Assembly: GCA_031296115.1 (NCBI GenBank)
Contig: JARLGI010000011.1
Location: forward strand, 62,001 to 126,000
Source: Acidobacteriota bacterium
GTDB lineage: Bacteria > Acidobacteriota > Terriglobia > Terriglobales > Acidobacteriaceae
Length of the DNA: 64,000 bases
Direction: 5' to 3'
In this document: one piece after another, positions 1 to 64,000 of the stretch
Numbering within the stretch: position 1 is the stretch's first letter
Layout of the letters: every line of letters starts with the position of its first letter
Notes under the pieces: generated by a model
What the model was told of the DNA's origin: nothing
Databases searched by the model: none
Seen by the model: the letters and a program-made list of their open reading frames with translations, nothing else
Program-made: the position numbers and the translations under genes

Positions 1-174
1 TCAGTGACATGGCTACCGTGAACTTGCGGACTTGCCAATGCAACATACGTTTTCTTTCCGGTTAGATTTCTTTATTGTATTGCAAACCGCACAGCGTCGC
101 TGCCGGCAGGCTGGCAAGGCCCGACTACAGGTATACTGTGGACAGTTCCGGCAAAGCGGAGACTACCTACACTC

Positions 175-1518
175 ATGTTCAGTTGCGGATTGAGCTCCTG
201 TATTAGAAACACCATCGTGGTAGCAACCCTGGTGTTTGCAAGCTGCGCGGTGGCGCAGCAACAACCCTTGCCCGACGCTCCAACTCCGCAGAACAATGCT
301 CCGGCGCCGAACGTCAATGTGCCGCCGCCGCAAGGTATGCCCAGCGATGGGGGGTCTTCCTCTTCCCATGCAAACCCTGAGCAGCCGGCAAATACTCGTC
401 CCAGTGGGCAGGAAACGCCAGGCACCACGAATCCGCAGCCCCCTCCGCCGGGTTCACAGCAGATCAAGACGGTTCCTCCGGGCAGCGTGCCGGCCACCGG
501 CGAAAGCGGGCCCGACGAACTTTTCCGCCTGACCAAAAACGTCAGCTTCGTTACCGTTCCGGTTACCGTGAAGGATGATGAAGGCAAACTGGTGGATGGA
601 TTGTTGCAAAAGGACTTCGTGGTTTACGAGGACGGCCAGCCACAGAAACTCTCTCTGTTTACCAGCGACCCGTTCCCGCTGTCGGCGGCGCTGATCATCG
701 ACCAGGGCATGTCCGACCTGGCCCTGAAGAAGGTGAACCAGACCTTCTCGGCACTGGGCGGGGCGTTCGGGCCGTTCGACGAAGTGGCTGTCTTCACGTA
801 TGGCAACACGGTCAACCAGCGCTCCGATTTCGGCAACGCCACCCGCATGGATATTGCGCTGAACCGCCTTCGCGATGAAAAAGGGCAGAACGCCGGCGTG
901 CCACAGGTGGGCGGGCCCTTCAGCTCAGGCCCCTCGACCAACAGCAAGCCGATGACCGGCAGTCTTCCGGTGCAGACCCCTGCCAAGGAGTCGCACGTGC
1001 TGAATGACGCAATCCTGATGGCGGCACAGAACCTGGCGCGGCGTCCTCGCGTGAACCGGAAGATCATCTTCATCATCAGCGATGGCAAGGAATTCGGAAG
1101 CCGCGCCAGCTATGCCCAGGTGCTGAAGGTGCTGCTCACGGACGGGATCGCGGTTTACGCAATCGGCGTGGACTCGGCCGCCATGCCGGTCTATAACAAA
1201 GTCGAGAAACTGCGGATTCCGGGATTCGGCTACAGCAATATTCTGCCACGCTATGCCAACGCGACCGGTGGCGACGTTCTGGACGAGTTCTCCAAGGAAA
1301 ATATCGAGAGCGCCTACCAGCGCATTACGCTGGAAGCCCGCAATCAGTACACGCTGGGCTACATTACGCCGCAAAGACCTTCCGGCACGTTTCGTGATAT
1401 CGAGGTGCGGGTGAGGCGGCCCGGCCTTCAGGTCTACGCCAAGCACGGTTACTACCCGCTGCCTCCGCAGCGTGCCGAAACTCAGCCGACGGCGGGGGCG
1501 GAGCCGCAAAAGCAGTAA
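175..1518 (+). CDS. VWFA-related domain protein (acidobacterial), secreted
   Basis: A 447-residue protein with an N-terminal hydrophobic signal segment (about residues 8-28, ending near CAVAQQ) and then a low-complexity Pro/Gln/Gly linker to about residue 110. A VWFA-like domain follows (about 115-420). It opens with a Gram-negative adhesion-like strand (VTVPVTVKDDEGKLVDGL) seen in the acidobacterial VWFA-related family. The metal-ion-dependent adhesion site is degenerate: the usual DxSxS after the first strand reads DQGMS, although a later FIISDGKEFG strand is kept. Members of this family are exported and of unknown function; ligand binding in the envelope is an inference. The gene converges with the M48 protease gene, with an inverted GTAATTGG/CCAATTAC pair (1515-1556) between them. 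The ATG at 175 has only a distant GGAG upstream, so the start is moderately sure. Confidence 0.85.
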   Translation: MFSCGLSSCIRNTIVVATLVFASCAVAQQQPLPDAPTPQNNAPAPNVNVPPPQGMPSDGGSSSSHANPEQPANTRPSGQETPGTTNPQPPPPGSQQIKTVPPGSVPATGESGPDELFRLTKNVSFVTVPVTVKDDEGKLVDGLLQKDFVVYEDGQPQKLSLFTSDPFPLSAALIIDQGMSDLALKKVNQTFSALGGAFGPFDEVAVFTYGNTVNQRSDFGNATRMDIALNRLRDEKGQNAGVPQVGGPFSSGPSTNSKPMTGSLPVQTPAKESHVLNDAILMAAQNLARRPRVNRKIIFIISDGKEFGSRASYAQVLKVLLTDGIAVYAIGVDSAAMPVYNKVEKLRIPGFGYSNILPRYANATGGDVLDEFSKENIESAYQRITLEARNQYTLGYITPQRPSGTFRDIEVRVRRPGLQVYAKHGYYPLPPQRAETQPTAGAEPQKQ

Positions 1519-1552
1519 TTGGTAAATCAACTCGCCATTTGCCAAGTGCCAA

Positions 1553-2938
1553 TTACCAAAGCTTCAGACTCCTCAGCATCTGCTCAAATGTTGGACGCAG
1601 TTTGGAAAAGTCCTTCTCCGGGGCGATGAACACCAGGTAAAGCACGCTGCCATCGGAGCGCTGCAGGGTCACCAGCCAATCGCGCTCCTGTAGCGTCTGC
1701 GTACCCTGCTTGATGGGGGATGCTCCGATCATTTCCTGCGAGCGGCCCTCCTGCCCGCTGATGCGAATCAGTTCATCGTTGCCGATCGTGTGCAGTCCGG
1801 GATTCGACTGCTGCAGGCCTGCTACCAGGCGATGCGTGGCCTCGTCGAGGGACATGTTCAATTCGGGCTGAAATGCGTCGATGATGACGCCGTACGCCAC
1901 CGCGTTCTGTGCTACCCCGTCCTCCGGCGCGATGGTCACCGACGAGGATACGTCACCATAGGCCTTCCAGTTCGCCGGATAGCCTATCTGGAACGCGTTA
2001 TTGTTCAAGGTCTGTAAGCTGCCGTTGGGAGCCGCGACGGAGCCGGAGATGACTCCCGTCGACTGCTCCTGATGTGCACTCTGGGCCTGCTGAATCTGCT
2101 GGGCGGTCAGCGGATGCCGTTGCATGGCCAGTTGCTTGATGCGGTCGAACTGCGGCGAGTCCTCAACAAGGTGCTTGGGTGGCAAGGTCGCGATCTCCTT
2201 ATCCACGGATTGCACACGGTTGCCGGGGTTGGGGTGATCGCTGAGAAACTGAACTCCCGCGTTGCCTTGCGCCTCGAGCTTCTGGAAGAACACCGCCATC
2301 TGCCGGGGATCGTGCCCCGTGTCGTACATGATGTCGGTACCCAACAGATCGGCTTCGTTTTCCGCCTCCCGCGAATTGCGCAGGAAGTAGGAGCCCACGC
2401 CAAAAGCGATTCCCAGGCCGGCCAGCTGCCCGAGAATGCCGGCGTTGCCGATGATGGCGCCCAGGATTTCCAGCGGAACTTGTGCCCGCATCTGCTTGGT
2501 GGCGGCACGGGTGGCGTGGCGCTGCACGACGTGAGAAATTTCATGCGCCATCACTCCCGCGAGCTGGGCCTCGTTATCGGCGGCCTGAATCGTTCCCAGG
2601 TTTACGTAGATGGGTCCGCCGGGAAGGGCGAAAGCATTGATCTCCTTCTGGTTGACGACGTGAAAGGAGTACGGCCAAGCCTCCCCCGGCGCATCGGCCG
2701 CCAGCTTTGCGCCTAACTGCTGTACGTACTGGGTGATGGGATCGCTCTTCGGCAGAATGGGAAGCTGCTTGCTGGCTTCCGCCGCCGCCTTTTGTCCCAC
2801 CTCGACTTCCTGGTGGTGGGTAAAAGCATCGGAGCCATGGGTCGGAGTGAAACGCGCCTCCAGGGTTTGAGGGACCGCCAGCGCGATTGCAAGCAGTACG
2901 GCGACTACTTGGAGCCGGAGCTGGGAACCGGTCTGCAT
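1553..2938 (-). CDS. M48 family zinc metalloprotease, secreted (BepA/YfgC-like)
   Basis: A 461-residue protein. I chose the ATG at 2938 because an AGGA box lies 7 bases upstream; a further in-frame TTG at 2953 adds only five residues. Signal peptide at about 1-28 (VVAVLLAIALAVPQTLEA). The peptidase domain carries HEISH (H132, H136) within VMAHEISHVVQRH, and the third zinc ligand is expected in ENEAD about 60 residues later. Both match the periplasmic M48 proteases that act in envelope quality control. After residue about 320 comes a separate C-terminal domain (IGYPANWKAYGD...) found in acidobacterial homologues, of unknown role. The gene follows hpf at a short gap on the same strand and may be read from the lpt-rpoN-hpf transcript. 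It occupies the place where Proteobacteria carry ptsN. Confidence 0.9.
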   Translation of the reverse strand: MQTGSQLRLQVVAVLLAIALAVPQTLEARFTPTHGSDAFTHHQEVEVGQKAAAEASKQLPILPKSDPITQYVQQLGAKLAADAPGEAWPYSFHVVNQKEINAFALPGGPIYVNLGTIQAADNEAQLAGVMAHEISHVVQRHATRAATKQMRAQVPLEILGAIIGNAGILGQLAGLGIAFGVGSYFLRNSREAENEADLLGTDIMYDTGHDPRQMAVFFQKLEAQGNAGVQFLSDHPNPGNRVQSVDKEIATLPPKHLVEDSPQFDRIKQLAMQRHPLTAQQIQQAQSAHQEQSTGVISGSVAAPNGSLQTLNNNAFQIGYPANWKAYGDVSSSVTIAPEDGVAQNAVAYGVIIDAFQPELNMSLDEATHRLVAGLQQSNPGLHTIGNDELIRISGQEGRSQEMIGASPIKQGTQTLQERDWLVTLQRSDGSVLYLVFIAPEKDFSKLRPTFEQMLRSLKLW

Positions 2939-3000
2939 ATGTCTTCCTCGCAAAAGGGCTCGGGGAGCGCCCTCTTGCGATTCCTCTTGATGTGTCGTTC

Positions 3001-3600
3001 TTAGGGTACTTCGATTAACTCGATCTTGCCGTCTTTACGGCGGTGCAGAACTTTGACCTGGCCTTTGGGATCGCGGAAGACGAACACTTCGCGATCGCGG
3101 AACTCGCACTCCTTCACCGCTTCCTCCACCGTCATGGGCCGCATGGCGATAGCGTCATTGGTGTGCACCAGGTGCGCCTCCGTGGTGCGAGCGATGGACG
3201 GGAACTTATGCACCACCACCGGCACTGCTGTGGACGCCGTCGCACCGACCGCGACCTGCGTTTCCGCGTCAGCTTCCACAGGCGACCGCCACGTCTTGTC
3301 CTTGGGCTTGCGATGGGTGTTGCGGCGGCGGCCGTTATACCGGATTACCTGGGTCTCGATATGCTCGAGCGCCTGGTTCACGGCGGCCACCATGTCGGGG
3401 CCCTCGGCCAGACCTACCAGATGGCCACGGCGCCGGCTTACCGTGATTTCCGCGATGTTGCGATGCTTTTCGACCGTCAGAATGACCTTGCTTTTGATGT
3501 TCTCACCCAGGATCTTGGTGAGTTTGGTGAGGCCTGATTCAACTTCCTTCTTAACGGCGGGAGTAATTTCGTACTGCTTGCCAAAATACTCTACGTTCAT
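3001..3600 (-). CDS. hpf: Long-form ribosome hibernation promoting factor
   Basis: A 199-residue protein with an N-terminal S30AE/HPF domain (about 1-100, starting MNVEYFGKQYEITPAVKKEV). A variable linker follows, then a C-terminal dimerisation domain (about 140-199) ending in the typical REVFVFRDPKGQVKVLHRRK...IELIEVP. Family knowledge: the N-terminal domain binds the 30S decoding site and the C-terminal domain pairs two ribosomes into inactive 100S dimers, so this is the long, self-sufficient form rather than the short enterobacterial one. A strong ribosome site (GAGGAGGGAG) lies just before the ATG. The gene lies 130 bases downstream of rpoN on the same strand, as in the conserved lpt-rpoN-hpf order. 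Confidence 0.95.
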   Translation of the reverse strand: MNVEYFGKQYEITPAVKKEVESGLTKLTKILGENIKSKVILTVEKHRNIAEITVSRRRGHLVGLAEGPDMVAAVNQALEHIETQVIRYNGRRRNTHRKPKDKTWRSPVEADAETQVAVGATASTAVPVVVHKFPSIARTTEAHLVHTNDAIAMRPMTVEEAVKECEFRDREVFVFRDPKGQVKVLHRRKDGKIELIEVP

Positions 3601-3730
3601 TGATCTCCCTCCTCGTCCCGGCCTGATTGGTTGTTCTTTGCTTTGGCTGCGGCGACTTTCGCCACAACGGCGCCGCTTCAGACTCGAGCTTAAAGGTGGC
3701 CCGAACCCGGGAAGGCACCGGTACAGCCCG

Positions 3731-5494
3731 TTAACTTTTCACTCTGCGCTGGTGGGTGCTCGGGATGCGCATATCTTCCCGGTACTTCGCTACCGTGCGG
3801 CGAGTGACCTGGATGCCCTGCCCCTGGAGGATGCGGGTGATCTGCTCGTCGGTCAACGGCCTGGAGGGATCCTCTTCCTCGATGAGCTTCTTGACCCGGC
3901 GCTTGAGGATGAGCAACGAGGTGCCGCTTCCCTCAGGACCGTTCACGCTCTCGCTGAAGAAGTAGCGGAGTTCGAAAACTCCCTGCGGGGTGTGAGCATA
4001 CTTGTTGGCCACGGCGCGGCTGACGGTCGAGGGGTGGACCCCGATTTCCTCCGCCACTTCCTTGATCATCATGGGCTTCAACTCGTCAATGCCCTTGTCG
4101 AGGAAATCGCGCTGGCGATTCAGGATGGAATAGCAGACCCGCAATATGGTTTGCTTGCGCTGCTCAATGTTCTTGATGAGCTGGATGGCCGACTTGTAGC
4201 GCTCCTTGACATAGTTGCGCACTTCTTTTTCCGCCACATCCCGGCTCAGCAGCCGGCGATAGGTGGGATTCAGGCGCAACTGCGGTACTTCCTCGTCGTT
4301 CATCAGAACCAGGTACTCGTCGCCCTGCTTCACGAAGGCCACGTCCGGCTCGATCAACCGGGTCTCGGCCTTGTTGTAACGCAACCCGGGGCGCGGGTCG
4401 AGGGTACGGATAAAGTCCACGCCGCTCATGACCGCTTCCAGCGGGCGGCCCATGGCCTTGGCTACTTCCTTGTAGTGCTTGTTCTGCAGCGCGTGCAGGT
4501 GCTGATCCACCAGGACGATGGCATCGTCCACCGCTTGCAGCTCGGCAAGATGATTGCCGTTGCCATTCTTCCGCTCAATACGCTTCAGGTCGTGCAACTG
4601 CGCCAGCAGACACTCGCGCAGATCGCGCGCGCCGACGCCGATAGGATCCATCTGCCGTACTAGGTCAATGGCTTCTCGCAGGGCGTCCCGGCTGAACGGA
4701 ACGCGGGCCGGGCCGGTACGGGGTGGAACCAGTCTGGGACGGGCCATTCGGGGATCTAGGTTTTGCGATTGCGCGCCCGTGACGGCCGCCGGTTCCTCGT
4801 CAGCAACGGCGATGGCGGAGTCAGCAATCTCGGCCTCAGTGCCGCCAGCGGCCGGCACTGCGTGGGGGAGCATGGCGTCCGAACGGTTGCCACCGGTCTC
4901 GGGAAGTTCGATGCCAGGGAGGGAGATTTCGGGACCCTCGTTGGGTCCTTGCTCCTGGCCTGCCAAACCCAGCAGCTCATCGTCACTGGCGGTCAGGTAG
5001 CCTTCCTCGTTCAGGTTCCCAATCACCAGCTCCGCCGCCCGGTACACATCCTCGTTGACGTGCAGAGAACCTAGCTGCCACATCAGGTGGTCAGTCAGGG
5101 TCGTGGGCTTGGAGAGGAAGTTCTCGAAGGAAGGCTTCTCGCTCTCCTCCATCTCGATCGAGGTGCGAAGCCCCGGATCCAGATATTCCGAAAAGAACGA
5201 GCCAAAGTCGATTTCGTCGAACGGGTCTTTCTCTTCCTTGGGAGCCGGCGCTTCTTCCTGTGCCGCCAACGAGCTGTCGCGGTCCATCTTCTCTTCGCGG
5301 GCCGAGACTTCGTCGAGCAACGGCACCGAATCGTCGAGTTCCTCAAGGACGGGGTTTTCCGTCAGCTCGGCGTTGATCATGTCGGCCAGCTCAAGCTTGT
5401 TGAGCGCCAGCACGCTGACCATCTGCACGAGGCCCGGGGTCAGAATCTGCTTCTGAGAAACCCTGAGGTTTAATCTGGGCTGCAATAAAGCCAT
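3731..5494 (-). CDS. rpoN: RNA polymerase sigma-54 factor
   Basis: 587 residues from the ATG at 5494 (MALLQPRLNLRVSQKQ), where family similarity begins. An in-frame extension to 5530 exists but lacks family character. Region I (Gln/Leu-rich, activator contact) covers about 1-50. Region II is acidic and unusually long, with a second low-complexity stretch at about 150-270, which explains the length above the usual 480 or so. The core-binding domain, the HTH (EVAEEIGVHPSTVSRAVANK) and the C-terminal RpoN box (RRTVAKYRE) are intact. Sigma-54 directs enhancer-dependent transcription from -24/-12 promoters; no activator gene lies in this window. The gene follows lptB by 39 bases in the same direction, the conserved neighbourhood. 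Confidence 0.96.
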   Translation of the reverse strand: MALLQPRLNLRVSQKQILTPGLVQMVSVLALNKLELADMINAELTENPVLEELDDSVPLLDEVSAREEKMDRDSSLAAQEEAPAPKEEKDPFDEIDFGSFFSEYLDPGLRTSIEMEESEKPSFENFLSKPTTLTDHLMWQLGSLHVNEDVYRAAELVIGNLNEEGYLTASDDELLGLAGQEQGPNEGPEISLPGIELPETGGNRSDAMLPHAVPAAGGTEAEIADSAIAVADEEPAAVTGAQSQNLDPRMARPRLVPPRTGPARVPFSRDALREAIDLVRQMDPIGVGARDLRECLLAQLHDLKRIERKNGNGNHLAELQAVDDAIVLVDQHLHALQNKHYKEVAKAMGRPLEAVMSGVDFIRTLDPRPGLRYNKAETRLIEPDVAFVKQGDEYLVLMNDEEVPQLRLNPTYRRLLSRDVAEKEVRNYVKERYKSAIQLIKNIEQRKQTILRVCYSILNRQRDFLDKGIDELKPMMIKEVAEEIGVHPSTVSRAVANKYAHTPQGVFELRYFFSESVNGPEGSGTSLLILKRRVKKLIEEEDPSRPLTDEQITRILQGQGIQVTRRTVAKYREDMRIPSTHQRRVKS

Positions 5495-5533
5495 GAAAAA
5501 GGAACCCTGAGGGGCATCACCCCTACACAAATT

Positions 5534-6262
5534 CTAAACCAACTGAAAGCTCTCGCCTAAGTAAACGCGCTTGACTTCCGGATCGTTGCCCAACTGTTCT
5601 GGCGTGCCTGCCCGGAAAATTCTTCCTTCGTTAATGATATAGGCGCGGTCCGTCACGGACAGTGTCTCACGCACATTATGATCGGTGACCAGCACGCCGA
5701 TGCCACTGGCCTTGAGTTCGGAGATTATTTTTTGCAAGTCCAGTACCGCGATGGGATCAATTCCCGAAAACGGCTCGTCCAGCAGGATGAAGTTGGGCGA
5801 GATGCAAAGACAACGCGCAATCTCCACCCGGCGCCGCTCACCCCCGGACAAGGCGTACCCGCGGTTCTTGCGAATCACCCCGAGGCCCAGTTGTTCGATC
5901 AGGCGCTCCATCCGCTCACGACGCTCGTGCCAGGAAACCGGCTGCGCCTCCAGCACCGCCAGGATGTTGTCCTCCACCGTCAGCTTGCGGAAGATGGACG
6001 GCTCCTGCGGCAGGTAGCTGATGCCATGATTGCGGGCCCGGAGATACATCGGGACATCGGTGATGTCCTCATCATTGATGAGCACTCGGCCGGTATCGGA
6101 GGGAATCAGGCCAACGATGATGTAGAAACTGGTGGTTTTGCCCGCGCCGTTCGGACCCAGCAGGCCGACAACTTCGCCCTGTTCGACATGAAGGCTGACC
6201 CCGCTGACGACCCTTCGACCGCGGTAGCTTTTGCCGATCTCTTCCGCCGATAAAGTCTGCAT
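5534..6262 (-). CDS. lptB: LPS export ABC transporter ATPase
   Basis: A 242-residue ATP-binding cassette protein. Walker A is GPNGAGKT (about 36-43), the signature is [13 protein letters not shown], and Walker B runs into [13 protein letters not shown]. The switch His lies in [11 protein letters not shown]. The C-terminal VYLGESFQL tail is characteristic of LptB rather than of LivF-like amino acid transporters. LptB powers lipopolysaccharide extraction from the inner membrane through LptFG; lptF and lptG are not in this window. Its ATG follows directly on the stop codon of the lptCA-like gene with no gap, so translation is probably coupled. Confidence 0.95.
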
Positions 6263-8626
6263 TTACTTCGTGGTACGTGCGCGTGTGATGGTAGGGGAAG
6301 TATGTTTGCTTTCTACCAGCACCCTATCATCGCGACTATAGAAAGTCAAAGAATCGCCCCATACCGTCCCGCGTTCGGCATCAAAAATGCTAGGGGATTT
6401 CCCCGTCAGGACGTAGCGCCCGTCATCCGCGGTATAAACCAGCTTGTCCCCGACCGCCCGGCGGTTGGGTTCGGTGACCACCACCTTGCCCACGGCAACC
6501 ATATAGTCGATCTTGCTGGGTCCTTCCGAGCCGGGGAGCACGGGCTTTTTCGCGGAGTTGGCCGGCTGCGGCGCCGCTCCATTGCCTTCACCCACCGCCG
6601 GCTTCAGGAACACGTCAATCAGCTTGGCATTGATGGTGCTGGCGGCGCTCTTGGCAAAGACATTGCCGGTAAAGCGGGCCCGGCGTTCCTCATCCACGTA
6701 GGTTAGCCGGTCGGAGGTGACGTCCACCGGCGAGAGCTTCCCATCCTGACCTTGCTGCATAAAGATACTGGAAACGGTTTGCGTGGGATCGGATTCGGCT
6801 ATGACGCTGCGCTTCTCGTCGTCGAAGTCAATCTTGGGGGCCCGAACCACATTCGCTGTCTGCCACAACCGGACGTTGCCGGTGTAGTGGGCCAACCCAG
6901 GCTCGCGGCGAGCGGTCATATGCTCGGCCGTCACGTGCACTGGATCAGAAGCTGCCAGCAGGGCGCCGTTTGGCTGCGGCTTCAGATCGCTGTAAGTCGT
7001 CTTGACGTCGCCGTCGGCAAACGCGTCGCCGGTCTGGCGGTTGATGCGCACCGAGGTGGCACTTGTAGTCATCCCGCCGTCAATCACCCGCGGTGAACCG
7101 GACAGGATCAATAGCTGATCGGACGGAGTGTAGGTGGCAATCTCCGCGAAGGCGGCCCGCCCGCCGGTATCCGGCTTGGCAGCGGCTTCGTGATACCGGA
7201 AATCGCCGGTCTGGACCAGTTTCTGGACGCCGCCGTCAGGGCCGAAGGAGACATCCAATTCTTGCGATGTGCTGACCTTGTCCGGCTGCCCCGGCGAGCT
7301 GGATAGGATCCGCGAATCGGACGAGCCATGCAGGGACTGCATGCGGTTCTTATCGTCAAACGTCGCGTGGAACTTGCCGGCCGTGGCAACCGTGGTTGCG
7401 TTGCCCATGTCGTCGCTGTTCTTGGTCTTGTCCGCCGTTCGGGCGGGCTTCGAGCCGGCCGGCGAGGGCAGGATGGTGATCTTCGCCGCGCCGACGGTAT
7501 CGCCGCTCTTGAGTTGGTTTCCATCCGCCAGCAGAAAATCGAGCTGGTCGGCGGCGACTTCCATCGGTTGTCCGGAGGTCCCCGACTTGCCCGGCTTCGG
7601 CTCCTGCATCATGCGCGCGTTGGCGATGAGGTGAAGCCGCGCGGGCTGGTTCTGGTCATCGAAGTCAAGAACAAACTTGTCTGCCGAGCCGTGGCTCAGG
7701 TTCGCCCCGCGCGTCTCGAACTTGGCGCCCCCCGACAGGATCGCTTGCTGCACCGAGTTATTGGGCCCCATGTTCATGTCGGCGCGCGGCCCGGTGATGT
7801 CCACGATGGACGGCCCACGGCTCTCGATATGAACGTTGCCCTCGGCAACGGCATGCTGCACGGTATTGTCCGGCAGGAAGATGAGCGTCCCCTTGTCGGC
7901 AGTGAGGGTGCGGTCCGGCTGTTCGATGCGCACATTCTGCAGCACAGCTTGCCGCGGGGCTTTCTCGATCAAGCCGCTACAGCCGGTGATGACCGCCGCC
8001 TTGTCGCCAGTGGTGACGATGTGCACGTCGGACTTCAATTGCAGCTGGTTGCTCTTCGAGTCGTAGTAGGCGCCCTTGGCGCTGCCGCTGGCCTGCGCGC
8101 TGCGAAACTGCACCAATTCGTTGGTTTCCGCGATCCCGCTTTTCTGGTTGAAGGTCAGCGAACTCGTCAACAGGTGGAGCGGGTTTTTCAATTCCGAGGG
8201 AGGGGCCTGGTCGGGCTTGGCCGGGCCCTCGGCGTTGCCCTGCAGGTCAATATGGACTTCGCCGGCAGCTTTAACGTCGCCCGTCTGAGGGTCGTAGGAA
8301 AACCGGTCGCCGTAAATCTCGTCGTAACGATCGTGATTGCGGCCATACACCACGATGTGGACGTCTTGCAGTTCGGCATGGCCGCCGGCCTTGAACTGCA
8401 CCTCTTTGGAGGCACGAATCGTGTACAGGGTGTGACCGCCCTCGGACTTGGAGAGCGAAAAACCTTCGCTGGTCTGCTGAATATCAATTCCCAGCTGCCG
8501 GGGAACATTGTGGAGGGTGGGCAGATTGCGCGAGCGGCCAAACCAGTACGAAATGCCGATACCGGCGATGAGCACCACGGCGCCGACCGCGAGCCACTTG
8601 CGTACCTGAGCTATCGACTGAAACAT
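6263..8626 (-). CDS. LptC-LptA-like fusion, periplasmic LPS bridge protein
   Basis: A 787-residue protein with a single N-terminal membrane helix (about residues 10-27, WLAVGAVVLIAGIGISYWF), then an LptC-like region (about 30-180), then several OstA/LptA-type beta-jellyroll units. These are visible as repeated lines such as GEVHIDLQGN, AEGNVHIESRG, FADGDVKTTY, YTGNVRLWQ and FTGNVFAKS. In Proteobacteria LptC (about 190 residues) and LptA (about 185) are separate. Here one large protein seems to supply the membrane anchor and a long section of the periplasmic bridge, and it sits directly upstream of lptB as lptC-lptA do. The fused identity is inferred from order and repeats. LptC- and LptA-type roles cannot be assigned domain by domain from sequence alone. 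Confidence 0.82.
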   Translation of the reverse strand: MFQSIAQVRKWLAVGAVVLIAGIGISYWFGRSRNLPTLHNVPRQLGIDIQQTSEGFSLSKSEGGHTLYTIRASKEVQFKAGGHAELQDVHIVVYGRNHDRYDEIYGDRFSYDPQTGDVKAAGEVHIDLQGNAEGPAKPDQAPPSELKNPLHLLTSSLTFNQKSGIAETNELVQFRSAQASGSAKGAYYDSKSNQLQLKSDVHIVTTGDKAAVITGCSGLIEKAPRQAVLQNVRIEQPDRTLTADKGTLIFLPDNTVQHAVAEGNVHIESRGPSIVDITGPRADMNMGPNNSVQQAILSGGAKFETRGANLSHGSADKFVLDFDDQNQPARLHLIANARMMQEPKPGKSGTSGQPMEVAADQLDFLLADGNQLKSGDTVGAAKITILPSPAGSKPARTADKTKNSDDMGNATTVATAGKFHATFDDKNRMQSLHGSSDSRILSSSPGQPDKVSTSQELDVSFGPDGGVQKLVQTGDFRYHEAAAKPDTGGRAAFAEIATYTPSDQLLILSGSPRVIDGGMTTSATSVRINRQTGDAFADGDVKTTYSDLKPQPNGALLAASDPVHVTAEHMTARREPGLAHYTGNVRLWQTANVVRAPKIDFDDEKRSVIAESDPTQTVSSIFMQQGQDGKLSPVDVTSDRLTYVDEERRARFTGNVFAKSAASTINAKLIDVFLKPAVGEGNGAAPQPANSAKKPVLPGSEGPSKIDYMVAVGKVVVTEPNRRAVGDKLVYTADDGRYVLTGKSPSIFDAERGTVWGDSLTFYSRDDRVLVESKHTSPTITRARTTK

Positions 8627-8689
8627 CTGGATTCGATATTACGCCAGGCGCAGCAGCTGGCCAACGGGCTTGGCAGTCTGCGCAGAAGA

Positions 8690-9325
8690 CTAACTGTGCA
8701 GCAGGGAGAATCCTCTCTCCGGGGGTACGCGAACCACGATGCAGTCGGACGGCATATCGTGCAACGCCTGGCGGCGCTTCGTCCAGCCAGCCATCATGAA
8801 ACCGACACCGGCAGAGAACAGGGAGAGAAACTTCATGAAATGCCGGGCCGTGGCCTGCCCGAAAGAAAGCTTCCCGCCATCGGCGGTCACCACGCGCAGG
8901 CCCACAATGCGTTTTCCGATGGTGGCGCGATGCTCAGAGCTTTCCGAGAATGCGGAGTACAGCCAGCCTCCAATGGCCAGCACCAGGATATAGGCGATGC
9001 CGGTCGCAACCTTGGAAATCCAGGGGTCAAATCCCAGCATGAGGCCAATACGGTTAAAAACAAGGTCGATGAACATCGTGACAATCAGCGCGCCAATCGC
9101 CTCCAGCGCGACATCGATTGTGCCGGCCCACGTGCGTCGCCAAAAACCGGCGTAACCGTCTGCCAAGGGGTCGGCCGAAGGCGATGCGGCAGGGGTCCGC
9201 CGCTGCGGGCGCGACGCCTGGTTGTCGGGTTCGGACAGCAGATCTCCGCAGAAGAGACAGAACCGCCCATCCGGCAGGCGGATGTTGCCGCAACTCGCGC
9301 AGACCTGTCCCAAGACTGTCTCCAT
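8690..9325 (-). CDS. Zinc-ribbon plus RDD family membrane protein
   Basis: The protein starts, in my preferred reading, at the ATG at 9325 (211 residues), just before a two-CxxC zinc ribbon (CASCGNIRLPDGRFCLFCGD). A longer in-frame start at 9481 would add 52 residues without family character. After a polar linker comes the RDD domain with three to four hydrophobic segments: Gly-Phe-Trp-Arg-Arg near the first, IGKRIVGLRVV before the last. RDD proteins are small integral membrane proteins of mostly unknown role, some linked to ion exchange. The zinc ribbon may mediate protein contacts in the cytoplasm. It is transcribed toward lptCA, 63 bases upstream, so it may head that operon. Confidence 0.75.
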   Translation of the reverse strand: METVLGQVCASCGNIRLPDGRFCLFCGDLLSEPDNQASRPQRRTPAASPSADPLADGYAGFWRRTWAGTIDVALEAIGALIVTMFIDLVFNRIGLMLGFDPWISKVATGIAYILVLAIGGWLYSAFSESSEHRATIGKRIVGLRVVTADGGKLSFGQATARHFMKFLSLFSAGVGFMMAGWTKRRQALHDMPSDCIVVRVPPERGFSLLHS

Positions 9326-9585
9326 CGGATGGGAATAGTACGCCGGAGCGACGGGCCTGTAAAGTCCGCAGCGTCTCGCCACCGCCTCGGCGCTTTCACT
9401 CACGGCGTCCCAAAAGGGGGAATCGGCTGCATCTGTTTGCAACCAATTGCGGTGCAACGCCGGCCTGACGAAATAATGCATTGTTTATCAGGAGGTTACT
9501 GGGAATCGTGATGGTACGATACTTGCACTATTGGGGTATACTGCCCCGTGACGTGTAGCGTTCCGGGTGTGAGAGGAAAAAGCTC

Positions 9586-10152
9586 GTGCTTCGCAAACTA
9601 GCCTTCTTGCTGTGCCTGGTTGTTGTGGCCTCGCCGGCGCTTTTTGCCGACATCATCTTCAGCGGTTCGGGATCGAGTGGAACCATCGCTCCGGGACAGC
9701 CGTTCAATTACAACTTCGATGGCAACTTCGACTGGGGCGTTCCGGGCGTCGGCAATGGGCTGGCAACCTGGAGCGGGCCGACCATCGATGAATTCACCAT
9801 CACCTTCTCCGGTCTTCCGCACGGCGTCGGTATTGATCCCGGGAGTCTTGGGTCCGGCTGCAACGGCGGCTTCAGCGGCGGTACGGTCTTTTGCGCCTCG
9901 CCCTATAGCCAGCCATGGGTGGCAACCCTGTCGAATAACGACACCTCCATCACCTTCATGGCACAGAACGGCGGAGACCTGCTGACCAACGGCGACCAGT
10001 TCTTTGTGAACATTGACCTTACTGGAAACGCCAACGGCGCTGCGTTTTCCGGCACGTGGCTGGAACCCGTGCCTGAGCCCGGCAGCATGGTTCTGTTCGG
10101 TTCCGGAGCTTTCGCTCTGGTCGGTGTACTGCGGCGAAAGATGTTGCTGTAG
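9586..10152 (+). CDS. PEP-CTERM sorting domain protein
   Basis: A 188-residue secreted protein starting at GTG (9586), preceded by GAGAGG at good spacing. An N-terminal signal peptide (LAFLLCLVVVASPALFA) is followed by a Gly/Ser/Asn-rich beta-type region without recognisable enzymatic motifs. The C-terminal PEP-CTERM signal has all three parts: VPEPGS, a hydrophobic span (MVLFGSGAFALVGVL) and basic RRK. Family knowledge: such proteins are exported and processed by an exosortase, often ending up in extracellular or surface matrix. No exosortase gene is in this window. A strong hairpin terminator follows the stop. Its cargo function is unknown. Confidence 0.88.
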   Translation: MLRKLAFLLCLVVVASPALFADIIFSGSGSSGTIAPGQPFNYNFDGNFDWGVPGVGNGLATWSGPTIDEFTITFSGLPHGVGIDPGSLGSGCNGGFSGGTVFCASPYSQPWVATLSNNDTSITFMAQNGGDLLTNGDQFFVNIDLTGNANGAAFSGTWLEPVPEPGSMVLFGSGAFALVGVLRRKMLL

Positions 10153-10176
10153 TTCAGCGTCGCTATCGAAGTTCAT

Positions 10177-10204
10177 AGGCCGGAGCACCGTGCTCCGGCC
10201 TTTT
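10177..10204 (+). terminator. Rho-independent terminator after the PEP-CTERM gene
   Basis: A perfect 10-bp stem (GGCCGGAGCA paired with TGCTCCGGCC) with a short loop is followed by TTTT. It lies 25 bases after the PEP-CTERM stop and just before the convergent recJ end. The stem resembles the palindromic repeats elsewhere in the window, so it may be a repeat used as a terminator. Confidence 0.7.
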
Positions 10205-10225
10205 GCTGTCGGCATACCTTGACTG

Positions 10226-11992
10226 TCAATCTGATGCTGCTTGTGCTGCTGCAACCGTCGGCACCTGCGCCCTCGCGAAGTCCTCCAGGCTCAGCTGCAC
10301 GCCGCCGAAGTTGGGATGCTGGTTGTACTCCACCGTAAAAGCCAGATCGAGCGTATCCCCGGCCAGAAGCGGTTCCTGCGCCGCCCGTTCGGCCATGCGC
10401 CACCCCAGCACGTCGTGCGCCCGCTGAAAGCGTCTGCCATTGCCGGCGGGATCGCTGGGAATGACCCGCAGCTTGATGTGCTTCTCTTTCATCACCCGGT
10501 GCGGCTGTATGAGCTTCGCATCTCTTGCCACAAACACCGGCGTCGGATTGCCTGAGCCGAAGGGCTCCAGCTTCTGCAGCGCCTCCCAGAAGTCCCGCTG
10601 AATTTCGTCCAGCCCCACTTCCGCGTCGTATTGCAAGACGGGGATGAAATCTTCCGGCTTGAGCCGCTCCCGGGCGTAAGCGTCCAGTCGCGAGCGCAAC
10701 TCGGCGACGCGCTCCACGGGCAGCGCACATCCCACGGCGTGGGCGTGGCCGCCGAAGCGGGTGAACAACTCCGGGCACGACTCCAGCGCATCCAGAAGAT
10801 GAAACGCTGGAATCGAGCGACCCGAACCGTGCGCCTCACCGTCTTCGCAGGAAAACACAATCGCCGGACGGCAATAGCGCTCCACCACCCGGGTCGCGCA
10901 GATGCCGATGACGCCGCGATGCCAGCCGTAGCCGTCCACCACGATGCAAAAGGCGTTCTTGAGCTCCGGGGTGGACTCGATCTTGCTCTGCACCTCTTCG
11001 ATGATGCGCTGCTCCTCCTGCTGGCGATCGCCGTTCAGTTGATTGAGCTGCATAGCCATCTCGGCCGCCTGGGTAGCGTCTTTCTCGGTGAACAGGAGGA
11101 TGACGCGCTCGGCCACATCCATGCGTCCGGCGGCGTTCAACCGGGGTGCCACGCGAAAGGCGATGTCGCCCGCAGTCAGCGGCCGCGAGCCGTCCAGATC
11201 GCAATTCGCCAGCAGCGCCCGCAAGCCCGCATTCACCGGCTTGCGCAACCCATCGAGCCCCAGCTTGGCGAAGACGCGGTTTTCTCCCACCAGCGGCACG
11301 GCATCGGCGATGGTCGCAATCGCCACCATCTTGAGAAACGAAGGCAGCAGCCGCTCGCGTCCTGTCGCCTCCAGCAACGCCTGCGCGATTTTGAACGCCA
11401 CCCCCGCGCCGCACAGCGACTTGCACGGATACTCGCAGCCAAACTGGTTGGGATTCACCACCGCCAGCGCCTTGGGCAGGCCTTCGGACTGCGGCAGGTG
11501 ATGATCCGTGACAATGAGATCGATGCCCCGGCGTTGCGCCGCCTCCGCCGCAGCGAAGGCGCGAATGCCGGTATCCACGCTAATGATGATGCGAGTGCCG
11601 TTATCGGCGGCCTGCTCGATGACCTCATCTCGCATACCGTAGCCTTCACGGATACGGTGCGGCACGTGGTAATCCACCTTGCCGCCGCACAGTTCCAGCG
11701 CGGTCTTCAGGATGACGATGGCGATGGTGCCGTCCACGTCGTAATCGCCGTAGATGAAGACCGTTTCGCCGCGCTCGATGGCGGCGCGCAGCCGCTCGAC
11801 CGCCGAGCGCAGGCCTGTCATCAGGTAGGGAGAGTGGAGGTCCTGCAGCGAGGGGTTAAGGAATCTCTGCGCCTCTTCGGCGTTCTGAATGCCGCGGACC
11901 GTCAGCAGCCGCGCCAGCGAAATTGGCAGCCCCACTTCGCGGGACAGCCGTTCTACGTCTTGCTGGTCGGCATTGCGAAGGACCCAGCGCAC
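10226..11992 (-). CDS. recJ: Single-stranded-DNA-specific exonuclease RecJ
   Basis: 588 residues from a GTG start. DHH-family catalytic motifs are present: YGDYDVDGT (about 81-89), VDTG (139-142) and the DHH triad in VTDHHLP (163-165). The DHHA1 domain has RFGGHAHAVGCAL (about 420), and a C-terminal OB-like part follows. RecJ is a 5'-3' nuclease acting in recombination and in mismatch and base-excision repair. Length equals the usual 570-590. It starts one base after the stop of the upstream small gene (11994-12458), so the two are probably co-translated. Confidence 0.96.
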   Translation of the reverse strand: MRWVLRNADQQDVERLSREVGLPISLARLLTVRGIQNAEEAQRFLNPSLQDLHSPYLMTGLRSAVERLRAAIERGETVFIYGDYDVDGTIAIVILKTALELCGGKVDYHVPHRIREGYGMRDEVIEQAADNGTRIIISVDTGIRAFAAAEAAQRRGIDLIVTDHHLPQSEGLPKALAVVNPNQFGCEYPCKSLCGAGVAFKIAQALLEATGRERLLPSFLKMVAIATIADAVPLVGENRVFAKLGLDGLRKPVNAGLRALLANCDLDGSRPLTAGDIAFRVAPRLNAAGRMDVAERVILLFTEKDATQAAEMAMQLNQLNGDRQQEEQRIIEEVQSKIESTPELKNAFCIVVDGYGWHRGVIGICATRVVERYCRPAIVFSCEDGEAHGSGRSIPAFHLLDALESCPELFTRFGGHAHAVGCALPVERVAELRSRLDAYARERLKPEDFIPVLQYDAEVGLDEIQRDFWEALQKLEPFGSGNPTPVFVARDAKLIQPHRVMKEKHIKLRVIPSDPAGNGRRFQRAHDVLGWRMAERAAQEPLLAGDTLDLAFTVEYNQHPNFGGVQLSLEDFARAQVPTVAAAQAASD

Positions 11993-11993
11993 G

Positions 11994-12458
11994 TCAGCGT
12001 TCGTCGTCCTGGTCGGTTTCGTCGATGGCCATGCTGCCGAAGTCTTCCACCAGGTCCAGCAGGTGCTGGTAGCGCTCGTACCACTCGGTGCAGACCTCGT
12101 AGAGAAACATGATGCCCTGGTGCGGCCAGCCGAGCTGGATGAATCCCGTCTTGCCGATGTAGCTGCGCAGCCAGCGCGCCTCTTCCAAGTCCTCTTCGCT
12201 GGGGTAACTGACGTGTTGCAGGCGCTGAACCAGGTAGTCGAGTTCGTCTTTCTGCAGGACCTCTTCGTCCATCGAGAGGAAGGCGCAACCGGCTTTCTTG
12301 GCCAGCTCGACGAAGTCCTTCCAACTCTCGGGGTTGTCGCGCGGGTCCCACATGACGCTGTGCACGTCCTCGCTGACGTAGCCCTGGAAGCGGCTCATGC
12401 CATGCCCCAGGATGAACGCCGTCATGTCGTCTTTTACGCCCGCTAGATCGTCAGCCAT
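11994..12458 (-). CDS. Conserved hypothetical protein upstream of recJ
   Basis: A 154-residue acidic protein; the ATG at 12458 (MADDLAGVKDDMTAF) is the most natural start. It has no signal peptide or membrane span and is rich in aromatic and acidic residues (GKTGFIQLGWPHQGIMFLYEVCTEWYERYQ, given here only as key landmarks between about residues 100 and 130). I do not recognise a named family. Position alone, one base upstream of recJ on the same strand, suggests co-expression with the nuclease. A longer frame to 12686 is open, but it runs through repeat-like sequence and looks non-coding. Confidence 0.7.
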   Translation of the reverse strand: MADDLAGVKDDMTAFILGHGMSRFQGYVSEDVHSVMWDPRDNPESWKDFVELAKKAGCAFLSMDEEVLQKDELDYLVQRLQHVSYPSEEDLEEARWLRSYIGKTGFIQLGWPHQGIMFLYEVCTEWYERYQHLLDLVEDFGSMAIDETDQDDER

Positions 12459-12662
12459 TGCTCGCTCTCGTCGGCCGCGGCGGAATTGGGCCACAGCGGA
12501 TTCATCATACTCCGGATGGCGGGCCTGCCGCACGGCGGTCGAAGGGGCGCGTTGATTACGGGGCAGTACTAAACTGCAAGCCGATTTCCGGGTCTTGAAA
12601 GACCCATGGCTTTCGCCGTGCCGTAAAGGGTCTTTTGTGGGACTGCTCAACTCGACGTTCGT

Positions 12663-12673
12663 TGCGTAACGCA
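12663..12673. promoter_or_regulatory. Inverted repeat upstream of higB, candidate HigA operator
   Basis: TGCGTAACGCA is an 11-base inverted repeat (arms TGCGT/ACGCA), 12 bases before the higB ATG. A TACACT hexamer (12675-12680) could be the -10, with TCGACG 17 bases further upstream, in which case the repeat lies between the two promoter elements. Autorepression by the antitoxin through a promoter palindrome is standard for higBA. That this one is used is inference. Confidence 0.4.
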
Positions 12674-12685
12674 TTACACTATGCA

Positions 12686-12964
12686 ATGATTTGCACGTTT
12701 CGGCATAAAGGCTTACGGCGGTTGTTCATAGACGACGACCGGCGCGGCGTTCGGGCAGACCATGCCGACAAGTTGGGGCGCATCTTGGCGCGGTTACATG
12801 CTGCTCGCACGGTTTCGGACATGGATTTGCCGGGGTATCGCTTGCACCTGTTGAAAGGCGAACTCAAAGGATTTTATGCCGTGACTGTGCAAGCAAACTG
12901 GCGCGTTATTTTTCGCTTTGCCGATGGTGAGGCGCAAGACGTGGATTATCTGGACTATCAGTAA
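12686..12964 (+). CDS. higB: HigB-type toxin (RelE/ParE superfamily)
   Basis: A 92-residue protein from the ATG at 12686 (MICTFRHKGLRRLF). It is a typical HigB/RelE mRNA-interferase fold with the conserved core KLGRILARLHAA, LPGYRLHLLKGELKGFYAVTV, NWRVIFRF and DVDYLDYQ. Members cleave mRNA on the ribosome when freed from antitoxin. The order toxin-then-antitoxin with a 15-base gap is the usual higBA arrangement. The conserved Arg of NWRVIFRF and terminal Tyr residues are present, so the toxin looks intact. The pair sits between unrelated housekeeping genes, consistent with a small acquired module. Confidence 0.9.
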   Translation: MICTFRHKGLRRLFIDDDRRGVRADHADKLGRILARLHAARTVSDMDLPGYRLHLLKGELKGFYAVTVQANWRVIFRFADGEAQDVDYLDYQ

Positions 12965-12979
12965 GCGGAGAATGGAACC

Positions 12980-13261
12980 ATGCGTATGAAGACCCCCCCG
13001 CATCCCGGCAACGTGGTGCTTCATGACTGTATTGAGCCTTTGGGCTTGACGATTACCGATGCCGCCGCCGCGTTGCATGTGACGCGCACGACGCTTTCCG
13101 AACTGGTCAACGGCAAGCGCGGGATTTCGCCAGAAATGGCCGTGCGGCTTGAGCAGGTGTTCGGCGGCAGCGCGGAAAGCTGGCTTGTGCAGCAGGTGCA
13201 GTATGACCTTGCACACATCAAGCCGCAGGACTTGAAATTGCGCCGGTTGCGAATTGCCTAA
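12980..13261 (+). CDS. higA: HigA-type antitoxin, XRE helix-turn-helix
   Basis: A 93-residue protein of the HigA/VapI antitoxin family. It opens with [20 protein letters not shown] and has an XRE-type HTH ([20 protein letters not shown], about 27-46), then [20 protein letters not shown] and a C-terminal tail that would wrap the toxin. It neutralises HigB and represses the shared promoter. The start at ATG 12980 could instead be the ATG two codons later. Confidence 0.92.
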
Positions 13262-13368
13262 AGGTGTGGTCGGTGTCACAACAACTACCTGCGTTCCGCC
13301 ATGAGCGCGGCGGCGGCCCTCAATCCCTATGCTAAACTGATGTGTTTCCTGTACTGAACTGAACCAGC

Positions 13369-13647
13369 ATGCTCTTCTCCAAAGAATATGTGGGCTATCT
13401 GGCCCGCGAAGTCACCAACAAACTGATCGAAGGCGAGTTCATCGAGACCGGGGACAAGCCTGTGGTGCAGGAGCGCATCCACGCCGCCATCCTCGACGAG
13501 CTGACCCTGGAAGACCGCATCAACGACGAAGTGCGCATCATCCTCGACACCTACTCCGATGAGATGCAACGCAGCGGCGCCAATTACCAGGAAATGTTCA
13601 AGAAAATCAAGAACGAACTGGTGCGCAAGTACAAGGCGGTGCTATGA
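13369..13647 (+). CDS. DUF507 family protein, first copy
   Basis: A 92-residue all-helical protein beginning MLFSKEYVGYLAREV, with the DUF507 pattern of a short N-terminal helix, a central conserved acidic stretch (DELTLEDRINDEVR) and a C-terminal basic helix (MFKKIKNELVRKYKAVL). The family is of unknown function and usually occurs as two adjacent genes, as here. The stop codon overlaps the start of the second copy by four bases (ATGA), so the two are translationally coupled. Confidence 0.88.
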   Translation: MLFSKEYVGYLAREVTNKLIEGEFIETGDKPVVQERIHAAILDELTLEDRINDEVRIILDTYSDEMQRSGANYQEMFKKIKNELVRKYKAVL

Positions 13648-13919
13648 GGATGAGCCGCGAGAAGTTGAACAAACTGGCGCACGCCGTGGCCGACACCCTC
13701 GCCGAGATGGACAACGTGGACTTCATCGAGGACCGGAACAGCATCCGCCTTGAGGTGCGCCGTGTGCTGGAGTTGCTGATGGCCCAGGAGGCCAGGATCG
13801 ACGCTGCCGCCCGGCAGAAGATCGAAAGCCAGCGCCGTACCATCCTGGAAGGCTCCCAGGAGTGGGACATCCTCTACCGCAAGTACTACAACGAGGAAGT
13901 CAAGAAGCTCGGAATCTGA
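13644..13919 (+). CDS. DUF507 family protein, second copy
   Basis: A 91-residue paralogue of the preceding protein (MRMSREKLNKLAHAVADTL). The same architecture is visible: N-terminal helix, VRRVLELLMAQEARID in the middle, and a C-terminal YRKYYNEEVKKLGI. ATGA overlap with the first copy strongly suggests equal expression and possibly a heterodimer. Function unknown. A second in-frame ATG lies six bases downstream. Confidence 0.87.
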   Translation: MRMSREKLNKLAHAVADTLAEMDNVDFIEDRNSIRLEVRRVLELLMAQEARIDAAARQKIESQRRTILEGSQEWDILYRKYYNEEVKKLGI

Positions 13920-14181
13920 GAGCTGTTGTCAGTGACCAGTTGTCAGCAGTGATGAACAGCTTGGAAGCTCTATCGCTAAACCTCAGCAACTACAGGTGGT
14001 AGTAGACAATCAACACAACGGCCGCCGTAGTTGATCCACAGAGGTGGCCGCAAATGTTTGCACATGGGGTGGAAGTTGTTTTCCGCCTCCGAGCGGGCAT
14101 TGCCGCCAATTGAGCGGTTTAAGACTCGGTAGCTCAGCCCATTCCGAGCCGCGAGGCGGCGGGCCCAAGCCCCGGGTGCGA

Positions 14182-14727
14182 CTAAGCTCCGGCCTTCAGC
14201 CGTTTCGCGAACTTCTCGCGGATCTTCTTCACCTTGGGCGACACCACGGCAATGCAGTACGGTTGATAGGGATTGTTGGCGAAATAATCCTGGTGAAAAC
14301 TCTCGGCGACGTAGAACATGGAAGCCAGTTCGACCGCGGTCACGATCGGATTGTCGAAGACCTTGTCGCGCGTCAGTTCGGCGATGACCTCTTCCGCCGT
14401 CTTCTTCTGCGCGTCGTCGCGATAGAAAATCACCGAACGGTACTGCTCGCCGACGTCGTTGCCCTGGCGGTTCAGCGTCGTTGGATCGTGCAGCGTGAAG
14501 AAGACGTGCAGCAGGTCGCTGTAGCTGATGACCTCGGGATTGAACGTTACCTCGGCCACCTCGACGTGCCCGGTGCGCCCGCCGCAGACATCCTGGTAGG
14601 TCGGGTTTGCCGTGTGTCCGCCCATGTATCCCGAGCGAACCGCCTGCACTCCCTCCAGTTGTTGGATTGCCGCTTCCACACACCAGAAGCATCCGCCGCC
14701 TAAGACTGCCGTTTGCGTTTGTGCCAT
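14182..14727 (-). CDS. msrA: Peptide methionine-S-sulfoxide reductase A
   Basis: A 181-residue MsrA. The active-site motif GCFWC is at residues 12-16 with catalytic Cys13, and VRSGYMGGHTANPTYQDVC follows. The C-terminal QPYCIAVVSPKV carries the resolving cysteine expected near the end. The enzyme reduces the S-epimer of methionine sulfoxide in proteins using thioredoxin. No signal peptide is seen, so it is cytoplasmic. No msrB is adjacent. The 262 bases downstream, up to the DUF507 gene, hold nothing I can support beyond degraded-looking sequence. Confidence 0.96.
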   Translation of the reverse strand: MAQTQTAVLGGGCFWCVEAAIQQLEGVQAVRSGYMGGHTANPTYQDVCGGRTGHVEVAEVTFNPEVISYSDLLHVFFTLHDPTTLNRQGNDVGEQYRSVIFYRDDAQKKTAEEVIAELTRDKVFDNPIVTAVELASMFYVAESFHQDYFANNPYQPYCIAVVSPKVKKIREKFAKRLKAGA

Positions 14728-14771
14728 GCCGATAGGATGCGCGAGAGCGCGAGTTGGTGCAAGGGTCTGGC

Positions 14772-15644
14772 TTAGAGCCCCACTTCAATCCGCGACCGCG
14801 GGTCCAGGTAATCCCGCAGGCCGTCGCCGATGAAGTTGAACGACAACACTGCCAGCATGACGGCGGCGGCAGGGAAGAGCACCAGGTGCGGCGCGTCGAA
14901 CAGGTGCGACCGCGCGTCATTCAGCATGGTGCCCCAGCTTGCGGTGGGTGGCGGGACGCCCAGGCCGAGAAAACTCATCGTGGCTTCGGCGAGAATCGCT
15001 CCCGCCATGCCGATCGCCGCCTGCACGATGATGGGCTGAATGATGTTGGGCCAGATGTGCCCAACGACGATTCGCACATCGCTGGCGCCCAGCGCGCGCG
15101 CCGCTTCCACGAACTCGCGCTCGCGCACCGCCAGCACCTGCGCTCGCACCAGCCGGGCGTAGCCGACCCAGCCTCCCAGCGACAGCGCGAAGATCAGGTT
15201 GAAGATTCCCGGGCCGAGGAACGCTACGAACGCGATGGCCAGCAGGATTCCCGGGAACGACATGAACGCGTTCATCACGATGACGTTCAGCAGGCGGTCG
15301 GTCATGCCGCCGTAGTAGCCGGCGATGGAACCGAAGATAAGTCCCAGCGTCAGCGAAGCCGCGACCACACAGCCCCCGACCAGCATCGAGATGCGCGCAC
15401 CGTAGATGACGCGCGACAGGATGTCGCGGCCTAACTCATCGGTGCCGAACCAGTGCAAGGCGGACGGCCCCATCAGGCGAACAGGTAGATCAATGTGAGC
15501 CGGATTCCGCGGAGCAATCCACGGTGCAAACAATGCGCATGCCACAAACGCGGCGACCAGCACAACGCCCGCGGTGGACAGCAGGTTGTGCCCGGCGGCG
15601 CGGCGCAACGAGCCGAGTTGAGCAGCCGAGGCCATGGCGGCCAT
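14772..15644 (-). CDS. OppC/DppC-type ABC transporter permease, orphan
   Basis: A 290-residue inner-membrane permease with about six helices, an N-terminal OppC-type extension (FAPWIAPRNPAHIDLPVRLMGPS) and the typical GTDELGRDILSRVIYGARIS. The binding-protein-dependent transport loop reads EAARALGASDVRIVVGHIWPN. Family knowledge: it pairs with an OppB-type permease, two ATPases and a binding protein to import peptides. None of those is adjacent; the only binding protein in the window is 30 kb away (45525-47027). It therefore works with partners elsewhere or is an isolated remnant. A second start three codons in is possible. Confidence 0.88.
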   Translation of the reverse strand: MAAMASAAQLGSLRRAAGHNLLSTAGVVLVAAFVACALFAPWIAPRNPAHIDLPVRLMGPSALHWFGTDELGRDILSRVIYGARISMLVGGCVVAASLTLGLIFGSIAGYYGGMTDRLLNVIVMNAFMSFPGILLAIAFVAFLGPGIFNLIFALSLGGWVGYARLVRAQVLAVREREFVEAARALGASDVRIVVGHIWPNIIQPIIVQAAIGMAGAILAEATMSFLGLGVPPPTASWGTMLNDARSHLFDAPHLVLFPAAAVMLAVLSFNFIGDGLRDYLDPRSRIEVGL

Positions 15645-15705
15645 CTTAAATGAAAAGGCGACGCCGGTGAGGACGCCGCCGCTAACTTAAGAGCTGCTAC
15701 CAGAA

Positions 15706-16145
15706 TTACTTCATCGTGACATTTCGTATCAGCATACTGGAGACGGTTACGGCATTCTCCACGCGCTTGTTGACTACCTGCTGCTCCTTGCTCTTGTCGC
15801 CGTACTGCTTCATGCGCAAATCCAGGACCTTCATGCCTAGTCCGTCCAGCGCGGCCATGTTCTTGTAGGTCAGGGAGAAGCGATGTCCCAATCATCCATG
15901 CCCGACTTGGTCTGGTTGAAGAAGACGTTGTAGCCCTCGATGAGCCCGGCGCTCTTTTGCGCCTCCCAGAGCGGCTTGATGTTGGTCTTAATGTCATCCA
16001 TGAACGCGCTGAAGTGACCGGGAAGAATGTGGATGAGGATCACGCGTTCAACCGTGCCCTCGGTGTATTGGTCCTGGGCAACGCCCGTGGCCATTAGTAG
16101 CAGGGAAACGAACAACAACCCTATTGCAAGCCGCACAGCTCTCAT
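15706..16145 (-). pseudogene. Small secreted protein gene with a one-base frameshift
   Basis: The reading frame starts at ATG 16145 behind a strong AGGAGG box and encodes a signal peptide (AIGLLFVSLLLMATGVAQ), then about 65 residues ending GMDDWDIASP and a stop. The next frame carries on as FSLTYKNMAALDGLGMKVL...NVTMK, ending at 15706, in phase with the same protein if one base is added near 15880 (GCTTCTCC read as GCTTTCTCC). So the gene is either broken by a single-base deletion or there is a sequence error. Intact, it would be about 146 residues. The family is unknown to me and the product would be exported. Confidence 0.65.
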
Positions 16146-16401
16146 ACAGCCTCCTGTCGTGTGGTGTGTCAAATTGTGGTGGTTGGTGATGAGCGAGCCT
16201 GCCCGATTCTCGGATCGACGTAAAGAAAAAACTGTCGGAGCGCTGATTTCGGCTTGCTACACAACGCTAAGGTGGGGCAGCGCTATCACGAATCGGTGCC
16301 AGGCGTTCGGGACTTCCAAAACCAAATGGCCGCAGAACCCACTCGCGGCATCCGCTGGCGAGGTCTAGAATCGTAAGTTCGGAAATTCGGAACCTCGGCT
16401 C

Positions 16402-17409
16402 ATGCTGCCTTTTAAACTGGTTTACAGCGAGAAGTACTACCTGCCGATCGGCGAACACGTCTTCCGCGCCGACAAGTTCCGCATGATTCGCGAGCGCCTG
16501 TTGCAGCAGGCCGTCGTCGCGGAGGGCGACTTCATCTCGCCGCAACCGGCGAGCGAAGCCGACGTCATGCTGGTGCACTCCCCCCTCTACGTCAACAAGC
16601 TGATGGAAGGCAGCCTGAGCGCGCGGGAAGAGTTGCAGATGGAAATTCCCTACTCGCCGCAAGTGGTGGACGCTTTCATGCTGCACACCGGCGGCTCCAT
16701 CCTGGCAGCGGAACGCGCATTGCAGGACGGCATGTGCGTCAACGTCGGCGGCGGGTTTCACCATGCCTTCCCCGACCACGGCGAAGGCTTCTGCATGATC
16801 AATGACTTTGCCGTCGCCATCCGCTCGTTGCAGAAGCGCGGCCTCATTCGCCGCGCCATGACGGTGGATTGCGACGTGCACCAGGGCAACGGTACCGCCG
16901 CCATCTTCGGCGGCGCCCGGCCGGACGGCAACCCGCTGCCTTCCTCGGGCGCGATGCTGGTGCAGCAGGCGCCGGTCATGACCCAGGGTTCCAGCAAGGA
17001 TGTTTTCACCATCTCGCTGCACCAGGAGAACAACTATCCATTCGTGAAGCCGGCGTCTTCCATCGACGTGAACCTCCCCGACGGTTGCGGCGATGCCGAA
17101 TATCTTGCATGGCTCGATAACGCGCTCAGCTCCGGGCTGCGGCAGTTCCAGCCCGACCTGATCTGCTACATTGCCGGCGCCGACCCCTATCGCGAGGACC
17201 AACTCGGCGGACTGAATATCAGTATCGAAGGGTTGAAGCAGCGCGACGAGATGGTTTTTCGCGCCGCGCGTGCCCGCGACATCCCGGTGATGAGCACCTT
17301 CGCCGGCGGGTATGCCAATCGAGCGGACGATACGGTCACCATTCATTGCAATACGGTGATCGCGGCGGCGGAAGTTTTTCGCACCGCGCCGAGCCAAACG
17401 CCGCGCTGA
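16402..17409 (+). CDS. Histone deacetylase family protein
   Basis: A 335-residue zinc hydrolase of the arginase/deacetylase fold. Family landmarks: NVGGGFHHAFPDHGEGFC with the catalytic His pair; VDCDVHQGNGT, giving metal ligands Asp158 and His160; and GADPYREDQLGG with the third ligand Asp261. A conserved MSTFAGGYA lies near the end. Bacterial members deacetylate acetoin-system proteins, polyamines or acylated small molecules; the substrate here cannot be told. The gene stands alone, running toward ffh with a 91-base gap. The sequence region upstream (16173-16401) shows no gene. Confidence 0.9.
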   Translation: MLPFKLVYSEKYYLPIGEHVFRADKFRMIRERLLQQAVVAEGDFISPQPASEADVMLVHSPLYVNKLMEGSLSAREELQMEIPYSPQVVDAFMLHTGGSILAAERALQDGMCVNVGGGFHHAFPDHGEGFCMINDFAVAIRSLQKRGLIRRAMTVDCDVHQGNGTAAIFGGARPDGNPLPSSGAMLVQQAPVMTQGSSKDVFTISLHQENNYPFVKPASSIDVNLPDGCGDAEYLAWLDNALSSGLRQFQPDLICYIAGADPYREDQLGGLNISIEGLKQRDEMVFRAARARDIPVMSTFAGGYANRADDTVTIHCNTVIAAAEVFRTAPSQTPR

Positions 17410-17500
17410 GCGGAGGATGTGTTCCTGCGTGTTATGCTGATAAACAACGGCGGAAACTCAGTCATTCCGCCTATCCGACCTAAGTTTTGGACTCCTGAAA

Positions 17501-18859
17501 ATGTTTGAGAACCTGACAGACAAGCTGCAGCGCGCATTCAAGAATCTGCGCGGCCAGGGCACGCTGACGGAAGAGAACATCGACGAAGCGCTGAAAGAAA
17601 TCCGCATGGCGCTGCTCGAAGCCGACGTGAATTTCAAGGTCGTCAAGGAACTGGTCGACCATATTCGCGATAAGGCGCTGGGCCGGGAAGTGATGACCGC
17701 GCTGTCGCCCGCCGAGCAGGTCATCAAGATTGTCCGCGACCAGCTGATTGCGGTTCTCGGCAAAGACACGGCCAAGCTGAAGTTCGCTTCACAGCCGCCG
17801 ACGGTCGTCCTCATGGCCGGCCTGCAGGGTTCCGGCAAGACCACCACCTCCGGCAAGCTGGCGAACTGGCTCAAGAACGGCGGCCACCGGCCCATGCTGG
17901 TGTCCGTGGACGTCTACCGTCCCGCGGCGCGTGAACAGCTCAAGGTCGTCGCCGCCGCCATCAAGGCCCACATCTACGAGGGCAAAGTCGAAGAGTCCAA
18001 CACCGCGACAGTCGAGCGCCTGGTGAAGGAAGCGCGCCGCGAGGCCATCAGTAATGGCTGCGACGTACTCATCGTGGACACCGCCGGCCGTCTCCATATC
18101 GACGAGCTGTTGATGGAGGAGATGCAGTCGCTGAAGAAGATCCTGAACCCGCAGGAGATCCTCTTCGTTGCCGATGCCATGACCGGCCAGGACGCAGTAA
18201 AGTCCGCCGACGAGTTCCACAAGAAGCTGACGCTCACCGGCGTCGTGCTGACCAAGATGGACGGCGACGCGCGTGGCGGCGCAGCGTTATCGATTCGCAA
18301 CGTCACCGGCCAGCCCATCAAGTTCATCGGCGTCGGCGAAAAGTATGACGCGCTGGAGCCCTTCCATCCCGACCGCATCGTCGGACGCATCCTGGGCATG
18401 GGCGACATCCTCTCGCTGATCGAAAAGGCGGAGGCCAGGCTCGACAAGGGCAAGTCAGAAGAGTTCGCGCGCAAGGCGATGAGCAGCGACGGCTTTTCGC
18501 TCGAGGATTTCCGCGACCAGTTGCGCCAGGTGAAGAAGCTGGGCTCCCTGCAAAGCATCATGGGCATGATGCCGAAGATCGGTCCCTTCGCGAACATTCA
18601 GAAGTCGGCCGACAAGGTGGATGAGAAGCAGATCAATCGCGTCGAGGCCATCATCAATTCCATGACGCCTTACGAACGTGACCACCACGAGGCCATCAAT
18701 GGCAGCCGGCGCAAACGCATCGCTCGCGGCTCGGGTACCAGCGTGCAGGAAGTGAACCAGTTGCTGCGCCAGTACGCGCAAATGCGCAAGATGTTCAAGA
18801 GCATGGGCAAGCCCAGCTTCGCCCGCCGCATGGCGGGCATGAAATTTCCCGGAATGTGA
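17501..18859 (+). CDS. ffh: Signal recognition particle GTPase
   Basis: A 452-residue Ffh of normal length. The N domain starts MFENLTDKLQRAFKNLRGQG. The G domain has GLQGSGKTTT, DVYRPAAREQL, DTAGRLHID and TKMDGDARGGAAL. The M domain has the methionine-rich finger and SRRKRIARGSG, which contacts SRP RNA, ending in MRKMFKSMGKPS and the FPGM tail. It targets nascent membrane proteins with 4.5S RNA to FtsY. I do not see the RNA gene in this window. Confidence 0.97.
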   Translation: MFENLTDKLQRAFKNLRGQGTLTEENIDEALKEIRMALLEADVNFKVVKELVDHIRDKALGREVMTALSPAEQVIKIVRDQLIAVLGKDTAKLKFASQPPTVVLMAGLQGSGKTTTSGKLANWLKNGGHRPMLVSVDVYRPAAREQLKVVAAAIKAHIYEGKVEESNTATVERLVKEARREAISNGCDVLIVDTAGRLHIDELLMEEMQSLKKILNPQEILFVADAMTGQDAVKSADEFHKKLTLTGVVLTKMDGDARGGAALSIRNVTGQPIKFIGVGEKYDALEPFHPDRIVGRILGMGDILSLIEKAEARLDKGKSEEFARKAMSSDGFSLEDFRDQLRQVKKLGSLQSIMGMMPKIGPFANIQKSADKVDEKQINRVEAIINSMTPYERDHHEAINGSRRKRIARGSGTSVQEVNQLLRQYAQMRKMFKSMGKPSFARRMAGMKFPGM

Positions 18860-18913
18860 TTGTCGAATACGACTCGGTGGTTAGCAAATTGCGATTCGCT
18901 ACTTCTTACCATT

Positions 18914-18954
18914 TGTCATCCTGAGCGACGAGCGCAGCGAGGAGTCGAAGGAAC
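18914..18954. repeat. TGTCATCCTGAGCG-type dispersed repeat
   Basis: The unit begins TGTCATCCTGAGCG and ends GAGTCGAAGGAAC, with a GAGCG-rich middle. A second copy in the opposite sense is at 47041-47094. Both lie at gene ends. Repeats of this kind are abundant in Terriglobia genomes; the identity is by eye. Confidence 0.6.
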
Positions 18955-19029
18955 TCCCGGTGAAACCAGGGATGGGTTATCAGCTCGGCCGCAAAGGGAA
19001 GGGGGTGTACTAATGCGTCATCAGAATGT

Positions 19030-20061
19030 TCACAGCATCTGCGTGCCCCAGAGGTCGTGCAGGTGCAGCACTCCCTGAAGCTGGCCGCTCTCATCGACCA
19101 CGGGAAGCGAAGTAATTTTCTTCTGCTCCATGATGTCGAGGGCCGTAGTGGCGAAGGCGTCAGGCCAAACAACGCGCGGCGAGCGGGTCATGCATTCGCC
19201 GGCCGTTCGGTCGAAGACTTCCTTGCCATGCCGCTCGAGCAGGCGGCGCAAGTCGCCATCGCTGATGAGCCCGACCAGTTTCCCACTCTCGACCACGGTC
19301 GTCATTCCCAGTCCCTTGCGCGACATCTCGTAGATGACCTGGCTCATCTGCGTGCCGGGTTCGACGCGCGGAATGGCGTCGCCGCAATGCATCAACGTTG
19401 AGACTCGCGCGAAGCGCTTGCCCAGTTTGCCGCCGGGATGAAGGTTGGCGAAATCTTCCTCTTTGAACCCGCGACGGTCGGAGAGAGCAACCGCCAACGC
19501 ATCGCCCAGCGCGAGCATGGTCGTGGTCGAAGCAGTGGGCGCGAGTCCGAGCGAGCAGGCTTCATGCGCGACCGAGCAGTCGAGCGCGATGTCGGCGGCC
19601 TGCGAAAGCGTGGATTGATTCGCGGGCCCGGTTTTCGAAGTGAGATCGTAGCACGTCATGGCGATCAGCGGCACGGCGAGCCGCTTTACCGTCGCCAGCA
19701 GTTGCAGGATCTCGCTGGTCTCGCCACTGGCGGAAAGTGCCAGCACGACATCGCCGCGGACCACCATGCCCAAGTCGCCATGCAGCGCCTCCGCGGGATG
19801 CAGAAACAGGGCGGGACTTCCGGTCGACGTCAGGGTTGCGGCGACTTTGCGAGCGACGATTCCGCTCTTGCCCATGCCCGTAACGACGACTCGCCCAGCG
19901 CAGTTGTAGAGCAGATCGACGGCGCGTTCGAAGTCAGCCGCCATCGGGCCGGCAATGCGGTCAGCGAGCGCACGCAAGGCTTCGGCCTCGATGCGGACCA
20001 CCCGTTCGCCAACGTCCTTCGTGATGATTGGAAGCTTGGAGCTGCGGTTGGGTTCCGTCAT
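19030..20061 (-). CDS. kdsD: D-arabinose-5-phosphate isomerase, KpsF/GutQ family
   Basis: A 343-residue protein with an N-terminal SIS sugar-isomerase domain (VVVTGMGKSGIVARKVAATL, then HPAEALHGDLGMV and LSASGETSEI) and two C-terminal CBS domains (from about 215 and 280). The enzyme turns ribulose 5-phosphate into arabinose 5-phosphate, the first step to Kdo for lipopolysaccharide, which fits the lpt genes at 5.5-8.6 kb. Its ATG overlaps the stop of the rodZ-like gene by four bases. kdsA, kdsB and kdsC are not in the window. Confidence 0.93.
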   Translation of the reverse strand: MTEPNRSSKLPIITKDVGERVVRIEAEALRALADRIAGPMAADFERAVDLLYNCAGRVVVTGMGKSGIVARKVAATLTSTGSPALFLHPAEALHGDLGMVVRGDVVLALSASGETSEILQLLATVKRLAVPLIAMTCYDLTSKTGPANQSTLSQAADIALDCSVAHEACSLGLAPTASTTTMLALGDALAVALSDRRGFKEEDFANLHPGGKLGKRFARVSTLMHCGDAIPRVEPGTQMSQVIYEMSRKGLGMTTVVESGKLVGLISDGDLRRLLERHGKEVFDRTAGECMTRSPRVVWPDAFATTALDIMEQKKITSLPVVDESGQLQGVLHLHDLWGTQML

Positions 20062-20951
20062 TGCGCCGCCGCATGCGGTTGCAGTCCGTGAGAGTTGAAG
20101 ACGAGCACCTGTTCGTCATTGTCGCCGCCGGTTAGCGGAACGTTCTGTCCATTAAACGAAAGTTCCACGACGCCGGCGTTGCCGGTCCAGAAGACGATTT
20201 GATTGGAAGCGCGCACGGTCTTGACTTCCGTGGGATAAATGATGCCGCGCACCAGGATCTTGCCGTCGGACTTGATCGACACCCAGGCTCGGTCCTTGGC
20301 GCGGACCGTGACTTCAAATGGTGGCGTAGCGTCGCTGGCTGTCGCGGCGCCTGCGGCTGGTCCTGCCGATTCGCCATCCGGCGTGTTCTGTGTTGCCGCT
20401 GGCTTGGTCGCCGCGGAGACGGTCGATGCGAGCTCGTGATTGCCATCCGCAATAGGCACGGCTGGCGGCACAGCCGACGCGGACGCAGCAGTGCTGGCAG
20501 GCTGCGCTCGTTCGCGAACCCGTTGGCGATAGAGTTGCCAGCCGCCGGCCGCGCCGGTGACGACCACGAGGAGAATCAGAACCGTGATCAACGGGAATCC
20601 AGAGCGAGTGTTCTTGCTGCCGGACGTCAGGTCGGTTCGGGCACCGCCGCTTTGCTCGGGGACGAGATGAGCGTCGAGGCCTTTTTCTCCGGCGGCAGTG
20701 AGATATTCGGCAACCGCCTGGTCATCGTCGATGCCCACGTACTTGGCATAGGCGCGAACGTAGCCGCGGTTGAAGATTCCGCCGGGGAGCAATTCAAATT
20801 GTTCTTCTTCGAGTGCGCGGAGCAAGCGCGTGCCAATCTTCGTATTCGCGGCAATCTCGTCGAGCGAGATGCCACGCATCTCGCGCTCCCGACGCAGGCG
20901 TTCACCGAATGCGCTCACGCTTCTCTCACTGTGGTCAAATGACTGGCGCAA
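20058..20951 (-). CDS. RodZ-like membrane protein with HTH and DUF4115
   Basis: A 297-residue protein with an N-terminal RodZ-type HTH (about 14-85, FGERLRREREMRGISLDEIA ... GGIFNRGYVRAYAKYVG). One membrane helix follows (about 119-140, FPLITVLILLVVVTGAAGG), then an Ala/Pro/Thr-rich periplasmic linker and a C-terminal DUF4115 beta domain (about 210-292, RAKDRAWVSIKSDGKILVRG). RodZ links MreB filaments to the elongasome; that role is known for the family and inferred here. The gene ends in a four-base overlap with kdsD, tying envelope shape and Kdo synthesis into one transcript. Confidence 0.87.
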   Translation of the reverse strand: MRQSFDHSERSVSAFGERLRREREMRGISLDEIAANTKIGTRLLRALEEEQFELLPGGIFNRGYVRAYAKYVGIDDDQAVAEYLTAAGEKGLDAHLVPEQSGGARTDLTSGSKNTRSGFPLITVLILLVVVTGAAGGWQLYRQRVRERAQPASTAASASAVPPAVPIADGNHELASTVSAATKPAATQNTPDGESAGPAAGAATASDATPPFEVTVRAKDRAWVSIKSDGKILVRGIIYPTEVKTVRASNQIVFWTGNAGVVELSFNGQNVPLTGGDNDEQVLVFNSHGLQPHAAAQ

Positions 20952-21146
20952 CTGAGCTTACCTGACTATGGTCGAATCATATGAAGTAGCGTTGGGAGTG
21001 TCAAACCAGTCAGGCAAAACTCCTTACGATGCAGTCGGTTGCGGGTGGTCTTTCGGATGATAGATTTGTTCGCGGTGCTTGTGGCAACGACAATTGGAAT
21101 AGGAACGGACAGTGTTTTTCCGGTAGTATAGTTACGCTCCGAGAAC

Positions 21147-22313
21147 GTGCTGTTCTGGCTTAACCAGCTTGGAGTCTCGAGTTTGCCGAAACTCCACTTC
21201 CGCCGCCGCAAGAGCGCAAGCGTGGAAGACACCTGCTCAGGTTCTCGCATGCCATTCCGAGCTACAGACGAAGATCGCCAATCCTCTGAGTTGAAGATCT
21301 TTCACGACGTCGCTAAGGCCCTGACCTCAACCCTGGATCTCGACACCGTTCTGCAAACCATCATGGAAAAGATGGCGGCCCATTTTGAGCCGGCAACCTG
21401 GGGTTTTCTGATGCGCGACGAGGCGACCGAGGAGTTCTTTTACGCCGCCGCGGTAGGAAGGGGTTATGAGAGCATCAATGCGCTGATTTTGAAGAGTGGC
21501 GAGAGCCTGCCACGCTGGGTGATCGAGCACGGCAAGCCGTTGATCATCCCGGACGTCAATCACGACGATCGCATTCAGCGCGCCGGGAACAACGATACAT
21601 TTGCCGACGGCTTTTCGGTGGTGTGCATGCCCGTGCGCACCGGCCGCAAGGTCCACGGCATCATCCAATTGGTGAACATTGACATGCGGACTTATTCCCG
21701 CAACGAAATGCTGTTGCGAACACTGGCCGACTATGCGGCCATCGCCATTGAGAACGCGCGTGCCGTCCATCGCATCCAGGAACTCAGTATCACCGATGAC
21801 TGCACCGGCTTATACAATGCGCGCCATCTGTTCACCGTGCTCGCAGAAGAGGTACACCGCTCCAAGAGGTTTGGCTACGAATTCAGCCTTTTGTTCCTTG
21901 ACTTGGATCACTTCAAGCGAGTGAACGACGAGTATGGCCATCTGATCGGCAGCAAACTTCTGGGACAGGTTGGGAAGTGCCTGCGGGAGAATCTCCGCCT
22001 GGTGGACGCGGCCTTCCGCTATGGCGGCGATGAATTTGCCATCCTTCTGCCACAGACCTCAAAGGATGCGGCGCTGTTCGTGGCACGGCGCCTGATGAAG
22101 GTATTTCGCAGTAAACACTGGTTGCCGGGCGAAGCCGGTTCGTTGTGGGTGCGGGCCAGCATTGGAATCGCTGCCTATCCAGGGGACGCCAATACGCCCC
22201 AGGCGATTGTGCAACGCGCTGACGAGATGATGTACGAAGTGAAGCAAGGTGGGCGGAACAACATCGGAGTAGCAGGGATCGGAATCGTAGGGACCGAGGA
22301 AGCGCGCGACTAG
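21147..22313 (+). CDS. GAF-GGDEF diguanylate cyclase
   Basis: 388 residues from GTG 21147; a second possible start is ATG 21249. The GAF sensory domain spans about 50-200 (DTVLQTIMEKMAAHF ... VHGIIQLVNIDM). A GGDEF domain follows (about 215-380), with the metal/nucleotide residues in FLDLDHFKRVND and an intact GGDEF at 293-297. An RxxD inhibitory site (RLVD, 284-287) sits exactly five residues upstream, so c-di-GMP feedback inhibition is expected. The product should make c-di-GMP in response to a ligand or redox state sensed by GAF. No membrane segment is seen. Its stop overlaps the stop of the convergent next gene inside CTAG. Confidence 0.93.
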   Translation: MLFWLNQLGVSSLPKLHFRRRKSASVEDTCSGSRMPFRATDEDRQSSELKIFHDVAKALTSTLDLDTVLQTIMEKMAAHFEPATWGFLMRDEATEEFFYAAAVGRGYESINALILKSGESLPRWVIEHGKPLIIPDVNHDDRIQRAGNNDTFADGFSVVCMPVRTGRKVHGIIQLVNIDMRTYSRNEMLLRTLADYAAIAIENARAVHRIQELSITDDCTGLYNARHLFTVLAEEVHRSKRFGYEFSLLFLDLDHFKRVNDEYGHLIGSKLLGQVGKCLRENLRLVDAAFRYGGDEFAILLPQTSKDAALFVARRLMKVFRSKHWLPGEAGSLWVRASIGIAAYPGDANTPQAIVQRADEMMYEVKQGGRNNIGVAGIGIVGTEEARD

Positions 22314-23236
22314 TTACTGCTCGCCGCTTTCTCGGCGGGCTGCCATGCGCTCGGGTTCGCCGGCGCATTGAAGTTGACGCCGAAATCCCAGACATACAGG
22401 TTCATCTCCTGCGGCCCCAGCATTTCGACAACAACGTATTCGCCCGGAGGAAGATCGGCGTTGGGAACCAGTTTGACCCACTCGCCAGTTCCAATCTTGC
22501 TGGCCGTTGTGGGAAGCAAGCTGCTCTCCTGGCTCACCTTGCCGGAGAAGGTGACTTTCAGGTTGCCGATGATGCGCACGCCATTCCGGGTTTTGGCACG
22601 GACTAGGCGGAAACGATCCCCCAACGCAACATCGTTTTGCGGGCCTTCGTCAATATCGATGTAAATGATTGGACGCTCCTGGTGCGACTGTACTAGCGCG
22701 TGCTCACCCTTGATCTCGAAATTCTGTTTGGCACTCGACAGCGGATTGATCGAAGCGCGCAGGGTGTTCTTCTGTCTCGCCTTGTTTAGTTCACTGCCGT
22801 TTTGCACGATCTCGGCCAGTTCGGGCTTACTCTGGTAAAGGTCAAACAGGAAGACGCCGCCTGTGCCAGGCAAACGCAGTCCCGGCGCGACCTCCGGCGA
22901 GTTGGACTCCTCTTTCTCCCGTTCCTCTCTTTCCTCCGGTGTCTCTGCCCGCCGTTTCACGAGTTTGCCGCTACTCAGATCGGATTCGTACTTCTTGGTA
23001 GCGTCCCAGTCGATGAGCGAAGTCGGAATATCCTCCCATTCGTAACGCTCTGCGCTGAGGTAATGGACGCGGTCACCCTGGATCTCGTACTTCACCACCG
23101 ATTGATAAGAGCCGTCCTTCAGGATGAGCCGCTTGCTCACCTGCTGGGCGCTCGATGCGGTTGCGCACAGCAGCAAGAGTATCGCGGCAGCAATCAGCAC
23201 CGCGCGAAGGGTGGCGTTTGGAGAACAGCTGCGCAT
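22310..23236 (-). CDS. Secreted hypothetical protein
   Basis: About 308 residues from the ATG at 23236, chosen because a signal peptide follows at once (LRAVLIAAAILLLLCATASSAQQ). The frame stays open upstream to 23470 but without protein character. The mature part starts with a short SLA1/SH3-like stretch (KRLILKDGSYQSVVKYEIQGDRVHYLS), then a Glu/Arg-rich charged segment, then a beta-rich region with IIYIDIDEGPQNDVALGDRF and a final GEYVVVEMLGPQEMNLYVWDFGV. I recognise it only as an acidobacterial-type secreted protein of unknown function. It is transcribed away from cydA; their shared upstream region carries a CRP-type palindrome. Confidence 0.78.
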   Translation of the reverse strand: MRSCSPNATLRAVLIAAAILLLLCATASSAQQVSKRLILKDGSYQSVVKYEIQGDRVHYLSAERYEWEDIPTSLIDWDATKKYESDLSSGKLVKRRAETPEEREEREKEESNSPEVAPGLRLPGTGGVFLFDLYQSKPELAEIVQNGSELNKARQKNTLRASINPLSSAKQNFEIKGEHALVQSHQERPIIYIDIDEGPQNDVALGDRFRLVRAKTRNGVRIIGNLKVTFSGKVSQESSLLPTTASKIGTGEWVKLVPNADLPPGEYVVVEMLGPQEMNLYVWDFGVNFNAPANPSAWQPAEKAASSN

Positions 23237-23365
23237 CCTCACTAGTCTAGCTCCGAAAGCCTCGCGCAGGCGCGGCAAGCCGGTTCGGCATCTGCGCCGG
23301 CGATTTGCACCACCGTCAATTCCGCGCCGCTGCACTGTCGTCACCGTCCCATCTTCCAGCAGTCT

Positions 23366-23381
23366 TGTGACGCCAATCACA
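23366..23381. promoter_or_regulatory. Perfect CRP-type palindrome upstream of cydAB
   Basis: The sequence fits TGTGA-N6-TCACA exactly (spacer CGCCAA). It is centred about 118 bases before the cydA ATG and about 137 before the start of the divergent secreted protein. Binding by a CRP/FNR-family regulator is inferred from the consensus; no such regulator gene is in the window. Confidence 0.5.
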
Positions 23382-23491
23382 GCCTCATGGCAGTGCGGCG
23401 GTGAACAATGAGAGGCGATTGAGGTAGAACAGTCGCAGGCAGATCTTATCGTTTCGCCCTCCCCGGGCAATGTTCTTCATAGAGGTAATGC

Positions 23492-24871
23492 ATGGATAGC
23501 GCACTCCTGGTACATCGGTTGCATTTTGCGTTCACCGTCACCTATCACTACCTGTTTCCGCAATTGACCATGGGCCTGGCGCCGTTGATTTTGATCCTGA
23601 AGACGCTCGCGATTCGGAAGAACGATGAGCGTTATGACCGCGCCGCCCGCTTCTGGGCAAAGATCTTCGGTATTAACTTTGTCATCGGCGTCGTTACTGG
23701 TATCCCGATGGAGTTTCAGTTCGGCACCAACTGGTCGTATTTCTCCCGCTTCGCTGGTGGCGTAATCGGCCAGACGCTGGCCATGGAAGGCTGTTTTGCC
23801 TTCTTCCTGGAATCGACCTTCCTGGGACTCTTCCTCTATGGCGAGAAGCGGCTGAGCAAGACCATGCACTGGTTCACCGCGTTGATGGTGTTCCTGGGCT
23901 CCTGGCTGTCGGGCTACTTCATCGTGGCTACGGATGCTTGGATGCAGAACCCTGTCGGTTACGAGCGTGGAGCGGACGGCTCGCTGCAGCTGACCAGTTT
24001 CTGGCAGTTGGTACTGAATCCGTGGGCCTGGCTTCAATACGCCCACAACATGAGCGGCAGCGTGATTACGGGTGGATTCGTGATGGCCGCGGTGGGATCC
24101 TTCTACCTGTTGAGCCGCAAGCATGTCGACCAGGGACAGATCTTCGTTCGCGTCGGCGTGATTGCCGCACTGATCTTCAGCGTGCTGCAGCTTTTCCCGA
24201 CCGGCGATTGGGCCGGCCGCATGGTGGCTGAGAAACAGCCGGTTACGCTCGCCGCCATGGAGGCCGTGTGGGAGACCAGTCCCGGAGCGCCCCTGGTCAT
24301 CCTCGGCCAACCGGACGTGGCGCAGCAGAAGATCGACAACGCAATCGTGATTCCCAAGATGCTCAGTTTCTTGACGTGGCGCAGATGGAACGCCGAAGTG
24401 AAAGGGCTGAATCAAGTGCCTAAAGAGGATTGGCCCGACAATGTTCCTTTGCTCTACTACGCCTATCACATCATGGTGGGGCTGGGAACCATCTTCATCG
24501 CCGTCTCGGCGGTAGCGGCTTTCCTGCTTTGGCGCGACAAGCTGTACCAGGCGCGATGGATCCTGTGGGTCCTGCTGCTGATGTTCCCGTTCCCCTACAT
24601 CGCCAATACCGCCGGCTGGATAACGGCAGAGATTGGACGTCAGCCCTGGCTGGTATATGGCCTGCTGCGCACGGCCGACGGCTACTCCAAGATGGTCTCG
24701 GCCGGTAATGGCTGGTTCAGCCTGCTGGGCTTCATGGGAATGTACACCGTCTTGTCGCTGCTGTTCGTGTTCCTGGTGCGGCGCGAGATTGAGCACGGTC
24801 CCGAGCCTGAGCCTGATCCGGCCCTGCCGAAAATCAAGGCAGGTAGTGTTGCTTCCGCAGAGGTGCGATAG
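23492..24871 (+). CDS. cydA: Cytochrome bd quinol oxidase subunit I
   Basis: A 459-residue membrane protein with about nine helices. The N-terminal helix holds the b595 ligand His region (HRLHFAFTVTYHYLFPQLTMGL). GRQPW, the conserved bd-type motif, occurs in ITAEIGRQPWLVYGLLRT. The periplasmic quinol loop is short, as in the short-Q-loop class. The oxidase reduces oxygen to water with high affinity and is relatively insensitive to cyanide and sulfide. An AGAGG box precedes the ATG, and cydB follows two bases after the stop. Confidence 0.96.
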   Translation: MDSALLVHRLHFAFTVTYHYLFPQLTMGLAPLILILKTLAIRKNDERYDRAARFWAKIFGINFVIGVVTGIPMEFQFGTNWSYFSRFAGGVIGQTLAMEGCFAFFLESTFLGLFLYGEKRLSKTMHWFTALMVFLGSWLSGYFIVATDAWMQNPVGYERGADGSLQLTSFWQLVLNPWAWLQYAHNMSGSVITGGFVMAAVGSFYLLSRKHVDQGQIFVRVGVIAALIFSVLQLFPTGDWAGRMVAEKQPVTLAAMEAVWETSPGAPLVILGQPDVAQQKIDNAIVIPKMLSFLTWRRWNAEVKGLNQVPKEDWPDNVPLLYYAYHIMVGLGTIFIAVSAVAAFLLWRDKLYQARWILWVLLLMFPFPYIANTAGWITAEIGRQPWLVYGLLRTADGYSKMVSAGNGWFSLLGFMGMYTVLSLLFVFLVRREIEHGPEPEPDPALPKIKAGSVASAEVR

Positions 24872-24873
24872 CC

Positions 24874-25923
24874 ATGGCAACGATATGGTTCATGATTGTG
24901 GCGGTAATGGTCGCCATGTATGTCCTGTTCGACGGCTTTGATCTTGGGGCCGGCGCTCTCCACCTCATCATTGCCAAGACCGACGAGGAGCGCCGCACCG
25001 TGCTGCGCGCCATCGGTCCGGTGTGGGACGGCAACGAAGTTTGGCTGCTGGCCGCCGGAGGCACGCTGTACTTTGCATTTCCCCTGCTGTACGCCTCCAG
25101 CTTCAGCGGCTTTTATCTGCCGCTGATGATGGTTCTGTGGCTGCTCATGCTGCGGGCCATCGGGATTGAGTTCCGGTCACACATCGGCGATCCCATGTCG
25201 AAGTCGTTCTTCGACGTCATCTTTTCTGTGGCGAGCATCCTGCTGGCCATCTTCTTTGGAGCGGCGCTGGGCAATGTGGTCCGCGGCGTTCCGCTGAACC
25301 CAAATCACTATTTCTTCGAGCCCCTGTGGACCAACTGGCGTGTGGGTGAGCAGAACGGCATCCTCGACTGGTACACGGTGATATGTGGCGTGGTCGCGCT
25401 GGTGACTCTGACGCTGCATGGCTCGCTGTATCTCGCCACCAAGACAGAAGGCGACCTGAACCTGCGCGCCCGCAAGGCTGCGTCGGTACTGTGGCCGGTG
25501 GAGATGCTGCTGACGATCGTTAGCTTCGTTGCCACCGTACTCGTGGTTCCCCATGTGCTGGAGAACTACAGCAAGTGGCCCATCGGATACCTGGTGCCGG
25601 TGGTCGTGTTCGCCAGCCTGGGCTACATGTCGTACGCCCACAACAAAGGAAATGACAAGGGAGCGTTTCTGGCTTCGTGCGGGTATATCGTCGGCATGCT
25701 GGTCGGCGCGGCCTTCGCGCTCTATCCCAATGTCCTGCCAGCCAGCACCGGCCCGGAATACAGCCTGACCATCTTCAACACGGCAGCCGGTTCTCACGGA
25801 CTGGGCGTCGGCTTCGTGTGGTGGACGCTGGGAATGCTACTGGCGATAGGATACTTCGTCTTCATCTATCGCATGTTCCGCGGCAAGGTGAAGCTGGAAG
25901 AAGGCAGCGACCACGGCTACTGA
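24874..25923 (+). CDS. cydB: Cytochrome bd quinol oxidase subunit II
   Basis: A 349-residue CydB with eight or nine helices. The N-terminal VLFDGFDLGAGALHL and GPVWDGNEVWLLAAGGTLYFAFP are hallmark motifs, and GIEFRSHIGDP follows. The C-terminal NTAAGSHGLGVGFVWW is also typical. It completes the bd oxidase with CydA. No cydX-sized open frame is obvious before the terminator at 25948. cydCD maturation genes are not present in the window. Confidence 0.96.
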   Translation: MATIWFMIVAVMVAMYVLFDGFDLGAGALHLIIAKTDEERRTVLRAIGPVWDGNEVWLLAAGGTLYFAFPLLYASSFSGFYLPLMMVLWLLMLRAIGIEFRSHIGDPMSKSFFDVIFSVASILLAIFFGAALGNVVRGVPLNPNHYFFEPLWTNWRVGEQNGILDWYTVICGVVALVTLTLHGSLYLATKTEGDLNLRARKAASVLWPVEMLLTIVSFVATVLVVPHVLENYSKWPIGYLVPVVVFASLGYMSYAHNKGNDKGAFLASCGYIVGMLVGAAFALYPNVLPASTGPEYSLTIFNTAAGSHGLGVGFVWWTLGMLLAIGYFVFIYRMFRGKVKLEEGSDHGY

Positions 25924-25934
25924 GGCAAGCTACG

Positions 25935-27692
25935 TCAACGAAGAGCTGGCCCGGATGTGAATCTGGGCCTTTTTTCTGCGGAAGTCAATTCATTGGCAGA
26001 AGGCCGCCACTCGCCGCTGCTGCTGATAGCAAGCTGAATCGGCCGGGGCGGACCTGCGGGCGGCTCCGTGACCTCGGCCCACAACTCCTGGCCCTTCTTC
26101 AGCGGAAACGGATCTTTCGCCATGTCAGCGATGAACAAGTCCACCGCCGCAAACCGCGCATGGTCGCACGATGCGTCTCCGTGGGGCCATAGGTATTGTG
26201 TTGCCGAGCGCGGGTGAAAATCTCTGGCGTCTACGACCGCCAGTTTTCCATCCCGGGCAACGGTCCGAACCCGCCAGTGCCAGTTGTAGATCTTCTGGTG
26301 GCCGTCTTTATCCGGAAAGCGGTTTGCCGATTCCTGATCGTGGGGCAAGTCGCAAGCGTCGACAATCGGCGACAGCGACAAGTAACGTCCGCGCATGGGC
26401 AGGTTGGGGTCGTACTGGGCGACCACGACCCACACGCGCGGGCAGGTCTTCGGCTCATAGAGATACTTGGCCGCGATCGAAGACACAAGAACGCACTGAA
26501 TTACCAGCAGAGCGATAGCCCGGGTACGAGGGTTCACGTCGCCTTCCTCGATGCCGCGCACCAGTTTGCGGCGGGTTTTTTCCAGCGCCCAGCCGCCGGC
26601 TAGGAAGAGGATTCCCAGCATCATCAGGCTAAACGACCGCTCCAGCTTGCCCATCACGCTGGAGAAGTAGAACCACAACACCGCAATCGCGAAGCAGACA
26701 ACGCCGTAATTGATGAGCGCGCGGCTGCGTTGCTGCACTCCCCACCAGGTGAGAAAGGCAGCCACCAACGCGACCAACGCATGCGCGACCAGGGTCGGAG
26801 TCGGATAGAGCCACGTCATCGCATAGGTTCTATCTGACAACCGGTAGAGATGGGGCAGGATGATCGCCGTGGCTAGGATCAGGCCGACAGGCAGAACAGC
26901 CGAGCGATCAAGTATCCGGGAAACAACCAGGGGCAGAACGGCAATACAGAACCATCCGAGTAAGAGAAGCGACCTTGGCATCGTCTGGTTTTTCTCCCAG
27001 TTGTACCATTCGCCACGAAACTCGATGAGCAGAGCCGTCCCGACGACCAACGCGATACTCGCCGCCCCGAACAGCAGGCCAAACACCAGCTTCTTTTTGC
27101 TGTGCAGGAAGCACGTGAGATATACCGCTGCAAAAACGGTGACCATGCGCGCCAGGAACACTTCCGAGCCGCGATAGCCGTCGGTGCGCGCCGTCCACTC
27201 ACAGATGATCCGGGCGGGAATGAGAAACATGCTGATGGTCTGTTGCACCTGGTCGCGCAACAGTGCCCAGCCCGCAAGGGCACATAGCGCCCACAACAGG
27301 ACGCCCTCGGGCCAATGCTTCTGAATGTTGAAGATTTGTCCTACAAGCGCCACAGCGGCACCGGCCGCGACGGTGCCCACGCCGTGAAGCGTAATCGCCA
27401 GCCAGTCGAAGTGCGGGCGCGACAGCAGACCGCCGACGTGCAGCACCGCCAGCATTCCGATTACAACGGCGAACCGCGCGGCAGGCGACAATTCATCCCA
27501 ATGCGCCGCAACAAACAAGGTGACGCCCGAGGCCAGCAGGATGGCGCCAAAGATGAGTGCCAGCAGCACTTGCCACCGCAACCCGGTTGGGTGCTGGCGT
27601 GATACTTCGAAAAGCCGGATACGCTCGGCCGTGCTTTCGTCGATGATCCCGCCGCGAGTCCAGCGCTGCAGTTCTTCGTCGATAGCTGACAT
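25935..27692 (-). CDS. DUF2157 membrane protein with GDYXXLXY-type C-terminal domain
   Basis: A 585-residue protein. Its N-terminal 45 residues have the DUF2157 pattern (MSAIDEELQRWTRGGIIDES...IRLFEV). About eleven hydrophobic helices follow, from about residue 40 to 405. The last 170 residues are soluble and fit the GDYXXLXY-type domain (RGRYLSLSPIVDAC at about 430), probably periplasmic. Function of the family is not known. It is transcribed toward cydB, and its 3' end contains the cydAB terminator. A hairpin (CGGTGC/GCACCG near 27746) separates it from the next gene upstream. Confidence 0.8.
   Translation of the reverse strand: MSAIDEELQRWTRGGIIDESTAERIRLFEVSRQHPTGLRWQVLLALIFGAILLASGVTLFVAAHWDELSPAARFAVVIGMLAVLHVGGLLSRPHFDWLAITLHGVGTVAAGAAVALVGQIFNIQKHWPEGVLLWALCALAGWALLRDQVQQTISMFLIPARIICEWTARTDGYRGSEVFLARMVTVFAAVYLTCFLHSKKKLVFGLLFGAASIALVVGTALLIEFRGEWYNWEKNQTMPRSLLLLGWFCIAVLPLVVSRILDRSAVLPVGLILATAIILPHLYRLSDRTYAMTWLYPTPTLVAHALVALVAAFLTWWGVQQRSRALINYGVVCFAIAVLWFYFSSVMGKLERSFSLMMLGILFLAGGWALEKTRRKLVRGIEEGDVNPRTRAIALLVIQCVLVSSIAAKYLYEPKTCPRVWVVVAQYDPNLPMRGRYLSLSPIVDACDLPHDQESANRFPDKDGHQKIYNWHWRVRTVARDGKLAVVDARDFHPRSATQYLWPHGDASCDHARFAAVDLFIADMAKDPFPLKKGQELWAEVTEPPAGPPRPIQLAISSSGEWRPSANELTSAEKRPRFTSGPALR
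25948..25975 (+). terminator. Terminator of the cydAB operon
   Basis: A GGCCCGGAT/ATCTGGGCC stem with a GTGA loop (one mismatch) is followed by six T. It lies 24 bases after the cydB stop and inside the 3' end of the convergent DUF2157 gene. Confidence 0.75.
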
Positions 27693-27805
27693 GGTTTATG
27701 CGAGCAACGTATCGAACGAATTTGTGATTGGCAACAGAATTCGGTGCTTGCGCACCGATTTACGTCCCAAATTGGAACAGAACCATCGCGCAGCGACTAC
27801 GCGAA

Positions 27806-29209
27806 TCAAGCGCCGACCACTGCAGGCGCGCCACGCTCCACCGGCAGGTTGGCCTGCTGCCAGGCATCAAATCCGCCGATCACGTTGATGACATTCTTGT
27901 AACCCGCGCGTTGCAGCATGCTGCACGCGATCACGCTGCGATAACCGCCCTTGCAGTGCACCGCAATCGTTTTATCGTACTCGAGCGGCGGCAGTGAAGC
28001 CTTGAAGCGATCCAGCGGATACCATTCCGCTCCGTGGATGTGGCCACTCTCCCACTCGCTCTCGCGGCGAACATCCAGCACACGCAGATCGTCGGCCCGC
28101 CGGCGAGATTCGAGTTCGTTAACTGTGATCTGCGGCAACGATTGCACAGGGAAGCCGTCATGTTCCCATCGCGCCGGGCCGCCATCGAGATAGCGGGCCA
28201 GATTTTCGATTCCCACCCGCGCCAACCGCAAACGGGCCTCTTCCACTTGCTCCGGCGTGTCTGCGATAACGACTACTCTTGCACTTAATCCGAGAACCGC
28301 GCCTGCCCACGAAGCAAACTGGCCGGAAAGCGCAATGTTGATGGAGCCGGGCACGTGCCTCGCGGCGAACTCTTCATTGGGCCGAACATCGAGCGCAACC
28401 GCGCCGTCGTTCAACATTGCGGTCAACTCCTGGGCTGCGATTGGTTTCAGCTTTGGCAAGTCTGCGAGGGAAGTCGCGCCGGCCCGGTTGATCGCGGCGT
28501 CTTCGAGGAAATAGTCTGGACGAGCCGGCAGGTTGCTGGTCATCTGCTTGATGAACTCATCCCGGCTCTTAATCTGCAGCGCGTAGTTGGTGAGCCGCTC
28601 CGTGCCGATGGTGGACGAACGCTCGGCCCGCATGTTGCGGCCGCACAGCGAACCTGCCCCGTGCGCCGGGTAGACGAGCACGCCGTTCGGCAGCGTCATC
28701 AGCTTGTTGTGCAGCGAGTCGTACAGCAGCCCCGCAAGTTCTTGCGGCGAGTGGGTCTTTGACAGGTCAGGACGGCCGACATCACCGATGAACAACGTGT
28801 CCCCGGTGAGCACCGCCCAGGGATTTTGCGATTTCTCTTCGTCGGTAATGACCAGGCAGATGCTTTCCGGCGTGTGACCCGGAGTTTCCAGTCCGTCGAT
28901 GCGTATTCTGCCGGCGTGCAGCTCGAAACCATCGGTGACGGCGACATGCGGGAAGGTTGCGCCGGCGGCCTCGCCGATATAGATGGTGGCGCCCGTCAGC
29001 GCGGCCAGTTCCTTGTGGCCGGAGACGAAATCTGCGTGGAGGTGGGTCTCGAAGATGTGCCGGATCTTGACGTTCTGCTTCTTCCCGGCTTCGAGGTAAA
29101 TCTCGACATCGCGCTGCGGATCGACGATGACCGCCTCGCCTTCTGACGCAAGCATGTAAGAGGCGTGGGCCAGACATCCCAGGTAGAACTGTTCGAAGTA
29201 CATAGTCAC
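27806..29209 (-). CDS. MBL-fold persulfide dioxygenase with two rhodanese domains (CstB-like)
   Basis: A 467-residue three-domain protein. The metallo-beta-lactamase domain (1-230) has THLHADFVSGH, GHTPESICL and GDTLFIGDVGRPD, the persulfide-dioxygenase type with a single iron site. A first rhodanese-like domain (about 255-355) has lost its catalytic cysteine: the loop reads IADTPEQ with Asp317. The second rhodanese (about 365-460) keeps Cys419 in CKGGYRS. This MBL / pseudo-rhodanese / rhodanese order is that of staphylococcal CstB, which oxidises persulfides and transfers sulfane sulfur. Proximity to cydAB is consistent with sulfide tolerance. Start at MTMYFEQF; the third codon is an equally good ATG. 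Confidence 0.88.
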   Translation of the reverse strand: MTMYFEQFYLGCLAHASYMLASEGEAVIVDPQRDVEIYLEAGKKQNVKIRHIFETHLHADFVSGHKELAALTGATIYIGEAAGATFPHVAVTDGFELHAGRIRIDGLETPGHTPESICLVITDEEKSQNPWAVLTGDTLFIGDVGRPDLSKTHSPQELAGLLYDSLHNKLMTLPNGVLVYPAHGAGSLCGRNMRAERSSTIGTERLTNYALQIKSRDEFIKQMTSNLPARPDYFLEDAAINRAGATSLADLPKLKPIAAQELTAMLNDGAVALDVRPNEEFAARHVPGSINIALSGQFASWAGAVLGLSARVVVIADTPEQVEEARLRLARVGIENLARYLDGGPARWEHDGFPVQSLPQITVNELESRRRADDLRVLDVRRESEWESGHIHGAEWYPLDRFKASLPPLEYDKTIAVHCKGGYRSVIACSMLQRAGYKNVINVIGGFDAWQQANLPVERGAPAVVGA

Positions 29210-29259
29210 TCCTGACCAGAAAAATAATAAACCGGCCGTAGCACGGGCAGCGAGTTTGT

Positions 29260-30780
29260 CTATCGGTCGTAGGTTTCGGACAGATGTTTCAGCCTGGTAC
29301 TGATGTCGGGCGTCAAGGCTTCGGCACGGAAGCGCCAGCGCCAGTTGCCCGACGAACTGCCCGGCAGGTTCATGCGGCCTTCGCCACCGACTCCGAGGAC
29401 GTCCTGCATTGGGTAGAGTACGGTATCGGCGACCGATGCCATCACGGTGCGAATCAGGTCCCAGTTGATTTCTGCGCCGTCGGTGTTGAGATAGCGACGC
29501 GCGAATGTCATTTCTTTTTCAACGTCGGCGAGCGTTCTGGTGCTGCCGGTTCCTGGTCTGCTTTTCCACCAGCCGACCACGGTGTCGTTGTCATGGGTTC
29601 CGGTGTAAGCCACGAGGCGGCGGACGTAATTGTGCGGCTTGAAGTCCGGCGCTTGCGGATCGTTGCCGAAGGCGAATTGCAGAATCGCCATTCCGGGGAA
29701 GCCGAAGCGTTCGCGCAGGCCTTCCACTTCCGGAGTGATGACGCCGAGGTTTTCCGCCACGATCGGCAGCTTGCCCAGCGCAGTCTCCATCGCTTCGAAC
29801 AGCGGAACGCCCGGGCCCTTCACCCACTTGCCATTGCCTGCGGTAGTATCTCCGCCCGGGATTTCGTAGTAGGCCTCGAATCCGCGGAAGTGGTCAAGGC
29901 GAATCATGTCGAGCATCTGCAGCGCGCGGCGGAGACGGGCGATCCACCAGGTGTAGCCGGTTTTCGCGTGCTCCTCCCAGCAGTAAATCGGATTGCCCCA
30001 GAGCTGTCCGGTGGTGCTGAAGTAGTCCGGAGGAACACCCGCCACGACCTTCGGCTTTCCATCGTCACCGAGTTCGAACAGTCCGGGATTGGCCCACACG
30101 TCGGCACTGTCGAGGGCGACGTAAATCGGCACGTCGCCCATGATGCGGATGCCATTTTGTGCGCAGTGGGCCTTTAGATCACGCCACTGGCGTTCGAACT
30201 CGAACTGGATGAACTTGGTGCACTCGATTTCGTCGCGTAGTTCGCGATGCGCCCCCTCCAGTGCTGCCGGCGACCGCAGTGCAAGCTCGCGGGGCCACAG
30301 CGTCCACATCGCATTGTTGTGCACCTGCTTCAACGCCATGAACAGCGCGAATTCGTCCAGCCACGCCGAGTGCTTGAGGCAAAATTCGTCGAACTCTGCT
30401 TTCTCGGCAGCGGCATTTTGCTGGAAAGCCCGAAACGCGGTGCGTAGCAGTGGGAGCTTCCAGGTGATTACCGCTCCGAAATCAACAGTGTCGACAGGGA
30501 GTATGGGCGTGTCGTTCAAGTCGCGAGCGTTGAGATATCCCCGTCCCGCCAGTGTCTCGAGGCTGATCAGCAGAGGATTACCGGCAAAAGCCGAGAAGCA
30601 CTGGTAGGGCGAGTCGCCGTAGCCCGTTGGGCCCAGCGGCAGAACCTGCCAGATGCGCTGGCCGGAGTCGCGCAGGAAGTCAGCAAAACCGTGGGCCTCG
30701 GCGCCAATTTCACCGATACCGTAGGCGCCGGGGAGGGAACTGGGATGTAAGAGAATGCCGCTCGATCGTGGAAAGCTCAT
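29260..30780 (-). CDS. malQ: 4-alpha-glucanotransferase (amylomaltase), GH77
   Basis: About 506 residues from the ATG at 30780 (MSFPRSSGILLHPSSLPGAY); a TTG three codons upstream is also open. Conserved motifs: SPYQCFSAFAGNP, the nucleophile Asp in MIRLDHFRGFEAYYEIP, the acid/base Glu in PIVAENLGVI and the third acid in TGTHDNDTVVGWW. No signal peptide, so it acts in the cytoplasm on malto-oligosaccharides, transferring glucan chains and freeing glucose. It follows the sugar transporter gene by about 25 bases in the same direction, forming the intracellular half of the maltodextrin locus. Confidence 0.95.
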   Translation of the reverse strand: MSFPRSSGILLHPSSLPGAYGIGEIGAEAHGFADFLRDSGQRIWQVLPLGPTGYGDSPYQCFSAFAGNPLLISLETLAGRGYLNARDLNDTPILPVDTVDFGAVITWKLPLLRTAFRAFQQNAAAEKAEFDEFCLKHSAWLDEFALFMALKQVHNNAMWTLWPRELALRSPAALEGAHRELRDEIECTKFIQFEFERQWRDLKAHCAQNGIRIMGDVPIYVALDSADVWANPGLFELGDDGKPKVVAGVPPDYFSTTGQLWGNPIYCWEEHAKTGYTWWIARLRRALQMLDMIRLDHFRGFEAYYEIPGGDTTAGNGKWVKGPGVPLFEAMETALGKLPIVAENLGVITPEVEGLRERFGFPGMAILQFAFGNDPQAPDFKPHNYVRRLVAYTGTHDNDTVVGWWKSRPGTGSTRTLADVEKEMTFARRYLNTDGAEINWDLIRTVMASVADTVLYPMQDVLGVGGEGRMNLPGSSSGNWRWRFRAEALTPDISTRLKHLSETYDR

Positions 30781-30804
30781 GCTGGCCAATGACCTGTTGC
30801 GATC

Positions 30805-32151
30805 TTATATTGCGACCTCGCTCTGGCGCATTACGGTGGATTCCACGCGCTCTGCTCCCGGATCGACCACGCGCTGCATCATAACGGCAGCGAGAGCCAT
30901 GAAGACGCCTCCGGCGATTACGGCGGCGAGACGATTGTTATGCAGCACGTGATTCATCACCCATCCGAAGCCCAGGGAGGCAACAATCTCCGGCAACACA
31001 ATGAAGAAATTGAAGATGCCCATGTAAACGCCCGTCCGGTTTTCCGGAAGGGAACCGGCCAGCACACAATAGGGCATCGAAAGCGTGCTCGCCCACGCGA
31101 TGCCGACCCCGACCATGGAAAGCAAAAGCAGATTCTTGTTGTGTATCAGCGCTACCGACACCAGCCCGAGTGCGCCGCAGAGCAGACAGATACTGTGCGC
31201 ATTCTTACGCCTCACGGCGTCTGCCAGCTTAGGCAGCGCGAAGGAAAACACGAAGCAGACGGCCGAGTACATTCCGAAGCAGACTCCTGCCCATTCAACG
31301 CCGCGGGTATACACCGGCGAATTCTGATCTGCGGCTGCGAAGACGTTGCGGGCGACCGCGACCGGGAAGTAGAGCCACATGCAGAACAGTCCAAGCCAGG
31401 TGAGCAGTTGTACCGGCGCCAGTTGGCGCATGGTTAGCGGCATTTCGCGAATGGCAGTGAGAATTTCCTGGGCGTGGCTAGCGATGCCGCGCCGTTCGGC
31501 CTTGTGGCGCTGGAAGCCTTCGAGATCTTCCGGCGGATACTCTTTGGTGGAGACAATCGTCCACAAGACTGCACCGAAGAACGCTGCCGCCCCGACATAA
31601 AACGACAGCCGCACTGTCAGGGGAATGGAGTGCCGGGTTGTTTCAGCCGCGAGATGAAATACGTTGGTAAGCAGCCACGGCATCGCTGACGCCACCACCG
31701 CGCCCAGTCCGATGAACAGGCTCTGCATCGCGAACCCGCGGGTGCGCTGCTCTTCCGGCAGCAGGTCAGCGACGAACGCGCGGAAGGGCTCCATGCTGAT
31801 GTTGATGGAGCTGTCCAATATCCAGAGCAGCCCGGCAGCCATCCACAGCGCGGAACAGCGAGGCATTAGGATGAGCGCGACTGAGCTGAGGATTGCTCCC
31901 ACCAGGAAGTAAGGACGGCGGCGTCCCAGGCGCGTCCATGTGTGATCGCTGGCGTGGCCAATGATTGGCTGCACGATCAGTCCGGTCAGGGGAGCCGCCA
32001 GCCAGAGAATCGGGATCTGGTCGGCGCGAGCGCCCAGGTACTCGTAGATGGCGCTCATGTTGGCCATCTGGAGCCCCCAGCCAAACTGAATGCCCAGAAA
32101 GCCGAAGCTCATGTTCCAGATTTGCCAGAAGCTCTTGCGCGGCTTTTGCAT
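30805..32151 (-). CDS. MFS sugar transporter, SLC45/GPH-like
   Basis: A 448-residue permease with twelve predicted helices. Typical SLC45/GPH signatures: SFGFLGIQFGWGLQMANMS at the start, IIGHASDHTWTRLGRRRPYF in the first cytoplasmic loop, and SSINISMEPFRAFVADLLPEEQRT. Relatives carry maltose, maltodextrins or sucrose with protons or sodium. Coupling to malQ and the divergent TonB receptor and GH13 enzyme supports maltose or maltodextrin as substrate. It is divergent from the TonB receptor across a 505-base control region. Confidence 0.9.
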   Translation of the reverse strand: MQKPRKSFWQIWNMSFGFLGIQFGWGLQMANMSAIYEYLGARADQIPILWLAAPLTGLIVQPIIGHASDHTWTRLGRRRPYFLVGAILSSVALILMPRCSALWMAAGLLWILDSSINISMEPFRAFVADLLPEEQRTRGFAMQSLFIGLGAVVASAMPWLLTNVFHLAAETTRHSIPLTVRLSFYVGAAAFFGAVLWTIVSTKEYPPEDLEGFQRHKAERRGIASHAQEILTAIREMPLTMRQLAPVQLLTWLGLFCMWLYFPVAVARNVFAAADQNSPVYTRGVEWAGVCFGMYSAVCFVFSFALPKLADAVRRKNAHSICLLCGALGLVSVALIHNKNLLLLSMVGVGIAWASTLSMPYCVLAGSLPENRTGVYMGIFNFFIVLPEIVASLGFGWVMNHVLHNNRLAAVIAGGVFMALAAVMMQRVVDPGAERVESTVMRQSEVAI

Positions 32152-32280
32152 GCTGTTTCCCGTCTCGCGGAAGTGGCGCGCGTCAATATTTGCCGATCCT
32201 CGGTTTGCGGACGAAGGCGAAGCGTAAGTTCAACCAGCCACTCTTGTCAATGACGAGGGTGTGCTACATCACTTTGAACC

Positions 32281-32294
32281 GTGAGAAAAATCAC
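32281..32294. promoter_or_regulatory. CRP-like GTGA-N6-TCAC site
   Basis: Symmetric half-sites GTGA and TCAC with a six-base A-rich spacer, about 136 bases upstream of the sugar transporter ATG. The outer bases are C and T rather than T and A, so it is weaker than the sites at 23366 and 39641. An eight-base pattern like this is expected about once by chance in 64 kb, so position is the main support. Confidence 0.35.
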
Positions 32295-32359
32295 TGCGCC
32301 CAGCGGCATTATGGGAAACAATACCCGTAACCAAAAAAGGTCGTCCCAACTTTAATGTT

Positions 32360-32401
32360 GTTAAAAGGTAGTAAACTTTGCGTTAAAAGGTAGTAAACTT
32401 T
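32360..32401. repeat. Tandem 22-base direct repeat, candidate operator
   Basis: GTTAAAAGGTAGTAAACTTT occurs twice, starting at 32360 and 32382. The twenty bases are identical and only the two-base spacer differs (GC, then CT). The 22-base period places both copies on the same helix face. It is midway between two divergent sugar-utilisation units, which suggests a regulator binding site. No regulator gene is adjacent. Confidence 0.6.
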
Positions 32402-32656
32402 CTGCTGCTTTCAGTACGTTAGCGCAAGAGCCTCGATTGATCTCCGAGCGTCCGGCAAGGGATCAGAGTTTCCGGAGGCTTAAACGAAGCAAGGCACTTC
32501 GGGCGTTCGGGCGAAGGAAAGCTATGACTAGCGGTCGCGAGCAGTTGCGGTGGCAGCCGTTCTTCCTCCTTGTATTTGATTGCGTTTCTCTCCCCGATAA
32601 AGCGAAACAACAAAAAACAGAAAAACAAAACAATGAAAAACACGATGGAGGCGTAT

Positions 32657-35600
32657 ATGAAGTGCTCTAGCCTGTTCCGTGGGTTGGCGTTGCTATGTGT
32701 CGTGGGCGTGGCAATTTTCTCTTTCGCTCAATCCGAAGCCGGCCGCATTGCGGGAACTGTTACTGACACCTCCGGGGCTGTAGTTTCCGGGGCTACAGTT
32801 TCCGTTACAAATTTGGGTACGGACCGCGTGGTGACGGTCACAACCGGAGGCGCGGGAGAATTCTCCATTCCGACACTGCCGCCGGCGAATTACATGGTCC
32901 AGGTCAAGGCGCCGAATTTCAAGACCGTGACGCAGGACGTCACCCTGCAAGTCGGCCAGGTCCTTCCGCTGAACTTCTCTCTCACTGCCGGCGCGGTGAC
33001 TGAGAACGTGGAAGTCACTTCTGCGGCTCCGTTGGTTTCATCCGACAGTTCAGACCTGGGCACGGTAATCCAGGGGAAACAGATTGTCGATCTGATGCTG
33101 GACGGCCGCAACTTCACGCAGCTCGCTCTCTTGACTCCGGGCGTTACCCGCGGCTCCAACAACACTGGCGATGCGAACGGCACCTCCGGCAACGCCGAAA
33201 CCTACCGCTATAACACCAGCGGCGGGGCGGCGCTATCGGTGAATGGGCTCCGTCCTCAGGCCAACAATTTCCTGCTCGACGGATTCGACAACAACGAATC
33301 GCTGGTCAACACCATCATCTTCTTCTCGGCCCCGGACGCGATCCAGGAATTCCGGGTTGCGACCAACGTCGCGCCGGCTGAATTTGGCCGCGCCGGTGGT
33401 GGGGTAATCAACACCGCGATCAAGTCCGGCACCAATCAGATCCACGGGGTCCTATGGGAATTCCTGCGCAACAGCGCGCTCGACGCGACTCCCTGGACGC
33501 CTCAACAAAACGCCAAAAAGTTTCCCTTCAAGCAGAACCAGTTCGGAGCCGCCGCCGGCGGTCCGATCATCAAGAACAAGCTCTTCGTCTTTGGTGATTA
33601 TCAGGGCTTCCGGGCCTCTGCTCCCGCCAGCACCGACTACGCTACGGTTCCTACCGATCTGATGCGCAGCAGCGGCTATACCAACTTCTCTGAGCTTCTG
33701 TCCGAAGGCATTCAGATCAAGAACCCCCTCACCGGTCTGCCGTTCCCCGGGAACATCATCACCATTCCACTCAACCCGGCAGCGGTGAATTACCTGAATG
33801 CGTATCCCGTGCCGAACTGCAACAATTCAACCAACTCGAGCTGCCATTCCTTGACCCAGAACTACACCACGACGCGGCAGCGAATTCAGACCATCAACGA
33901 CTTCGATGTCCGGGCTGATTGGAACATTGGCGCCAAGGACACTGCTTTCTTCCGCTACAGTTACGGCAACGATAACCTGACCACCACCTCTCGCCTGCCC
34001 GACCTGCCCGCCGGATTTGGATCGGGCACCAATCCAACTAAGCCCTGGTCGGCGGTGGGGGAGGAAACCCATCTCTTCACCCCAAACCTAATTAACGAGT
34101 TCCGGTTCGGGTTCATTCGCACGACCTTCGGCTATCAGCCTCCGTTCGGCAATGTTCCCCTCTCCGCGAACCTCGGCATCGTCAATGCCAACGTGAACGG
34201 CCTCGGGCAGCCTGATCCGGCGCTTGGCGGCGGCGCGCTGATCGGTGGCTACAACAATCAACTGGAGTACACGGGTGACTATGGACCGTACGTGGTGCCG
34301 CAAGACACCTGGCAGGAGGCCGACAACCTGTCGTGGGTGAAGGGCAAACACACCATGAAGTTCGGCGCCAACATCCTGCGCCGGCAGGTGGACTTCTTCC
34401 GGCCGTTGACCGGCAAAGGCTACTTCTTTTTGTTCGGGAACGGGCAGACGCCCAGCATCACCGGCTACGAAGTGACGGACCTGCTGATCGGTTTCACCAA
34501 CCAGTACCAGATCGGTCCGGTGCTCGGCAATTCGCAAACCCGCAATTGGGAAACTGGCTTTTACGGGCAGGATGACTGGAAGGTAACCCGCAGGTTGACC
34601 TTGAACCTGGGTCTTCGCTGGGACCTGATTACTTGGCCAGTGGAGAAGAACAACAATCAGTCGAACTTTGACATTTACACCGGACAGATTCTGCTCGCCG
34701 GACAGGACGGCAACTCACGCAGTTTCATCCCCGTCTCGTATCACAACTTCGCCCCGCGCATCGGCTTCGCTTTCGATCCAACCGGCAGCGGTCAGAGCAA
34801 GTTCAGCGGCGGCTACGGGATCTTCTACTTCGTGGACCGGGGCGGCATCAGCAACCAGCTGGCTCAGAACCCGCCTTTCAGCGGTCAGGAGAGCTTCAAC
34901 TACGTCAACGGATACCGCATCACGTTTACCGGGCAGGCGCCGCTGGGTACCTACGACCCAAACACCGGTCAGTGCCTGACCAGTTGTAATCCGGTGGGAG
35001 CAGTGACGCCACTACCCTTAAAGGGCCCGATCATGGTGAATCTGAACAACCCCGTGAATGTCGCCATCTCAGTTGCCACTCTGCCGTCCAACAAGACCCC
35101 GAGCGTGCAGGAGTGGAACTTCCAGTACGAGCGGCAACTGGGCAGCAACGTGAGCATGAGCCTGGCTTACGTCGGTACCAAGGGTACGCACCTGGTGACC
35201 TACTACAACTACAACCGCCAGTACTACAACTCACCGCAGAACACGGTCAACTTCCCGCAGTTAAGCGCTATCAACACCCAGGCCACCATCGGCAACTCCA
35301 GCTACAACGCGCTGCAAGCGACACTGAATCGCCGCTTCACCAATGGCTTGCAGTTCGGGGCCTCGTATACCTGGTCGCACGCCATCGACGATTCGCCGGG
35401 CGCTTTCGACAACCCCACGGGATCGTCGGTGGATTACCGCGACCTGAAGGCGGAAAGGTCCAACTCGGACCTCGACATGCGTCAGCGCTTCGTGATGAGC
35501 GGCATCTATGACCTGCCGTTTGGCCGTGGCCGCAAATGGGGGAGCGACTGGAATGGCTTTACCAACTCAGTGCTCGGCGGGTGGCAGACCAACCTGATCT

Positions 35601-36019
35601 TTACCGCGGCGAGCGGCACGCCATTCGACCTCTCCTACACCGGAGGTAACCCGACCGTTCGTCCGAACCTGGTCGGAGACCCCATGGCTGGTATCACCAC
35701 GCCCTACGAGTACTTCAACCCCGCTGCTTTCGCCCCGGTTCCAATGAACGCCGCTGGTGTCATTTTGCAGGCGGGAACCACTCCCCGCAACTTCCTGGTT
35801 GGACCTGGGACCATGGACATCGACTTTGCGACCTTCAAGAACTTCAACATCACCGAGAGGTATGTGCTTCAGTTCCGTGCGGAGTTCTTTAACATCACCA
35901 ACACGCCGCAGTTCGCTAGCCCGGACGCCAGCTTGACGGATGGCAACTTCGGCAAAATCACCACGGGTCGTCTCGCTAGTGAGCGGCAGATTCAGTTCGC
36001 TCTGAAGTTCAGCTTCTAA
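32657..36019 (+). CDS. Oar-like TonB-dependent receptor with carboxypeptidase-regulatory domain
   Basis: 1120 residues from ATG 32657, chosen for the GGAGG five bases upstream and the signal peptide directly after (LFRGLALLCVVGVAIFSFAQ). The frame is open further upstream, with ATGs at 32633 and 32645. Then a carboxypeptidase-regulatory-like beta domain (GRIAGTVTDTSGAVVSGATV, about 28-110), a plug (about 120-240, VNGLRPQANNFLLDGFDNNE) and a long beta barrel ending in the aromatic IQFALKFSF. Such Oar-like receptors are expanded in Acidobacteriota. Its neighbours point to maltodextrin import across the outer membrane. No SusD-like lipoprotein accompanies it. A strong terminator separates it from the GH13 gene. 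Confidence 0.92.
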   Translation: MKCSSLFRGLALLCVVGVAIFSFAQSEAGRIAGTVTDTSGAVVSGATVSVTNLGTDRVVTVTTGGAGEFSIPTLPPANYMVQVKAPNFKTVTQDVTLQVGQVLPLNFSLTAGAVTENVEVTSAAPLVSSDSSDLGTVIQGKQIVDLMLDGRNFTQLALLTPGVTRGSNNTGDANGTSGNAETYRYNTSGGAALSVNGLRPQANNFLLDGFDNNESLVNTIIFFSAPDAIQEFRVATNVAPAEFGRAGGGVINTAIKSGTNQIHGVLWEFLRNSALDATPWTPQQNAKKFPFKQNQFGAAAGGPIIKNKLFVFGDYQGFRASAPASTDYATVPTDLMRSSGYTNFSELLSEGIQIKNPLTGLPFPGNIITIPLNPAAVNYLNAYPVPNCNNSTNSSCHSLTQNYTTTRQRIQTINDFDVRADWNIGAKDTAFFRYSYGNDNLTTTSRLPDLPAGFGSGTNPTKPWSAVGEETHLFTPNLINEFRFGFIRTTFGYQPPFGNVPLSANLGIVNANVNGLGQPDPALGGGALIGGYNNQLEYTGDYGPYVVPQDTWQEADNLSWVKGKHTMKFGANILRRQVDFFRPLTGKGYFFLFGNGQTPSITGYEVTDLLIGFTNQYQIGPVLGNSQTRNWETGFYGQDDWKVTRRLTLNLGLRWDLITWPVEKNNNQSNFDIYTGQILLAGQDGNSRSFIPVSYHNFAPRIGFAFDPTGSGQSKFSGGYGIFYFVDRGGISNQLAQNPPFSGQESFNYVNGYRITFTGQAPLGTYDPNTGQCLTSCNPVGAVTPLPLKGPIMVNLNNPVNVAISVATLPSNKTPSVQEWNFQYERQLGSNVSMSLAYVGTKGTHLVTYYNYNRQYYNSPQNTVNFPQLSAINTQATIGNSSYNALQATLNRRFTNGLQFGASYTWSHAIDDSPGAFDNPTGSSVDYRDLKAERSNSDLDMRQRFVMSGIYDLPFGRGRKWGSDWNGFTNSVLGGWQTNLIFTAASGTPFDLSYTGGNPTVRPNLVGDPMAGITTPYEYFNPAAFAPVPMNAAGVILQAGTTPRNFLVGPGTMDIDFATFKNFNITERYVLQFRAEFFNITNTPQFASPDASLTDGNFGKITTGRLASERQIQFALKFSF

Positions 36020-36034
36020 CCCACAACCGCTTGG

Positions 36035-36068
36035 GGGGAACAGGGAATTACGGCCCTGTTCCCCTTTT
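36035..36068 (+). terminator. Terminator between TonB receptor and GH13 genes
   Basis: A perfect 11-bp stem (GGGGAACAGGG / CCCTGTTCCCC) with an eight-base loop is followed by TTTTCTTT. It lies 16 bases after the receptor stop and 13 bases before the GH13 start. The GH13 gene therefore depends on read-through or on a promoter within the receptor gene. Confidence 0.8.
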
Positions 36069-36080
36069 CTTTGCACGCCT

Positions 36081-37955
36081 ATGAATAACAAGAACTCCAT
36101 CGCTGCGGCGCGAATCTCCTCCTCTTTCCTGGTTTTCATTCTGCTTCTTTCCTTCACCTCAGTTGCGCAGCCCGGTGGCGCGCCTAAGATCTCCAAAGTC
36201 GAACCACCTAACTGGTGGGCCGGGTACGTGCCCGTGGTCATGGTATTGCTCTACGGCGAGAACCTGGCCGGAGCCGATGTCTCGGTCGATTACGCCGGCG
36301 CATCAGTCGCCAAGGTTCAAACTGAACGTGACGGCAAGCATGCGTTTGTCTGGCTGAATTTCGATCCCACTGCGGAACCCGGGGACGTCCCCATTCGCCT
36401 GAAGACAGCTTCCGGTGAGACCCGCGTGACTTTGCCGTTGCTGAAGCGCGCATCCGAGGAGGGAAAATTCCAGGGCATCACTCCCAACGACGTGATCTAC
36501 CTGATCATGCCTGACCGCTTCGCCGACGGCGATCCCAGCAATAATCAGCCCAAGGATGCCGCGCCCGGGACTTATGATCGCTCCAGACCGAAGACTTACC
36601 ACGGCGGGGATCTGAGGGGCGTCAGTGAGCACTTGCCGTATCTGAAGGACTTGGGAGTGACGGCGCTGTGGATCACGCCGCTGTACGACAACGACAATTC
36701 CACCTCCGATTATCACGGCTATGGCGCGGTCGACGAATACTCGGTGGAAGACCACTTCGGCACCATGCGGGATTTTCAGCAGCTTGTTGCTGCCGCCCAC
36801 CAACTTGGCCTGAAGGTCTTGCTGGACATGGTCCCGAACCACGTTGGACCGAAGCATCCCTGGGCCACCTCGCAGCCGTCTCCGAACTGGCTGCACGGCA
36901 CGACTGAGCACCACCTCGACACCGATTATTTCTACCCCCCCATCACCGATCCTCACGCGGTGAAGGCGAATTACGTCAGCGCGCTGGAGGGATGGTTCGC
37001 CAACGCTCTGCCCGACCTGGCGCAGGAGAATCCGCTGGTAGCGCAATATCTTTTGGAGAACGCCTACTGGTGGACAGAAAGCAGTGGACTCGACGGATTC
37101 CGCATCGACACGTTCCCCTATGTTCCGCGCGCCTTCTGGGCCTATTACCACCAGGGATTGTTCTCCACCTATCCCCATTTCTTTACCGTAGGCGAGATTT
37201 ACGACTTCAATCCGACAGTGACGTCGTATTGGGCCGGTGGCCAGACCGGCTTCGACGGCATTGATACTCGCCTGACGACCCCGTTTGACTTCCCGATGAA
37301 CTCCGCCATCCGCGAAGTCGTGGCTCACGGAGTTTCCGCCAAGAGAATCGTTGAAGTTCTTCGCCAGGACCGGCTCTATCCGCATCCTGAGCTTCTGGTC
37401 ACCTTCATCGGCAATCACGACATGAAGCGATTTCTCACCGATGCGAATGGCTCGCGAGAGAAGCTGAAACTGGCGTTTTCCTTGCTGGCGACGCTGCGCG
37501 GGATTCCGCAGCTTTATTACGGGGACGAAATCGGCATGGGCGGCGGCGACGATCCCGATAACCGCCAAGACTTTCCGGGGGGATTCCCCGGGGACCAGCA
37601 CGACGCTTTCACCCGGGCAGGGCGCACGCCGGATGAGCAGGACGTTTACTCCCATGTGCAGACGCTGATGAAGCTCCGGGCGGAACATCCGGCGCTGCGC
37701 ATCGGGGTGCAGAAACATGTGGCAGTGGCTGACAAGTACTACGCATTCACGCGCGAGACGGAAAGTGAACGGCTATTGATCGTGTTTCACAATGGCGATG
37801 CGCCGGAGAGCGTCACCCTCGACCTCGCCAACACTTCTATCGCCGATGCCAAAAGCCTGACGCCGATCTTTGGTGGCAGTGCGGCACAGCTCAATGGCGG
37901 GCAGGTGCAGACGCAGCTTCCGCCGAACAGCCTGGTCATCTTCCGGGAGCAATGA
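36081..37955 (+). CDS. Secreted GH13 cyclomaltodextrinase/neopullulanase-like enzyme
   Basis: A 624-residue protein with an N-terminal signal peptide (SSFLVFILLLSFTSVAQ). A cyclomaltodextrinase N-terminal Ig-like domain follows (about 33-115, KVEPPNWWAGYVPVVMVLLYG). The GH13 barrel (about 130-530) has DVIYLIMPDRFADGD, nucleophile Asp343 in GFRIDTFPYV, acid/base Glu372 in TVGEIYD and Asp447 in FIGNHDMKRF. A C-terminal beta domain resembles Cyc-maltodext_C. This is the architecture of SusA-type neopullulanases. It probably hydrolyses starch fragments or cyclodextrins in the periplasm, feeding the MFS transporter and MalQ. The start has no strong ribosome site. Confidence 0.92.
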   Translation: MNNKNSIAAARISSSFLVFILLLSFTSVAQPGGAPKISKVEPPNWWAGYVPVVMVLLYGENLAGADVSVDYAGASVAKVQTERDGKHAFVWLNFDPTAEPGDVPIRLKTASGETRVTLPLLKRASEEGKFQGITPNDVIYLIMPDRFADGDPSNNQPKDAAPGTYDRSRPKTYHGGDLRGVSEHLPYLKDLGVTALWITPLYDNDNSTSDYHGYGAVDEYSVEDHFGTMRDFQQLVAAAHQLGLKVLLDMVPNHVGPKHPWATSQPSPNWLHGTTEHHLDTDYFYPPITDPHAVKANYVSALEGWFANALPDLAQENPLVAQYLLENAYWWTESSGLDGFRIDTFPYVPRAFWAYYHQGLFSTYPHFFTVGEIYDFNPTVTSYWAGGQTGFDGIDTRLTTPFDFPMNSAIREVVAHGVSAKRIVEVLRQDRLYPHPELLVTFIGNHDMKRFLTDANGSREKLKLAFSLLATLRGIPQLYYGDEIGMGGGDDPDNRQDFPGGFPGDQHDAFTRAGRTPDEQDVYSHVQTLMKLRAEHPALRIGVQKHVAVADKYYAFTRETESERLLIVFHNGDAPESVTLDLANTSIADAKSLTPIFGGSAAQLNGGQVQTQLPPNSLVIFREQ

Positions 37956-37966
37956 CGAGCTGAGCT

Positions 37967-38446
37967 CTACTTCTTTGGCGCCAGTGCTTCCGCTTTGCGG
38001 ATCGCCTCCTCATGGCGGTCGTAGGCTTCCAGCGCCATGCGGGCCCCTTCGCGCGCGCCCGCGGTACTCATGCGCTTTTCAGCCTCGGCAAAAACGTCCT
38101 CGGCGGTCTCGTGCGCATCGTAGGCAATGTCATCGGCTTCCTTCACCCGCTTGGCCGCCGTCATGAGCGCCGGGTCGATCTTTGGCGTTCCCGCCTTCGT
38201 GCCGGGCTTGGAGCCCTTACGCCCGCGCCTGGCGTCGCCGTTCTCCGCGACGAGCTGATTGTAGACAATCTTGAGATCGTCGCTCCAGCTCTCCTTGACC
38301 TTCATCTCCTGCTGGTCGAGCGCGGCCCTCGCCCTGTCGGCGATCTCCCGCACCCGCTTCTTCTCCAGCAGCCACTTCCAGACGCCCCATTCCATCCCCT
38401 CGGTCATGATGGTCCGAGCTTCTTCCACAGGAGCAAGCTTACGCAT
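37967..38446 (-). CDS. Hypothetical alpha-helical protein
   Basis: About 159 residues from ATG 38446 (MRKLAPVEEARTIMTEGM), which has GAGG six bases upstream; the frame stays open to 38515. It is highly charged and helical: WGVWKWLLEKKRVREIADRARAALD, a basic Gly/Arg/Lys hinge in the middle (about 82-95), then long helices rich in Ala/Glu. No signal or membrane segment. I do not recognise a family. The basic hinge could bind nucleic acid, but that is a guess. It converges with the GH13 gene, 11 bases apart. Confidence 0.7.
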   Translation of the reverse strand: MRKLAPVEEARTIMTEGMEWGVWKWLLEKKRVREIADRARAALDQQEMKVKESWSDDLKIVYNQLVAENGDARRGRKGSKPGTKAGTPKIDPALMTAAKRVKEADDIAYDAHETAEDVFAEAEKRMSTAGAREGARMALEAYDRHEEAIRKAEALAPKK

Positions 38447-38708
38447 GACAAACCTCGTAAAATTACGTCCGCAAACCGGTGGGTGCAGTTGCGCTTCGCG
38501 CCGGCAATGACTCAAATAGGGTAGAATCGTCGCTCATCACATGGGTATGTTCTTGCAGGACACACCCCCATACTTGCCCGCGTCGCTTTGTCGGGTCACA
38601 AGGAACAACCGTCTCAACTTATGATATGGGGCCCATGGGCCGGCTGCGGTTCCGAAAGCGCCGCACTCTACCCTGGCAGAATGCGGCAGCCGGCCGACCG
38701 TCGTTCAG

Positions 38709-39404
38709 CTACTTCCCCAAAATGTTCTTTCCAAATGAAAACTTCGTTCCCACTACGACCCGCACGGTGTTACGACCGCCATCCAGTATGTTCGAGAAAT
38801 AATTAAAGTGAACAAGGTCGGTGGCTACACGGAGACCGAAGTTTGGGGTCATCTCATAGGTGATCCCACCTCCGAAGCCGTAGAACACCACCGTGTCAGA
38901 GCTGGATGTCTTCCCGTTCAGGAGGCCGCTGACAACCTGTGCGATGTATGGGTTGTCAGGCGTGGCCGTGAAAGTTCCGTGCAGTGCGCCGAGCGCCGGA
39001 CGCACGAAGAGGGTCACCTTTTTGAAGTGGCGGTAATTGAATTGCGGTCCCGCCTCATAGGTATAGGTTGAAGAGTTGTAAGGTACCGCCAATGGGATCC
39101 CCAACTCTTGGAATATCGGTAGATACGGCGCCAATTTCGCCTGTGTGGCCGCATTAAGCTTGCTCGGCAGCAGCGTGCTGTGGCCATTGCCGTAGCTGAA
39201 ATCGAAACCCAGCGTCAGCCAACTGTTCCAGTTGTAGCCAAAGTCGCCATCGAATCCGCGCTGCGTCAGATTCAACGACGGCGTGCTGAAGTAGGAAAAG
39301 GCGCCAAAAGTGGAGAACTGGCGGACATCGGTTTGTTGTGAGAAGCAGTTGAGGCCCGTTAGGAGCAGAAATGCCAAAAGGACGCAGAGCAATAAGCGCC
39401 GCAT
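38709..39404 (-). CDS. Outer-membrane beta-barrel protein
   Basis: A 231-residue protein behind an AAGGAG box. The signal peptide (LLLCVLLAFLLLTGLNCFSQ) is followed by alternating amphipathic strands: FDGDFGYNWNSWLTLGFDFSYG, YEAGPQFNYRHFKKVTLFVRPALG, VVFYGFGGGITYEMTPNFGLRVATDLV. The last strand is VRVVVGTKFSFG. This is the OmpA/OmpW-size barrel type seen in Acidobacteriota, probably with eight strands. Function unknown. Upstream (39405-39700) lie a perfect CRP-type palindrome and an ATTCCC/GGGAAT inverted repeat. Confidence 0.82.
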   Translation of the reverse strand: MRRLLLCVLLAFLLLTGLNCFSQQTDVRQFSTFGAFSYFSTPSLNLTQRGFDGDFGYNWNSWLTLGFDFSYGNGHSTLLPSKLNAATQAKLAPYLPIFQELGIPLAVPYNSSTYTYEAGPQFNYRHFKKVTLFVRPALGALHGTFTATPDNPYIAQVVSGLLNGKTSSSDTVVFYGFGGGITYEMTPNFGLRVATDLVHFNYFSNILDGGRNTVRVVVGTKFSFGKNILGK

Positions 39405-39584
39405 AATAATTTCTCCTTGCGAGCTCGACCTTTTTCGGTCAAGTCGCAGTACAAGTCTTCAGTCGAAGTCGAACCGTGGGCGTCATTGTCGAGCGCCGCA
39501 CTAGCCAAGCCCGCCTGTGAGTGTTCCCATTTTGACCCATGCCGGCGTTTCCTTCAGTAACAAAATAGAAATGTTCCGTATTTT

Positions 39585-39601
39585 ATTCCCAAAACGGGAA
39601 T
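39585..39601. promoter_or_regulatory. ATTCCC-N5-GGGAAT inverted repeat upstream of the barrel gene
   Basis: A perfect six-base inverted repeat in an AT-rich patch, about 185 bases upstream of the barrel-protein ATG. It could be an operator or a small hairpin; no T-run follows. Confidence 0.3.
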
Positions 39602-39640
39602 GCCCCCCGAAAGCACGCTAGGCCTTCGTCACAGCACTCG

Positions 39641-39656
39641 TGTGATGAAGTTCACA
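39641..39656. promoter_or_regulatory. Perfect CRP-type palindrome between barrel and lipase genes
   Basis: TGTGA-TGAAGT-TCACA matches the CRP consensus at all ten fixed bases. It lies about 240 bases upstream of the barrel-protein start and just past the 3' end of the lipase-like gene. The likely target is the barrel gene. Confidence 0.5.
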
Positions 39657-39700
39657 GCGCAGTTACCTTGATATGTGCTGGGGATTACTGACAGCGGAGG

Positions 39701-40471
39701 TTATTCGTCCGAATGTGCCTCGGCGAGACGGCGCGCGATGATGGTATACACCGATGCGTTGAACGCTAATCCGATGTGCGTACCGGGAACTTCGAAATCA
39801 GTGGCAGAGTTTCCCGTCACGCAGTAATGCCAGTCCACAACCCCATCATTGCGTGTGTAGATTGCGGTTTCCAGTACCGACTTCGGCATCTTGCGGCGAA
39901 GGGAATCGAGGAACCTGCAAGTACACATGCCGGTGTAGCAGGTCGGCAGCACGGCGGGTCCATGGTCCGCAAGAATTTGCCGGCGCACGACCTCGGCGGC
40001 ACGCAGTATCGTTCTGTGGGCCACGGTGCCTCGGAAAGGGGATCCGAGCATGATCACCGACGCGATGTCGTCAGGCCTCTGATTGGCCACGGAGCGGGCG
40101 ATGATCCCGCCAAGGCTGTGGCCAATGAGATGGATCTTGCGCTCGGTCTCCATCAAGGCCTTCTCGATGCTTTCATTCAAGCGCCGCCGGATGAGCAGGT
40201 TCGGACACTCCGCATTCAGTCCGATGCCGGAAACGTAAGCTCGGTATCCCAGGCGCACCAGCCAGGAACGCAACTGGGTGAGGTAGGCGTCCGTGCCGAG
40301 AAAGCCGGGAATGAGTACAACTCCGGATCCGTCGCCCCGTGGAACGCCCAGGCCGTAATAGACAGGGGAGGCATGTAGCAGAAGAAACTCGGCGCCAAAT
40401 AAGGCTTCCTTCCAGATTGCGATGTCTGCTACCGCAGTGTCGTGCTGAAAGCCATGATTCGGCGGGGCCAT
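39701..40471 (-). CDS. Alpha/beta hydrolase, lipase-like
   Basis: A 256-residue hydrolase. Motifs: PGFLGTDAYL (oxyanion region), the nucleophile elbow GHSLGG in KIHLIGHSLGGIIARSVA, and MLGSPFRGTVAH. The acid Asp is in NDGVVDWHYC and the final His in GTHIGLAFN. This matches the class-2/PGAP1-like esterase group acting on lipid or polyester substrates. No clear signal peptide. It lies just upstream, in the leftward direction, of the barrel gene, and 296 bases from the phasin gene. A role in polyhydroxyalkanoate or lipid turnover is possible but unproven. Confidence 0.83.
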   Translation of the reverse strand: MAPPNHGFQHDTAVADIAIWKEALFGAEFLLLHASPVYYGLGVPRGDGSGVVLIPGFLGTDAYLTQLRSWLVRLGYRAYVSGIGLNAECPNLLIRRRLNESIEKALMETERKIHLIGHSLGGIIARSVANQRPDDIASVIMLGSPFRGTVAHRTILRAAEVVRRQILADHGPAVLPTCYTGMCTCRFLDSLRRKMPKSVLETAIYTRNDGVVDWHYCVTGNSATDFEVPGTHIGLAFNASVYTIIARRLAEAHSDE

Positions 40472-40661
40472 AGACGATCTGCGTTCTCCATGATGTCATC
40501 AGCATCGCGGGCGTGAGACCAAGCCTGATCCTCACCGTGAATTGGTGTCTCTCAATCGCTTGAGAGTTGCCGGGGACTGGGCGTGTCCCGCCAGGATTGG
40601 CTCGTGCACCGGAGCTTTACAAAACCTCGGCGAGTGTACACTTCCGTGGGAAATTTGCAAC

Positions 40662-40700
40662 AAAAAGAAAAACGTGCCGCTGCGTCCTGCAACGGCACGT
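40662..40700 (-). terminator. Terminator of the phasin gene
   Basis: On the minus strand an ACGTGCCG/CGGCACGT stem is followed by TTTTTCTTTTTG. It lies about 68 bases beyond the phasin stop codon. The rest of 40472-40767 shows no gene. Confidence 0.65.
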
Positions 40701-40767
40701 CAGTGCGGCACTCATCACTCCCTGGTTGAGGCTACAGACGAGTGACTCGCACCCATTTCATCCACTA

Positions 40768-41694
40768 CTAGGCGCCGGCGTGGGCGGTTTCCATCTTGAT
40801 GGTGCGGCCCCGCGGCTTCTTGCGGCGGTGCGCGGTAGTTGCCTTGCTGGGCGTGCCCCGCCGCTTGGTCACCGCATCGATCAAGTCCCTCTCGGCGTCG
40901 ACGAAGGTCTTCACTCCCTGCCGCGTAAGGTCCGGTATGGGAGCAAAGGGCGAAGCCGGAATCATGTTCAGCGTCTTTTCCGTGGCTTTCAGATGAGCGT
41001 GCATCTGCTTGGCAGCTACGTCGAGCAGTTTCTTCTGGGCGTCGACGAAGGAGTCGGTCGCTTCCTGTGCGAGCTCCACCAGTTCCGTCTTACTCATCTT
41101 CTTGTGGGCGCCATTTCCGCCCTTGGTCGCGTTGTTCGTCTCCTCGACCACCACATCCAGGAACTTCTTCTGCGTGCGGACGAAAGTATCGAAGCTGTCG
41201 CGAGCCGCTTCTACCAGGCCTTCGCCGTCATACACCTTGCCGGCCTTCACTGCTGCCAGCCAGGTGTGGGTCTGCTTGCTGGCGATTTTGAGCATCTCCA
41301 GCTGCATCTCGACAAACGTGTCATAGCCACGGCGCAGGAAGTCGGTCGCGGCTACCGCGGGCGGGAAACCGCCGACGCGTTCCTTGACACCGGTGGTGAT
41401 GATCTCGTACTCCTTCTGCGCCAGGTTCAACAGCAACTTCTGGCCTTCGATGAAGTTCGACATCCCCTCGCCGGCCAATTCCGTAAGAACGGCTACCGGG
41501 CGAAATGCGGAATCAGCCAACTGCTCCCGCACAAAGTTCATGGCAGTGGCATTCTGGCGTATCGCCAGGTCCACCAGGATTCGCTGTGTGGCAAAGAAAT
41601 TCTCGACACCCTGCTGCACCCAACCCGACAGCAAGGAAACAAAGGACGACTCCCGAGCAAGCATTGTGGGCTCGGCTTTAATTCCTCTTGGCAT
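40768..41694 (-). CDS. Six-repeat phasin-like protein
   Basis: About 308 residues from ATG 41694, chosen for a perfect GGAGG six bases upstream; a further in-frame ATG at 41724 falls inside the operator. The protein is a regular array: the anchor xxFvxxQxxLLxxAxKQ recurs at about residues 34, 81, 127, 171, 216 and 264, a period near 46. Each unit is one amphipathic helix pair of phasin type. The C-terminus is basic (HRRKKPRGRTIK). Phasins coat polyhydroxyalkanoate granules. Divergent phaR and shared TGC operators support this. No PHA synthase gene is in the window. Confidence 0.8.
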   Translation of the reverse strand: MPRGIKAEPTMLARESSFVSLLSGWVQQGVENFFATQRILVDLAIRQNATAMNFVREQLADSAFRPVAVLTELAGEGMSNFIEGQKLLLNLAQKEYEIITTGVKERVGGFPPAVAATDFLRRGYDTFVEMQLEMLKIASKQTHTWLAAVKAGKVYDGEGLVEAARDSFDTFVRTQKKFLDVVVEETNNATKGGNGAHKKMSKTELVELAQEATDSFVDAQKKLLDVAAKQMHAHLKATEKTLNMIPASPFAPIPDLTRQGVKTFVDAERDLIDAVTKRRGTPSKATTAHRRKKPRGRTIKMETAHAGA

Positions 41695-41710
41695 AATGGC
41701 CTCCGTTTTG

Positions 41711-41721
41711 CTGCATTGCAG
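41711..41721. promoter_or_regulatory. PhaR-type operator, phasin side
   Basis: CTGCATTGCAG, a perfect CTGC-N3-GCAG palindrome (GCTGC-ATT-GCAGC with one more pair), 17 bases before the phasin ATG. The 13-base string TGCATTGCAGCAT recurs exactly at 41779 on the phaR side. TGC-rich palindromes of this kind are known PhaR targets in Proteobacteria. Confidence 0.6.
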
Positions 41722-41777
41722 CATTAACTAGAATCTATTATTCACTGGTGTTCTTGTCAAGGGAAAAGTAATATTAT

Positions 41778-41788
41778 TTGCATTGCAG
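41778..41788. promoter_or_regulatory. PhaR-type operator, phaR side
   Basis: TTGCATTGCAG, one base different from the phasin-side site, 16 bases before the phaR ATG. The exact 13-base match begins at 41779, 67 bases from the first copy. It suggests autoregulation of phaR together with control of the phasin gene. Confidence 0.55.
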
Positions 41789-41804
41789 CATAGGGTTGGG
41801 ACCC

Positions 41805-42332
41805 ATGAGCACAGATACGGTCGTCATCAAGAAATACGGAAACCGCAGACTCTACGACACTTCCGGGAGCCGTTACGTCAATCTCGACGACATTGCGGCC
41901 TTGGTCCGAAATGGGAAAGACGTGCAGGTCGTCGATGCCAAAACCGGGGAAGACCTGACTCGGGTCACGCTGACACAGGTGATTGTTGAGGATGCCAAGG
42001 ACCAGCCGACAGGGTTGCCACTCGAGTTGTTGCGGCAACTCATCGTTGCTTCCGATCGCGTCGGACAGGAATTCATCATGTGGTATCTGCGGTCGGCCTT
42101 CGATACCTATCAGAAGGTGCAGAACTCGCTGCAAACCCGACTTACCGAGATGCAATCCGCAGCGCTCTCTCCGCTGCAGATGATGAAGAATTTCATTCAG
42201 AGCTCCGCGCAGGAAAACCCAAGTGGGTCGAGCGAGGAGTTGCAGGAGATGCGCAAGCGGATCGCGGAACTGGAAGCACGGCTGGCCAAACCCAAGCTGG
42301 CCAAGAAGCGAGTGCGCCGCGCGAAACCATGA
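41805..42332 (+). CDS. phaR: Polyhydroxyalkanoate synthesis regulator
   Basis: 175 residues from ATG 41805. The N-terminal PHB/PHA accumulation regulator DNA-binding domain (about 4-65) reads VIKKYGNRRLYDTSGSRYVN and LDDIAALVRNGKDVQVVDAK. A PHB_acc-type region (LTQVIVEDAKDQ ... LRQLIVASDRV) follows, then a long helix and a basic Lys/Arg tail. PhaR represses phasin genes and is released when it binds PHA granules. Here it is divergent from a phasin gene with matched operators between them, so the regulatory circuit seems complete apart from the synthase. Confidence 0.92.
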   Translation: MSTDTVVIKKYGNRRLYDTSGSRYVNLDDIAALVRNGKDVQVVDAKTGEDLTRVTLTQVIVEDAKDQPTGLPLELLRQLIVASDRVGQEFIMWYLRSAFDTYQKVQNSLQTRLTEMQSAALSPLQMMKNFIQSSAQENPSGSSEELQEMRKRIAELEARLAKPKLAKKRVRRAKP

Positions 42333-42391
42333 CGCGACTGGCTTGACATTCCAGCCTCCACAGACCACGATTTCCAGTAGGCCACACCGAT

Positions 42392-43147
42392 ATGTCGCAA
42401 GCTGCGGCCAACATCGTGCAGTTGAAACCTCGTACGCTGCAGGCGTTTGAGACTTACCTGCGCGAGGCGGAAGCCGGCATGCAGCCCACTCTCATCGGCG
42501 ACCGGCCTTTCCTGTGGTCGGACCTCGACTCCAACCGTTCCCAGCAAGTCCGCAAAGGTGAGATCGTCGCGGAATTCTGGTCGGGCCAGAAACCGCTGGA
42601 AGTCCCGAATGGCCTCATCCATGATTGGGTGGGAGCCGTGTTCATTCCCCACGCAACGGCCGAAGGCGTTCTTTCGCTGGTTCAGGACTATGACAACCAT
42701 AAGAACATCTACCAGCCCGAGGTAATGGATTCCAAACTGCTCGCCCATGACGGCAATGACTTTCAGATCTACCTGCGGCTACTGAAGAAGAAAATCATCA
42801 CCGTGGTGCTCGACACCGACCACGATGTGCATTATCAGTCTGTCGATCACACGCGCTGGTTCTGCCGCTCGTGCACGACCCGCATCGCCGAGGTCGACGA
42901 TGCCGGCACGCCGAAAGAGAAAGTCCTGGCGCCCGATACTGGCTACGGTTTCTTGTGGAGACTGTACTCCTGCTGGCGTTTTCAGGAGCGAGATGACGGT
43001 GTTTACACCGAGTGCCGTGCGATTTCTCTGACCCGCGACATACCGCTCGGGCTGGCATGGATCATCGAGCCGATCATCCGCAAACTGCCGAAAGAATCCC
43101 TGATTAATACTCTGAAAGCGACGCGTGAAGCGCTAACTGCCGCGTAG
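42392..43147 (+). CDS. Conserved hypothetical protein, possible SRPBCC/START fold
   Basis: A 251-residue soluble protein. The order of elements (FWSGQKPLEVPNGLIHDWVGAVF, an alternating strand region, then VYTECRAISLTRDIP and a final long helix IRKLPKESLINTLKATREAL) resembles START/SRPBCC lipid-binding folds, where a C-terminal helix caps a beta grip. I recognise no catalytic motif. Acidobacterial homologues exist as I recall, without assigned function. It follows phaR by 60 bases in the same direction and could be in its transcript. Confidence 0.72.
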   Translation: MSQAAANIVQLKPRTLQAFETYLREAEAGMQPTLIGDRPFLWSDLDSNRSQQVRKGEIVAEFWSGQKPLEVPNGLIHDWVGAVFIPHATAEGVLSLVQDYDNHKNIYQPEVMDSKLLAHDGNDFQIYLRLLKKKIITVVLDTDHDVHYQSVDHTRWFCRSCTTRIAEVDDAGTPKEKVLAPDTGYGFLWRLYSCWRFQERDDGVYTECRAISLTRDIPLGLAWIIEPIIRKLPKESLINTLKATREALTAA

Positions 43148-43179
43148 CGGAATGCGAGAGCCCGGTCCGGATTGGCGCG

Positions 43180-43407
43180 CTACCCTGCGCTTGGTCCCTT
43201 GCTGGGATCGTAAATCCGGTAAACAATCCGCACTGTCTGGCGCCGTTCCATTTGCTGGCACACGTGGCGAAGTTCCAGCTCTTTCAGGTGGGAAGGGTTG
43301 AAGGCGCGGGCGATCGTAAGGAAACAGTGGTTGCAAATGGAATCGATAGTTCCATCCTGGTTGGGGCGACGAGCGTAGTTGTTTGCTGAATTCGACAGCT
43401 GGTTCAT
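43180..43407 (-). CDS. Small conserved cysteine-containing protein
   Basis: About 75 residues from ATG 43407 (the frame is open to 43437). It carries GTIDSICNHCFLTIA, a CxxC in a setting that recurs in short acidobacterial proteins, and later ELRHVCQQMERR. The two cysteine groups suggest a small metal-binding or redox fold. Function unknown. It converges with the preceding gene. Confidence 0.55.
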   Translation of the reverse strand: MNQLSNSANNYARRPNQDGTIDSICNHCFLTIARAFNPSHLKELELRHVCQQMERRQTVRIVYRIYDPSKGPSAG

Positions 43408-43536
43408 GGGCGCACAGTGTGGTGCATTGTCGCACACATTTCCACGAAAAGTGAATGGTAATTTGCGCGGGGGAATTCCCGATTTGGAAAAGTCATCGAC
43501 AGCGCGTCGACTCGATTGTCTCGATTGGCGTTGGGC

Positions 43537-44166
43537 TCAATGCCTTAGGAACGGGTTGCTTTCCCGCTCTTCCCCGATAGTCGTAACTGGCCCATGCCCC
43601 GGGATTACTAAAGTTTCGTCAGGGAGCGCCAAAACGGGACCATGCAGTGACTGCATGATTTTCTCGTACGAACCTCCGGGCAGGTCGGTGCGGCCGATCG
43701 AGCCGGCGAATAGGGTATCACCGGCAATCAGCTTCTTCTCTGGCGCGAAATACAAGCAAATGCTCCCCTCGGTGTGCCCCGGAGTATGAAGCACCTCCGC
43801 AACCAAACTGCCGGCCTGGACCTTGTCGCCTTGGTTGAGGTTCGAGTCAATCGCTACCTTTTCAGGCGGGCGCATTCCGATCCAGGCCGCCTGTATGTCC
43901 AGCATTTTCAACAGCGCGTAGTCATTCTGATTCAGGAGAACCGGCGCACCGGTGATCCGTTTCAGCTTGCTGGCTCCGCCGATGTGGTCAATGTGAGCGT
44001 GAGTAATGACGATCTGTTTGACCGTCAAGCCGTGGCGCTGCACGATGTCCAGCACGTCCTCAATGTCGTCCCCCGGATCGATGACGATGGCTTCTTTCGT
44101 CTGCTCGTCGCCGACAACCGAGCAGTTGCATTGCAGGGGGCCAACTGGGAAGATCTCGTGAATCAT
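43537..44166 (-). CDS. MBL-fold metallo-hydrolase, glyoxalase II-like
   Basis: A 209-residue hydrolase. Metal motif THAHIDHIGG (HxHxDH), then HTPGHTEGSIC, GDTLFAGSIGRTDLPGG and the final IPGHGPVT His. The short length and lack of a C-terminal helical domain put it with the YcbL-type single-domain hydroxyacylglutathione hydrolase-like enzymes. It likely cleaves a thioester or a related small substrate in the cytoplasm. Single gene. Confidence 0.9.
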   Translation of the reverse strand: MIHEIFPVGPLQCNCSVVGDEQTKEAIVIDPGDDIEDVLDIVQRHGLTVKQIVITHAHIDHIGGASKLKRITGAPVLLNQNDYALLKMLDIQAAWIGMRPPEKVAIDSNLNQGDKVQAGSLVAEVLHTPGHTEGSICLYFAPEKKLIAGDTLFAGSIGRTDLPGGSYEKIMQSLHGPVLALPDETLVIPGHGPVTTIGEERESNPFLRH

Positions 44167-44295
44167 GGTCTCAAGCTACCACGAAGCTCAGGCCCAAATA
44201 AAACGTCAAACAGGTTACTTGAGTAACTTGTAAACCTGAAGTAAACTGCGCACGCCGGCCGCGCACTGACGCCGCAAACAGATCGGGGATGGCAC

Positions 44296-44652
44296 ATGGA
44301 GCGCATACGGTTCATCACGCACAAAGACAAGCAGATCCTGCTGGTGGATGTGGCCGACTGTACTGCCGAAGAGCTGGCCGCCTGCGTGGACCACGTTCCC
44401 GAGGTGGTTACGCGCGAGCCCCTGGGTTCGGTATTGCTGCTCGGCGATTTCAGCCGCGCGCAATTTACCCGCGACAACGTCGAGCACTTGAAGATTGCTG
44501 CTGTCTTTGATCGTCCCCACCTGAGGAAATCGGCGTGGGTCCTTACCGAGAACATGCCCAAGGCACTATACCATTCGGTACGCAGCTTTTCCGGCCGTCA
44601 GATTCCTATCTTTGCGACTCGCGAAGAAGCGCTCGAATATCTTGTCAGCTAG
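44296..44652 (+). CDS. Small protein, possible STAS/SpoIIAA-like fold
   Basis: A 118-residue protein starting MERIRFITHKDKQILLVDV, with alternating strand-helix pattern, LLLGDFSRAQFTRDNVEHL in the middle and a C-terminal IFATREEALEYLV helix. The end pattern (F.. R.EALEYL) is common to STAS/SEC14-like bacterial proteins. No conserved Ser of an anti-sigma antagonist can be pointed out with certainty. Function unknown. It converges with the phosphoesterase gene, ten bases away. Confidence 0.65.
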   Translation: MERIRFITHKDKQILLVDVADCTAEELAACVDHVPEVVTREPLGSVLLLGDFSRAQFTRDNVEHLKIAAVFDRPHLRKSAWVLTENMPKALYHSVRSFSGRQIPIFATREEALEYLVS

Positions 44653-44661
44653 ATAGAGACC

Positions 44662-45507
44662 TTAAGTCTGTCGCAGCATAATGCGCTGAATCGTAGTGGC
44701 GCGGCCGGTTTCGGCATTGCAATCGATCAGCGAGGCGCACAGTCGCACGTCATTGACTGCAGGCTCAAAGCGCGACGGCATGTTGGTGAGGAAGCGCTGC
44801 AAAATCACTTCTTTCTGCACGCCGATCACGCCTTCGAACGGCCCGGTCATGCCAACATCGGTTTGCACGGCCGTCCCGCCGCGCAGGACGTTCTCGTCAG
44901 CGGTGGGAACGTGGGTGTGCGTGCCGAGAACGGCGGTCACTCGTCCTTCCAGGTGCCAGCCCAACGCGATCTTCTCCGACGTGGCTTCAGCGTGCATGTC
45001 TACCAGGATGACCTTGGCCGTGATCTTCTTCAGCAGATCGTCGGCGACGCGGAAGGGATCGTCGTTGTTGGTCATAAAGACGCGGCCTTGGAGATTGATC
45101 ACGCCGTACTCCACGCCACCGCGCGTTCGTCCCTGGTACCAGCCGAATCCGGGCGAGCCTGCAGGATAATTCGCCGGTCGCAGCAACCGCCGCGCCAGCG
45201 AAGCTTCATTCCCGTTGGCCGAGTTCATGTATTCCATGATCTCGCGCTTGTCCCAGATGTGGTTCCCGGTAGTGATGACGTCGATGCCCAGTTCGAACAA
45301 CTCTTCGGCAATCTGCGGAGTGATGCCGAAACCTCCGGCGGCGTTCTCGCCGTTGGCAATCGTGAGATCCACGTTGTGTTGGTTTTGAAGATCGGCCAAC
45401 CGCTCCTGCACAATGGTCCGGCCAGGTCGACCAAAAATGTCACCGACGAAGAGAATCCGCAAAGCGCCGCAGTCCTTATGATTTGGTTTGAATTTTGATG
45501 GTATCAC
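44662..45507 (-). CDS. YmdB-type metallophosphoesterase (TIGR00282 family)
   Basis: 281 residues if read from GTG 45507; a TTG at 45462 with AAGGA upstream starts directly at the family core RILFVGDIFGRPGR. All metal ligands of the family are visible: GDIFG, ANGENAAGGFG, TTGNHIWDK, VDMHAEATSEK and GTHTHVPTADE. YmdB hydrolyses 2',3'-cyclic nucleotides and affects biofilm and RNA turnover in Bacillus. Role here is by family only. Often next to rny in other genomes, not here. Confidence 0.9.
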   Translation of the reverse strand: MIPSKFKPNHKDCGALRILFVGDIFGRPGRTIVQERLADLQNQHNVDLTIANGENAAGGFGITPQIAEELFELGIDVITTGNHIWDKREIMEYMNSANGNEASLARRLLRPANYPAGSPGFGWYQGRTRGGVEYGVINLQGRVFMTNNDDPFRVADDLLKKITAKVILVDMHAEATSEKIALGWHLEGRVTAVLGTHTHVPTADENVLRGGTAVQTDVGMTGPFEGVIGVQKEVILQRFLTNMPSRFEPAVNDVRLCASLIDCNAETGRATTIQRIMLRQT

Positions 45508-45524
45508 GCCAGAAACCGACGGCT

Positions 45525-47027
45525 TTATTGGGCGAGTTCGGCAGTGCGCAAGAAATCGTAGTTGCCGGAGGGGCTCACTTCAATCCCATGCACCCGGTTG
45601 GTGTGCACTAGCACGTTGTCGAGATACCAGAGATTGATGTACGGCAAGTCCTCCGCCAGGATCTGCTGGATCTGGTCATAGAGCACCTTACGCTGCTGCT
45701 GGTCGAGGGTGCTTTGGGCCTGATGGATCAACTCGTCGACCCGAGCATTCGAATAGAAGGTCCGGTTGGCGCGCTTGGGCGCGAAGCTGGCGGTAGCAAA
45801 GATGTGCTCGAAAATGTCGGGGTCGAGATTGCCGCCGACCCAGCGCAGCGAGTGCAATTGGTATGCCCCTTTGGTGATGTCGGCGAAGAACGTCGCAAAC
45901 TCAAAACTTCGGATATCGAGGGCGATGCCGACCTCGTGCAGTTGCTGCTGCAAAACCGCGGCCAGCAGGCGCGTTGATTCTTCTGTCGATGTCTTGAAGG
46001 TGATATGAAACCGAATTCCGTTGACCGGCCGATAGCCGGCATCGTCGAGCATCTGGCGCGCACGTTGCGGGTCGTGCGGATACTTCGTGACATTGGCGTC
46101 GTAGGCCCAGTGCTGCGGCGGCAGAACGCTATAGGCGGGCCGCGCCTGGTCGCGCAATAGATAGTGAATGATGGGCTGCACATTGATGGCGTAGGCAATC
46201 GCGCGCCGCACGCGAACATCTCTGAGGATTGGGTCGCGCAGGTTCATCGCCACGTAGGCGTAGATGGTCCCAGGCGATTCCATGACGGTCAAGCCGCGGT
46301 CTGCTTTGAGGGCGACCACGGTGTCAGCGGTCAGCGCGTTGATCGCGACATCGGCGCTCTGCTTGCGCAACTCCAAGGCGCGGGTGGTGGCGTCAGGGAT
46401 CACTTTGAACTGCACGCGTTCCAGTTTCGCGGGAGTCGCCCAGTAATCTGGATTGCGTTCGACCACAACTTCCTTGTCCTGCTGCGCGCTGGCGAAGCGG
46501 AACGGGCCGGAGCCGACAGGATGCCGGTTAAAGTCCTCGCCACTGCCGTAGGGCACGATTCCAATGGCGCCATCTGAGAGGTTCCATAGAAGCGCCGCAA
46601 ACGGTGCCTTGAGATGGAAGACGACAGTGGTGTCGTCAGGCGCGTCAATGTGGTCGACCGGCGCATACGTGCTCGTCTTGGCACTACGCAGCTTTCCGCT
46701 GATGAGTGAATCGAAGGTCCACTTCACGTCGCGCGCGGTCAGCGGCTGTTCGTTATGGAAACGAACTCCGGGATGCAGGTGGAAGACGTAGGTCTGCGGA
46801 TCGGGGATCTCCCAACGTTCAGCCAGCCAGGGTTGCAACTCGAAGTGCTCATCGCGGCGGACCAGCGAGTCGAAGAGCAGCTCATCGATGCGCTCCGACT
46901 GCGCATCCACTCCGACCCGCGGATCGAGGTTGGTGGGGCTGCTCTCGATAATCATGACCAGCGTGTGCGGATCGGGTTTGCGGGAGCAGGCGGGAAGAAA
47001 CAGCAAAACGAAGCTCACCAGCAGCAT
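45525..47027 (-). CDS. Peptide-binding lipoprotein of ABC transporter, family 5
   Basis: About 500 residues from ATG 47027. The short leader MLLVSFVLLFLPAC gives a lipobox with Cys14. The SBP_bac_5 fold follows: ESSPTNLDPRVGVDAQSERI, LAERWEIPDPQTYVFHLHPGVRFH, NEQPLTARDVKWTFDSL, and the C-terminal SGNYDFLRTAEL. It should bind oligopeptides or muropeptides at the outer face of the inner membrane. The frame stays open to 47363, and the extra codons translate a dispersed palindromic repeat, so an upstream start (for example 47144) is doubtful. No permease or ATPase is adjacent. Downstream of nagZ-anmK on the same strand. Confidence 0.82.
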   Translation of the reverse strand: MLLVSFVLLFLPACSRKPDPHTLVMIIESSPTNLDPRVGVDAQSERIDELLFDSLVRRDEHFELQPWLAERWEIPDPQTYVFHLHPGVRFHNEQPLTARDVKWTFDSLISGKLRSAKTSTYAPVDHIDAPDDTTVVFHLKAPFAALLWNLSDGAIGIVPYGSGEDFNRHPVGSGPFRFASAQQDKEVVVERNPDYWATPAKLERVQFKVIPDATTRALELRKQSADVAINALTADTVVALKADRGLTVMESPGTIYAYVAMNLRDPILRDVRVRRAIAYAINVQPIIHYLLRDQARPAYSVLPPQHWAYDANVTKYPHDPQRARQMLDDAGYRPVNGIRFHITFKTSTEESTRLLAAVLQQQLHEVGIALDIRSFEFATFFADITKGAYQLHSLRWVGGNLDPDIFEHIFATASFAPKRANRTFYSNARVDELIHQAQSTLDQQQRKVLYDQIQQILAEDLPYINLWYLDNVLVHTNRVHGIEVSPSGNYDFLRTAELAQ

Positions 47028-47040
47028 TGCGGTGATAGGG

Positions 47041-47094
47041 GTCCTTCGACTTCGTGAGGTCGCCAAGGCGACCTCACTTCGCTCAGGATGACAG
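47041..47094. repeat. Dispersed repeat with nested perfect palindrome
   Basis: Reverse-strand copy of the 18914-18954 repeat: outer ends GTCCTTCGAC and GCTCAGGATGACAG. An internal perfect palindrome GTGAGGTCGCC-AA-GGCGACCTCAC lies at 47054-47077. It sits against the start of the binding-lipoprotein gene. Confidence 0.7.
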
Positions 47095-47217
47095 TCGATT
47101 GGGGTCCGCGCAAACCATCGGGCTCCTACATCTTGATCTGTCATGCTAAGCGAGGACACGCCGCTGTTGCGCGCCCGAGTCGAAAGACCCATATGGCTTC
47201 GCTGCTCTCGCAGTCTC

Positions 47218-48372
47218 TTACGCATAGCTGACTTTGCCCAGGACCGCCGGCCGCTCGGCGCCGGTGGCTGACGGCACGTTACCCGGCATCTTTCGCCAGG
47301 TCTGGTAAGCCAGAAGCGCGAAGGCGACGGCCTCCTTGGCTTCGGACGGAAGCCCAAAATCATCGGAGTTCCGCACTCTCATCTTGAGTGGCGCAAGCTC
47401 CTCCCGGACCATCTGCATGAGCGTCGCATTCTTCGTGCCTCCGCCGGAGACTACGAATTCGCGGAACCGCAGCGGTGGCTCGACCAGCGGCAGGACAAAC
47501 CTGCGTACTGCGATTCCAATTGATCGCGCGGTCAAAGCGGTCGCCGTCGCTACAATGTCTTTCTCATCGGCGCGGCGGCACAGGCCAAGCAACTCACGCG
47601 TAAACTCGAGGCCGAATTGCTCGCGGCCGGCGGTCTTTGGCGGTTTCTGCCGGAAGAATGGATGTCGCAGCAATTGTTGCAGCACGCGGGCGATGGGTTC
47701 GCCGCGCGCAGCCAACCGTCCATTGCGATCGTAGGGGCGGCGGAACAAGTGTTGGGTGACGGCATCAATCACCATATTGCCGGGGCCGGTGTCGAACGCG
47801 ACTACCTGTTCCGGAGCTGCGCGCGGCGGAATCGCGGTCAGGTTGCCAATGCCGCCCAGGTTCTGCGCGATGCGGCCGTAGCGCCGATGCCGGTAGAGCG
47901 CGTAGTCGAGGAAGGGCACCAGCGGCGCGCCATTACCGCCCGCGGCCATGTCGGCAGGCCGAAAGTCGGAGACCACCGGCACGCCGAGTTCTGCCCCAAT
48001 GACGGCCGCTTCGCCCGTCTGCCAGGTGCAGGCAATGCGGCGGCCAAGAAACAGCTTGGCCTCTCCCTGGTGATAAAGCGTCTGGCCGTGACAGCCGACC
48101 AGTTCGCATTCCAGCCGCGCCCGGCGCTGCGCTGCGCGAATTGCATCCGCGTAAAGATGGCCCAGCAGGAAGTTCAGCCGCGCGACGTCCGCGACCCTGG
48201 CCGAGCCGGCGTTCATGGTTGCCAGAACGGCCCGCCGTACGTTGTCCGGATAAGGAAACTGGTAGTGCGCCAGCAACTCCAAGCGCGAACGGAAGCCGCG
48301 GCCCTGGATACGCGTAAGGGCAACGTTGATGCCATCGGCCGAGGTGCCGCTCATGACGCCGGCGACGATCAA
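47218..48372 (-). CDS. anmK: Anhydro-N-acetylmuramic acid kinase
   Basis: 384 residues from TTG 48372, where MIVAGVMSGTSADGINVAL, the ATP-binding start of the family, begins. Other landmarks: VGCHGQTLYHQ, SDFRPADMAAGGNGAPLVPFLDY, GGIGNLTAIP, FDTGPGNMVIDAV and VVSGGGTKNATLM. The enzyme phosphorylates and opens 1,6-anhydroMurNAc to MurNAc 6-phosphate in peptidoglycan recycling. nagZ lies 302 bases upstream in the same direction, so the two steps are neighbours. murQ is not in the window. Confidence 0.93.
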   Translation of the reverse strand: MIVAGVMSGTSADGINVALTRIQGRGFRSRLELLAHYQFPYPDNVRRAVLATMNAGSARVADVARLNFLLGHLYADAIRAAQRRARLECELVGCHGQTLYHQGEAKLFLGRRIACTWQTGEAAVIGAELGVPVVSDFRPADMAAGGNGAPLVPFLDYALYRHRRYGRIAQNLGGIGNLTAIPPRAAPEQVVAFDTGPGNMVIDAVTQHLFRRPYDRNGRLAARGEPIARVLQQLLRHPFFRQKPPKTAGREQFGLEFTRELLGLCRRADEKDIVATATALTARSIGIAVRRFVLPLVEPPLRFREFVVSGGGTKNATLMQMVREELAPLKMRVRNSDDFGLPSEAKEAVAFALLAYQTWRKMPGNVPSATGAERPAVLGKVSYA

Positions 48373-48414
48373 AGCACAAACCCCGTCTCTCCGCCAGAGA
48401 TTCGGTGGCGCTGG

Positions 48415-48645
48415 TCTTCAGGCCTGCCGTAGGCCGGCAAACTCTTGCTGGTCTTGAAGGGGCACGCCTTCAGGCGTGCCGTAAGAGTAAGACAGGAAGG
48501 CGGCTTTAGCCGCTGAGGGACCTCACCTTTCTTGCCGGTCAGATAAGTTGCACATGCAGGGGTGCGGTTCATCGTCAGTTTCCTCAGGGGCTAAAGCCCC
48601 TTCTATATTTGCGTTGACTCGGACGCTGGCCAGAAGGCCAGCTCT
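48415..48645. repeat. Island of short palindromic repeats between nagZ and anmK
   Basis: The 302-base gap 48373-48674 holds no gene but four small perfect palindromes: GGCACGCC-TTCA-GGCGTGCC (48461-48480), CGGCT-TTAGCCG (about 48501-48512), AGGGGCT-AA-AGCCCCT (48586-48601) and GCTGGCC-AGAA-GGCCAGC (48625-48642). Similar cores recur at 57927-58242. They may act as RNA hairpins between the two genes. Confidence 0.7.
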
Positions 48646-48674
48646 ACCCGAGCTTCTCAGCAAGCTGTGCCCTT

Positions 48675-49787
48675 TCAAAGCCGCGATGCCAGCATGCTCG
48701 CCCGCACTTCTTCGCTGAACTCCCAGAGATTGCGCCGCAGTCTGTCTACGGTTTTCTCCGACGAAGCGGGTGCCATGCGAGCTTTCAGTGCACGCGACTT
48801 CTTCTTCGCCGACAAAACGCTTCGCGACTTCTCGGCGACGAGTCGGGCAAACTTCTTGTCGCTCTCAGCTTCTTTGTACACTGCCTCAAACGCCCGCCAC
48901 ACGCTCTCTTCTTTCTGGCAGACGAGAAAGATGTCTGCCCCCGCGCGCAGGGTCTCGACCGCGGCGTCTTGGATTGATGCTGCGGCCAGCACGCCACCCA
49001 TGTCGAGGTCATCAGTGACAATCAGCCCGCGATAACCAATCTTCTTGCGCAGAATGTCGCTCATCCATTCCTTTGAAAGCGACGCCGGCGTGAGGTCGCG
49101 CGTGACTGCCGGATAGGCCGCGTGCGCCACCATCACGAACGGCAGGCCGCCGCACAGCTCGCGATAGGGGAGCAGGTCCTCACCCCAAAGCCGCTTCCAC
49201 GGCTTGGCAATCGATGGCAGGTCGTTGTGCGAGTCGAGATTCGCTTCGCCCAGTCCCGGGAAGTGTTTTCCGCAGCCCAGCACATTACACTCGTCGAGTC
49301 CGCGAAGAAACTCGCGAGCGTAAAGTATCGTCTGCCTCGGATCACTGGAAACGGTGCGCGAGCCCAGCACGCTCTTCGATGCTTTGAACTGAAGGTCAAG
49401 CACCGGCGCGAAATCAGTATTGAAGCCCAGGGCGCGAACTTCCTCGCCGATGAGCTTGCCGTGCTTGCAAAAAAGTTTCTTCGAGCCCGCAGCGGCCACT
49501 TCCGCAACCGACGGTGCCGGTGCGATGACGTCGCGCAGGCGGTCCACGGTGCCCCCTTCCATGTCCACGCAACGAAACATCGGAGTCGGTACCGCCTTCT
49601 GCACATCGCGCAAGAGGTCATGCGTTTGCGTCGGTTCCTCGATGTTGCGCTTGAACAGGATTACGCCGCCGGGTTGCAGTGTTGCCAGCATCAGACGCAG
49701 GCGGGTTGAGAGCGTCGTCCCGTCGAAGCCCATGATGAGCAACTGGCCGACCTGCCGGCGAAGATCGAAGCTGGGTTTCGATGGCAT
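48675..49787 (-). CDS. nagZ: Beta-N-acetylhexosaminidase, GH3
   Basis: A 370-residue GH3 enzyme. Conserved QLLIMGFDGT at the start, CVDMEGGTVDRL, and the general acid/base loop KHFPGLGEANLDSHNDLP carrying Asp and His. The nucleophile Asp is in LIVTDDLDMGGV. No signal peptide, so it is cytoplasmic, as for NagZ: it removes GlcNAc from anhydro-muropeptides. Together with anmK downstream this is a recycling pair. The C-terminal tail after about 300 is more variable and Lys/Arg-rich. Confidence 0.93.
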   Translation of the reverse strand: MPSKPSFDLRRQVGQLLIMGFDGTTLSTRLRLMLATLQPGGVILFKRNIEEPTQTHDLLRDVQKAVPTPMFRCVDMEGGTVDRLRDVIAPAPSVAEVAAAGSKKLFCKHGKLIGEEVRALGFNTDFAPVLDLQFKASKSVLGSRTVSSDPRQTILYAREFLRGLDECNVLGCGKHFPGLGEANLDSHNDLPSIAKPWKRLWGEDLLPYRELCGGLPFVMVAHAAYPAVTRDLTPASLSKEWMSDILRKKIGYRGLIVTDDLDMGGVLAAASIQDAAVETLRAGADIFLVCQKEESVWRAFEAVYKEAESDKKFARLVAEKSRSVLSAKKKSRALKARMAPASSEKTVDRLRRNLWEFSEEVRASMLASRL

Positions 49788-49844
49788 GGAACAGATGAGT
49801 GTAACGCGAGCGGGCTGATAGCTCAGTTGCGAAGAGAGGTTCCC

Positions 49845-52493
49845 TCACTCCATCTGCTTCTTGAGCTCGTGCAGCAGGTTCAGCGCCTCCAGCGGGCTGA
49901 GGCGGTTCAGGTCCGTTTCCTTGATGCGGTCCACGATCTTCTGCGACAGCGGAGTGAAAATGGTGAGCTGCATCGGCCCAGGCTCGGCGGTTTCGTCGTG
50001 CGCCAGATGGCTCACGGCGCTGCGCTCCGCGTTCTCGTGCTCGGCCAGAACTTCGCGCGCGCGGTGGACTACGTCGGCAGGCAATCCCGCGAGCTTGGCG
50101 ACCTCGATGCCGTAGCTCTTATCGGCGGAGCCTTCCTCGACCTTGCGCAGAAACACAATTCCGCCGCCGCTCTCTTTCACGCCGACATGGAAATTCTTTA
50201 CCCCGCTGAGCCGGTCAGCCAATTCCGTCAACTCGTGATAGTGCGTGGCAAACAGCGTCTTGGCCCGGGTGTTGGCGTGAATGTACTCGATGGCCGCCCA
50301 CGCGATGGCCAAGCCGTCATAGGTTGCAGTGCCGCGCCCCACCTCGTCGAGCAGGATGAGCGAGCGCGCCGTCGCGGTATTGAGGATTGCCGCGGTTTCG
50401 GTCATTTCGACCATAAAAGTCGAGCGACCGCGCGCCAGGTTATCGGAGGCGCCAATGCGGGTGAAGATGCGGTCTACCAGTCCCAGCCGCGCCGAGCGAG
50501 CGGGCACGAACGAGCCCATCTGCGCCATCAGCACGATCAATGCCGCCTGCCGTAGGTAGGTGGACTTGCCCCCCATGTTCGGCCCGGTAATGATGAGAAT
50601 CGAGTGGGTCGTGCCGTTGAGGAAGAGACCATTGGGCACGAAACGGTCAGCGCCGGTGATCTCCATCTGCTCGATCACCGGGTGACGGCCCTCGACGATC
50701 TCGACGTCGCCACTCGCGTCGAGCGCAGGTCGGCAGTAGTTTCGATTCGCCGCAAGGACAGCGAACGACGCCAGCACGTCAATTTCGGCCAACGCCAGCG
50801 CCGTTTGGCGGATGCGACGCGCCTCGGCCGCAATCGCTGAACGTAGCTCGGCGAACAGCCGCCGCTCGATCTCGACCATCTTCTCCTGCGCGTCCAACAC
50901 CTTCGCTTCGTACTCTTTCAGTTCGGGCGTCGTGAAGCGCTCGGCGTTTACCAGCGTCTGCTTGCGTTCGTAGTCGGCTGGCGCCAGGTGCAGGTTCGCC
51001 TTCGAGATTTCGAGGTAGTACCCGAAGACGCTGTTGAATTTCACTTTCAGTGATCCGATGCCAGTGCGCTGGCGCTCGCGTTGCTCGATTTGCGCGATGT
51101 ACTGCTTGCTGTTGCGGCTTAGGTTGCGCAGCTCGTCGAGCGCAGCGTCGACTCCCGAGCGGATTACTCCGCCATCGGCCAGCGTCAGCGGCGGCTCGTC
51201 TTCCAGAGACGTCACGATACGGTCGCGCAAGTCGGCAAGCTCGTCGCATTGCTGATGCAGAGCCTTAAGACGCTCGGGAGGGAAGTGCCCCAGCGCCGAG
51301 CGCACAGCTGGCAGCTTGGCCAGCGAACTTGCCAGCGCCAGCAGGTCGCGCGGGTTGGCTGTCTCCAGGGTGACCCGGCTCAATAGCCGTTCGAGGTCGA
51401 GGATGCCATCCATCGCGCGCCGCAGTTCCCCGCGCGCCACCAGGCCCGTTACCATGCCCTCGACGGCATCCAGCCGTTGGCTGATTTCGGCGGGATCGAT
51501 TGATGGCCGCAGCATCCAGGCACGCAGCAAACGCTTGCCCATCGGCGTGACCGTGCAGTCGAGACAGCGAAACAGCGTGGCCGTATCACCCGTGCCGGCA
51601 AAGAGCGGCTCGATCAGCTCAAGGTTGCGCACCGTGACCGCGTCCAGCACCAGGCAGTTCTGCCGCTCGTAGAAGCCGATGCGGTCCACGTGGTCAAGCG
51701 ACCCGCGCTGCGTGGTGCGCACGTAATGTAGGATCGCGCCCGCAGCCGTCGCTGCCGCCGCACGGTTGGCCAGCCCGAAGCCTTCCAGCGACAGCACGCC
51801 AAAGTGGTTTTCGACTTGCGGAATGGCATAATCAGGCGAGAACACCCAGTCTTCCAGCGGAGTCTCCGCCCAGGAGGCATTCTCCAGTGACGCAATGCGT
51901 GGTGCGGCAGCGGGAACCGGCCCGCTCGTCCGCGGCCGATCGAACAGGGGCAACGACGACGCGAACAGCACCTCGCGCGGACGCAGCACCAGCAGTTCCT
52001 CGCGAATGCGTCTCTCGGCGTCCTCGCCCTGAAACTCCGTGGCGCGAAATTCACCCGTCGAAAGATCCAGCGCGGCGAAGCCCGCGGAATCCCTGGCGCG
52101 CGTGACGCAGGCCAGGAAATTGTTCTCCTCAGAGCCGAGCTGGGCGTCGGCCGCGGTCCCCGGCGTGAGCACGCGCGTGACCTCGCGCTTCACCAGCTTC
52201 CTGGCGACGCGCGGGTCCTCCATCTGCTCGCAGATGGCTACTTTGAACCCCTTACGAATGAGCTTGGCGATGTAATTGTCGGCCGAGTGGTAGGGCACGC
52301 CGCACATGGGGATGGCGATGCCCTTTTTCTTGTTGCGCGAAGTCAGGGTGATCTGTAACTCGCGCGACGCGACCACGGCGTCCTCGAAGAAAAGCTCATA
52401 GAAGTCGCCCAGGCGAAAGAAGACGAGCGCGTTGGGATGCTCTTTCTTGACCGCGGCATACTGCCGCATCAGGGGCGTGGACGGCTCATTCAT
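49845..52493 (-). CDS. mutS: DNA mismatch repair protein
   Basis: About 882 residues from ATG 52493 ([20 protein letters not shown]); a longer frame to 52625 lacks family similarity. Domain I has the mismatch-contact Phe-x-Glu in [11 protein letters not shown]. Lever and clamp follow, then the ATPase with [15 protein letters not shown], the signature [14 protein letters not shown], Walker [17 protein letters not shown] and [11 protein letters not shown]. The C-terminal MutL/dimer region is present. Full-length MutS1. Its partner mutL is not in the window. Confidence 0.97.
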
Positions 52494-52804
52494 GGCAGGA
52501 ACTGCGCGGATTATAACAGTCAAGAAGAACGGCGTTTGCGGCGAAGAGCCAGACCATGTCCTGCTGCTGCGTCGCCCAATTAGGTGACGCCGAAACCTAC
52601 GAATGCGCCTACAAATGCGGCGCACACCACCAACCGGGCGCGCGGCGAATCGAGGCCGGCATTAGGATTGTCAGGCATACGAAAGGGTCACCGCTTCAGA
52701 TCGTTGCTGCGTTTGCAGAACTCCAGTTGCGGAAGCATACTCGCGATGTGCGGCTGTGCCAAGCGAATAAGACGGGGAGGATGGGCCGCGCCTGGGCTGA
52801 GCAG

Positions 52805-52835
52805 AAAAAACCCGCCCGAATTGCCTTCGAGCGGG
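52805..52835 (-). terminator. Terminator of ilvE
   Basis: On the minus strand CCCGCTCGAA pairs with TTCGGGCGGG (one mismatch) and is followed by six T. It lies 26 bases past the ilvE stop. The region 52494-52804 beyond it, toward mutS, has no supportable gene. Confidence 0.8.
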
Positions 52836-52860
52836 TCAGGTTCTACAAACTCTTAACGCG

Positions 52861-53811
52861 TTACACGGTGACAGGTGTCGGCTGTTTGACGGGCACCGCC
52901 GTAAGCCAGTTGAAGCGGTCCTCAACCGCTCCGTTGACGATCGCGTAGAACTCCTTGCGCACCGTTTTGGTGATGGGACCGGCGATGCCGTGACCCACGG
53001 TAATCTTGTCCACCGAGCGAATTGGCGTGATCTCCGCGGCCGTCCCGCTGAAGAACAGCTCGTCGGCGATGTAGAGCATCTCGCGCGGGATGGTCTGCTC
53101 GACGACAGGAATACCCAACTCGTGGGCGATGTGCATCACCGAGTTGCGAGTTATGCCCGGCAGTACGCTATTGCACAGCGGCGGCGTGTAGATGCGGTCT
53201 TTGTGCACCACGAAGATGTTCTCGCCGGAACCTTCGCTCACGTAGCCGTTCGCGTCGAGCGCGATGCCCTCGCTGTAGCCGTTGACGATCGCCTCCATCT
53301 TGATGAGCTGCGAGTTCATGTAGTTGGCGCCGGCCTTGGCCATCGTCGGCATGGTGTTGGGCGCAAGCCGCGTCCAGGACGACACGCAAACGTCCACCCC
53401 GTCGTCGGAATCCGGACTGCCGAGATACTTTCCCCATTCGTAATTCGCGATGTACACCTCGGTCGGCGAGTTGAAGGGATTCACCCCCACCTGCCCGTAC
53501 CCGCGCAGCACAATCGGGCGAACGTAGCACGGTGCCACCTTGTTGGCGGCTACCAGGTTAACCGCACCCTGGCATATCTCATCGAGCGAATAGTCCAGCT
53601 CGATGCGATAGATTTTGCATGACTGTAGGAGCCGTTGCATGTGATCGCGCAGCCGGAAAATCGCTGGCCCTTTGGGCGTGCTGTAGCAGCGGATACCCTC
53701 GAACACGGAAGAACCGTAGTTGATGACGTGGGCCATCACGTGGATCTTCGCGTCATCCCAGGGAATGAGTTGACCATTGTGCCAAACATATTCAGATGCT
53801 TTGATGGCCAT
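52861..53811 (-). CDS. ilvE: Branched-chain amino acid aminotransferase
   Basis: A 316-residue class IV aminotransferase. It starts MAIKASEYVWHNGQLIPWDDAK behind an AAGGAG box. The PLP Lys is in NSQLIKMEAI, and EGIALDANGYVSEGSGENIF and PGITRNSVMHIA are family signatures; ELFFSGTAAEITPI closes the site. It interconverts Val/Leu/Ile with their keto acids. Divergent from the homoserine dehydrogenase gene. Possible upstream open frame in its leader (see 53792-53929). Confidence 0.95.
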   Translation of the reverse strand: MAIKASEYVWHNGQLIPWDDAKIHVMAHVINYGSSVFEGIRCYSTPKGPAIFRLRDHMQRLLQSCKIYRIELDYSLDEICQGAVNLVAANKVAPCYVRPIVLRGYGQVGVNPFNSPTEVYIANYEWGKYLGSPDSDDGVDVCVSSWTRLAPNTMPTMAKAGANYMNSQLIKMEAIVNGYSEGIALDANGYVSEGSGENIFVVHKDRIYTPPLCNSVLPGITRNSVMHIAHELGIPVVEQTIPREMLYIADELFFSGTAAEITPIRSVDKITVGHGIAGPITKTVRKEFYAIVNGAVEDRFNWLTAVPVKQPTPVTV

Positions 53812-53929
53812 TCAGGCGCTCCTTCAAGATGGGAGTGGTACACGTTGCTAAACTGCGGGCCCGGACGTTCTGACAACAGGAGCTGCTTATCGCGAAGCAC
53901 ACACTGCGGCGATCAAAAGTCTTCGCCAT
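53792..53929 (-). CDS. Possible 45-codon upstream frame in the ilvE leader
   Basis: An open frame from ATG 53929 to the TGA at 53792, overlapping the ilvE start by 20 bases in another phase. It encodes SVCFAISSSCCQ near its start, with adjacent Cys codons, and little else of note. It begins about 20 bases after the predicted start of transcription. It has no Leu/Val/Ile run, so a classical branched-chain attenuator is unlikely. Its reality is uncertain. Confidence 0.25.
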   Translation of the reverse strand: MAKTFDRRSVCFAISSSCCQNVRARSLATCTTPILKERLNGHQSI

Positions 53930-54172
53930 CAGGAACTCAGTTGAACTCGGGGCATTATAACTGACCGGCACCCTCCGAACGTCAAAGTTCTACCAGTAGC
54001 CGCGTACTTGAGACAAGCGCCACCTTAATGGATGCACGAGGCGGACGTTAGGGTACGGAATTCCGCCCGAAATCCCCATTCCCCAGGGAGCCACGCCGGG
54101 TGCTGCCATTACAATTGACGCTGTCATTGCAATTAAAGAAGGTCAGGCCACTTCATCCCGGGAGAAAACTGC
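53812..54172. other. Intergenic control region between ilvE and homoserine dehydrogenase
   Basis: 361 bases. Contains a leftward TATAAT (53954-53959) for ilvE and, near 54102-54136, an imperfect 17-base direct repeat (GCTGCCATTACAATTGA / GCTGTCATTGCAATTAA) upstream of the dehydrogenase. No RNA gene or riboswitch motif is recognised. Confidence 0.5.
53954..53985 (-). promoter_or_regulatory. Candidate promoter of ilvE
   Basis: On the minus strand TTGACG is followed after 20 bases by a perfect TATAAT. The hexamers are good but the spacing is three bases longer than ideal, which lowers confidence. It would start transcription about 135 bases before the ilvE ATG. Confidence 0.35.
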
Positions 54173-55183
54173 ATCCACACCTATAACCTCGGCATCGTCG
54201 GATTCGGCAACGTCGGCCGCGCCTTCATCTCGCTCCTCCAGAGAAAAGAGCCACAACTCAGGGATCGCTACGGCATATCTTGGCACCTCACCGGCGTTGC
54301 AACCCGGCGCTTGGGATGGCTGGTGGCGCCCACCGGATTTTCCGCGGAGAAGGTGCTGGCTGGAGATTTTTCAGGGGCGCAGAAGGCGGCTGATATTCAG
54401 CAGTGGTTGCAGCTAAGTCAACTCGACGCTCTTTTCGAGATGAGTTCGCTGAACGCCGAGACCGGGCAGCCTGCGACCGCCCACATCCGCGCCGCGCTTG
54501 AAGTCGGGGCACACGCCATTAGCGCCAACAAAGGTCCGGTGGTCCACGCTTGGCGCGAGCTGACAGAGCTGGCGGCGGCGAAAGGCCGGCGTTTCCTGCA
54601 TGAATCCGCGATGATGGACGGTGTGCCCATCTTCTCGCTCTTTCGCGAGACACTGCCGGCGTTGGAACTTCGCGGATTTCGCGGCGTCCTGAATTCGACG
54701 ACCACCCTGATCCTCGACTGCATGGAAGCAGGCAAGACTTTCGACGACGCGGTGCGCGAGACGCAGCGGCTGGGAGTGGCCGAAACGGACCCTTCCGCCG
54801 ATGTCGACGGGATCGACGCGACGGTGAAGATTGTGGGCCTGACCACGGTGCTGATGAACGGAAGCCTCCAACTTGCAGACGTGAGCCGCCAGGGTATTCG
54901 CAGCGTTACCGCCGGGCAGGTGCGTGACGCCAGTGCAAGCGGCGAAACTTGGAGATTGGTTAGCCGCGCCCGGCGAGAGGCGGACGGTAGGATTACGGCC
55001 TCGGTTGCCCCGGAGCGGCTCAAGGCTGGTGACCCGCTCAGCACGGTACGTGGTACGTCGCTGCTCATCTGTTTCGAGACCGATATCTTCCCCGAGCTCA
55101 TCATCGGTGAGCGCGATCCCGGCCCGCAAGCGACCTCCTACGGTCTGCTGGCCGATTTCATATCCGCTGTTAGGAGCTCCTAG
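54173..55183 (+). CDS. hom: Homoserine dehydrogenase, apparent ATC start
   Basis: A 336-residue enzyme if read from 54173. The nucleotide-binding core IVGFGNVGRAF lies within the first 20 residues and must be included. The frame upstream is closed at 54134-54136, and no ATG, GTG or TTG occurs before the core. The best initiation site is ATC at 54173, eight bases after a GGGAG box, giving (M)HTYNLGIVGFG. The first conventional start, TTG 54311, would remove the Rossmann loop. The catalytic part is intact: ISANKGPVVHAWREL, HESAMMDGVPIFSL, GVLNSTTTLILD and the Lys/Asp region ETDPSADVDGIDATVKI. It makes homoserine for Thr/Met. No ACT domain. The next gene begins two bases after the stop. Confidence 0.82.
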   Translation: MHTYNLGIVGFGNVGRAFISLLQRKEPQLRDRYGISWHLTGVATRRLGWLVAPTGFSAEKVLAGDFSGAQKAADIQQWLQLSQLDALFEMSSLNAETGQPATAHIRAALEVGAHAISANKGPVVHAWRELTELAAAKGRRFLHESAMMDGVPIFSLFRETLPALELRGFRGVLNSTTTLILDCMEAGKTFDDAVRETQRLGVAETDPSADVDGIDATVKIVGLTTVLMNGSLQLADVSRQGIRSVTAGQVRDASASGETWRLVSRARREADGRITASVAPERLKAGDPLSTVRGTSLLICFETDIFPELIIGERDPGPQATSYGLLADFISAVRSS

Positions 55184-55185
55184 AT

Positions 55186-56457
55186 ATGTCTTCCCGTGCC
55201 CAAACCGTGCCGTCTCGCAAGCTGGACATCGCCTGGGTGCGGCAGCAATTCCCCTCGCTTCAGCAGACGGTCAACGGCCAGCCCGCTGCGTTCTTCGATG
55301 CCCCGGGCGGAACACAAGTTCCCCAGCGCGTCATCGACGCCATTTCGCAATACCTCGCGCACTCCAACGCGAACACCGGCGGAGCCTTCGCCACCAGCCG
55401 CGCCACCGACCAGGTCATAGCTGAAGCCCGCGCCGCGATGGCTGACCTTTTCAACTGCGCGCCCGACGAGGTAGTCTTCGGCGCGAACATGACATCGCTC
55501 ACCTTCGCCCTCAGCCGCGCCATCGGCCGCGAGCTGAAAAGCGGTGACGAGTTGCTGGTCACCTGTCTCGATCACGACGCCAATGTCTCGCCCTGGGTGT
55601 GCCTGGAGACGTGCGGTGCGAAGGTGCGCACCGCCGACATCCAGACAGCCGATTGCACCTTGGACATGTTCGACCTGCAGGCCAAGATCAGGCGCAACAC
55701 GCGGTTGGTGGCCGTCGGCTATGCGGCGAACGCCGTGGGCACCATCAACGATGTGGCCGAAGTCGTGCGCCTGGCGCACGCCGCGGGGGCGATGGCGTTC
55801 ATCGACGCCGTGCATTATGCGCCGCATGGGCCGATTGATGTGCGCGCCCTGGATTGCGATTTCCTGGCCTGTTCCAGCTATAAGTTCTTCGGTCCACACC
55901 TCGGCATTCTGTACGGGAAGCGCGAACAGTTGCAGCGGTTGCGTCCGTACAAGCTGCGCGCCTGCACCGAGCACCTGCCCGATCGCTGGGAAACCGGCAC
56001 GCAGAACCACGAATGTCTGGCAGGCTTGACCGCCGCGGTCGACTATATCGCCGACGTGGGACGCTACCACCATCCTGCCGCACAAACCCGGCGCGAGGCG
56101 ATTCTGGCAGCGTATGAAGTCTTTCAGCAGCATGAACGCGAGATGGTCGAGCAACTCATCGCCGGCCTGCTGGCAATTCCCGGCCTCGCCTTCTATGGGC
56201 TCAAAGATCCGGCGCAGTTCGACCGGCGTACGCCGACGGTCGCCATCCGCATGGAAGGCCGCACCCCGCGCGAGCTGGCGACGCACCTCGGCGAGCGCGG
56301 CATCTTCACCTGGGATGGCAACTACTACGCCATCAACCTCGCGGAGCGGCTCGGCGTGCAGGAGTCGGGCGGCATGCTGCGCATCGGCCTGGCGCACTAC
56401 AACACGGCAGAAGAAATGGAGCGGCTGCTGACCGAGCTGCGAACACTGGCGAAGTAG
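55186..56457 (+). CDS. Cysteine desulfurase-like PLP enzyme (TIGR01976 type)
   Basis: A 423-residue class V aminotransferase-fold protein. Landmarks: FDAPGGTQVPQRVIDAI, NTGGAFATSRATD, the PLP-contacting TCLDHDANVSPW, IDAVHYAPHGPIDV, and the Schiff-base Lys in CSSYKFFGPHLG. It belongs to the cysteine desulfurase-like group rather than to IscS or SufS; the usual C-terminal catalytic Cys loop of those is not evident. Substrate unknown. The gene is tightly coupled to homoserine dehydrogenase, so a role near sulfur amino acid metabolism is plausible. Confidence 0.88.
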   Translation: MSSRAQTVPSRKLDIAWVRQQFPSLQQTVNGQPAAFFDAPGGTQVPQRVIDAISQYLAHSNANTGGAFATSRATDQVIAEARAAMADLFNCAPDEVVFGANMTSLTFALSRAIGRELKSGDELLVTCLDHDANVSPWVCLETCGAKVRTADIQTADCTLDMFDLQAKIRRNTRLVAVGYAANAVGTINDVAEVVRLAHAAGAMAFIDAVHYAPHGPIDVRALDCDFLACSSYKFFGPHLGILYGKREQLQRLRPYKLRACTEHLPDRWETGTQNHECLAGLTAAVDYIADVGRYHHPAAQTRREAILAAYEVFQQHEREMVEQLIAGLLAIPGLAFYGLKDPAQFDRRTPTVAIRMEGRTPRELATHLGERGIFTWDGNYYAINLAERLGVQESGGMLRIGLAHYNTAEEMERLLTELRTLAK

Positions 56458-56523
56458 GAAGCCGTCAGCACTCAGTCATCAGCATTCAGTAGTCAGCAAT
56501 GACTTCGCCACGTTCCTCAGAGT

Positions 56524-56615
56524 TGTCATTACGAGCGCCCGGGTTAGGCGCGAGGAATCTGCTGGCCGGCCCCTGTTCGGGAAAAGCAGATCCCTCGCTG
56601 CGCTCGTGATGACAA
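56524..56615. repeat. Long imperfect inverted repeat
   Basis: Left arm TTGTCATTACGAGCG...GCGAGGAATCTGC and right arm GCAGATCCCTCGCTGCGCTCGTGATGACAA, with a 23-base centre. It is related in its TGTCAT-GAGCG ends to the 18914 and 47041 repeats, but carries an AATCTGC/GCAGATC inner end. It would fold into a long hairpin. Confidence 0.75.
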
Positions 56616-56649
56616 TTCGGAGATCCTCCCGCGATCTCCAGAAAAATTC

Positions 56650-56740
56650 AGCCCGAAGGGCGGCTCAGGGTAGCCCAGCGCGTAGCGCTGGGTAGGCCTG
56701 CCAGAAATCATTCCGCCCCGGCAGGGGCGCTCGGCAACTG
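56650..56740. repeat. Cluster of short palindromes
   Basis: GCCC-GAA-GGGC, CCCAGCGC-GTA-GCGCTGGG (56674-56692) and GCCCCG-GCA-GGGGC follow each other within 80 bases, the same style as the island at 48415-48645. Confidence 0.6.
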
Positions 56741-56756
56741 CTCTGTTGATTGCTGA

Positions 56757-56785
56757 TTGCTGACCGCTGACCGCTGACTTATAAT
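56757..56785 (+). promoter_or_regulatory. Candidate promoter of the yfaT-yfaS operon
   Basis: A perfect TATAAT at 56780-56785 with TTGCTG exactly 17 bases upstream, 29 bases before the first ATG. The -35 matches only its first half. The spacer consists of GCTGAC repeats. Confidence 0.5.
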
Positions 56786-56814
56786 CCGCCCGTCCCCCAG
56801 AGGAGAGATTTGAG

Positions 56815-57888
56815 ATGCGCGGCGTGCCTCGCTGGCTGGCGGTTTTGGCTGTGGTCGCGATTGTTGCCGTGGTGTGCGCCTTCACCGTGCATCGTAGTTT
56901 GGCGCCCGCAGTGCTGGCACTCCAACTCTCCGATGGCACACTCCCGGCCGACGGTTTCAGCTCTACCGAACTCACGATTCGTTCCTCGAACGGCCGCGAC
57001 CTGCGCGGATTAAAGGTCGACGTGGAGAACGGGGGTGCCCCACCCTTTTCGCCAAGCGAAAGGGTGGGAGTCGAATCGGTGACCGTAGGGCATGAGTCGG
57101 CAACAGTTTCTCTCCGTGCCGGAGTGAATCCCGGCGAGACGAGGTTGAAGATCACAGCGCCGGGTTTCGCGCCGCAAACGATCGCGCTCGCCACCACCCT
57201 TGACACCAGCGACTCAGTCGGCGACGGCACGCCCGATTTTCTTCGCCTGCACGATCCCGCCGATCGCGCCGCCTTCCGCCGCTGGTTCACTTTGCTGGCC
57301 GAAGCCCAGTACTACCGCGGACGGGCCCTTCCGGCGGAGATCGCCGACTGCGCCGCGTTGTTGCGCTTCGCCTATCGGGAATCGCTGCGCCAGCACGATT
57401 CGGTATGGGCTCATGCCATGGCCCTGCCTGCTCCCGCGACAGCCAGCGATGTCCGGCAGTATCGGTATCCGTACACGCCACTGGCGGCGTCGCTTTTCCG
57501 TGTACGCGAGGGGAGTTTCGAAGCCGCTGACCTGAGCAATGGGACATTCGCGCAATTCGCCGACGTCGAAACGTTGTGGCGGCACGACACGTTTTTTGCA
57601 GGCCGCGACCTGTCGCGTGCGCGGCCGGGCGATCTCATCTTCTTTCGCCAGGAAGGCGCGAAGATGCCGTTTCACTCGATGATCTTTGTCGGGCCTAGCC
57701 AAGTTGAGCCCGGCGTAGAGCAGTTTGTCGTGTATGACACCGGTCCGACGGGCAGGCTACCGGGAGAGATTCGCCGCCTCACAGTTGCGCAGTTGCTGAA
57801 CTATCCCGACGCCCGCTGGCATCCGGTCGCCTCCAATCCCGGCTTCCTCGGTGTCTATCGCTGGAACATTCTGCGAGGCGCGGAATGA
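56815..57888 (+). CDS. YfaT-like DUF1175 protein, possible papain-fold hydrolase
   Basis: A 357-residue protein behind AGGAGAG. One N-terminal hydrophobic anchor or signal (WLAVLAVVAIVAVVCAFTV), then a beta domain (about 35-130) that contains an in-frame palindromic repeat insertion (about residues 74-86). The DUF1175 domain follows (about 140-355). Within it, DCAALLRFAYRES (Cys179) and PFHSMIFVG (His287), with ARPGDLIFF before the His, look like the Cys/His order of NlpC/P60-type papain-fold enzymes. This likeness is my inference from motifs. E. coli yfaT also neighbours yfaS. Its stop overlaps the next start by four bases. Confidence 0.82.
   Translation: MRGVPRWLAVLAVVAIVAVVCAFTVHRSLAPAVLALQLSDGTLPADGFSSTELTIRSSNGRDLRGLKVDVENGGAPPFSPSERVGVESVTVGHESATVSLRAGVNPGETRLKITAPGFAPQTIALATTLDTSDSVGDGTPDFLRLHDPADRAAFRRWFTLLAEAQYYRGRALPAEIADCAALLRFAYRESLRQHDSVWAHAMALPAPATASDVRQYRYPYTPLAASLFRVREGSFEAADLSNGTFAQFADVETLWRHDTFFAGRDLSRARPGDLIFFRQEGAKMPFHSMIFVGPSQVEPGVEQFVVYDTGPTGRLPGEIRRLTVAQLLNYPDARWHPVASNPGFLGVYRWNILRGAE
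57039..57068. repeat. Palindromic repeat inside the yfaT-like coding region
   Basis: CCACCCTTTTCGC and GCGAAAGGGTGG flank CAA, with one bulged T. The repeat is read in frame as part of the protein, in a loop of the N-terminal beta domain. Confidence 0.75.
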
Positions 57889-60800
57889 GCGCATCCGCGG
57901 AGCTGCGGGAGCTTGGTGTGGGTGGCGCAGGCCTTCAGGCCTGCAGAGATGGCACGCCATTGACACCGGCTTCAGCCGCTGAGGGACGTCCCGTTTCCCC
58001 AGAGGGTAATCCTCCCGCCCGCGAAAGCCTGTGCCGCCCCTACTGGGCTCGGATTTCGACGGCGTCTCACCCTGGGCTTGCGCCCGGGGCTAACTTCGCG
58101 ACCGCCGCTGCGCGGCTAGGTCTTACCTCTTCAGGCACTGATCGCAAAGCTGGGTTCGCCAGCAATTCGAAACAGATAGCAAACTTTCTTTTGCAACGGT
58201 TTATCCTCGTTTCTGCAACTGGCGGCAGGCTTAAAAGCCTGCTCCACCCCTTCGCTCGCATTTTCCTCACTCTCATTCTTTGTTTCACGCTGGTCATGCC
58301 GCTGCTCGCCCAGCCTGAGCAGGACAACGAACCCTGGTTCTCGCTCTCCAGCGAGCGCACCTACCTGCCCGGCGAAAAAATCGAAGTCGCGGTCTACACC
58401 CACAACGTCAATGCGCTGGAGTTCCGCGTCTATCGGGTCAAAGATCCGGTCAAGTTCTTCAGCCAGATGCAGGAGCTGCACACCTTCGGCGGCCGTGGCC
58501 CGGCCATGCCGAAACAAGCCCACACCTGGCTGGAGAAGTTCCACGCATGGAAGCACCGCATCTGGGCGTGGTTCCGCGATTTCATTCGCGAGCAGTTCTC
58601 GCCCGAATCGCGCCACAAAATCCGCTTGTGGCAAATAGGCGAGAGCGAGAAGAAGCAGGGGCCCAAGGTCGAAGGTTACGCGCAGGTGCCCGTACTCAAT
58701 CAGCAGCAGCTTGTCGCCGAATGGAAGTGGGCAGTTCCGCCGCATCAACGCTGGGAAAGCCAGACCGTCGCTGTGCCCGTCAGTGAGAAGGGCGTTTACC
58801 TGGTCGAAGCCAACAACGGGACACTGCGCGCCTACACCATCGTCGTCGTCACCGAGATCGCCATCATCACTAAGTCGGCGCCCGGCCGCCTGATGAGCAT
58901 GGTGGTAGACCGCCGCACCGGGGATGCGATTCCTGACATCCTGACTCGCGTCTGGGTGGATCAGCAGGAAGTCGCGGCGAAGAGGACCGACCAGAACGGC
59001 CTGGTGGACGCGGCGATTGATCAGGCCAAGCCCGAAAACGTCGCCGTACTCGCCACCAGCGCCGACCAGTTTGCCGTGAACACGCCCGGCGCCTGGAACC
59101 TGGGCAACGGTCCTGACGCGACTCTGAAGGGCTATACCTATACCGACCGCCCGGTGTATCGGCCGGGCGACATCGTACATTTCAAGACCATCGTGCGTTC
59201 GCAACTGGCCAGCGGCTACGCCATCCCGCAGGAGCGCGAACTGCGGCTTGAACTGCACGACCCGCAGAGCTACCAGACCGTGTGGCAGCAGACGGTAACG
59301 CTCTCCAACATGGGCACGGCGAACTGGGACTACGCCGTTCCTGCCGACGGAACGCTCGGCATGTATTACCTCGAGATGCGCAGTGGTGAACGCTACGTCG
59401 AGGGCATAAGTTTCTCGGTGGAAGACTACAAGAAGCCCGAGTACCAGGTGAAGGTGACGGCGCAGCCGCCGCGGGTACTCCAGGGCCAGCCCATCAAGGC
59501 TACCATCGATGCACGCTATTACTTTGGCGAGCCGGTATCCAATGCCAAGGTCAAGTGGGTGGTGCACACCTCGAACTACTGGCCGCTGGGACGCGGCGAC
59601 AACGACGATGAGGAAGCCGGGCCGCCGCAGGAGGGCGCTGATGAGGGCGACAACTATGGCGGCGACCAGGAGAGCGAGAACAGCGGCGTGCTCGATAACG
59701 ACGGCAAGCTGCAGATCACGATTCCGACCAAGGTCGACAATAAGGGCAAGCGCGACCTGGTGTACCGCATCGAAGCGCGCGTGATCGACGCCGGCAATCG
59801 CGAGATCGCAGGGCACGGTTTCGCGCTCGCCACCTACGGTAGCTTCTTCCTGACTGCTGAGCCGGATTCGTACGTCTACACCAAGGGCAGCACGGCGACG
59901 ATCACGGTCACCGCGCAAGACTACGACAAGAAGCCGGTACAGACTTTGTTCCACGTGGAGATGAATCGCTGGGACTGGCGCAAGGGCGCGGGCGCGCAAG
60001 TGGCCTCGACCTCCGGCCAGACCGACGCCAGCGGCAAAGCACAAGTGAAGCTCACCATTCCCGACTCCGGCGAGTTTCGTGTGCGCGTGACGGCCAACAC
60101 TCCCGAGAAGCGGCAGGTCGAGACCACTACTTACCTCTGGGCGCCGGGGCAAAGTCCATGGTGGAGCGGAACCCGGGAGGAGCGCATACAAATTGTCGCC
60201 GACAAGAAGACCTACCAGCCGGGCGACACCGCGCACGTGCTGATCGTGACCGGCAAAGATCCGGCAACGGTGTTGGTGACCACGGAAGGAAATGGTCTTT
60301 ATTCCGGGCACGTCATCAAGAGCAACGGCGGCAGCGTTACCGTTGATGTGCCGATTAAGCCGGAGTTCGCGCCCAACTTCTACATTGCAGCGGTCTTCAT
60401 CCGTGACAACAAGCTGTACCAGGGCTCGAAGAGCCTCTCGGTGCCGCCGACGCAGCACGAGATGAACGTGCAATTGCTGCCCTCGAAGCCGCAGTACCAA
60501 CCGGGCGAGGCCGCCAGCTACACCATCAAGGCGACCGACTCCAGCGGCAAACCGGTGGTGGCGGAGTTCAGCCTGGGCGTGGTGGACGAGGCCATCTACG
60601 CCATCAAGCCGGAAACCGTCGGTACCATCATGAGCGCTTTCTACGGCCGCATTTATTCCCGCGTGATCACAGAAACGTCGCTGACCTACTACTTCAGCGG
60701 CAACGCCGGTAAGCGCGCCATGCAGCTGGCCAATGCACGCTCATCGCACGGACTCGCACAGCTGAAGCCCGAACGGCTCGTCCAGCCGAAGGTCCGCAAG

Positions 60801-62891
60801 GCATTTCCCGACACCGCGTACTGGATCGCCGATTTGCGCACCGGCAGCGACGGTCAGGCCACGGTGAAGTTCGACTATCCCGACGCCATCACATCGTGGC
60901 GTGCCACCACGCGTGGCGTCACGCAGAACACCATGGTGGGCAGCGCGGTGACCAACGCCATCGTGCGTAAGAACCTGATGGTGCGACTGGTGGTGCCGCG
61001 CTTCTTCCGTCGCGGCGACGAGATCACGCTCTCCACCATCGTGCAGAACTATTTGCCGGCGGACAAAGTCGCCAAAGTCTCAATGGAGTTCGACGGCCTG
61101 CAGGTGCTGGACGGCTCGACGCGCGACGTGAATGTTCCCAGCCGCGGTCTGATGAAGGTGGACTACCGAGTGCGCGTGCTCAACGTAGATTCGGCGCGCG
61201 TGCTGGGCAAGGCGCTCACCGACATCGAGAGCGATGCCATGGAACTGACGCTGCCGGTTGTCCCCTTCGGCGTGAAGGTGGCGGTGCCGAAGTCGGGCTC
61301 ATTCGCCGGCGCCAACACTACCGACACGGTTCAGGACATCACCTTCCCCGCGGCCGCCGAGGTCGGCACGCGCAAGCTGACCATCAGCCTCACGCCCTCC
61401 ATCGCAGGCACGCTGTTCGGCGCGCTCGACTATCTCACGTCGTACCCCTACGGCTGCACCGAGCAAACCATGTCGAGCTTCCTGCCCGATGTGCTGGTCG
61501 CGAACGCCATGCAGAAGTTGGGCGTGAAGTCGAACATCGATCCCGCGGTGCTGAAGAAGCAGGTGCAGGCCGGACTCGACCGGCTGTACAACTACCAGCA
61601 TCCCGACGGCGGATGGGGCTGGTGGCAGACCGACGACAGCCATCCCTTCATGACCGCATACGTGATCGCGGGACTGAGCCAGGCCAAGGCCGCGGGCTTC
61701 GAGGTGAAGGCCGACGCCATCGACAAGGGCCGCGTCTGGCTGCGCGCGCAGTTCAACCAGTCGCAGAAGGTCAAGACGGACCTGCGCGCGTACATGACTT
61801 ACGCGCTGGTGCTGAGCGGCACGCACGATACCGCCATCCTCGACTCGGTCTGGGCCCAACGCTCGACGCTCACCTCCTACGGCAAGGCGCTGCTCGGACT
61901 CGCCATGGTGGAGATGAGCGACGCGCGTGCCGGCGAACTCACGAAGGAACTCCAGTCCGACGTCAAGCAGGATGACTCGCAGGCCTGGTGGCCCAGCGAC
62001 AACAACTACCTCTTGGAGTACTACGGCAACACGACGCCGCAGGCCACGGCCTATGCTCTGAAGCTGCTCGACCACACCGACGCTAACAGTCCGTTGCTAC
62101 CCAAGGCCGCGATGTACCTGGTCAACCATCGCGACGAAGGTTCCTACTGGGATTCCACCGAGCAGACGGCAATGGTCATCTATGGCCTGACCGATTACCT
62201 AGAGCGCACGCAGGAGCTTAAGCCGAGCTACGTGGTCGAAGTGCAGGTGAACGGGAAGAAGGTCGCCAGCAAACGTTTCTATGCTGCCGAGGCCCTGAAT
62301 CCGGCGACGACGATCATATTGAACGAATCCGATCTTGCGCCCGGCGCGAACCAGGTGCGCATTGCCAAGTCCGGCGATGGCCGTCTTTACTGGTCGCTGC
62401 GCGGCGAGTACTACTCCAACGAATGGAAGCTGGTGAGCAGCGGAAGCTTCCGGCTGAGCACGGCCCGCGAGTACTTCAAACTCACGTCGCTGCAGAAGGA
62501 CGGCCGCATCGTGTACCATCTCGATCCGCTCTCCGGACCGGTCGAGGTTGGCGACACGCTGGCGGTGCGCATCACCGTCGGCGGCAGCGACTGGAAATAT
62601 CTGATGATCGAGGACCCCATCCCGTCAGGGACTGAGTCCATCGCGCGCGACGATCTCTACACGCCGGACCAACGTCCGGATTGGTGGGGACGCTGGGCCA
62701 GCTATCGCGAATTGCGTGACGACCGCACCACCTTCTTCAATCTTTACTTCCCGCAGGGGCAGCATGAATACGTTTACCTGCTGAAGGTGGTGAACCCGGG
62801 CGTCTTCCGCGTTAGTCCCACGCGTGTGGAGCCCATGTATCAGCCGCAGTATCTCTCGACCAGCGATGCGCTGACGGTGAGCGTGAAATGA
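57885..62891 (+). CDS. Bacterial alpha-2-macroglobulin, YfaS-like
   Basis: 1668 residues from ATG 57885, overlapping the preceding stop (ATGA). The first 118 or so residues are unlike the family, and the DNA encoding them contains three dispersed palindromes. The true export signal seems to be the hydrophobic stretch at about 122-142 (IFLTLILCFTLVMPLLA). Macroglobulin domains then begin with SLSSERTYLPGEKIEVAVY. The A2M region has YWIADLRTGSDGQATVKF (about 978). The thioester motif CTEQ is at 1191-1194 in YPYGCTEQTMSS, followed by the alpha-helical complement-like domain and a receptor-type C-terminal domain. Such proteins trap proteases in the periplasm or envelope. No penicillin-binding protein 1C gene is adjacent, in keeping with the YfaS rather than YfhM type. 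Confidence 0.9.
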   Translation: MSASAELRELGVGGAGLQACRDGTPLTPASAAEGRPVSPEGNPPARESLCRPYWARISTASHPGLAPGANFATAAARLGLTSSGTDRKAGFASNSKQIANFLLQRFILVSATGGRLKSLLHPFARIFLTLILCFTLVMPLLAQPEQDNEPWFSLSSERTYLPGEKIEVAVYTHNVNALEFRVYRVKDPVKFFSQMQELHTFGGRGPAMPKQAHTWLEKFHAWKHRIWAWFRDFIREQFSPESRHKIRLWQIGESEKKQGPKVEGYAQVPVLNQQQLVAEWKWAVPPHQRWESQTVAVPVSEKGVYLVEANNGTLRAYTIVVVTEIAIITKSAPGRLMSMVVDRRTGDAIPDILTRVWVDQQEVAAKRTDQNGLVDAAIDQAKPENVAVLATSADQFAVNTPGAWNLGNGPDATLKGYTYTDRPVYRPGDIVHFKTIVRSQLASGYAIPQERELRLELHDPQSYQTVWQQTVTLSNMGTANWDYAVPADGTLGMYYLEMRSGERYVEGISFSVEDYKKPEYQVKVTAQPPRVLQGQPIKATIDARYYFGEPVSNAKVKWVVHTSNYWPLGRGDNDDEEAGPPQEGADEGDNYGGDQESENSGVLDNDGKLQITIPTKVDNKGKRDLVYRIEARVIDAGNREIAGHGFALATYGSFFLTAEPDSYVYTKGSTATITVTAQDYDKKPVQTLFHVEMNRWDWRKGAGAQVASTSGQTDASGKAQVKLTIPDSGEFRVRVTANTPEKRQVETTTYLWAPGQSPWWSGTREERIQIVADKKTYQPGDTAHVLIVTGKDPATVLVTTEGNGLYSGHVIKSNGGSVTVDVPIKPEFAPNFYIAAVFIRDNKLYQGSKSLSVPPTQHEMNVQLLPSKPQYQPGEAASYTIKATDSSGKPVVAEFSLGVVDEAIYAIKPETVGTIMSAFYGRIYSRVITETSLTYYFSGNAGKRAMQLANARSSHGLAQLKPERLVQPKVRKAFPDTAYWIADLRTGSDGQATVKFDYPDAITSWRATTRGVTQNTMVGSAVTNAIVRKNLMVRLVVPRFFRRGDEITLSTIVQNYLPADKVAKVSMEFDGLQVLDGSTRDVNVPSRGLMKVDYRVRVLNVDSARVLGKALTDIESDAMELTLPVVPFGVKVAVPKSGSFAGANTTDTVQDITFPAAAEVGTRKLTISLTPSIAGTLFGALDYLTSYPYGCTEQTMSSFLPDVLVANAMQKLGVKSNIDPAVLKKQVQAGLDRLYNYQHPDGGWGWWQTDDSHPFMTAYVIAGLSQAKAAGFEVKADAIDKGRVWLRAQFNQSQKVKTDLRAYMTYALVLSGTHDTAILDSVWAQRSTLTSYGKALLGLAMVEMSDARAGELTKELQSDVKQDDSQAWWPSDNNYLLEYYGNTTPQATAYALKLLDHTDANSPLLPKAAMYLVNHRDEGSYWDSTEQTAMVIYGLTDYLERTQELKPSYVVEVQVNGKKVASKRFYAAEALNPATTIILNESDLAPGANQVRIAKSGDGRLYWSLRGEYYSNEWKLVSSGSFRLSTAREYFKLTSLQKDGRIVYHLDPLSGPVEVGDTLAVRITVGGSDWKYLMIEDPIPSGTESIARDDLYTPDQRPDWWGRWASYRELRDDRTTFFNLYFPQGQHEYVYLLKVVNPGVFRVSPTRVEPMYQPQYLSTSDALTVSVK
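57927..57944. repeat. Palindromic repeat in the 5' coding region of the alpha-2-macroglobulin gene
   Basis: GCAGGCCT-TC-AGGCCTGC, a perfect eight-base stem, read in frame. A smaller CGGCT-TC-AGCCG follows at 57967-57978. Confidence 0.75.
58225..58242. repeat. Second palindromic repeat in the same 5' coding region
   Basis: GCAGGCTT-AA-AAGCCTGC, a perfect eight-base stem, directly before the codons of the hydrophobic export segment. Confidence 0.75.
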
Positions 62892-63670
62892 AACTGCCCG
62901 CCTATTCCGCCGGCACCACCAAGCTATGGCTGCTGAACCTCGCGGCCAACGCGGCCGCCATGGCGGCGTGGTATTTCTGGTTGCTGATTCCCGATGCCCA
63001 TGGATGGCAGGTCGCGGGTTCTGCGCTGCTGGCCATCAGTGTCGTCTTCCTGATGGTGTGGCTGCGCGCGGGAACACTGGCGTATTTCCGTCTCGCAGAG
63101 TTTCGCGAAAGTGCAACCATCTGGCCAGCTTTCCGCCGCGGATTACGCCACGTGATTGCTCTGGCACTGTGGGCCACTGTGTTTGCTGTGATAGAGCTCT
63201 GCCTGTGGCGGCTGAGGCTGTACGCCCCGCAGTTCGGCGTCTGGGTGTGGCAGAAATTGCCGGGCCCTTTGCGGATTGGCACTCCGCACCAGTTCATGCG
63301 GTGGACCGACTGGAAACTGCTGTTCTTTTTCTGGGTGGTTGCGCCCGCGATTTGGCTACCCATGGCGACGACCGTTGCCGCCTTGGGATTTCGACTGACG
63401 CGAATGGCGCACTCCCTCCGCGTCTTGAAGCGGCCGCTCTACTGGTTGTGGTTCTGCGCCTTGATTCTTGTCGGGGTTTACGTTCCCTACAAGCTGATCT
63501 GGTGGGTTGATTACCAGACCAGTCTCAACCTGCAAGCCTGGAGCATGGGAGGGCGGTTCCTCGCTGCCTACGTCATCGTCGTTACCGCCGCGATTGCGCT
63601 GGTTGGCGTCACCGGCTGGCTGACCGAGCGTGAAGATTTGGAGTCGAGCACGGATCATTCCTTGGAATGA
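62888..63670 (+). CDS. Six-helix membrane protein downstream of the macroglobulin gene
   Basis: A 260-residue protein with about six hydrophobic helices (approximately 11-32, 36-58, 80-100, 136-160, 178-200, 222-242). It is rich in Trp and has a short charged C-terminus (TEREDLESSTDHS). The ATG overlaps the macroglobulin stop by four bases, so it is made with it. I recognise no family or catalytic motif. A role in anchoring or assembling the macroglobulin is inferred from coupling only. Confidence 0.75.
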   Translation: MKLPAYSAGTTKLWLLNLAANAAAMAAWYFWLLIPDAHGWQVAGSALLAISVVFLMVWLRAGTLAYFRLAEFRESATIWPAFRRGLRHVIALALWATVFAVIELCLWRLRLYAPQFGVWVWQKLPGPLRIGTPHQFMRWTDWKLLFFFWVVAPAIWLPMATTVAALGFRLTRMAHSLRVLKRPLYWLWFCALILVGVYVPYKLIWWVDYQTSLNLQAWSMGGRFLAAYVIVVTAAIALVGVTGWLTEREDLESSTDHSLE

Positions 63671-63726
63671 GCGGTGCCTCGGCGTTGCGCTCGCCCCGCT
63701 CGTCGCCCGGGATGACAGGGTTTGCT

Positions 63727-64000
63727 TCACTTCCCAGAGCGCATGCCCAGCCCGTCGGCCACCTCCGCCGGCAGCCCGTTCTGCACCCAGTCCAGCAGCG
63801 TCTCTTTACCGCGTTGCTGGGCCAGTTGGGCGACCCGCCCCCGCGCCTCCGCATAGGCGCGCCGCAATTCTTCCTGGCTCGCCGGAGCGCGCAATGCCTT
63901 CTCCAGGGCCGCGGTGGTTTCGAACGCGACGCCCTGCGGGGCGGACGAAGCTGGCGCGCTCAGGTACAGCACCAAGCCTTCGCGAAACCACAACGGCGTG
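63727..64000 (-). CDS. 3' part of a gene with a WFREGL motif, peptidase MA-like (partial)
   Basis: At least 90 residues; the reading frame runs off the right edge of the window, so the start is missing. It opens with TPLWFREGLVLYL, which resembles the WxxEGL stretch after the zinc-binding helix of peptidase MA-type gluzincins. The HEXXH that would confirm this should lie just outside. The rest is Ala/Glu-rich helix (EELRRAYAEARGRVAQLAQQ), ending GLGMRSGK. The name is tentative. Confidence 0.55.
   Translation of the reverse strand, partial: TPLWFREGLVLYLSAPASSAPQGVAFETTAALEKALRAPASQEELRRAYAEARGRVAQLAQQRGKETLLDWVQNGLPAEVADGLGMRSGK

Follow-up and report, generated by a model that had tools for sequence, protein, structure and literature searches.

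Acidobacteria are abundant, little-studied soil bacteria. In other phyla, maltodextrin genes are controlled by LacI-type maltose operators, the sites of which are palindromic, and Goss et al. are said to have described, in 2013, direct-repeat sites for ToxR. In Escherichia coli, ArcA sites consist of direct repeats 11 or 22 bp apart, with footprints of ~44 bp, according to the sections of the ArcA study used here (PMC3798270). Acidobacteriae are named, in the passages considered from another paper, among the groups that are richer in transmembrane transcription regulators (PMC10269533); maltodextrin loci are outside the scope of these passages, although the receptor-side regulators of the relatives discussed below seem alike in layout, with a membrane segment judged by eye. 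Among the top matches of literature searches on Acidobacteria combined with maltodextrin, starch, TonB or transmembrane regulators, no publication on the regulation considered here was found, as far as titles and the openings of abstracts tell.

We analyzed a stretch of 64,000 nucleotides (hereafter, the window; positions 62001-126000 of contig C35) from an acidobacterial genome of 3.75 Mb in 125 contigs (93.6% complete, 3.8% contamination), in which a tandem repeat lies between divergent sugar genes. The 22-base repeat is a feature of an already known type: like the multi-repeat ArcA sites, as these are presented in the sections mentioned (PMC3798270), it is direct and helically phased, its period of 22 bases providing at least two directly repeated half-sites at a distance of about one or two helical turns. 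Unlike those sites, which were established by ChIP and footprinting at many promoters, it is represented by a single locus. Unlike the LacI-type maltose operators, it is non-palindromic and belongs to a genome without a LacI helix-turn-helix (HTH). The likeness to ToxR would lie in the mode of action, with direct repeats bound by a transmembrane regulator of the winged-helix class, and the closest PDB match of the DNA-binding domain of one regulator in this assembly (on contig C1, see below) is ToxR; the window locus differs in that no ToxR-like gene adjoins it. We tentatively favor the interpretation of the repeat as a locus-specific direct-repeat cis-regulatory site, i.e. a candidate operator. 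If it is an operator, it offers a small, testable handle on the switching of starch-sugar genes without LacI-type regulators in Acidobacteria.

The tandem repeat and its control region

Six proteins of the window were analyzed with Pfam, and the remaining open reading frames (ORFs) were taken from the ORF listing. The genes for an MFS sugar transporter (30805-32151; MFS_1/MFS_2, with a weak GPH_sucrose match) and the 4-alpha-glucanotransferase MalQ (29260-30789; GH77) lie on the reverse strand, whereas those for an outer-membrane receptor (32657-36019; CarboxypepD_reg and OMP_b-brl_4, preceded by GGAGG at 32647-32651) and a cyclomaltodextrinase-type GH13 enzyme (36081-37955; Cyc-maltodext_N and Alpha-amylase) lie on the forward strand. 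The unstranded gap of 505 bases between them (32152-32656) is thus a control region common to two divergent maltodextrin operons, MFS-malQ and receptor-cyclomaltodextrinase, in agreement with the initial annotation.

Within this region, sequence inspection, a tandem-repeat scan and a genome search locate two identical 20-base copies of GTTAAAAGGTAGTAAACTTT on the forward strand, at 32360-32379 and 32382-32401, spaced by 22 bases, i.e. the two helical turns that had been noted before. The resulting 22-base array has the top score among the 25 TRF rows for the window (score 84, match 100%). Each copy contains AAAG...CTTT; an equally good inverted repeat appears in 72% of shuffles, so the earlier description of the repeat as not palindromic holds, and a palindromic operator at this site was rejected. 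A sub-period of 11 bases within the unit comes down to GT-AA, the sole bases common to both 11-base halves (p = 0.03, the choice of these bases being post hoc).

Two further elements surround the array. A diverged third copy, AAAAGGTCGTCCCAACTTT, which the initial annotation did not include, is found on the forward strand at 32335-32353, starting 28 bases upstream; 15 of its 17 aligned bases match, with a 2-base insertion in the middle (shuffle p = 0.0065, 0.005 and 0.0046, uncorrected for eight flank/strand tests), and it is also hinted at by repeat family D4 in the repeat listing of the window. In addition, according to a phasing score, A/T tracts recur with a period of 10.5 bases on no particular strand over 64 bases (32326-32389), reaching beyond the repeat itself.

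If the repeat is an operator, this AT-rich, helically phased element with two perfect copies and one diverged copy in the control region of the divergent maltodextrin operons would be occupied by a regulator that binds adjacent sites lying on the same side of the helix; once bound, this regulator would act as a switch for the receptor-cyclomaltodextrinase operon, perhaps together with MFS-malQ. The most plausible binder would be a winged-helix protein of the OmpR/PhoB or ToxR/CadC type encoded elsewhere in the genome. Binding at the repeat, the identity of the binder, and activation as opposed to repression are all points that we infer.

The A/T tracts can also be read as bent DNA or an UP-like element that aids RNA polymerase or a nucleoid protein and involves no specific regulator. 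The phasing is conspicuous enough to suggest this, ranking in the top 0.02% among the 64-base stretches of the window and being unequaled by any of 52 AT-matched stretches; however, the p value in mononucleotide shuffles is only 0.015, phasing does not predict the exact identity over 20 bases, the receptor gene starts ~256 bases downstream of the array, and the 505-base region yielded no sigma-70-type promoter. We consider this explanation improbable. A known RNA element was rejected as well, given that the single Rfam row for the region, the HOXB13 antisense lncRNA family, scores 21.6 bits against a cut-off of 40 bits.

The full CRP consensus is TGTGA-N6-TCACA. The CRP-like pattern GTGA-N6-TCAC that had been annotated 66 bases before the first copy is indeed present at that distance (GTGAGAAAAATCAC, 32281-32294, no strand), but as a CRP-like site it is weak and barely exceeds chance: there are only 8 fixed bases, the window contains 3 such patterns compared to 0.79 expected, and 4 of 100 shuffles reach 3. 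The outer T and A of the consensus are missing here. A CRP/FNR-type protein that binds at this pattern and mainly runs the control region, with the repeat being incidental, would draw on the presence of the pattern and on the 10 Crp-type HTH matches in the genome; in view of the near-chance frequency and the incomplete consensus, we give this possibility very little weight. Another GTGA-N6-TCAC, GTGATGAAGTTCAC, is located at 39642-39655, after the ORF at 38709-39404 and before that at 39701-40471.

Uniqueness and conservation of the repeat

A genome search for the 20-mer with up to 3 mismatches yielded 2 matches, both of them the copies of the array, and the 16-base core, again with up to 3 mismatches, had 7 matches in the genome compared to 13 for the reversed control. 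Thus, nothing points to a regulon, and a genome-wide regulon sharing the repeat was rejected. Elsewhere in the order, a search of 297 genomes for the 17-mer with at most 1 mismatch found nothing, and the 505-base region, compared with 396 genomes, gave a single 35-base match, which lies outside the repeat, and hence has no real counterpart there. No tandem repeat was detected in the only further region where receptor and MFS genes diverge (L163/L169), and none of the 8 same-genus genomes contains a true orthologue of the MFS transporter, with zero or one weak match in each. The repeat, then, neither recurs at other promoters nor is conserved in relatives. Of the two observations that the initial annotation listed as counting against its proposal, random scatter in the genome was not seen, whereas absence from the corresponding regions of relatives was, so that the expected conservation in orthologous regions did not hold.

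A neutral origin would be a tandem duplication of recent date, produced by slippage during the replication of non-coding DNA and devoid of function. Such a duplication accounts for copies that are perfectly identical, confined to a single locus in the genome and absent from the relatives searched, with no excess of related single sites elsewhere in the genome. Furthermore, similar arrays, taken as those with a period of 15-40, a score of at least 70 and a match of at least 90%, account for 6 rows (4 distinct units) in 967 kb of related loci, or about one per 160-240 kb, and for none in 116 kb of other DNA from the same genome, which indicates that such arrays appear occasionally and function is not required. 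However, the diverged third copy and the A/T phasing beyond the repeat suggest an older, structured sequence, and the array sits in the control region common to two operons. On balance, a neutral duplication is a substantial possibility and a close second to the operator reading.

Regulators and receptor loci in this and related genomes

The LacI, Crp and Trans_reg_C families were searched genome-wide. There were no matches to the LacI HTH in this 93.6% complete genome, which supports the earlier suggestion of a regulator of another class, as do the winged-helix regulators at related loci; a LacI operator was accordingly rejected, there being no LacI-family match in the genome and no palindrome. 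The genome encodes 12 Trans_reg_C domains. The genes on either side of the control region encode transport proteins and enzymes, and no regulator gene lies between or directly beside them, in line with the annotation that the regulator is not encoded nearby.

Strong matches to the MFS transporter were detected in 57, and to the receptor in 48, of the 397 genomes of the order (own genome included in both counts), and the highest-identity named relatives of the transporter include Acidobacteriota (Bryobacterales, Occallatibacter). From the best matches, we drew 60 loci (L127-L166 and L198-L217), 38 of which have a receptor at >300 bits. A divergent regulator gene adjoins the receptor gene directly upstream in 33 of them, 17 being ToxR/CadC-like, with a TolB-like propeller, and 16 of a second type. 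All three of the 17 ToxR/CadC-like regulators that were put through Pfam contain Trans_reg_C and PD40 repeats. The second type (~420 residues) shows a weak Trans_reg_C match (E = 0.021), and one such regulator analyzed alone had no Pfam match and no convincing PDB match, so that the designation 'winged-helix' is a weaker inference for this type. In contrast to the 33 loci, no winged-helix regulator is present between or directly beside the four sugar genes of the window, such that linkage appears to be usual but not obligatory. Neither does the genome contain an orthologue of the second-type regulator; a protein carrying a Malectin domain matches it at only 43%, within the DNA-binding part.

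A divergent regulator is missing from the remaining five loci (L129, L163, L200, L212 and L213), of which L163 (genome G064) has a back-to-back layout like that of the window locus. At another of these receptor loci (L192/L212, genome G040), an 11-base tandem repeat, CAGGCACATAT, is present in two copies ~320 bases upstream of the receptor.

In the same assembly, a second receptor-cyclomaltodextrinase pair is found beside a ToxR/CadC-like regulator on contig C1 (L243/L247, 7.4 kb). The PDB matches of this regulator comprise ToxR, CadC, OmpR-family domains and TolB, the best match of the DNA-binding domain being ToxR (E = 9 × 10−12), compared to 1.5 × 10−7 for CadC. The regulator is 87% identical to that of a genome from a different genus (G159), and a search of 8 same-genus genomes did not detect it, so that C1 may be transferred DNA or contamination of the bin. 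The tandem repeat of the window is absent from C1.

Upstream regions of the related receptor genes

Among the 15 upstream regions of loci with the second regulator type, 12 were aligned (L130, L131, L132, L133, L136, L137, L138, L141, L142, L146, L151 and L162), with L144, L149 and L165 omitted as too diverged. A block close to ATTTTACTCCAGTAACCGTTTAAAACCTAGTGAAACGT is common to all 12 and lies between the regulator and receptor genes. Across 16 such upstream regions, which are related and hence non-independent, AAC recurs at lags of 10, 11, 21 and 22 bases 19, 16, 12 and 10 times, respectively, compared to 1.8, 3.0, 2.6 and 1.9 in shuffles. This non-coding block with its AAC half-sites looks like a real operator family; it had no match here among known motifs. 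With half-sites every 10-11 bases in relatives, a direct-repeat operator becomes a natural expectation at this operon.

By eye, the repeat (TTAAAAGGTAGT-AAAC) resembles the block (TTAAAACCTAGTGAAAC), but the possibility that it is a copy of the block was rejected, having found no support in shuffles, in a comparison with AT-matched stretches or in a profile scan. On the forward strand, the alignment of the repeat with the block yielded shuffle p values of 0.05-0.4, and 7 of 40 AT-matched stretches aligned equally well; with the block profile, the repeat is the best place in the 505-base gap but is not notable window-wide. Kinship between the two, if any, is one of design only.

The tentative operator reading, thus, draws on the perfect, top-scoring array, the third copy and the 10.5-base A/T phasing, on the contrast between the missing LacI HTH and the 12 Trans_reg_C domains, on the regulators at 33 of 38 receptor loci, the ToxR match on C1 and the AAC lags of relatives, and on the ArcA precedent; it is opposed by the lack of a block match beyond chance, of further sites in the genome, of conservation, of an identified cognate regulator, and of a detected sigma-70-type promoter.

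A broader evolutionary scenario, which we regard as unlikely and put forward as speculation, is that maltodextrin receptors of these Acidobacteria are normally under a divergent winged-helix regulator that acts on phased direct repeats, one type of this regulator having a TolB-like propeller and probably residing in the membrane, and that this lineage lost the local regulator; its operons would then be arranged back to back, with a newly arisen direct-repeat operator under the control of an unlinked regulator, in other words, a rewiring of sugar control.

A by-product of the analysis is, perhaps, weightier than the repeat, namely, that receptor genes are consistently accompanied by a divergent regulator, ToxR/CadC-like or related, and that one group has a strongly conserved upstream block. 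In the other group, ToxR/CadC-like loci (L198, L199, L201-L211 and L215-L217) appear by eye to share other conserved upstream stretches, TTATCTGG... and GTGSATTGC, which possibly represent a second operator or promoter family.

Follow-up and report, generated by a model that had tools for sequence, protein, structure and literature searches.

Within the window, by which we mean the whole 64-kb stretch of DNA analyzed here, a gene for a long phasin-like protein and a gene for a PhaR-family regulator diverge from an intergenic region that carries a promoter-like site and two palindromes. The locus comprises the following features, in order of position.

39701..40471, minus strand: alpha/beta hydrolase with the Ser nucleophile motif GHSLGG (PGAP1, Palm_thioest and Abhydrolase_1 matches)
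40671..40701, minus strand: terminator-like hairpin directly 3' of the phasin gene, with 13 pairs in its stem and a T run behind it
40768..41694, minus strand: long phasin-like gene, 308 aa, with sub-cut-off Phasin_2 match, homology to phaC-linked phasins, and repeats
41700..41704, minus strand: Shine-Dalgarno GGAGG of the phasin; CGGAGG is kept in most type-B relatives (defined below)
41709..41723, no strand: putative operator 1, a perfect palindrome (17-bp site 41708-41724) where the phasin promoter has its predicted +1, immediately 5' of the Shine-Dalgarno
41732..41760, minus strand: predicted sigma70-type phasin promoter, TTGACA (41760-41755), 17-bp spacer, TAGATT (41737-41732)
41775..41791, no strand: putative operator 2, TATTTGCATTGCAGCAT, 13 bp from the phaR ATG and on the upstream side of the phasin -35 box
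41805..42332, plus strand: phaR, 175-aa PF07879 regulator (E 6.3e-29)

Genes of the locus

An initial annotation described the two central genes as a divergent phasin/phaR pair. For the regulator this agrees with the PF07879 DNA-binding domain (100.3 bits, cut-off 25; E 6e-29), and no other PF07879 protein occurs in the genome. Because its match to the NCBIfam equivalog TIGR01848 (101.2 bits) falls under the cut-off of 109.45, we file it as a PhaR-family protein rather than as a confirmed PHA repressor. The phasin assignment stands in part: the protein is under the cut-off of Phasin_2 (PF09361; E 0.0011, 19.6 bits against 24.9) but matches the phasins encoded beside phaC in G233 and G080 with E about 1e-5 (7e-6 and 1.7e-5). 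Six helix motifs, FvxxQkxLLDlAxkQ, lie at residues 33, 81, 127, 171, 216 and 264, and the 43-48-residue repeat unit is present in six copies versus four in the phaC-linked phasins. A structure model of the protein is all-helical, at low confidence (pLDDT 47), and was judged too uncertain to serve as a query for similar folds.

We considered PF05233 (PHB_acc) as a discriminator between PHA-linked and lipid-linked PhaRs and rejected it, as it is above cut-off in neither locus type. It is strong in two alphaproteobacterial PhaRs; the window PhaR gave no match at E≤10, and of seven further acidobacterial PhaRs, drawn from types A and B, only that of L178 matched, below the cut-off (E 0.014). Domain content is thus uninformative on the ligand, since PF05233 exceeded its cut-off in no acidobacterial PhaR tested, A or B.

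By its motif, the hydrolase at 39701-40471 is predicted to be lipase-like rather than a PHA synthase, and its homologues adjoin WS/DGAT in relatives. PHA synthases have Cys, not Ser, in the nucleophile box. On the other side of the locus, directly after phaR, a 251-aa gene (42392-43147, plus strand) matched no Pfam family, even with the threshold relaxed to E 10; it occupies the position that a convergent WS/DGAT gene has in G257 and other relatives.

The site pair and the phasin promoter

The 64-kb window contains just two exact copies of the sequence TGCATTGCAGCAT (41712-41724 and 41779-41791, both on the plus strand), whose starts are 67 bp apart, as the initial annotation had stated. The first copy was also correctly placed within a perfect CTGC-N3-GCAG (CTGCATTGCAG, 41711-41721), itself part of a perfect 7-1-7 palindrome, TGCTGCA-T-TGCAGCA (TGCTGCATTGCAGCA, 41709-41723). 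The second reads TTGCATTGCAG and therefore lacks the first C of CTGC-N3-GCAG. Site 1 alone matches TGCTGCANTGCAGCA exactly in the 3.75 Mb genome. The proposed likeness to proteobacterial PhaR targets is borne out: the sites fit both the CTGCN3GCAG given for Rhodobacter (PMC12542648) and the Ralstonia consensus YTKNTGCRNYGCANMAR (PMC12849132), a proteobacterial yardstick that operator 1 matches at 16/17 positions and operator 2 at 15/17.

On window evidence alone the site pair is weak, because 7-1-7 palindromes occur there at about chance frequency (6 versus 6.25 in shuffles). CTGC-N3-GCAG, which had been put forward as a genome-scan pattern, proved too loose for that use, its one-mismatch count (57 found versus 54 expected) being not above chance. 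A 13-mer pair less than 100 bp apart recurs at one further place in the window, which is a 22-bp tandem duplication. This duplication, GTTAAAAGGTAGTAAACTTTGC at 32360-32401, is perfect.

Across the 2.7 kb scanned (40600-43300), the phasin promoter is the sole promoter-like site, and none could be assigned to phaR. Its predicted transcription start coincides with site 1, followed by GGAGG and then the ATG at 41694, and the terminator-like hairpin after the gene suggests a single-gene transcript. Each 17-bp site lies 13 bases from a start codon, site 1 from that of the phasin (41708 to 41694, minus strand) and site 2 from that of phaR (41791 to 41805, plus strand). The earlier idea of one copy per gene is nevertheless not supported, as the pair flanks the phasin promoter rather than providing one site for each gene: we read it as a property of that promoter because two phasin genes remote from phaR, the one in G202 and the second one in G300, still have a site on either side of the -35 box, with a spacing of 68 bp. 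Site 2 may additionally serve phaR.

Conservation of the sites in relatives

The decisive support for these predicted sites is their conservation in relatives. We gathered PhaR loci across the phylum and from named genomes, including Acidobacteriaceae bog_169, Ca. Sulfotelmatobacter, Terriglobia, Bryobacteraceae and others, to which the source acidobacterium is close. Type A loci have the order phaC-phaE-phasin-operator-phaR (G080, G233, G188, L180, L182, L184 and L185). Type B loci, including that of the window, have a long phasin with two sites, phaR and the Ser-lipase; type-B relatives add WS/DGAT, AdhE, GMC oxidoreductase and ABC1 kinase beside phaR-phasin. In 12 type-B loci, chosen for an exact site and therefore excluding the other two, G202 and L174, the 17-mer TTGCTGCA-N-TGCAGCAT is invariant at 16/17 positions, all but the center base; the two excluded loci carry close variants of the site beside phaR. 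TTGACA is likewise invariant in the 12 relatives, whereas most other intergenic DNA drifts. In relatives, a TTGACA-N17-TAnnnT promoter has operator 1 at its predicted +1, and in most of them a degenerate equivalent of operator 2 is found 57-70 bp from it.

The initial annotation had held that absence of the motif before the phasin genes of relatives would count against it. We found the reverse: in a genome-wide phasin search of 12 genomes, all 16 distinct phasin genes, copies remote from phaR among them, have a site of at least 15/17 to the Ralstonia consensus within ~290 bp, a score that random 290-bp stretches reach in 5%. In family f1, the exact operator is present in six of seven PhaR-positive genomes versus none of 25 PhaR-negative ones (Fisher p 8e-6, from counts that are non-independent because the genomes are related). 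A phylum scan with one mismatch allowed was abandoned, since chance explains most of its matches and the controls gave counts of similar size; we therefore used exact sites alone at that scale.

Taken with their fit to the known consensus, these observations make it very probable that the two palindromes are PhaR operators.

Loose operator patterns, run across the source genome, returned matches at background level and were rejected as a guide to targets. Besides the two sites of the window and an intergenic match on contig C89 with no clear gene adjoining, the matches that we inspected fell within reading frames or could not plausibly act in a promoter. No second convincing operator emerged in this genome. 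The initial annotation had expected such a scan to reveal a PHA regulon including phaC, which it did not, and with matches at background level we claim no wider regulon for the source genome.

PHA synthase and WS/DGAT across the phylum

The window locus contains no phaC, the lipase-like Ser hydrolase standing there instead, and neither PF07167 (PhaC_N) nor TIGR01836 has a match in the source genome. As that assembly (G000) is 93.6% complete, a phaC gene could have been lost from it. The same two models found no match in G257, G115, G070 and G202 either, and one model, TIGR01836, found none in the type-B genomes G298-G301 and G305. WS/DGAT is present in all ten of these genomes, the source genome included; the WS/DGAT gene of the source genome lies on a separate contig, C82, and has no operator.

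PhaR was found in 63 of the 297 genomes of our phylum sample, including 40 of the 41 that are positive for WS/DGAT (p 6e-32; related genomes, so that the counts are non-independent) and 22 of the 23 positive for PhaC_N, a set that G211 joins by TIGR01836. Fourteen PhaR-positive genomes carry both PhaC and WS/DGAT, and about 14 have no clear PHA synthase or WS/DGAT (G005, G019, G020, G053, G057, G064, G071, G075 and others). Among the PhaR-positive genomes of f1, five have WS/DGAT without PhaC and two have PhaC without WS/DGAT. The nearest relative, G297 (bog_169), holds a full phaR-phasin-phaE-phaC locus of type A as well as a type-B locus. The former (L291, G297:C7:1-9000) has its own phaR, a short phasin and one operator, ATGTTGCACTGCAGCAT; it is possibly mis-binned, as its contig is only 9.9 kb.

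In the PhaR tree, loci that have the TGC operator, A and B alike, form one supported clade (98/94), with A as one group inside it. A second clade mixes WS/DGAT-linked (f10, f20, f70) with PhaC-linked (f31, f76) regulators (loci L123-L127, L066, L069 and L079), and no conserved TGC operator was found near phaR in these families.

Discussion

From the computed sites, their position and conservation, the promoter, the protein family and the gene associations, we infer a model of binding, repression and sequestration at this locus. A PhaR-family dimer would bind the two TGC-N3-GCA palindromes bracketing the -35 box and the start point and block RNA polymerase at the phasin promoter, and it would probably damp phaR as well. 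As storage inclusions form, PhaR would be drawn to their surface and the sites vacated, so that the coat protein would then be made in step with new inclusion surface. The most likely inclusion in this lineage is a droplet of wax ester or triacylglycerol (TAG) produced by WS/DGAT, given that the searches yielded no PHA synthase and that this type of locus is associated with WS/DGAT genes. We hold with moderate confidence that the locus is a PhaR autorepressor/phasin switch that reads wax-ester/TAG droplets rather than PHA; the identity of the inclusion taken by itself, which we derive from gene content, we regard as slightly on the probable side.

The arrangement resembles the PhaR–phaP1 system of Ralstonia eutropha/Cupriavidus necator (PMC12849132, PMC3570403) in its PF07879 regulator, its TGC-N3-GCA palindromes and the layout of its sigma70 phasin promoter; at Ralstonia phaP1, PhaR sites are described just upstream of -35 and around the transcription start (PMC12849132). 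A similar layout is given for S. meliloti phaP1/2 (PMC12542648). In contrast to Ralstonia, no phaC was found in the source genome or in nine further type-B genomes that we searched (the exception being G297), the window PhaR has no detected PF05233, the phasin is long with six repeats, and phasin and phaR are divergent and may have one site in common. PhaR/AniA of Rhodobacter, Sinorhizobium and Herbaspirillum, as presented in PMC12542648 and PMC3206438, likewise recognize CTGCN3GCAG or TGNTGCN3GCAA-type sites, have phasins as prime targets and are autoregulated; those systems belong to another phylum and have wide regulons, whereas in the source genome only the phasin/phaR pair is convincing.

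For lipid droplets, the nearest working model is MLDSR/MLDS of Rhodococcus jostii, in which neutral-lipid droplets sequester MLDSR from the coat-protein promoter, and MLDSR acts through two palindromic motifs to control this coat protein as well as its own expression (PMC5504291). The parallel is functional only: PMC5504291 describes MLDSR with an HTH domain of the xenobiotic-response-element type, the box that it binds, GNT(T/A)GCTNNTGCTANC, is another one, and MLDS is not described in that paper as a phasin.

An ordinary PHA system, in which PHB granules titrate a PhaR that represses both the phasin and its own expression, with phaC missing from the draft or the synthase unrecognized, seems to us unlikely. 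The PhaR-phasin pair and operator are like those of Proteobacteria, the nearest relative has its full phaC locus, and the completeness of the source assembly leaves room for a lost gene. However, G257, G115, G070 and G202, which are 99-100% complete, lack both PhaC models yet have WS/DGAT, the phaC locus of G297 is equipped with a separate phaR and a short phasin, and the hydrolase adjoining the window phasin has a Ser box in place of the PHA-synthase Cys.

A single PhaR that reads both PHA granules and wax-ester/TAG droplets through a common operator code is more doubtful still. It would accommodate the 14 PhaR-positive genomes with both enzymes, and G297, where a type-A and a type-B locus coexist and each phasin is preceded by the operator; but several type-B genomes have no detectable PhaC, and G297 has two PhaRs, its phaC contig being short enough for mis-binning. 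A role of the sites as targets of some other regulator or as RNA hairpins in the 5' leader, with PhaR a mere neighbor, is very improbable even though the predicted leader includes operator 1, which could fold into a hairpin of 6 bp, because site presence tracks PhaR in f1, the consensus matches the footprinted PhaR sites reported in PMC12849132 and PMC3206438, the sites accompany phasin genes remote from phaR, and the same core recurs upstream of -35, outside the phasin-promoter transcript, a position that led us to set the hairpin reading of operator 1 aside.

Returning to the reading that we prefer, a droplet-responsive PhaR, we give about equal weight to and against the broader idea that a PhaR-phasin switch was transferred between PHA granules and wax-ester/TAG droplets in Acidobacteriota, possibly more than once, with regulator clade and operator code held constant while the synthase swaps between phaC and WS/DGAT. 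Such a switch would be the phasin-type counterpart of the actinobacterial MLDS/MLDSR droplet-titration circuit. PhaR is taken as a PHA marker and sensor. If our reading is true, PhaR would read storage-inclusion surfaces in general, a phaR/phaP annotation would be no proof of PHA production, and the window would supply a candidate regulator and coat protein for neutral-lipid storage in Acidobacteriota, a subject termed unexplored in PMC10351704. The literature that we surveyed, as search matches and selected passages, contains no apparent link between PhaR and WS/DGAT.

Other sites came to light in the relatives. In G202 (locus L059), a gene for an acyl-CoA dehydrogenase that is divergent from phaR has a PhaR-like operator, GCGCTGCATTGCAGCAT, in front of it at about 8390-8480, and in L173 a PhaR-like site, ATCTTGCACTGCAGCAA, at 7586 lies 65 bp before the lipase-like hydrolase gene. 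G261 contains many dispersed copies of TTGCTGCATTGCTGCAT, some of them 8 bp apart, which probably represent a repeat family unrelated to PhaR.
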